From a virus, in the IMG/VR virus record IMGVR_UViG_3300018815_000013, positions 1-21,843 of that record: DNA of 21,843 nt; one strand, written 5' to 3'. Shown in pieces: positions 1 to 21,843 of the stretch. The notes beneath the pieces are model-generated. The model was not told the DNA's origin and ran no database searches. It worked only from the letters and a program-made list of their open reading frames with translations. The position numbers and the translations under genes were made by a program. Position 1 is the first letter of the stretch, and each line of letters starts with the position of its first letter.

Positions 1-4
1 TAAA

Positions 5-289
5 TTGTACAAAACCGAGTACAATCAATACTATTACAATATCCTCAACACAGTACAATTTCCGGATGATTTGAACCCTTCCGTTTATTATGAAATCACT
101 GTTTCATCAAAAATGCCTTGGACCATGATAAGCTTCAATGAGTATGAGACCATGGATTTGTGGTGGTTGATATGCCTAGTGAATAAGATAGATAACCCGC
201 TTAACTTTGCAGCAGTAGGCAACACTCTAAAAATTATAAGAAAAGAATTTCTTAAATTTGTGTTGGATGAAATCAGGCTAAAGTCGTAA
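5..289 (+). CDS. gp53: gp53-like baseplate wedge protein (possibly 5'-partial)
   Basis: A short protein (94 residues from the TTG at 5) related to the T4 gp53 baseplate wedge family, which helps join wedges to the central hub. The visible signature is LysM-like: Pro-Trp at 38-39, then a Tyr-containing helix, Leu-Trp-Trp at 52-54, Asn-Lys-Ile-x-Asn-Pro at 60-65, and a Gly-x-x-Leu-x-Ile segment at 72-77. This follows the family pattern in which a Trp-rich helix precedes 'N..dP' and 'vG..L.iP'. It is much shorter than T4 gp53. The TTG start is doubtful: the frame stays open to the first base of the window, so the real start may lie upstream. It is followed one base later by the hub gene, which fits a tail operon. 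A generic LysM-like tail protein is the alternative. Confidence 0.6.
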   Translation: MYKTEYNQYYYNILNTVQFPDDLNPSVYYEITVSSKMPWTMISFNEYETMDLWWLICLVNKIDNPLNFAAVGNTLKIIRKEFLKFVLDEIRLKS

Positions 290-290
290 C

Positions 291-1418
291 ATGGGAACAT
301 TCAACACATCTCTACCATCACCGGATACTGATAATATATATAGGTTTGGTGATAATACTGAATATTATTATGATTTAATACTATACAATGCAAATGAAGA
401 GTTTGTGAGACTGAAAACTCAAGGAGTAAAAGAATTGATAATAAATGATAATTTTTTAGATTTCTTTCACAAAGGCACTCTCACTTTTCGCAATGATATT
501 GATGCTATAGAAAAAATTACAACAGAGCCAAGCGGCACATCACAAAACTTCTTTGGTACCAATTTTGCCCCCTCCAAGGGCGGGCAAAACACTTTGCTCC
601 CTTTTGCGTTTAGAGGTGATTGCCGTGATTATCTCATTGTGGATATATGCCCTCGTCTATATGATAACCAACCTAATTATAACAATGGTGAGCAGGTTAA
701 TAAAATATGGAGACTTAAATTTGTTTTTGCTATCTATGATATTGAAGACATAACTGGACAAACGGCAGATGAGAAATATAAAAAATTGCATTTTTGGGAT
801 TACAGTTATCAATTAATGACAGAGAGAAATATAGATTTTTCTACTGCGCAGTATGTCAAAGCTGCTGATAAAGTTAATTTGGATGATAGCGAACGAGCCA
901 TGAAAACAGGCTTAGCTGTGAAGCAAATAATTGAAAATACATTCCCTTCTACAGAAGGTTACACTCTTAAATTTGGCGAGTTTGATGAAGGTAGCACCAG
1001 TATATTCTATTCTTCACCTATTGCATCAAAAGCTTTATTTGACTATCAATACATTGATTCTTTTCATGTGAGCAGTCCCAGCAACAATTATGATTTCTGC
1101 GTACTACGCAAAGAGAGATACACAAATGAGTGGACTTACAAGTCACTTAAAAATTACTTTGACAATGCGTATGAGAGAAGAGTCACAAACAATCAGGATG
1201 GTGGTGGCGCTCTGCATTTAGAGAAATTTTTGGTGGGCAATTACAGTGACAGTAACAGCTCCAACTTCACAAACGTCACAAGAACACCAGTTAGTATAAA
1301 AAATAACGCTTATTTGCCCGATTATTCACAAATACAAAAATACAGATTTTTTCCTACTGCAGCTATGATGTGCAGAATTTCATCACTACAAACCAAGTGC
1401 ATGCGTATGATTCTATGA
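291..1418 (+). CDS. Baseplate hub protein, gp27-like, N-terminal part (frameshifted)
   Basis: N-terminal part of a baseplate central-hub protein, the ring that joins tail tube and spike in contractile tails. The reading frame begins at ATG 291, one base after the preceding stop. It encodes a beta-rich protein in which residues 30-65 look like the first hub domain (an Ile/Leu-rich strand, an Asp-rich turn, then a Gly-Thr-Leu-Thr-Phe strand). The last natural-looking residues are Lys-Tyr-Arg-Phe-Phe, ending near base 1352. The following 21 residues to the stop at 1416-1418 are Met/Cys-rich and look like out-of-frame sequence. The continuation lies in the frame of 1370-1888. Read with a -1 shift at the T6 run, one 532-residue protein results, a plausible length for a gp27-type hub. 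The family call rests mainly on the C-terminal part and the gene context. Confidence 0.6.
   Translation: MGTFNTSLPSPDTDNIYRFGDNTEYYYDLILYNANEEFVRLKTQGVKELIINDNFLDFFHKGTLTFRNDIDAIEKITTEPSGTSQNFFGTNFAPSKGGQNTLLPFAFRGDCRDYLIVDICPRLYDNQPNYNNGEQVNKIWRLKFVFAIYDIEDITGQTADEKYKKLHFWDYSYQLMTERNIDFSTAQYVKAADKVNLDDSERAMKTGLAVKQIIENTFPSTEGYTLKFGEFDEGSTSIFYSSPIASKALFDYQYIDSFHVSSPSNNYDFCVLRKERYTNEWTYKSLKNYFDNAYERRVTNNQDGGGALHLEKFLVGNYSDSNSSNFTNVTRTPVSIKNNAYLPDYSQIQKYRFFPTAAMMCRISSLQTKCMRMIL
1347..1352 (+). other. Candidate -1 frameshift site (T6 run) inside hub gene
   Basis: Six consecutive T residues read as two Phe codons in the upstream frame. Slipping back one base here, or having a seventh T, makes the next codons TCC TAC TGC AGC TAT GAT GTG and enters the open frame of the downstream part without a stop. 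This is either a programmed -1 site, a genuine inactivating deletion, or an indel error in the sequence or assembly. The run lacks an ideal X-XXY-YYZ heptamer, because the preceding base is A, which slightly favours an error or mutation. Confidence 0.55.
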
Positions 1419-1888
1419 ACAAAGAGTTCATCATTGATGTGCAAGAGAATGACTTCACAAGAATATTGGACATATTTGAAACAAATTATGTGCAGGCATT
1501 CAAGGGCAATGCCTCTGGACCCTGGTCCACTTTAACTAAAAACGAATACCGCAGAAATAATACCAATTATAATGCTGATTACAGTGTTGCTCTTTCTCGG
1601 GATCAAAGACTATCTGCAGGTAGAAATGCAGTGCTTAAAAAAGCATTGTTTTTAAACAATACAATTAATTTTGTAGCACCCGGGCTAACAATGCGACAAG
1701 CTGGCAGATTCATTTCAATTGACAGGGACAGCGCACAACCCAGCAACAAATTTGATGATAAATTTCTTGGCACATATTTTGTTGTGGAAGTTAATCACGT
1801 GTTTCGCGGTAATACATATGAAACAGAGATGACTTGTGTCAAGCCATACATCTTTTCTGATCCCAAGAATGTGGAGGATGTGGTATGA
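1370..1888 (+). CDS. Baseplate hub protein, gp27-like, C-terminal part (frameshifted)
   Basis: C-terminal part of the hub protein begun at 291, lying in the -1 frame. The nominal GTG start at 1370 has no obvious ribosome binding site and the frame is open further upstream, so this is probably not an independent gene. Residues about 95-160 carry the hub signature: 'NFVAPGLTMRQAGRFISI', then Lys-Phe-Asp-Asp-Lys-Phe-Leu-Gly-Thr-Tyr-Phe-Val-Val-Glu-Val-x-His, a strand with a Tyr-Glu-Thr-Glu pattern, and a final Lys-Pro-Tyr. This matches the end of T4 gp27-like and late-control gpD-like hub proteins (a 'pG..i.i' strand, then an 'fyV..V.H' strand). The stop overlaps the next start as ATGA at 1885-1888, so the two are probably translationally coupled. 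A separate internal-start product cannot be excluded. Confidence 0.6.
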   Translation: MQNFITTNQVHAYDSMNKEFIIDVQENDFTRILDIFETNYVQAFKGNASGPWSTLTKNEYRRNNTNYNADYSVALSRDQRLSAGRNAVLKKALFLNNTINFVAPGLTMRQAGRFISIDRDSAQPSNKFDDKFLGTYFVVEVNHVFRGNTYETEMTCVKPYIFSDPKNVEDVV

Positions 1889-3519
1889 GTATTAAGACCA
1901 TGGTACCACAGCTTTGCGACATTAACCTCGCATCATCCAAATACATACTTGAGAAGTATACTAATTATCTTGATTATCTTGGCAAATTTGTGGATCAAAT
2001 AGAGACAGCCATCCTTTATAGAAACACTTTCTTTGATAACAACTCAATTGACACCCGGGTAGAATTTTTTAATAATCTACAAGAGAAGTTTAAAACTTTT
2101 AGCGAAGATTTTGTTGCATATTGGTATGAAATATACAGAAGCAATCCTGAGTTTTTAAAATCTAAAGTTACTAACAGTACTCTGGTGCTGGATAGTGATT
2201 GCATCGGTAAATTTACCAACTCAACATATGTTATTGACGACAGTGTGAGTCCAATTTCAGATTGGTCCATGAACAGCGCTCCGCCCCCCTCTTGCATACC
2301 TTACAACACATTGCAAAAAATTTCACCCTGGACAAAGCAGCTAATTGAAAGAGCTAGCTTCAGAACAACCAACATGTATCGGAGTAACATTGCAATGGTG
2401 CAACCAGTAGACACAAGCCCCATGCGCGCACATGGTACCAACCTGGTTACAGACGAACTATATTACACAAGAACTGTGTCCGAAATCAAACGCATAGCAA
2501 TAGAAAAGATTACAAAAAAATTCGAAAAAGAAGTAAAAATCTTGTTACGTTACTGTAACATAAACGATAATGAAGCTCTGAACTATCAAGATGCAAAGCA
2601 AAACAAGAGCTTCATTGGACAGTATACGTTTGAAATGGAGATAGAGAGCGCAAGATACCAGGTGGATGTGTTATCAAATAGAATTAAGCAGCTAAAGAGT
2701 AGGTTATCTAATGAAGATGTTTTATCATCTGAACAAAGCGTAACAGTTAGTATCAATCAAAAGACAACTGCACAATTGGATAGGATTTATAAAGATAACC
2801 TGCTCACCCGCTTAGACCAGCTCATACCACGCAACATATACAAAACTATTGCTGTCATGGAACAAACAGAAGTAACACCTGCTTCAGATACATTTAAAGA
2901 ATTGAATGCTGGTGTGGTACCTGACACAGTAACAAACGCAACTGCAGCACAACAGACATCAAGCCAAGGGAGTGCAATACCAGTAACATTTAATCACTTC
3001 TCAGACAATGTGTCTTACCCCACTTACCAGTCACCTGCATGGGCCACAGACGTTGCACAATGCTTGGGTGTGGGTGCCACTCTTGAAGCTTTCAATGGAT
3101 TTGCTGATCCACTCACTGAGTTTGCAAATGCATCTTCTGCAGATTTTGATCTGTTTAGTTCATTGAGTGAAATTAAACCTTTTGGTATTGATCTAACAAA
3201 TTTCACCATAGAACCCGACGCCATCTTGCTGCAGCTGCAAAGCATGCTGAATGCATTTGATGTATCCTCCATATCAACATTGTTTGGCTCTAATTTTGCA
3301 ATACCATCCTTCACACTGGGTGAGTTGTTTGATAAAGCTGGTAAAGTAGGCGATCTCAAAGAAATAGCACTTAAACAAGCCACAGATGCTGCATTGAATA
3401 CTATAAAAGATACAACGTTGAATATACTAGAAAGCTTGGCTTGTGGCACTGCTCAAACTGTTCTGGCAGGTGGTGGTGGCTTCGGTCCGCTCAGAAACCT
3501 GGCAGGTGGTATCGTCTGA
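1885..3519 (+). CDS. Putative tail/baseplate structural protein, unknown family
   Basis: A 544-residue protein not recognised as a named family. It starts in an ATGA overlap with the hub gene and has a good Shine-Dalgarno (GGAGGA at 1872-1877), so it is probably expressed with the tail operon. The N-terminal ~110 residues are aromatic-rich and helical. Residues about 205-320 are charged and helical, with a probable coiled coil, rich in Lys/Glu/Arg and Gln. Residues about 330-380 are low-complexity Thr/Ser/Gln. The C-terminal part alternates Phe, Leu and Ala-rich segments and finishes in a Gly run followed by a Gly-Gly-Ile-Val end. No signal peptide or membrane span is evident. Its position beside the hub suggests a hub-associated or tube-junction protein, but that is inference from context. 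Its last 93 bases overlap the 3' end of the opposite-strand terminase gene. Confidence 0.6.
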   Translation: MSIKTMVPQLCDINLASSKYILEKYTNYLDYLGKFVDQIETAILYRNTFFDNNSIDTRVEFFNNLQEKFKTFSEDFVAYWYEIYRSNPEFLKSKVTNSTLVLDSDCIGKFTNSTYVIDDSVSPISDWSMNSAPPPSCIPYNTLQKISPWTKQLIERASFRTTNMYRSNIAMVQPVDTSPMRAHGTNLVTDELYYTRTVSEIKRIAIEKITKKFEKEVKILLRYCNINDNEALNYQDAKQNKSFIGQYTFEMEIESARYQVDVLSNRIKQLKSRLSNEDVLSSEQSVTVSINQKTTAQLDRIYKDNLLTRLDQLIPRNIYKTIAVMEQTEVTPASDTFKELNAGVVPDTVTNATAAQQTSSQGSAIPVTFNHFSDNVSYPTYQSPAWATDVAQCLGVGATLEAFNGFADPLTEFANASSADFDLFSSLSEIKPFGIDLTNFTIEPDAILLQLQSMLNAFDVSSISTLFGSNFAIPSFTLGELFDKAGKVGDLKEIALKQATDAALNTIKDTTLNILESLACGTAQTVLAGGGGFGPLRNLAGGIV

Positions 3520-3948
3520 TGACACATCAATAACATTGGCTTCCTTGACAAGTTTCTTAAACATGTCCTCTCTTGTGCCAACAAGCATATCCTTGGCGTC
3601 ACCTATGAGATCTCTCTTGAGATCATGATCCATTCTCTTCAAATCCTTGAGTGTATCACTCTTTTTATCTTGCACCATTATTTTGTTTAGTGTCTCAATT
3701 GCAGCAGATGTTGCATTGAGAAGCTCTGCATATGCAGACAAATCCTTTGCATCTGGTGCAGCATTCAAATACACATTTAAATTCTTCACCAAATCCAACC
3801 CTTCATTTATAACTGTGCTGGCACTCTCAATGATGTATTGCTCCAAATTATCCTTGGTCGCAGATTTGCGAATCTCCTTCTTAACCTCAGTATTCTTTTC
3901 CTTCAAAGCATCTATTATGTTGTCAATGTCATCACTATTATCAGGCAT
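3427..3948 (-). CDS. Terminase small subunit, gp16-like
   Basis: Probable small terminase, the DNA-recognition and regulatory subunit that feeds genome concatemers to the large terminase motor. The 173-residue protein is mostly helical and follows the layout of T4-like gp16. An acidic N-terminus comes first, then a helix 'STVINEGLDLV' (44-54), then a second helical segment with 'AKDLSAYAELLNATSAAI' (67-84) that pairs with the first as in the gp16 coiled coil. A Lys-rich linker follows, then the diagnostic C-terminal 'MLVGTREDMFKKLVKE' (121-136), which corresponds to the 'F.Gs..el...' element near the end of gp16 proteins. The remaining ~37 residues are Thr/Ser-rich and unusual for the family; 31 codons of them are antisense to the end of the neighbouring structural gene. 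A late-type promoter lies 7 bases before the ATG. No large terminase is in the window. Confidence 0.7.
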   Translation of the reverse strand: MPDNSDDIDNIIDALKEKNTEVKKEIRKSATKDNLEQYIIESASTVINEGLDLVKNLNVYLNAAPDAKDLSAYAELLNATSAAIETLNKIMVQDKKSDTLKDLKRMDHDLKRDLIGDAKDMLVGTREDMFKKLVKEANVIDVSSDDTTCQVSERTEATTTCQNSLSSATSQAF

Positions 3949-3955
3949 ATGTAGT

Positions 3956-3963
3956 TATTTATC
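3956..3963 (-). promoter_or_regulatory. T4-like late promoter for the small terminase
   Basis: On the minus strand the octamer reads GATAAATA, matching the T4/cyanophage late-promoter core (NATAAATA). It ends 7 bases before the ATG of the gp16-like gene. With the usual T4 late start site about six bases after the core, the transcript would carry a leader of only about two bases. In AT-rich DNA a chance match is possible, but the same placement recurs at several genes here. Confidence 0.5.
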
Positions 3964-3990
3964 TTGATTTCTAGAATTTCATATTAATAT
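3964..3990 (+). promoter_or_regulatory. Weak sigma70-like promoter upstream of dut
   Basis: The 48-base gap between the divergent terminase gene and dut contains TTGATT (3964-3969) and, after 15 bases, TAATAT (3985-3990). These resemble -35 and -10 boxes with slightly short spacing. An early or middle promoter is expected here because dut and the clamp loader are replication-phase genes. The boxes are weak and this is tentative. Confidence 0.25.
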
Positions 3991-3996
3991 TAGTAC

Positions 3997-4431
3997 GTGA
4001 AGTTAGCACTTGAATTCATTAAAACACATGAGCATGCAAGATTGCCTTGCAAGAATCATGCAAACGACACTGGGTATGATGTGTACAGCATAGAGAATGT
4101 GTGCATACCTGCACGTGGATCCAACCTTGTGCCAGTGGGTCTGCAGTTTGCATGCATACCTGCAGGTTATTGGGTGCGTGTGGAATCACGCAGCGGATTA
4201 GGTTTCAAGCATGGGATAATGGCACACCCAGGAATTATTGACAATGGTTACCGTGGTGATGCAGGTATCAAGCTTTACAATCTCACAAACAACGATTACA
4301 CTGTTAATCGCGGTGATAGAATTGCACAATTTGTATTGTATCCGTTGGCATCAGATGTGGCAATTGGGTTCACTGAGATTGCTTCAGAGTCTGATCGAGG
4401 TGACAAGGGCTTTGGAAGCTCTGGCAAATGA
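3997..4431 (+). CDS. dut: Deoxyuridine 5'-triphosphate nucleotidohydrolase (dUTPase)
   Basis: Trimeric dUTPase, hydrolysing dUTP to dUMP and pyrophosphate. This keeps uracil out of phage DNA and supplies the dTMP precursor. All five conserved motifs are present in 144 residues, the normal length: motif 1 DTGYDVYS (24-31), motif 2 RSGLGFKHG (65-73), motif 3 GIIDNGYRGD (79-88) with the catalytic Asp82 and the uracil-gating Tyr85, motif 4 RGDRIAQFVL (105-114), and the Gly-rich motif 5 RGDKGFGSSGK (134-144), which closes over the phosphates of the neighbouring subunit. The start is GTG, and no in-frame ATG precedes motif 1. The stop overlaps the clamp-loader start (ATGA, 4428-4431), indicating coupled translation. 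Confidence in activity is high because no key residue is missing. Confidence 0.96.
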   Translation: MKLALEFIKTHEHARLPCKNHANDTGYDVYSIENVCIPARGSNLVPVGLQFACIPAGYWVRVESRSGLGFKHGIMAHPGIIDNGYRGDAGIKLYNLTNNDYTVNRGDRIAQFVLYPLASDVAIGFTEIASESDRGDKGFGSSGK

Positions 4432-5360
4432 ACTTCAATAATCTGTGGGTGGAGAAATATCGACCCAAATCTCTATCTGATATTGTTCTCACAAAAGAAA
4501 CAAGATCAATCGTTACATCCTTCAAGGATAAGAAGGAGATACCCAACTTATTACTAATTGGCATACAAGGCATTGGCAAGACGTCTCTGGCAAAGATCAT
4601 TGTTAATGACATTTTAGGGTGTCAATACCTGTACATAAATGCAAGTGATGAGAATGGCATTGATACCATACGGACCAAGGTGGTCAGCTTTTCCAAGACC
4701 AAGAGCTTTGATGGCAACATCAAGGTCATAATATTGGACGAAGTGGATGGTATCAGCCTTGAGGCACAGAAAGCTTTGAGAAACACAATGGAGGAATATT
4801 CTGCCAATACTCGCTTCATACTGACCGGTAATTATAAGCACAAAATCATACAAGCTCTGCAGAGCCGCTGTCAGGAGCTAAATTTGATACCACCTCTTGA
4901 GGGTATGGCCAAGCGAGTACTCACCATCTTGAGAGATGAAAATGTACAGCTTGATGAAGCACAGAAGAGGGACTTGGTAACGCTAATCAAGAAGCTATAC
5001 CCTGATTTTAGAAAAATAATTAATGAAATTCAAAAATTTAGCAGCTCTGGTAGTCTGTCAATACCGCAGCTGTCCATTAATAATGATGTGGTTGTCAAGA
5101 TTGTTGACTTCATTAAATTGAAGAAAAGCAATTTGGGCAGAAAGTATTACATTGAAAATGAAGAAAAGTTTCAAGGTGATTACACAACTCTGTTGCGTGA
5201 ATTCTTCAATTTTATCAATGACACCATGGATTTTAATGACGAGAAAGCAAAAAGAGCATTATTAGTTATTTCTGAACATCTATACAGAAGTAGTTTTGTA
5301 GTGGATCAAGAGATTAATTTCTACAGCTGCATCATAGCGCTGGAAGGATTAATAATTTAG
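4428..5360 (+). CDS. gp44: DNA polymerase clamp-loader ATPase subunit (gp44/RFC small-subunit-like)
   Basis: AAA+ clamp-loader subunit that opens the sliding clamp and places it on primed DNA for the replicative polymerase. The order of motifs in 310 residues is clear: an N-terminal 'WVEKYRPKSLSDIV' box (7-20), Walker A GIQGIGKT (45-52), an RFC-type 'NASDENGIDTIR' box (71-82), Walker B ILDEVD (102-107) with the catalytic Glu105, sensor-1 Asn135, and SRC (146-148) with the trans-acting Arg147. The later segment 'PDFRKIINEI' aligns by eye with the equivalent helix of T4 gp44, and the C-terminal collar helices follow. It overlaps dut by four bases. The partner subunit (gp62-like) and the clamp are not in this window. 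The SDENGID box looks more like archaeal or eukaryotic RFC than like T4 gp44, which is notable but seen in other phage loaders. Confidence 0.92.
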   Translation: MNFNNLWVEKYRPKSLSDIVLTKETRSIVTSFKDKKEIPNLLLIGIQGIGKTSLAKIIVNDILGCQYLYINASDENGIDTIRTKVVSFSKTKSFDGNIKVIILDEVDGISLEAQKALRNTMEEYSANTRFILTGNYKHKIIQALQSRCQELNLIPPLEGMAKRVLTILRDENVQLDEAQKRDLVTLIKKLYPDFRKIINEIQKFSSSGSLSIPQLSINNDVVVKIVDFIKLKKSNLGRKYYIENEEKFQGDYTTLLREFFNFINDTMDFNDEKAKRALLVISEHLYRSSFVVDQEINFYSCIIALEGLII

Positions 5361-5950
5361 CGTTTGGGCAAGTAGCGGTGCACGTAGTTACTGACTGCAG
5401 GTGATTTCTCTTTGTCTGCCGGCATGCTGGGAATCTTCACATTTTTATTAAGAAGCTTTCTGTCACCTTTGATAAGCTTGCCTGTACCATCATCTGAAGT
5501 AACAGTGTGAGCAATCTGTTGATTGTCCTCTGGCTTCTCTTGCTCTGGCTTAATCTGTGTGTTGTCTTTTCTTTTCAGTGAATCCGGTATGGGTGGCAGG
5601 TTAATGCCATTGCCGTACGGTTCCAAATATTTTGCAGGTACAGTCAAATAAGTGACATATCGGCCAGGTGCTATTTCTTGTGTAATATCCACGTCAAACT
5701 CACTGCCCGTGATTTCTGCATTGCCTGAACCTTGTGCAGTTGGCCGTGTAGGCTTAACGGAACTCACGCGCAACAACAAATCAGACTCTGACCATGCTTT
5801 TAGTGTGTCCTTGTACTCTTGTGTTTGATCCTTGTAAAAATCTGACTTGAAAACATCACTCTTAACATGCACCATGGCACCACCTAGAAAACCACCACGT
5901 GTTAATTTCTGCAAGTATGTCTCCAGTAATGTATCAAATCTCTTCTTCAT
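5357..5950 (-). CDS. Hypothetical phage protein with disordered C-terminus
   Basis: A 197-residue protein of unrecognised family. The N-terminal ~115 residues look folded: a basic amphipathic helix (KKRFDTLLETYLQKL, 2-16), a Gly-Gly-Phe-Leu-Gly-Gly turn, then beta-type sequence with alternating hydrophobics and a 'GRYVTYLTVPAKYL' strand (96-109). From about 120 to 185 it is rich in Lys, Pro, Gln, Glu and Asp and probably disordered, ending in an Arg/Lys-containing tail. There is no signal peptide or membrane segment. The stop codon overlaps that of the convergent clamp-loader gene by four bases. A perfect TATAAATA late-promoter core lies six bases before the ATG, suggesting late expression and hence a virion or assembly role. 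That function is inference only. Confidence 0.75.
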   Translation of the reverse strand: MKKRFDTLLETYLQKLTRGGFLGGAMVHVKSDVFKSDFYKDQTQEYKDTLKAWSESDLLLRVSSVKPTRPTAQGSGNAEITGSEFDVDITQEIAPGRYVTYLTVPAKYLEPYGNGINLPPIPDSLKRKDNTQIKPEQEKPEDNQQIAHTVTSDDGTGKLIKGDRKLLNKNVKIPSMPADKEKSPAVSNYVHRYLPKR

Positions 5951-5956
5951 TATATA

Positions 5957-5964
5957 TATTTATA
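5957..5964 (-). promoter_or_regulatory. T4-like late promoter (perfect TATAAATA), minus strand
   Basis: The minus strand reads TATAAATA exactly, the T4 late consensus, ending six bases before the ATG at 5950. Transcription starting at the T4-like position would begin at, or one base before, the start codon. The intervening bases are an alternating TA tract with no Shine-Dalgarno. Confidence 0.65.
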
Positions 5965-5997
5965 TCTTCAAAACTAATTTTGTATATATAATTTGAT

Positions 5998-6005
5998 ACT
6001 AAATA
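5998..6005 (+). promoter_or_regulatory. Late-promoter-like element for the gp25-gp6 operon
   Basis: ACTAAATA, one to two mismatches from the late core, ends six bases before the ATG at 6012. It sits in the 61-base divergent region (5951-6011), which is extremely AT-rich and otherwise holds only alternating TA tracts. It would drive the wedge operon running from gp25 onward. The spacing identical to its divergent partner at 5957-5964 supports it despite the weaker match. Confidence 0.45.
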
Positions 6006-6011
6006 ATCTAT

Positions 6012-6482
6012 ATGAGCATTAGAATAGAAAGCATCAAAGATGTTACCAACATCAATGATCTTAAGTATCAAGATTTAAAGTTAGATTTTGAGTATAGTTA
6101 CACACAAAATTCACAATTTCTGAAGACCAACGAAATTATTGATCTCAAAGTGGATTATGATCTGAATGCCGTTAAGAACAGCTTAAGAAACATGTTTATA
6201 ACCAATCGTGGTGAAAAACTACTAAATCCATACTTTGGCATTGGGCTAGCTAGCTTTGTATTTGATCAAGCAACACAATCAACTGCCAAGATCATTGGCG
6301 ATGCCATCCTAACCAACATCAATACCTTTGAACCCAGAGTGCAGGTGAACAGGGTAAATGTCATTGCCAATGAAGATGACAACAGCTACACAATCAACAT
6401 AATCATGAGTGTACCACAATTAAAAGCTGAATTAGTAAACCTAATAGGCCTATTAAATAACAGAGGATTTACTTTTGTCTAA
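6012..6482 (+). CDS. gp25: Baseplate wedge protein gp25 (GPW/gp25 family)
   Basis: Baseplate wedge protein of the GPW_gp25 family, the sheath-initiating, lysozyme-fold-like protein found in contractile tails and related injection systems. The family core is visible in 156 residues: 'LRNMFITNRGEKLLNPYFGIGL' in two parts, with the 'NRGEKLLNPYFG' loop at 65-76 and the hallmark EPRV at 107-110, where the Glu-Pro-Arg motif contacts the sheath and wedge. The final strands have the family's alternating hydrophobic pattern. The N-terminal ~40 residues are an extension of the usual gp25 core. It lies two bases upstream of the gp6 gene, matching the conserved gp25-gp6 pairing. ATG 6012 is the start that fits the late-promoter spacing. 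Confidence 0.9.
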   Translation: MSIRIESIKDVTNINDLKYQDLKLDFEYSYTQNSQFLKTNEIIDLKVDYDLNAVKNSLRNMFITNRGEKLLNPYFGIGLASFVFDQATQSTAKIIGDAILTNINTFEPRVQVNRVNVIANEDDNSYTINIIMSVPQLKAELVNLIGLLNNRGFTFV

Positions 6483-6484
6483 TT

Positions 6485-8341
6485 ATGAGTTCAACAACAA
6501 ATCAAGACGCCAATCTTACAATTAATCAGCAAGGCTATGCTGCATTTGATGCCACATCATTAAAGCAGTTAATTATTGACAGGCTCAACAACGGCACACT
6601 CTTCACAGATCAAAACTATGAGGGGAGCAATATTTCAGCAGTTATTGACATTGTTTCCTATGCTTACCATGTGCTCTTGTTTTATCTGAACAGGACAGCA
6701 TCTGAAAGCTTGTTCAGCCAGGCAACACTTTATGAAAACATAAGCAAAATTGTAAAGGAATTAAATTACAAACCCATTGGGTACCAGACTGCACTTTTAA
6801 GTTTTGTGGCCACTGCTTCAAAACTTCTCATCAAAGATACATACACCATTAAAAGATATTCTTACTTCACTGTGAATGGTGTTAGCTACAGTTTCAATAG
6901 TGACGTTACTTTTGTTAAAAACACGGACACCGACGAAGCATTAACACTCTTCAGTGACAACAATTTGCTGTATCAAGGTGCGTATGTAGAATACCCGCTG
7001 TACAATGCCATAGGCGATGATTTTGAGGCCCTCACTATAACCTATGTGGCAAATAATGCAAATCAAAAAATTGACCATTTTAACATTGATGTGTATGTGA
7101 AAGAAAAAACAACTGGCAAGTATTACAAATATGCTGAAACATCGTCACTGTTCTTGAATGATTCCAACGCGCGTGTATTTGAAAAACGTTTTGATGAAAA
7201 TGAAAGATATGAAATTAAATTTGGCAATGGCATCACAGGCAGAAAGTTACAAGCTGGGGATCAAGTAGCAATATATTTCTTACAAACAGATGGTACACAA
7301 GGTGAGATAGACATTGGCATCTTAAATTCAAACAAGTTATTTTTGTACAGTTCTTTGCGGTACAACAGCATCATAGCTGATACTGTATCTGAAAATCTGC
7401 TGCTCTTGGACGACAATCAAACCAAATACCTCACATTTTCTAACACTGACCCATCCACAAGCTATCAGGACAAAGAATCAGCCGAGCAAATCAAATCAAA
7501 TGCACCCAAGATTTACAATTCACAATACAGACTGGTTACTGCTAGTGACTATGAGGTGTTCGTAAATAGAAACTTTGCAAACATTATAAGCTCCACAAAA
7601 GCTGTTAATAACTGGGATTACTTAAACGGGCATTTCCGATACTTTTACGACTTGCAGTTGAACAAACCCAATGATGATTCACGTGTTCTATTGAACCAGA
7701 CTCGTTTTGCTGATACTTGTGATTTTAACAATGTGTACATATATGGCATTCCACGATTGGAAAGAATCACCTCACTTACACAGCGAACAAATTATCTCAA
7801 CGCTGCACAAAAAGAACTGCTGCTCAATCAATTGCAAAACTACAAGACACTCACAGCAGAAGTAATAATAACTGACCCTGTGTATGTGGCTGTTGATTTT
7901 GGAATAAGACGGGCAGGTGAAACGTTGTCTCCTGATATAACCAACGATTGCAAGCTTGTGATAACCAAGAATGTATTGTCACAGATTGATAACCAAACTA
8001 TTAAAAACAATGCATACAACATTATAAAAACATTCTTTGACTCCAGAAACAATAGCCTGGGCATATTATTTGATATAAACGACATCACATCCCAAATTTT
8101 TAATATTGCAGGTGTGGAAGATTTTTATGTTGAGAGAACAGATGAACAGGGCACGTTTACTGTGCCTGGCTTAAATTTTCTGTTCTGGAATCCTGTGTAT
8201 CCAGATGGTGATACACAAATCATTGCTCAGAATTATCAATTGCCGTACTTCAAGTATCCCTTCTTGAATAACCCACTTGAATTTCTTAACAAAATAGAGG
8301 TGCTCGCAACAACAAATGTTAATACAAAAATTGAGTATTAA
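6485..8341 (+). CDS. gp6: Baseplate wedge protein gp6 (gpJ-like)
   Basis: Baseplate wedge protein related to T4 gp6 and P2 gpJ, which forms the iris-like inner ring holding the wedges together. Its length of 618 residues is close to T4 gp6. The N-terminal helical region has the typical 'YEGSNISAVIDIVSYAYHVL' element (from about 45), in which the small wedge domain is followed by a 'NRTASESLFSQATLYEN' helix. The mid-region has 'YRLVTASDYEVFVNRNF' (about 348-364), equivalent to the conserved 'a...Vt..DY...v...f' motif of gpJ-like proteins. Near the C-terminus (about 529-550) is 'FDINDITSQIFNIAGVEDF', the last gpJ signature. It begins two bases after gp25 and ends two bases before the next gene, in a tightly coupled operon. 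No Shine-Dalgarno is visible at the ATG. Confidence 0.9.
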   Translation: MSSTTNQDANLTINQQGYAAFDATSLKQLIIDRLNNGTLFTDQNYEGSNISAVIDIVSYAYHVLLFYLNRTASESLFSQATLYENISKIVKELNYKPIGYQTALLSFVATASKLLIKDTYTIKRYSYFTVNGVSYSFNSDVTFVKNTDTDEALTLFSDNNLLYQGAYVEYPLYNAIGDDFEALTITYVANNANQKIDHFNIDVYVKEKTTGKYYKYAETSSLFLNDSNARVFEKRFDENERYEIKFGNGITGRKLQAGDQVAIYFLQTDGTQGEIDIGILNSNKLFLYSSLRYNSIIADTVSENLLLLDDNQTKYLTFSNTDPSTSYQDKESAEQIKSNAPKIYNSQYRLVTASDYEVFVNRNFANIISSTKAVNNWDYLNGHFRYFYDLQLNKPNDDSRVLLNQTRFADTCDFNNVYIYGIPRLERITSLTQRTNYLNAAQKELLLNQLQNYKTLTAEVIITDPVYVAVDFGIRRAGETLSPDITNDCKLVITKNVLSQIDNQTIKNNAYNIIKTFFDSRNNSLGILFDINDITSQIFNIAGVEDFYVERTDEQGTFTVPGLNFLFWNPVYPDGDTQIIAQNYQLPYFKYPFLNNPLEFLNKIEVLATTNVNTKIEY

Positions 8342-8343
8342 AA

Positions 8344-11300
8344 ATGGCTTTAATTAATACAAATGAACTTTACATCAAAGTTTTAGATTATACTGGCACA
8401 CCATCATTAAGCACATATGCATTGCCACAGACACCCCTAACATTTGTACCTGATTATTCTGTAGTCCAACTACTATCCACTGTTTCGTTTGTATCTTCAC
8501 TCACATCTTATACAAACACATTCTATATTCCTGATGGAAACGATTACTCCAATATTAAAATAAGATGGGATTTTGGTGACGGAACGTACCAGATAAGCCC
8601 CACCGGTACACATGCATACAATTACCCTGGCACATACAAAGTAACATTATATCTCATTAATGAGAATGGTGAGAGCTTTAAAAACAATTTCATAGTCAAT
8701 GTGACTGTTGCAAATTATTTGCAAGATGATTGGAAATTCTCTCCTTACCAAAACTTCATAATTGATATACCTGCAGGCAGACTATCTGATAAGATTACAA
8801 TCAACAGACAGAATAGTTGGCAGACTTACAATGCACTATCTGGCACTGGCTACACATTCAACCTGTATGCCAGCGGCTCTGGCACATATTATTATGATGT
8901 TAAGAATTATTATAAAGATAAATGGGCACACTTAAAAAAGTTCTTTAAATTTATTAAGAAACAAACAATCAACAATCTATTACAGGATGTTATCATAAAC
9001 AACATTGAAACATCCAATACTGAAATTTATGCAAAAAAATTAGCTGGCGGTATATCTGTTTGTAGTAAGAATGATACAGGTGCCTTTTTTGTGGGTACAA
9101 CTGGCAGTGCAGAGTTTTATTATACTGATGATAGCAATAAGAACAACACATCTACTAACGATCCTATCTTCATATATGCAAATCTAGACACAAGTAAATT
9201 TTATGATAGCTTAGGAAATGCAGAGCAAGCATATGTCAATCTTACCCCGCTAGAGTTGAGCTACTTGAACACCATGCCTGCAGTATTGCCCATCATCAAG
9301 ACCAGATACAATCCTGCAGCTGCGCTCACTATAACGTCCAATGGATTGGACGGTGAAGGTGAATCCACCATCAACAGCTTTGCACTCAACAAGACTAGCT
9401 TTGCAAATACCAAGATACCGTTCGTTCTCAAGTTAAAAGATCAAGACAACTACACAACAAAAAGTTACCCCTACCTGTCATCAACTAATATTGCTCCACT
9501 CACTTCTTACTATTTCAATATAAACCTGCTGGACGATAACAATACAATTGTACCTTCTGTATCATTCTACAAAACAGATTTTGAAAAAGAAATTTTCCAG
9601 TCAGGTGGATTCTACAGAGGATACCTGGTGTGTGATACAGAGGTTCAAAATGCCAAGCTATCTGCTTCTGTGTACATAGATGATATACCAAACTTTGAGC
9701 AAGACACTGCATTCATTTTTTACTCACAACCCTACACCCATTACATACCCAGAATATTTTCAACCACCATGTACAGCAAGGTGCTAAACACACCATTTGA
9801 ATCAACCAACACCACATACGACTTTCTGGACACAATTGACAACAGAAGCATATTCACAATCACACAAATACCTTCTTCAAATAATGTCAGCAATGATTAC
9901 TGCTTTTGGGCTGCAGATTCTGATTCTGATCGCTTGCTAAAAATGGATTACAACGGTGGTATCATTGCCACAGTAAATCTTTCTGCTGCCATGTTGAGCA
10001 ATGGTACTGCTGTTGATTTGCGCAACATATATGGCAGTGCTTCACCTTGCAGCATTGCCTTGGATAACAATAACAATGCTTTCGTGACACTATTTGATAG
10101 TGGCTCTGTTATTCGGATCAACAACATAACAAATTTAATTGACAGAATCGGCATACCACCGGTCAGTGCCATCGGAACTAACACTTTCTTAATATCATCT
10201 GATTATACAAGCAATCAAGGCTGGGTAGGTGAGTTTACTCTCTTACCGGCAAGTGTGGATGTGGATAAAGATGGCAATGTTTATGTGGTGTATACACACC
10301 CACTATCTACAACTCTTGTACGCTTTGATAACGAGTTGAATTACAAGAAAAAAATTACAGGATCGTTTAGTATCACAGATTATGCACAAAAGATTATCAT
10401 TGACAGGAACAATAACATCTGGATGGCCACAACTCGAAAAGAAAACAGTTCCACAGGCAGTGTAAACCTGTCAGGTAAGAATGATCTTATTTGGCTACTA
10501 AAAGATACTGGAACTGCTTTTATACCAACCTTAACCACATTTGCAGGGTTCAAGCAAATAAGTGACATCACAGTGGATGGTAATCAAAGCTGTTGGGTAT
10601 CACATGATGTATCAACAGTGACAAAACTTGAATACAATCAACTCACCAGGGAGTTTGCACGTCACGATTTCAACATGGGTGAAGTGTATGGTAACTCTAC
10701 AGATTACTTGCAGAGCATTGAAGGCATCTCTTGCAACTCATTGAATGAGATTGTTATTATCAATAATTTTGATTTAAAAATATACTTTCTTGATGCAACT
10801 GCTACAACTCAACCCACTTTAAGCAGCTTGAAGCAAATACAACTACAGTCAGCACCAAATAATTTCATGGAATATCCCATCTCTGCTTATTATGATAGTG
10901 TATATCAAGCAAATGGTGATTTTTTAGGATACAACTGGATTAATAAGTATTATTATTCTGCTGCTAATACCAGAATCATCACCGGCACATCCTCTACGTT
11001 CAGCATTTACCCTGCATCTGGTTACAATTTAATATTCAAAGAAAATGAAAACTTTGATGGTGAGGGCATGTATAGAAATTTTGCATTAATGGAAACACTG
11101 CAAGATAAGAATGTTTTTTTTGACGACTTTTTGGGCAAAATCGTTGGCAATCAGCAGTCCAATGCAAACAATGCATTATTAAAAAAGATCTATGAGAAGA
11201 TTTCTAATTTCTCTGACAACATTGCAGCTGTAGACACATGCAATGTTGATTCATTAATCTCCAAATGCAACATGTTTGATGTCGCGTATGAAAACTACAG

Positions 11301-11844
11301 CTACCCATACCCTGCATCACTCAAGCGTGTCATTGATATCATAAGCATCAAGCGAAATAAATTATTTGGTAGCTTAAACCAAAGTAATTATAGCTTCTCA
11401 AGCAATTCAGACGACTTTAACCTGGGCAGTATATTGAACCTGACAACTGATACTTTTTCTGCAACTGAAATCCTCGTGGCAAGAGAGAAATTCTCCAACA
11501 TCTACAAACCTGTTAATACAACCATCATCAATGGATATTCTGCTACTGACATAATTCCGCTAGCAGAGTTTACATATGATTGGGGTTGGGGGCTTGTAGC
11601 TCCGCAAGGCTTGTCAGGTTTGAATATAGGCGGTTACTATGATTTCTACCGTCTTAGTCTTACTAATCAACCAATCTACGACAATATCATTGATTTTGCT
11701 AATAAAAATTCTAACATCATATTCAATCTCAGCACTTATGATGATTTTTATGGTGAGGGTGGCATCATGGATCAAAATATCACATATGCTTTCACTAATG
11801 GCTTGAGATTAATCTCCAGTGCAATGAACGTATATTACAATTAA
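8344..11844 (+). CDS. Large baseplate-associated protein with PKD domain and NHL-like propeller
   Basis: A 1166-residue virion protein directly downstream of gp6, where T4 has gp7, but with a different architecture. Residues about 46-122 form a PKD domain: WDFGDG (75-80), then 'HAYNYPGTYKVTLYL' (90-104), the two defining strands. Residues about 125-510 are beta-rich. Residues about 510-830 hold repeated blades of the NHL/six-bladed-propeller type, each with an 'ia.D..nn.yv' pattern, for example 'IALDNNNNAFVTL', 'VDVDKDGNVYVVY' near 637, 'IIIDRNNNIWMAT' near 682 and 'ITVDGNQSCWVSH' near 738. The C-terminal ~330 residues include a helical stretch and may attach to the baseplate. PKD and propeller domains commonly mediate protein or glycan contacts, so a peripheral baseplate or adsorption role is inferred. 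No signal peptide is present. No obvious ribosome binding site. Confidence 0.82.
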   Translation: MALINTNELYIKVLDYTGTPSLSTYALPQTPLTFVPDYSVVQLLSTVSFVSSLTSYTNTFYIPDGNDYSNIKIRWDFGDGTYQISPTGTHAYNYPGTYKVTLYLINENGESFKNNFIVNVTVANYLQDDWKFSPYQNFIIDIPAGRLSDKITINRQNSWQTYNALSGTGYTFNLYASGSGTYYYDVKNYYKDKWAHLKKFFKFIKKQTINNLLQDVIINNIETSNTEIYAKKLAGGISVCSKNDTGAFFVGTTGSAEFYYTDDSNKNNTSTNDPIFIYANLDTSKFYDSLGNAEQAYVNLTPLELSYLNTMPAVLPIIKTRYNPAAALTITSNGLDGEGESTINSFALNKTSFANTKIPFVLKLKDQDNYTTKSYPYLSSTNIAPLTSYYFNINLLDDNNTIVPSVSFYKTDFEKEIFQSGGFYRGYLVCDTEVQNAKLSASVYIDDIPNFEQDTAFIFYSQPYTHYIPRIFSTTMYSKVLNTPFESTNTTYDFLDTIDNRSIFTITQIPSSNNVSNDYCFWAADSDSDRLLKMDYNGGIIATVNLSAAMLSNGTAVDLRNIYGSASPCSIALDNNNNAFVTLFDSGSVIRINNITNLIDRIGIPPVSAIGTNTFLISSDYTSNQGWVGEFTLLPASVDVDKDGNVYVVYTHPLSTTLVRFDNELNYKKKITGSFSITDYAQKIIIDRNNNIWMATTRKENSSTGSVNLSGKNDLIWLLKDTGTAFIPTLTTFAGFKQISDITVDGNQSCWVSHDVSTVTKLEYNQLTREFARHDFNMGEVYGNSTDYLQSIEGISCNSLNEIVIINNFDLKIYFLDATATTQPTLSSLKQIQLQSAPNNFMEYPISAYYDSVYQANGDFLGYNWINKYYYSAANTRIITGTSSTFSIYPASGYNLIFKENENFDGEGMYRNFALMETLQDKNVFFDDFLGKIVGNQQSNANNALLKKIYEKISNFSDNIAAVDTCNVDSLISKCNMFDVAYENYSYPYPASLKRVIDIISIKRNKLFGSLNQSNYSFSSNSDDFNLGSILNLTTDTFSATEILVAREKFSNIYKPVNTTIINGYSATDIIPLAEFTYDWGWGLVAPQGLSGLNIGGYYDFYRLSLTNQPIYDNIIDFANKNSNIIFNLSTYDDFYGEGGIMDQNITYAFTNGLRLISSAMNVYYN

Positions 11845-11856
11845 ATAATACACAAT

Positions 11857-14800
11857 ATGTCTGATATTTTAGAGAACAATATACTAGCAATAACAGTAAG
11901 TGACTCTATTGTTGCAGGCACTACAAACAATGCTGTAGATTATACTAAGCCACTTTCATTCACTGAGTGGTTGGTGCGCACAAACCCAACTGAAACAGAC
12001 AACTCATATTTAATTAGTCAGTATAAAATGTATTTGCTCGCTTGGTACAAGACCAAGAATTTAGATACAAAAAATACAGAAGATTTTGTAAGATCTTCTT
12101 TCATATCACTTTTACGAGAGATTTTATTGAATTATTCTACCTTAGAAGAGCGAAGATTTGTAAGCAATGCAGATTTTAATAATGACCTGGAGCTGTACTC
12201 AGTTTTGCCCTTCTTTGTTAAAAAGATAAAAGAGATTTGCAATTACTATGCTCTATTAAGACAAAACGTCAGTTTTAAAAAATACGAAAATAGCTTGAAA
12301 GGATCACAGGGCGGTGTCATTTCGGTATTAAAGAATGCAATTTATAAGAATCTACAAGCTACACAAATATCATCAGCAGAATCAAATCTACTCAATTTAT
12401 CTGCAATTAAGAACAATTTAACTCTGGAAATTAAGGAACTATTTGATGACTCTCAGTACTTTGACTTGAACCCTGCTCTGCCTGCTACAACATACAACCC
12501 CACGTTCACTTCACAATTTTATTCTTCAAATCTCAACGAACTGGACGCTACACTGTACACTAATTTTGATCAAAGCATCATTGATGCAATAAAGACTTAC
12601 CCCTTCTTCTTAAACGATTTTAAGACACCATACTCAATCAATGTGCAAGTGCAGGCCACTGATCTGGCATATCTCAGAGACAAAGACTTCATCAATCAAA
12701 TTAATAATCAAGATAAAACTAACTTGAACCTTAATCTTGAAAAAGAGTTGATAGAGAAATTTATCGGTACTGATTATTACTATGTTAGCACAGGCTCCAC
12801 CATAACTGACTTCACATCTGGTGTACTGTTTCAAGCACAAGACAAGGCAGCCAATTCGCAGAACAAGCGCTTTCCTTCTGTTGCATCTGTGCAAAATGAA
12901 GAGAATTTAAAAACCATACGAGAAATAGGCGGTTTCTTTCTACCAGATAGACTTGGTGTCTTAAATTTCAACAATTTCAAATACACTGTGCAAATTGACG
13001 AGGCACAATTGGAACCTAACAAGATTTATATTTTTCCTGACCCATACAAATATGGTAATATTTCAAATCTCTCTCTAACGGATTTTGAGAGCCCGTTGAT
13101 TTACGAAGAAGATGTCACCTGGATGCACTATAATAGATCAGCTCAATTTCTCTTTGGTAATGTGGTAAGTAATCCCTTGTACAAAGATTTCTACGCATAC
13201 CACAGCAGAAGTCAAACAGTTGGTTATCAGCCCTATGGCATGTCTCGAGATATTGATAGCACTGAATTTTTTGAAGGCTCAGGTAAAGATGTGTGGGCAA
13301 ATTCTGATGTGTTTCCTGTGATTGAAAACGTGCTACCTCTGCAGGATCGTCAATTTAATTTATTAGCAATAAACAAGACTCTCATCAAATACAAGAGTGA
13401 TATTTACAGCAACAATTATGGATTATTTAAAGAAATTAATCCTGTAGGTGTGGGACCAGATGGTAGCAATCAAGGAGATTTTATTTCAGCAGACGAATTA
13501 AATTTCTTTAATTTTACAGGTGGACGTGGTGGTCTCAATGGCACAGGACGCAAAGGACTCACCTACAATCAATTTGATGCAATAAGATCCACACGAAAGA
13601 AACCATGCATGATACTGGATGGTTATTTATTTTTTGACATTGATGATGGGTACAACTTCAATTTTGCAATTCCTAATGCTGCAAAAAGAGTGTCTGGTGT
13701 ATATACACGCACCATCACACAGATACCACCTGGCAGTGGATACTTCACGTCTGGACCAGGTATTCTTTCTGCATCACCCACCCCATATGCTAATTATAAT
13801 ATTGGATACCCCTACTCTGCACCACCCACTTTCAAACCACTGCCTACACCTCTGTTGCTTGTGGCATATGGTAAAGGGCACTTCATACCTGATGATTTTT
13901 GTGATGTCAACACAGTAAATTATTGCTTGCTGTTGGATTGTGTAACATTTGTGGATGCACTGAGCAATCTCCGGTTGGATGTATCATCAGATTCATCTGC
14001 ATGGTCCACATCTGTGCCTGTGTATTACAGTGAATTGCTTGAAAGCAGCTTGACAACAACTTATACTAAGCCCAACAATGTAGAGAGAGCTACGTTCTCT
14101 TACACATACCCTGCATCTGCACAAGTTATCCAAGAGCTCAACGGTTACAGGTTCAATCTGCAAGGCCAGACACCTTGTGCTGTAACCAACAGCAACACTT
14201 CACCTGCAGCAGATTATAATCTTGACAACACAAGCTTTGTGAACTTGCCTGTGCCACCTGCCTATGCAACACAAGTGCAAAACCTCACAACCAATAGCAT
14301 AGGAAGTAAAACGATCTATTCTGGACGCAACGAGATTGTGGGTGAAATGTACTATAAAAACGCCAATACTTCACGAGTGGATTTGATACAGAATGCATTA
14401 TCTGCTGTGTTTATGAAATACCCTGTTGAAGTTCGAGACAGTGTCAATAATGGCATCATAAATTTTGATTTAATCTATAATGTCATTTTCATTGAAACTG
14501 CCGATTACTATATTGTGGACAAACTAGATTATAATTATGAAGAAAATGCTGTGGAACCGTTCAACAGTGATAAGAATTTCCTATCTACTTTCATAGTAAA
14601 CAAGAGCGTAGAAAAGATAAGCAATATTTTCTATAACGAAAAATTAAATGAAGCTGTATTCACAAGGCTGGTCTTGCTGCCCACCATGAGTGCAAGCAAT
14701 CTCAAAATCATATACCCTGAAATATATAAAATAGACATTACCAATCCAGTATTAAAAAAGCTGTACCCTAACTTTGATTTGAATTATAACAACTTGTCAA

Positions 14801-15684
14801 GCTTCATTCACATTGATGCAGATACAAACATAGACCGTATTGACAAGCCAATCATGACCTATAACGAGGATTCAAAAACATACCTCATAAATTATCTGGC
14901 CAAAGACAGTAATAATGTATTTTTTAATGTTTTTGAAGAATTTCAAATTAAAAACAGCGATGTAATTTTTCTGCAAATGGTGTTCCACAAACCAGAATAT
15001 CTCATCAAAGACTACAATTTTACAATTGTTAATTCTGCAACTGCTCTGCAAAGCAATTCAATTGCAGGTGTGCTCTCTTCTTATCAAAACATCAATACAC
15101 ACACATATTGGTTCTGCATGTCCACTGAACCTGTTGTCATTGTGCCAGAATATGTAGCATGTTTATATGGTGTAGTGTTTGTACCAGTGGTGACACCGAC
15201 ACCCACCCCCACTATCACTCCCACACCTACCCCCACACCATCCCCCACACCTGCACCCACACCTACGGTGCCACCTTGGATCAACGCTTGCAGTACTTAC
15301 AGCGTAGAAGTTACTGGTGCGGGCACACTCGCTGCAGATGGCATATATGTTCTTTCTGCTGGCGATACAACGTTCTTCAGCCCAACTCCACAGTTTACTG
15401 TGTTCTATCAATCAACTAGTGATTCTCGTTTCTTCTTAATTGGTAACAACAGCTATCCTGACAATAGTACCATATTCAAAGGAGCCATACTCTCCACTCT
15501 CTCAGCTGCGAGTGAAAACTTCACACTTATGTATACAAGCACAGGCCTGATGCTGGATTATGCATGCGTCCCATATGGAACATATGATGCAATTGGTGGT
15601 ATTGACCCTGTATACCTGGAAACACAAAACTTATCAGGCGTACCCCCATATCCCACAGTTTCATTCTACAGCATGACACAATAA
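11857..15684 (+). CDS. Giant baseplate/fibre protein with Thr-Pro stalk and C-terminal distal domain
   Basis: The largest protein in the window (1275 residues). The N-terminal region contains 'LREILLNYSTLEERRFVSN' (86-104) and 'KKIKEICNYYALLRQN' (122-137), a helical pattern I associate with large wedge proteins in marine T4-like phages, in the gp7/gp8 position. Identification with gp7 is inference. The long middle is beta-rich with many Tyr/Asn and aromatic residues. At about 1111-1139 is a Thr-Pro stalk (repeated TP, with ITP, SPTP and APTP variants), followed by a separate ~130-residue C-terminal domain rich in Ser, Thr and aromatic residues, with two Cys. The architecture is base, rigid stalk and tip, which suggests a receptor-binding or decoration tip. 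The stop codon lies inside the late-promoter-like element of the next gene. Confidence 0.82.
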   Translation: MSDILENNILAITVSDSIVAGTTNNAVDYTKPLSFTEWLVRTNPTETDNSYLISQYKMYLLAWYKTKNLDTKNTEDFVRSSFISLLREILLNYSTLEERRFVSNADFNNDLELYSVLPFFVKKIKEICNYYALLRQNVSFKKYENSLKGSQGGVISVLKNAIYKNLQATQISSAESNLLNLSAIKNNLTLEIKELFDDSQYFDLNPALPATTYNPTFTSQFYSSNLNELDATLYTNFDQSIIDAIKTYPFFLNDFKTPYSINVQVQATDLAYLRDKDFINQINNQDKTNLNLNLEKELIEKFIGTDYYYVSTGSTITDFTSGVLFQAQDKAANSQNKRFPSVASVQNEENLKTIREIGGFFLPDRLGVLNFNNFKYTVQIDEAQLEPNKIYIFPDPYKYGNISNLSLTDFESPLIYEEDVTWMHYNRSAQFLFGNVVSNPLYKDFYAYHSRSQTVGYQPYGMSRDIDSTEFFEGSGKDVWANSDVFPVIENVLPLQDRQFNLLAINKTLIKYKSDIYSNNYGLFKEINPVGVGPDGSNQGDFISADELNFFNFTGGRGGLNGTGRKGLTYNQFDAIRSTRKKPCMILDGYLFFDIDDGYNFNFAIPNAAKRVSGVYTRTITQIPPGSGYFTSGPGILSASPTPYANYNIGYPYSAPPTFKPLPTPLLLVAYGKGHFIPDDFCDVNTVNYCLLLDCVTFVDALSNLRLDVSSDSSAWSTSVPVYYSELLESSLTTTYTKPNNVERATFSYTYPASAQVIQELNGYRFNLQGQTPCAVTNSNTSPAADYNLDNTSFVNLPVPPAYATQVQNLTTNSIGSKTIYSGRNEIVGEMYYKNANTSRVDLIQNALSAVFMKYPVEVRDSVNNGIINFDLIYNVIFIETADYYIVDKLDYNYEENAVEPFNSDKNFLSTFIVNKSVEKISNIFYNEKLNEAVFTRLVLLPTMSASNLKIIYPEIYKIDITNPVLKKLYPNFDLNYNNLSSFIHIDADTNIDRIDKPIMTYNEDSKTYLINYLAKDSNNVFFNVFEEFQIKNSDVIFLQMVFHKPEYLIKDYNFTIVNSATALQSNSIAGVLSSYQNINTHTYWFCMSTEPVVIVPEYVACLYGVVFVPVVTPTPTPTITPTPTPTPSPTPAPTPTVPPWINACSTYSVEVTGAGTLAADGIYVLSAGDTTFFSPTPQFTVFYQSTSDSRFFLIGNNSYPDNSTIFKGAILSTLSAASENFTLMYTSTGLMLDYACVPYGTYDAIGGIDPVYLETQNLSGVPPYPTVSFYSMTQ
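15181..15273 (+). repeat. Thr-Pro coding repeat tract 1
   Basis: Low-complexity C/A-rich DNA encoding alternating Thr-Pro near the C-terminus of the 1275-residue protein. The plus strand is almost free of G, with C3-C5 runs separated by short spacers. Related tracts occur at 15868-15965 and 16978-17350, giving three dispersed copies of similar sequence within about 2.2 kb. Confidence 0.85.
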
Positions 15685-15687
15685 ATA
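15680..15687 (+). promoter_or_regulatory. Late-promoter-like AATAAATA before 91-residue gene
   Basis: AATAAATA fits the NATAAATA late core and spans the TAA stop of the upstream gene. It ends five bases before the ATG at 15693, so a T4-like start site would coincide with the A of the start codon and give a leaderless message. No Shine-Dalgarno is visible. Confidence 0.5.
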
Positions 15688-15692
15688 ACTAA

Positions 15693-15968
15693 ATGGCCAC
15701 CTTGCCCTATGTATATGCCGAATCGTTATCAGGCTCTGTAAAATATCTTGGAGAATGTTATGTTGCAACTGGTAACAGTGGCATTATTAATGCCAAAAAA
15801 GAAGAGTTTGTAGATGCACTAACATGTGACACTTGTTTGGGCCAATCACCGTTTCCTCTGCTTTCACCCACCCCTACCATCTCTCTGACACCGGACCCCA
15901 CAAGAACCCCCACCCCCACCCCCACACCTACAGTGACACCCACGGTGACACCTACACCAGCCCCATAA
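15693..15968 (+). CDS. Small protein with CxxC and C-terminal Thr-Pro tail (possible 5' part of lectin gene)
   Basis: A 91-residue protein not recognised as a known family. Residues 1-57 form a small module with one Cys in a strand (Glu-Cys-Tyr) and a Cys-Asp-Thr-Cys pair near 46-49. Residues 58-91 are a Ser/Thr-Pro tail that stops abruptly in 'VTPTPAP'. The next gene begins one base after the stop, in the +1 frame, and starts immediately with a lectin-type domain. It may therefore be a separate short virion protein, or the N-terminal head and stalk of one larger fibre interrupted by a one-base shift at the C4 run (15961-15964). The DNA for its tail contains the strongest G-quadruplex motif of the window on the template strand. 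Confidence 0.7.
15868..15965 (+). repeat. Thr-Pro coding repeat tract 2
   Basis: C-rich DNA encoding the Ser/Thr-Pro tail of the 91-residue protein. It includes three C5 runs in a row separated by single A residues (15907-15923) preceded by C4 (15896-15899). The second half uses the same ACACCCAC/GTGACACC word pattern as tract 3, pointing to shared origin by duplication or recombination. Confidence 0.85.
15896..15923 (-). promoter_or_regulatory. Canonical G-quadruplex motif on the template strand
   Basis: The minus strand carries G5-T-G5-T-G5, a seven-base loop, then G4. That is four runs of at least four G with loops of 1, 1 and 7 bases, satisfying the usual G3-5 N1-7 rule. The plus strand could form an i-motif. 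It lies in the template strand of the 91-residue gene, so it could impede RNA polymerase or replication. It may also simply reflect codon choice for Thr-Pro. Confidence 0.55.
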
Positions 15969-15969
15969 T

Positions 15970-17424
15970 ATGAATCTCTCTGCATCCAGATCCTTCTCTC
16001 TGCTGCCTGCAGATCAATTGTCACCTGAAAATGATATTGTAGTTTCATTTGATTATGTGACCAATGTGTATGACAACTATTTGAATGTGTATGATAATGA
16101 ATCACCATCTGAAGGATTCTGTTTGTTCTTCTATGAAGGCAATGCACCATTGAGTGGTGGTGCACCAGGCGCAGGTCTGGGATATCTACCTGGTGCTGCC
16201 ATTGTGACCAACAACAACAATCTACTTCTTAGCGAAGGCAACAACACATTCACACCATATTATCTTACTGCATATGGCACTGCAAATGGCATGCCAGCTT
16301 ACAGAGGTGATGCATCTGCACTCAGTGGTGCAAAGATTGATTTCTATATTGCTGGTTACAATGGCCTGTTTCCTAGCACGTCTGGGTGGCGAATTTGGGA
16401 TGGCATAAGTAAGTATTTTTATTACAGCAATGGTACTGCATTGTATCCCATGTGGGCCGTGAATTGGATTCATGGTCCTGACATTCAAACTGGTTGGGGA
16501 TACCCCATAATCACCAGAAAAGATATGGGATACAGTTATGCAGGCAAAGCTGGTAGCTTGTTGGGAGTTGGTTTTGATTTCACAGGCAACTTCAGAGCCA
16601 CTTATAATTCGTCAGCCACAGGCACTCCAGTCATCAATAATGTCACTCTTAGAAATGGTAATTATGATTACATAACAAATTCCAACAACCTTACTTCTAC
16701 AAACTTTCTGCAACCCACCATACTTTGGAATAGCTTGGCCAACAGCATGACACCAAGCATTGGCAACCGGGTCAAAGTGCGGCTAACAGACTTGGGCAAA
16801 ACAATCAATGTGAAAATACGACCACACAATAAAGATGAATATGTGGATGTGTTAACCCACAATGCACAAGATTTAGGACCAGGCAACACCACAGACAGTG
16901 TCAAAGTGGGGTTGAACTTCTCTTCACTCAACAACACAGAGTTTGGTGTTCGTAATTTTAACATTGCAGGTGTAGCTGCTACAGCAACACCCACTGTGAC
17001 ACCTACACCTACACTCACACCCACTGTGACACCCACCAGGACACCTACTGCAACACCTGGCGCATCACCAACTGCAACACCAACTGTAACACCCACTCCC
17101 ACACGCACTGTGACGCCTACTAACACGGCCACACCCACTGTGACGCCTACTAACACGGCCACACCCACTGTGACGCCTACCATAACTGTGACACCCACCA
17201 TATCACAAACACCAGGTGCATCACCCACAGCGACACCTACTGCGACACCTACACTCACACCACCACCTTCAGTTACACCTACTGCAACACCCACTGTGAC
17301 ACCTACTGCAACACTCACACCTACACCTACTGTGACACCCACAACATCTGCACTGCCATCACCGTTCCCTGCAGGCGCACCAATCACTGATGGTATCATT
17401 GTGGGCATAGGTAATATCCTATAA
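15970..17424 (+). CDS. Lectin-like fibre protein with long Thr-Pro tail
   Basis: A 484-residue probable receptor-binding or decoration protein. Residues 1 to about 335 resemble an L-type (legume/concanavalin-A-like) lectin domain. They contain 'DIVVSFDYV' (22-30), then a Gly-rich '[13 protein letters not shown]' loop (63-75) typical of this fold, '[14 protein letters not shown]' (199-212), a '[16 protein letters not shown]' strand pair (268-283), and the closing '[11 protein letters not shown]' strand (322-332). Residues about 337-460 are a long Thr-Pro-rich stalk (TPTVTPT variants), and the last ~24 residues are hydrophobic and Gly-rich (DGIIVGIGN). No signal peptide is present, as expected for an intracellularly assembled virion protein. 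The domain begins at the first Met with no lead-in, which supports fusion to the preceding Thr-Pro gene. The lectin fold is judged by eye only. Confidence 0.78.
16978..17350 (+). repeat. Thr-Pro coding repeat tract 3 (longest)
   Basis: About 370 bases of imperfect short repeats encoding TPTVTPT-like sequence at the C-terminus of the lectin-like protein. It is nearly devoid of stop codons on both strands, so it produces a long antisense frame made of Gly-Val repeats that is not a gene. It contains an exact tandem duplication (17106-17180). Confidence 0.88.
17106..17180 (+). repeat. Perfect 30-base tandem repeat, 2.5 copies
   Basis: Copies at 17106-17135 and 17136-17165 are identical, followed by a 15-base partial copy at 17166-17180. 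The unit is in frame and encodes ten residues ([10 protein letters not shown] in one phase). Exact identity suggests a recent slippage or unequal-recombination event that lengthened the stalk by one unit. Confidence 0.9.
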
Positions 17425-17427
17425 ATA
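17420..17427 (+). promoter_or_regulatory. Perfect late-promoter core TATAAATA before propeller gene
   Basis: An exact TATAAATA spans the stop codon of the lectin-like gene (17422-17424) and ends 12 bases before the ATG at 17440. A T4-like start site would give a leader of about seven bases. No Shine-Dalgarno precedes the ATG. Confidence 0.6.
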
Positions 17428-17439
17428 ACATCATTCATC

Positions 17440-18927
17440 ATGGCCATCTACAATCCATTATACCTGAATAGCAGCACCAACACGTGGACTGCTGTTGATA
17501 ACACATTGTCTGCAGATCCTATGCACACAAGAACTGTGATGTATTCGGGTGATCGCTTGTTTTTTGGTGGTAACTTCATATACAATTTTACCAATGCCAA
17601 CAATGTTGCTAATTTTCAACTGCCAGCCAAATCATACCAAGTGGGTTGTGTGGGGTACTTTGACACTACTATCAACCGCATTCAATCCATTGGTGCAATT
17701 GGCACATTTACAGAGCAAGCGTATTGCAATAGTGCGGCATGTGAAGCTCTGAGCACGTTTGACTTGCAGAATTCAGTCAATTGCTTAACTCTGTGTGGTG
17801 CAAATCTGGTGGCAGCAGGCTATTTCAAATCCATTAACACACAAATCACGGGGTTTCAAGCGCTTACTGCAATGCCCACAAGCATTTGGTTTGAATTATC
17901 TGATACTCCACCATTCAACACTGGTATTCTTTCTGGTCAAGTTATTACTGTGCCTCAATACAATCTAATATTCACCAACTTATATACCATGGGACTGGCA
18001 ACTAGCTTCATGCCCAAACTGTCTGGTAATCCTGCCGTGAACATTGCATACTACAGCCCAACTATTGGCAGGTGGCAGGCATTTCCCAACACCACCAATG
18101 TAGATTTTAGCAGCGGTGTATTTTTAGCATGTGAAACCTACAACAATATAGTATATGCAACTGGATTTGGCACTGGTATATCTGGCGGTCTCTACTACAA
18201 CAGTGGCAATCAATGGAACCAAGTAACACCATCCATTTCAAACAATTGTGAAAACACATCCGACACACCTACAGGCTTCTTTCTGTACAACGACCAGCGT
18301 GGCAATTTAATATACTGCGGATCATTTGATAGCTATACTGGTGATACCGCCAAATCTGGCATAATGAAATATAATGGCAGTGTGTTCAGTGCCATTGGCA
18401 ATGGTTTTGATGGGTCACCCAATCCATATGCAACTTGTGCAATGGTGACGCTATCTGGTGACAACTACATTGCAGTAGGCAATTTTCCAGATAAAATTGC
18501 TTGGATAAATCGCAGCACTGGCACAACTTGGACCAAACTCTACAATGGTACTGCGGCTGCAGCGGGGTTTATTACAGCTGATACTATCGCATGCATGGAT
18601 TTGTCGGGTAATAACATGGTGTTTGGTGGCGCATTCGATTTAGATCCAGCCACCCCTAATACCAATGGTGTTGCTGCAATAACTAATAACAATGTCACAG
18701 GCATGCCGCAAGATATATATGGTATAGATGATCTCTTTGCTTTGGGACGCTTACCACGAGTGTTGTTTGCCAATGTGCCTGTGGACTATTCTGTGAACAC
18801 CACAATTGCTGCAGATTTTACTACTGCAATATTGCAAAGCCACCGTGACACAATGCTCACCACCAGCGGCATATCTGCATATAGCACAGCACCCTACCAA
18901 GGTGTTGATGGCATCATAATAACATAA
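17440..18927 (+). CDS. Beta-propeller tail fibre/decoration protein
   Basis: A 495-residue virion-type protein with a repeated blade pattern of the kelch/delta-60 kind, in which a hydrophobic strand ends in Gly-Gly or Gly-x-Phe. Examples are RLFFGGNF near 39, NLVAAGYF near 121, NIVYATGFG near 235, NLIYCGSF near 289, NYIAVGNF near 342 and NMVFGGAF near 392. Each is followed by a strand with Trp or a Tyr-Asn-Gly turn, such as '[16 protein letters not shown]'. About six blades can be counted, consistent with one closed propeller. The C-terminal ~60 residues are outside the repeats. It starts with Met-Ala after a perfect late promoter and ends the host-recognition block. A carbohydrate- or receptor-binding role is inferred from position and fold; the exact family was not recognised. 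Confidence 0.75.
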
Positions 18928-18942
18928 TAGCATTTTGCGCAG

Positions 18943-18963
18943 CATGTTGTAAAATACAACATG
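18943..18963 (+). promoter_or_regulatory. Perfect inverted repeat covering the GT60-like start codon
   Basis: CATGTTGTA, AAA, TACAACATG: a nine-base perfect stem with a three-base loop whose 3' arm ends with the ATG (18961-18963). In RNA it would sequester the start codon; in DNA it is a dyad that could bind a repressor. No Shine-Dalgarno or NATAAATA core is visible in the 33-base gap (18928-18960). Confidence 0.5.
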
Positions 18964-20208
18964 GACAGCATATACATTCAAATTGCATCGTATAGAGATC
19001 CACAATTAATTGTTACTCTTCGAGATTGCATTGCCAATGCTGCACATCCAGAGTTGTTGCATTTTGGTATTTGCTGGCAACATGATGAGAAGGATAGCTT
19101 GGAAGAATTTGCAAATGATGCACGATTCACTATTATAGATGTGCCATATCAAAAAAGTAAAGGTGTTTGTTGGGCAAGAAGCACCATTCAAAACCATTAT
19201 CGAGGTGAAAAGTATACTCTGCAGCTAGACAGTCACCATCGATTCACTAAAAATTGGGATACTACTCTCATCAAAATGATAAAACAATTGCAGAAAAAGG
19301 GTCACAAGAAACCACTACTGACTGCTTACTTACCTAGTTTTGACCCAGACAATGACCCAGCATTACGTATTAATACACCATGGAAGATGAACTTCGACCG
19401 GTTCATACCTGAAGGTGCTGTGTTCTTCATACCTGCTTCAATTGACAATTTCAAAGATTTGCATGAGCCTGTGCCTGCACGGTTCTATTCTGCACACTTC
19501 TGCTTCACTTTGGGCAAGTTTTGCAAAGAAGTTCCACATGATCCAGATTATTATTTTCATGGTGAAGAGATTAGCATTGCTGTGCGCGCTTTTACACATG
19601 GGTATGATTTGTTCCATCCACACCAGGTGGTTGTATGGCATGAGTACACCCGCAAGGGGCGGACCAAGCATTGGGATGATGATAAGGATTGGGGCAAGCG
19701 CAACGAACTGTGTCATCTACGCAACCGCAAACTGTTTGAAATGGATGGTGAAAAAAAGGACATTGACTTTGGGCCTTACGATTTTGGTAGCAAGAGAACT
19801 CTCAAGGATTATGAAAAATATGCAGGTCTCAGTTTCAAGAAACGCGCTGTGCAACAGTACACTGTGGACCATCACTTGGCACCAAACCCATACACTTTTA
19901 AACATGAAAAAGAATGGGAAGCATCATTTCTTCAGATTTTTAAGCATTGCATTGATGTGCGTTATGAGCAAGTGCCTGAAAAAGATTACGACTTCTGGTG
20001 TGTGGCTTTCAAGGATAAAGAAGGCAAGGATGTGTATCGCAAGGATGCAGACAAAGATGAGATTCAGCGTATGTTTCACGATCCAGACAAGTACTGCAAA
20101 GTTTGGCGAGAGTTTAATTGTGAAGCCATGCCTGCAAGTTGGTTAGTGTGGCCTCATAGCATAAGCAAAGGATGGGCAGAGCCCATCACTGGTACTATTG
20201 GTCAATAA
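18961..20208 (+). CDS. GT60-like polypeptide N-acetylglucosaminyltransferase (GlcNAc family, PF11397-type)
   Basis: A 415-residue glycosyltransferase of the 'GlcNAc' family, whose characterised member (Dictyostelium Gnt1, GT60) adds GlcNAc from UDP-GlcNAc to hydroxyproline of a protein. The signature is strong: 'IQIASYRDPQLIVTLRDCI' at the N-terminus (6-24), 'VPYQKSKGVCWARS' (61-74), the 'LQLDSHHRF' element (87-95) with the Asp-x-His metal/sugar-nucleotide motif, and 'FHGEEISIAVRAFTHGYDLF' (about 199-218), followed by a 'VVVWHEY' strand. The C-terminal ~125 residues, which include Trp- and Asp/Lys-rich sequence, go beyond the catalytic core and are unrecognised. There is no signal peptide or membrane anchor, so it acts in the host cytoplasm. 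The Thr-Pro-rich virion proteins just upstream are attractive substrates; the alternative is modification of host glycans. Confidence 0.85.
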   Translation: MDSIYIQIASYRDPQLIVTLRDCIANAAHPELLHFGICWQHDEKDSLEEFANDARFTIIDVPYQKSKGVCWARSTIQNHYRGEKYTLQLDSHHRFTKNWDTTLIKMIKQLQKKGHKKPLLTAYLPSFDPDNDPALRINTPWKMNFDRFIPEGAVFFIPASIDNFKDLHEPVPARFYSAHFCFTLGKFCKEVPHDPDYYFHGEEISIAVRAFTHGYDLFHPHQVVVWHEYTRKGRTKHWDDDKDWGKRNELCHLRNRKLFEMDGEKKDIDFGPYDFGSKRTLKDYEKYAGLSFKKRAVQQYTVDHHLAPNPYTFKHEKEWEASFLQIFKHCIDVRYEQVPEKDYDFWCVAFKDKEGKDVYRKDADKDEIQRMFHDPDKYCKVWREFNCEAMPASWLVWPHSISKGWAEPITGTIGQ

Positions 20209-20220
20209 TATTGTAAGGTA

Positions 20221-21231
20221 ATGAAAGCAAAGATAAGGATTCACAGACCAGAGAATATACAGTGGGGCAGATACCATACACCATGGTTTAGATATTTTAA
20301 AACATTCCTAGAACAACACTTTGATGTGGAGTGTTTAACTTATGACAGCAGAGAGGACTTGGGGTATGCGCATATAGAATTAGCTTGCAAAGACAATATT
20401 GGCTTGCAACCCACTGTGAGCGATGTTGATACCCTCATAGAGAATCTTGAAACTGGTGATTTTGTTGTGTTGAGTTTTACTGAGTACTTTAACCATAGAA
20501 ATGTTCATTACTTGAAATCAATGCATTGTAAAAAAATACTCTTGGCACATTTTAGTTATCATAATATTTACCATTGGTTAAAAGCTGATAGACTATTACA
20601 CAGAATTGATGCAGTTTCACCTTGGTTTTTTGGTTGGATGGAAGAGTTTGATATTAATTCATGCAGAGATTATAAGAATCAAGTTACAGAATTTTGCACT
20701 GACAAAATGTTCTGGAAGGGATCAGGATGGCGAGGTGGTGATGCGGCTTATAGAAAAGTTGTTAATTTATTGAAAGAAAAAGGATTGGTTGATCCAGATT
20801 CAATGAATCATGATCAATATATGAAGGAACTTGCCAGACACAAAATCGCTTTATCCTATTATTTAGATTTGTCCATGTACAGCACACCATATGATCACCC
20901 AGGTGAGTTTTGCTACAGAGACATGGAATACATGTCCATAGGCGTGCCATTTATCCGCATTGAATACAGGGATGCAGTTTATGATGGTCTGATACCCAAT
21001 TACCATTACATTGCCATACCTAGAGACAAAGCATACGTTGAGTACTCTAAAAACGGTGATGCTGGAGTTGCAAATATAATTGAACAAAAATTTAACGAAG
21101 TTAAAAATGATGATGATTTCTTAAAGTTCATATCAAAAAATCAACTTGAATGGTTTGACAAATATGCCAATTTACCCAACAGTTTAGACTTTACTTTTAA
21201 GCTGACCGGGATAAATAATTGGATCCAATAA
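20221..21231 (+). CDS. Probable glycosyltransferase (GT-B/exostosin-like)
   Basis: A 336-residue protein that looks like a GT-B-type glycosyltransferase. The N-terminal half has alternating strands and helices with no clear family motif. The C-terminal half contains 'FWKGSGWRGGDAAYRKVVNLL' split around 164-184, recalling the 'f.Gs.....R..v...L' element of exostosin/CAP10-like transferases. It then has 'LARHKIALSYYLDL' (about 203-216) and 'GEFCYRDMEYMSIGVPFIR' (about 228-246), the acidic sugar-nucleotide-binding loop in which Glu precedes 'G.P.i'. The donor sugar cannot be predicted. It has a plausible ribosome binding site (AAGG, four bases before the ATG), better than most genes here, and lies 12 bases after the GT60-like gene and one base before the methyltransferase, forming a carbohydrate-modifying cluster. 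Confidence 0.6.
   Translation: MKAKIRIHRPENIQWGRYHTPWFRYFKTFLEQHFDVECLTYDSREDLGYAHIELACKDNIGLQPTVSDVDTLIENLETGDFVVLSFTEYFNHRNVHYLKSMHCKKILLAHFSYHNIYHWLKADRLLHRIDAVSPWFFGWMEEFDINSCRDYKNQVTEFCTDKMFWKGSGWRGGDAAYRKVVNLLKEKGLVDPDSMNHDQYMKELARHKIALSYYLDLSMYSTPYDHPGEFCYRDMEYMSIGVPFIRIEYRDAVYDGLIPNYHYIAIPRDKAYVEYSKNGDAGVANIIEQKFNEVKNDDDFLKFISKNQLEWFDKYANLPNSLDFTFKLTGINNWIQ
21210..21217 (+). promoter_or_regulatory. Late-promoter-like GATAAATA upstream of FkbM gene
   Basis: GATAAATA within the end of the glycosyltransferase gene, 15 bases before the ATG at 21233. A T4-like start site would give a leader of about ten bases. The 12-base palindrome ATTGGATCCAAT (21218-21229) lies between it and the start codon. 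Being inside a coding region, it is less secure than the others. Confidence 0.4.
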
Positions 21232-21232
21232 T

Positions 21233-21843
21233 ATGAGTAACATGGAGAGGGTAGTTTTAAAAGAGAGTGATTTTACCGCAAAATGCAATGCAATCAAAGA
21301 TCTTTTCTTTTTTCAAATAGGCGCAAACGATGGCATTAGTGTAGATCCAATTCATAAATTAGTACAAGAACACAATTGGAGTGGAATATTGATTGAACCT
21401 GGCATTGATGCTTTCAATGCTCTCAAACAAAACTATAGTACACAATCTAATTTAATTTTTGAGAATTCTGCAGTTACCAATGTGGATGGTGATATAGTGT
21501 TGTGGTGTGGCACGACAACCCCTCATTTTACTCTAGATTATCAAAAAGCTGTTAACATGTTTGATGTTCAACCAAAACCTACAACTGTAAATGGTGTCAA
21601 ATCAGCAACACTACTAAAAAAACATAATGCACTGAAAGTAGATCTTCTGCAAATAGATGCAGAGGGACATGACTTTGTAATACTAAAGGACTGGCCATTT
21701 GATTCGTATCGCCCCAAAATAATTAGATTTGAATTCATAAATTTAAACGATTCATTCCATGAATGTATAGGGTTTATAAAAAATCTTAATTATCAAATAT
21801 TTTATTCTGAAGACGGTGCTGATGTAATTGCACTATGTAATAA
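21233..21843 (+). CDS. FkbM-family methyltransferase (3'-partial)
   Basis: A SAM-dependent methyltransferase of the FkbM family, whose members typically O-methylate sugars or polyketides. It runs off the window without a stop (203 codons visible). From the ATG at 21233 the protein contains the SAM-binding motif I 'FFFQIGANDGISVDP' (about 25-39), 'GILIEPG' (about 51-57) with the acidic ribose-binding Glu, and the family hallmark 'LLQIDAEGHDFVIL' (about 138-151), in which I-D-A-E-G-x-D is invariant. The segment 'GADVIALCN' near the end is where FkbM proteins commonly finish, so little is probably missing. A second in-frame ATG three codons later (21242) is an alternative start. It is adjacent to two glycosyltransferase-like genes, consistent with methylation of a transferred sugar as a cap. 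Confidence 0.88.
   Translation, partial: MSNMERVVLKESDFTAKCNAIKDLFFFQIGANDGISVDPIHKLVQEHNWSGILIEPGIDAFNALKQNYSTQSNLIFENSAVTNVDGDIVLWCGTTTPHFTLDYQKAVNMFDVQPKPTTVNGVKSATLLKKHNALKVDLLQIDAEGHDFVILKDWPFDSYRPKIIRFEFINLNDSFHECIGFIKNLNYQIFYSEDGADVIALCN

What the first reader, a model, noticed from the sequence alone, without database searches (positions are those of the whole stretch)
15181..21843. Possible phage-encoded O-glycosylation system for its own Thr-Pro fibre stalks
Three consecutive genes carry mucin-like Thr-Pro tracts (15181-15273, 15868-15965, 16978-17350). After one propeller gene, they are followed by a GT60-like transferase, a second probable glycosyltransferase and an FkbM methyltransferase. 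The characterised GT60 enzyme transfers GlcNAc to hydroxyproline of a polypeptide, so its acceptor is protein rather than lipid or DNA. Repeated Pro/Thr is a plausible acceptor. A working model is that GlcNAc is placed on the stalk, extended by the second transferase and capped by O-methylation, giving stiff, protease-resistant or receptor-mimicking fibres. Seen: the genes and the repeats. Known: the family activities. Inferred: that the stalks are the substrate. The alternative is modification of host surface glycans to block superinfection.
Basis: partly seen in the sequence, partly recalled or inferred. Interest (0 to 1): 0.8.

Follow-up and report, generated by a model that had tools for sequence, protein, structure and literature searches.

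The report
Phage mucin-like glycosylation of its tail proteins
This bacterial virus appears to carry its own enzymes for sugar-coating long threonine-proline stretches of its own particle proteins, in the way animals and parasites make mucins; the genes and their association hold up well, but the chemistry has not been shown.

Summary
In detail: three genes beside baseplate genes carry Thr-Pro (TP) tracts; one gene on, a GT60 transferase, a GT-B glycosyltransferase and an FkbM methyltransferase follow in close order. A TPTPTP pattern is in 36 of 80 GT60-bearing viral records against 1 of 45 random ones; GT60 is in 11 of 61 TP-bearing records against 0 of 45. Among baseplate relatives, GT60 is in 7 of 16 TP+ and 0 of 24 TP- records. 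The 3 phage isolates found with GT60 hold 19-29 TP sites; 10 sampled relatives without it hold none. One isolate, XacN1, has reported glycoproteins. The predicted GT60 fold matches mucin-type polypeptide GalNAc-transferases best (Z up to 22.7). Correction: the likely acceptor is Thr, not hydroxyproline; one prolyl-hydroxylase-type family is absent from the closest records, and known GT60 enzymes make GlcNAc-alpha-Thr on mucins. Weak points: most TP records lack GT60, many GT60+ records show no TP tract, the TP excess over GT60-less baseplate relatives is modest, and no mass spectrum exists for this phage. Verdict: partly supported, a new variant of virion glycosylation.

The parts
6012..8341 (+). 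baseplate wedge genes (gp25-like 6012-6482, gp6-like 6485-8341): structural context
   Evidence: PHROG 261 E 3.6e-24 and PHROG 219 E 1.8e-50
8344..11844 (+). 1166-aa protein with a PKD domain, cluster c13, in the same gene run
   Evidence: PF00801 E 1.4e-10; synteny
11857..15684 (+). 1275-aa protein, cluster c14, TP tract towards its C-terminus (15160-15306); proposed acceptor
15693..15968 (+). 91-aa protein ending in a TP tract (15840-15965); proposed acceptor
15970..17424 (+). 484-aa protein, non-repetitive N-terminal part then TP tracts 16981-17121 and 17176-17388; proposed main acceptor
17440..18927 (+). 495-aa protein of unknown family (cluster c72), between the TP genes and GT60
18961..20208 (+). 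GT60 / PF11397 transferase, proposed priming enzyme; invariant DSH at residues 90-92
20221..21231 (+). GT-B-fold glycosyltransferase (cluster c5), proposed extending enzyme
21233..21843 (+). FkbM-type methyltransferase, runs off the record; proposed O-methylation of the glycan
   Evidence: PF05050 E 1.3e-17

Best explanation
The phage carries a mucin-type O-glycosylation module for its own particle proteins. A cytoplasmic GT60 enzyme with a polypeptide-GalNAc-transferase-like fold puts a HexNAc (probably alpha-GlcNAc) on Thr residues of Thr-Pro tracts in proteins encoded next to the baseplate genes. A variable set of neighbouring, mostly soluble enzymes (here a GT-B transferase and an FkbM methyltransferase; elsewhere GT10, GT25, GT7, PLOD-type, carbamoyl- and methyltransferases) then builds different glycans on that fixed root. 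Shown: genes, order, predicted fold, conservation, statistical association. Inferred: donor sugar, Thr acceptor, extension order, presence on the virion, and benefit (stiff, protease-resistant stalks and a changeable surface).
For: Association both ways: TPTPTP in 36 of 80 GT60+ records vs 1 of 45 random (Fisher p 9e-8; 21 of 48 vs 1 of 35 for 30-120 kb records, p 1e-5). PF11397 in 11 of 61 TP records vs 0 of 45 random (p 0.002). Baseplate-matched set: GT60 in 7 of 16 TP+ vs 0 of 24 TP- records; for records that run on past the place in question 7 of 13 vs 0 of 13, p 0.005. Isolates: XacN1 29 sites, RAS14 19, CM1 19; 0 sites in 10 of 10 sampled relatives without GT60. Adjacency: a TP gene is the next gene upstream, same strand, 30-56 bases away, in 13 of 81 loci, and one gene further in 4 (random gene: mean 3.8, maximum 12 in 10,000 draws). 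Fold: 29 polypeptide GalNAc-transferase entries at Z 19.2-22.7, next family 16.5. GT60 is 69-75% identical to the window's in 12 phages whose c13 and c14 are 34-39% identical, while its partners vary. Of 417 GT60 and cassette proteins 412 lack a strong membrane segment. The XacN1 paper reports at least two glycoproteins found by proteomic analysis (PMC5852040, passages).
Against: Of 61 TP records 50 lack GT60, and 2 of the 3 hits are partial. In the gp6 set 9 of 16 TP+ records lack it; 3 of these 9 end within or just after the TP gene. Against GT60-less gp6 relatives the TPTPTP excess is only 36 of 80 vs 9 of 33, p 0.09. My first 50 GT60+ records gave 31, the remaining 30, mostly shorter, only 5. 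Of the 44 negatives, 6 have TP tracts by the amino-acid test in the fetched locus; of 4 read nearly whole one has TP tracts, two have Thr/Ser/Gly repeats and one (G023) has no clear acceptor. Records are related, so p-values overstate independence. The XacN1 glycoproteins are not named in the text I saw, and that paper saw no tail fibres. In 24 of 79 bacterial loci GT60 sits with a type VI secretion TssF gene, where the 4-6 sampled members of four neighbour families had no TP tract.
Confidence: 0.65

Rival explanations
1. The TP tracts are plain linkers or stalks; GT60 and TP genes travel together only because both belong to the gene pool of large aquatic tailed phages, and GT60 has another substrate.
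For: TP tracts are frequent without GT60 (50 of 61; 9 of 16 in the gp6 set). Many GT60+ records show no TP tract. The excess over GT60-less gp6 relatives is weak (p 0.09).
Against: Direct adjacency beyond chance; GT60 only among TP+ members of the baseplate family; XacN1 group against its relatives; polypeptide-transferase fold.
Confidence: 0.18
2. The cassette changes host surface glycans, for example to block superinfection.
For: Cassettes hold GT2, GT10, GT25, carbamoyl- and methyltransferases such as are used on surface sugars.
Against: GT60 stays constant while the other enzymes vary; it resembles protein transferases; few cassette proteins have a membrane segment (5 of 417); in the close group it lies inside a tail gene run.
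Confidence: 0.1
3. GT60 glycosylates a host protein during takeover, or acts as an effector.
For: PHROG 24687 is filed under moron, auxiliary metabolic gene and host takeover. Bacterial GT60 often lies in type VI secretion clusters.
Against: Does not explain the link with Thr-rich phage proteins.
Confidence: 0.05
4. The enzymes glycosylate modified bases of the phage DNA.
For: A common role of phage glycosyltransferases (PMC12619734, passage). The GT-B model also matches T4 AGT (Z 13.7, rank 49).
Against: AGT is one of many GT-B families at similar Z; the conserved enzyme is GT60, not the GT-B one; no base-modifying gene among the window proteins scanned.
Confidence: 0.02

Closest known systems
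GT60 polypeptide alpha-GlcNAc transferases of Trypanosoma cruzi mucins (TcOGNT) and Dictyostelium Gnt2
   Same: GT60 family; acceptor Thr in Thr-rich mucin-like proteins; glycans then extended by other enzymes (PMC9472816, PMC3769586, passages)
   Different: Golgi enzymes of eukaryotes; the phage enzyme looks soluble, lies in a tail gene run, and its activity is untested
Skp1 hydroxyproline GlcNAc transferase (Gnt1, GT60; recalled)
   Same: same family
   Different: needs a prolyl hydroxylase (recalled); PF13640 is absent in G001-G020
Virion glycosylation of mycobacteriophages (Freeman et al. 2023; paper not held, seen only as cited in PMC12619734)
   Same: virion proteins carry glycans; phage genes make them (the latter recalled)
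   Different: C-termini of capsid and tail-tube subunits according to that citation; no Thr-Pro tracts or GT60 known to me there
Xanthomonas phage XacN1
   Same: GT60 (49.6% identical), carbamoyltransferase and HtrL_YibB-type gene some 9 kb from a 3313-aa TP protein that follows a baseplate wedge gene; glycoproteins reported
   Different: the paper does not link the glycosyltransferases to TP tracts in the passages I saw
Mucin-type polypeptide GalNAc-transferases (GT27)
   Same: best structural matches, Z 19.2-22.7; DSH motif (GT27 motif recalled)
   Different: 12-16% identity over the aligned part, not the same sequence family; most have an added lectin domain (recalled)

Membership tests
GT60 / PF11397 | match above the curated score | tested here: met
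   248.4 bits against a cut-off of 21
GT60 / PF11397 | GlcNAc transfer to a protein hydroxyl (Hyp or Thr) | not testable with these tools
   no assay; literature only
Skp1-type hydroxyproline pathway | prolyl hydroxylase encoded alongside | tested here: inconclusive
   PF13640 in 0 of the 20 records G001-G020 and 6 of all 50 GT60+ records searched; many are fragments, other 2OG families and host enzymes were not searched
mucin-type O-glycosylation (works like) | dense Thr/Pro-rich acceptor domains | tested here: met
mucin-type O-glycosylation (works like) | initiating transferase with polypeptide-transferase fold | tested here: met
   predicted model, pLDDT 92.4; Z 22.7, rmsd 3.5, 274 aligned for 6nqt_F
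mucin-type O-glycosylation (works like) | glycan on Thr of the tract | not testable with these tools
   needs mass spectrometry
phage virion glycosylation | phage-encoded GT and glycosylated virion protein | tested here: inconclusive
   genes present; XacN1 glycoproteins reported but not named in the text seen
serotype-conversion (Gtr) systems | membrane flippase and lipid-linked transferase | tested here: inconclusive
   only a hydropathy screen: 5 of 417 proteins with a strong segment; GtrA/GtrB models not searched
GT-B glycosyltransferase (20221-21231) | GT-B fold | tested here: met
   predicted model, pLDDT 87.4; Z 15.7, rmsd 4.2, 270 aligned for BshA 3mbo_B; several GT-B families tied

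The most novel reading that the evidence does not exclude
Large tailed phages run a complete mucin-type O-glycosylation pathway: a constant GT60 primes Thr on repeat stalks (Thr-Pro, in some Thr/Ser/Gly repeats), and exchangeable cassettes of extending enzymes give each phage a different sugar coat, a modular glycan-diversifying locus of the virion. The same priming enzyme also serves other contractile-tail machines, as its place in type VI secretion clusters suggests.
Probability: 0.38. Interest if true: 0.87.

Novelty: new variant of a known kind. Interest (0 to 1): 0.72.

Why it matters
Virion glycosylation in phages is known from few cases (recalled; PMC5852040 also says it is rarely identified), with little on how sites are chosen. 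Here a recognisable acceptor (Thr-Pro tracts), a recognisable priming enzyme and a variable extension cassette occur in the same records in four genomic contexts, one of them cultured phages. That makes the question directly testable and predicts which phages carry sugar coats. It would put mucin-type protein glycosylation, usually thought of as eukaryotic, into phages. It would also explain how such phages could vary surface charge, immune visibility or adhesion without changing their proteins.

Tried and rejected
Hydroxyproline as acceptor: searched PF13640 in 50 GT60+ records; 6 have it, none of G001-G020; disfavoured, not excluded, since one family was searched.

Sequence relatives in PDB: none credible for GT60 or the GT-B gene. 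The only match of the 484-aa protein (8zvk, E 5e-11) lies in the TP tract, and its N-terminal part has none, so 'lectin-like' stays unproved. PADLOC: no match for the three enzymes. Phage isolates for the GT-B gene: none.

A first random-pattern control gave only 7 loci, so a shorter pattern was used; both sets together are the 85 random loci. Looking for glycosyltransferases beside TP genes in GT60-less relatives gave none among 10 neighbour proteins scanned, several from contigs that end soon after.

Papers: no paper in the held library has both PF11397 and phage. Searches for mucin-like, Thr-Pro or GT60 in phages listed nothing whose title or abstract states this link (listings only). The Freeman 2023 paper is not held. 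Supplements could not be read.

What was left out of counts: the scan kept 80 of 300 GT60 relatives; together cover all 80, only 50. Of 80 TP-scan loci 61 were given, of 80 gp6 loci 40, of 85 random loci 45; the rest are on contigs under 15 kb or, for gp6, mostly short. Of the 24 TP- gp6 records about 11 end before or soon after the place in question (sorted by eye), hence the stricter 7 of 13 against 0 of 13. One search warns that nothing rang there; the same model rang.
Full report
What is there. The window is one IMG/VR virus record of 21,843 bases. It carries a dUTPase, a clamp loader and baseplate wedge genes gp25 and gp6, then a PKD-domain protein, then three consecutive genes with Thr-Pro tracts, a 495-aa protein of unknown family, a GT60 (PF11397) transferase, a 336-aa protein and an FkbM methyltransferase cut by the record end. 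Gaps from the 495-aa gene onward are 33, 12 and 1 bases, as in an operon. The tract unit is roughly T-P-T-x: in the window Thr follows Thr at +2 in 81% of cases.

Is it chance. No. A DNA pattern for TPTPTP occurs in 36 of 80 GT60+ records (31 of a first 50, 5 of the remaining 30, which are mostly shorter) and 1 of 45 random viral records: 34 against 0.8 sites per Mb, p 9e-8. The backward pattern, a control, was found in 2 of the first 50, 1 of the next 30 and 6 of 45 random records. For 30-120 kb records the figures are 21 of 48 against 1 of 35, p 1e-5. In reverse, PF11397 is in 11 of 61 records picked for TP tracts and 0 of 45 random ones, p 0.002. The records are related to each other, so the p-values are generous.

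Matched backgrounds. Relatives of the gp6 baseplate protein share synteny up to the gene before the TP genes. Of 40 such records searched, 7 have GT60, and all 7 are among the 16 with a TP gene; 0 of 24 without one. Some of these records end too early to tell; for those that run on, 7 of 13 against 0 of 13, p 0.005. One TP+ record counted as lacking GT60 (L082) is 100% identical to the window in gp6 and ends before the place where the window has GT60. The TPTPTP pattern itself is also found in 9 of 33 GT60-less gp6 relatives, so against them the excess in GT60+ records is weak (36 of 80, p 0.09). Among the phage records searched only XacN1, RAS14 and CM1 have GT60; they hold 29, 19 and 19 sites. 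Ten relatives by tail sheath, chosen from the 37 others listed of 2,553 matches, hold none in about 3.4 Mb. The three phages are one lineage and count as one event.

Arrangement. Of 81 loci (80 relatives plus window), a TP gene is directly upstream of GT60 on the same strand in 13, at 30-56 bases, and one gene further in 4 including the window; random genes of the same loci give 3.8 on average and at most 12 in 10,000 draws. In other loci GT60 lies beside an HtrL_YibB-type gene or other flanks, away from the tail genes; many of these records still hold TP tracts elsewhere. XacN1 has 14 TP genes in the three stretches read, one of them 3313 aa long and directly after a baseplate wedge gene, about 9 kb from GT60.

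The enzyme. The GT60 model is confident (pLDDT 92.4). The closest solved structures are mucin-type polypeptide GalNAc-transferases: 29 entries at Z 19.2-22.7, then a step to 16.5; the first 43 Foldseek rows are of that kind. D90-S91-H92, G201-E202-E203, H227 and R231 are invariant in 56 sequences; that DSH is also the GT27 metal motif is recalled. A shared fold does not prove the acceptor. GT60 is better kept than the structural proteins: 69-75% against 34-39% for c13 and c14 in 12 phages, while the co-encoded enzymes change from phage to phage: HtrL_YibB, CmcI-type and FkbM methyltransferases, GT25, GT2, PLOD-type, GT10, GT7C, carbamoyltransferase, HAD plus nucleotidyltransferase; three further cassette families had no Pfam match. 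A constant primer with a variable extension set is what a fixed acceptor with variable glycans would give. The second gene here is a GT-B transferase (pLDDT 87.4); families as different as BshA, HepE and PimB' tie at Z 15-16, so its sugar cannot be named.

Acceptor. A prolyl-hydroxylase-type family (PF13640) is in 6 of 50 GT60+ records searched and none of G001-G020. GT60 also contains the T. cruzi enzymes that make GlcNAc-alpha-Thr on mucins (PMC9472816 and PMC3769586, passages). In four aligned TP proteins Thr is kept in 138 of 160 comparisons and Pro in 62 of 93; alignment of such tracts is loose. Of four GT60+ records without the pattern, read nearly whole, one has TP tracts by the amino-acid test, two have Thr/Ser/Gly repeats, and one has no clear acceptor.

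Independent support. [quoted passage not shown] The proteins are not named in the passages I saw and supplements could not be read. The same paper saw no tail fibres, so 'stalk' or 'particle protein' is safer than 'fibre'.

Against. TP tracts exist without GT60 in 50 of 61 TP records and in 9 of 16 gp6 relatives, three of which end within or just after the TP gene. Three gp6 relatives without GT60 have poly-Thr tracts in a gene at or near that place. So the tracts either serve without sugar, or are served by other enzymes. In bacteria, 24 of 79 GT60 loci also hold TssF (type VI secretion), with TssG, a TssA-like and a fimbrial-like gene before GT60 in the representative scanned; no TP tract was seen in the 4-6 members sampled of four neighbour families. 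Seven of 79 have a TP gene nearby. I ran no control for these counts.

Verdict. It is a new variant of phage virion glycosylation. Chemistry, site and benefit remain to be shown.

Noticed in passing
L464, L472, L474, L487, L501, L503, L506-L515, L517-L520, L522, L523, L526, L527: Bacterial GT60 genes of Enterobacterales, Paraburkholderia and a Neisseriaceae strain lie near a type VI secretion TssF gene, with a fimbrial-like protein (PF00419 in the representative) next to GT60 in many, in 24 of 79 loci. A glycosylated part of that machine is possible.
   Followed up: partly
L107:11734-13364, L115:20273-21821, L153:14343-16094: Poly-Thr tracts in a gene at or near the TP position in gp6 relatives without GT60.
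   Followed up: no
L435:3-2912, L444:8144-11251, L440:15867-17771: Thr/Ser/Gly repeats (TSGSSG, TGSTTG) in GT60+ records in which I found no TP tract.
   Followed up: partly
L149 (record G129): 39 TPTPTP sites in a 24 kb record without GT60.
   Followed up: no
L153:16784-17397: A radical SAM gene lies two genes after a Thr-rich tail gene, a possible other modifier.
   Followed up: no
L049:11636-12568 and L048:16292-17050 (clusters c2 and c3): A subtilase-like and a trypsin-like gene (judged by eye, not scanned) occur in 36 and 33 GT60 loci, usually just after the cassette.
   Followed up: no
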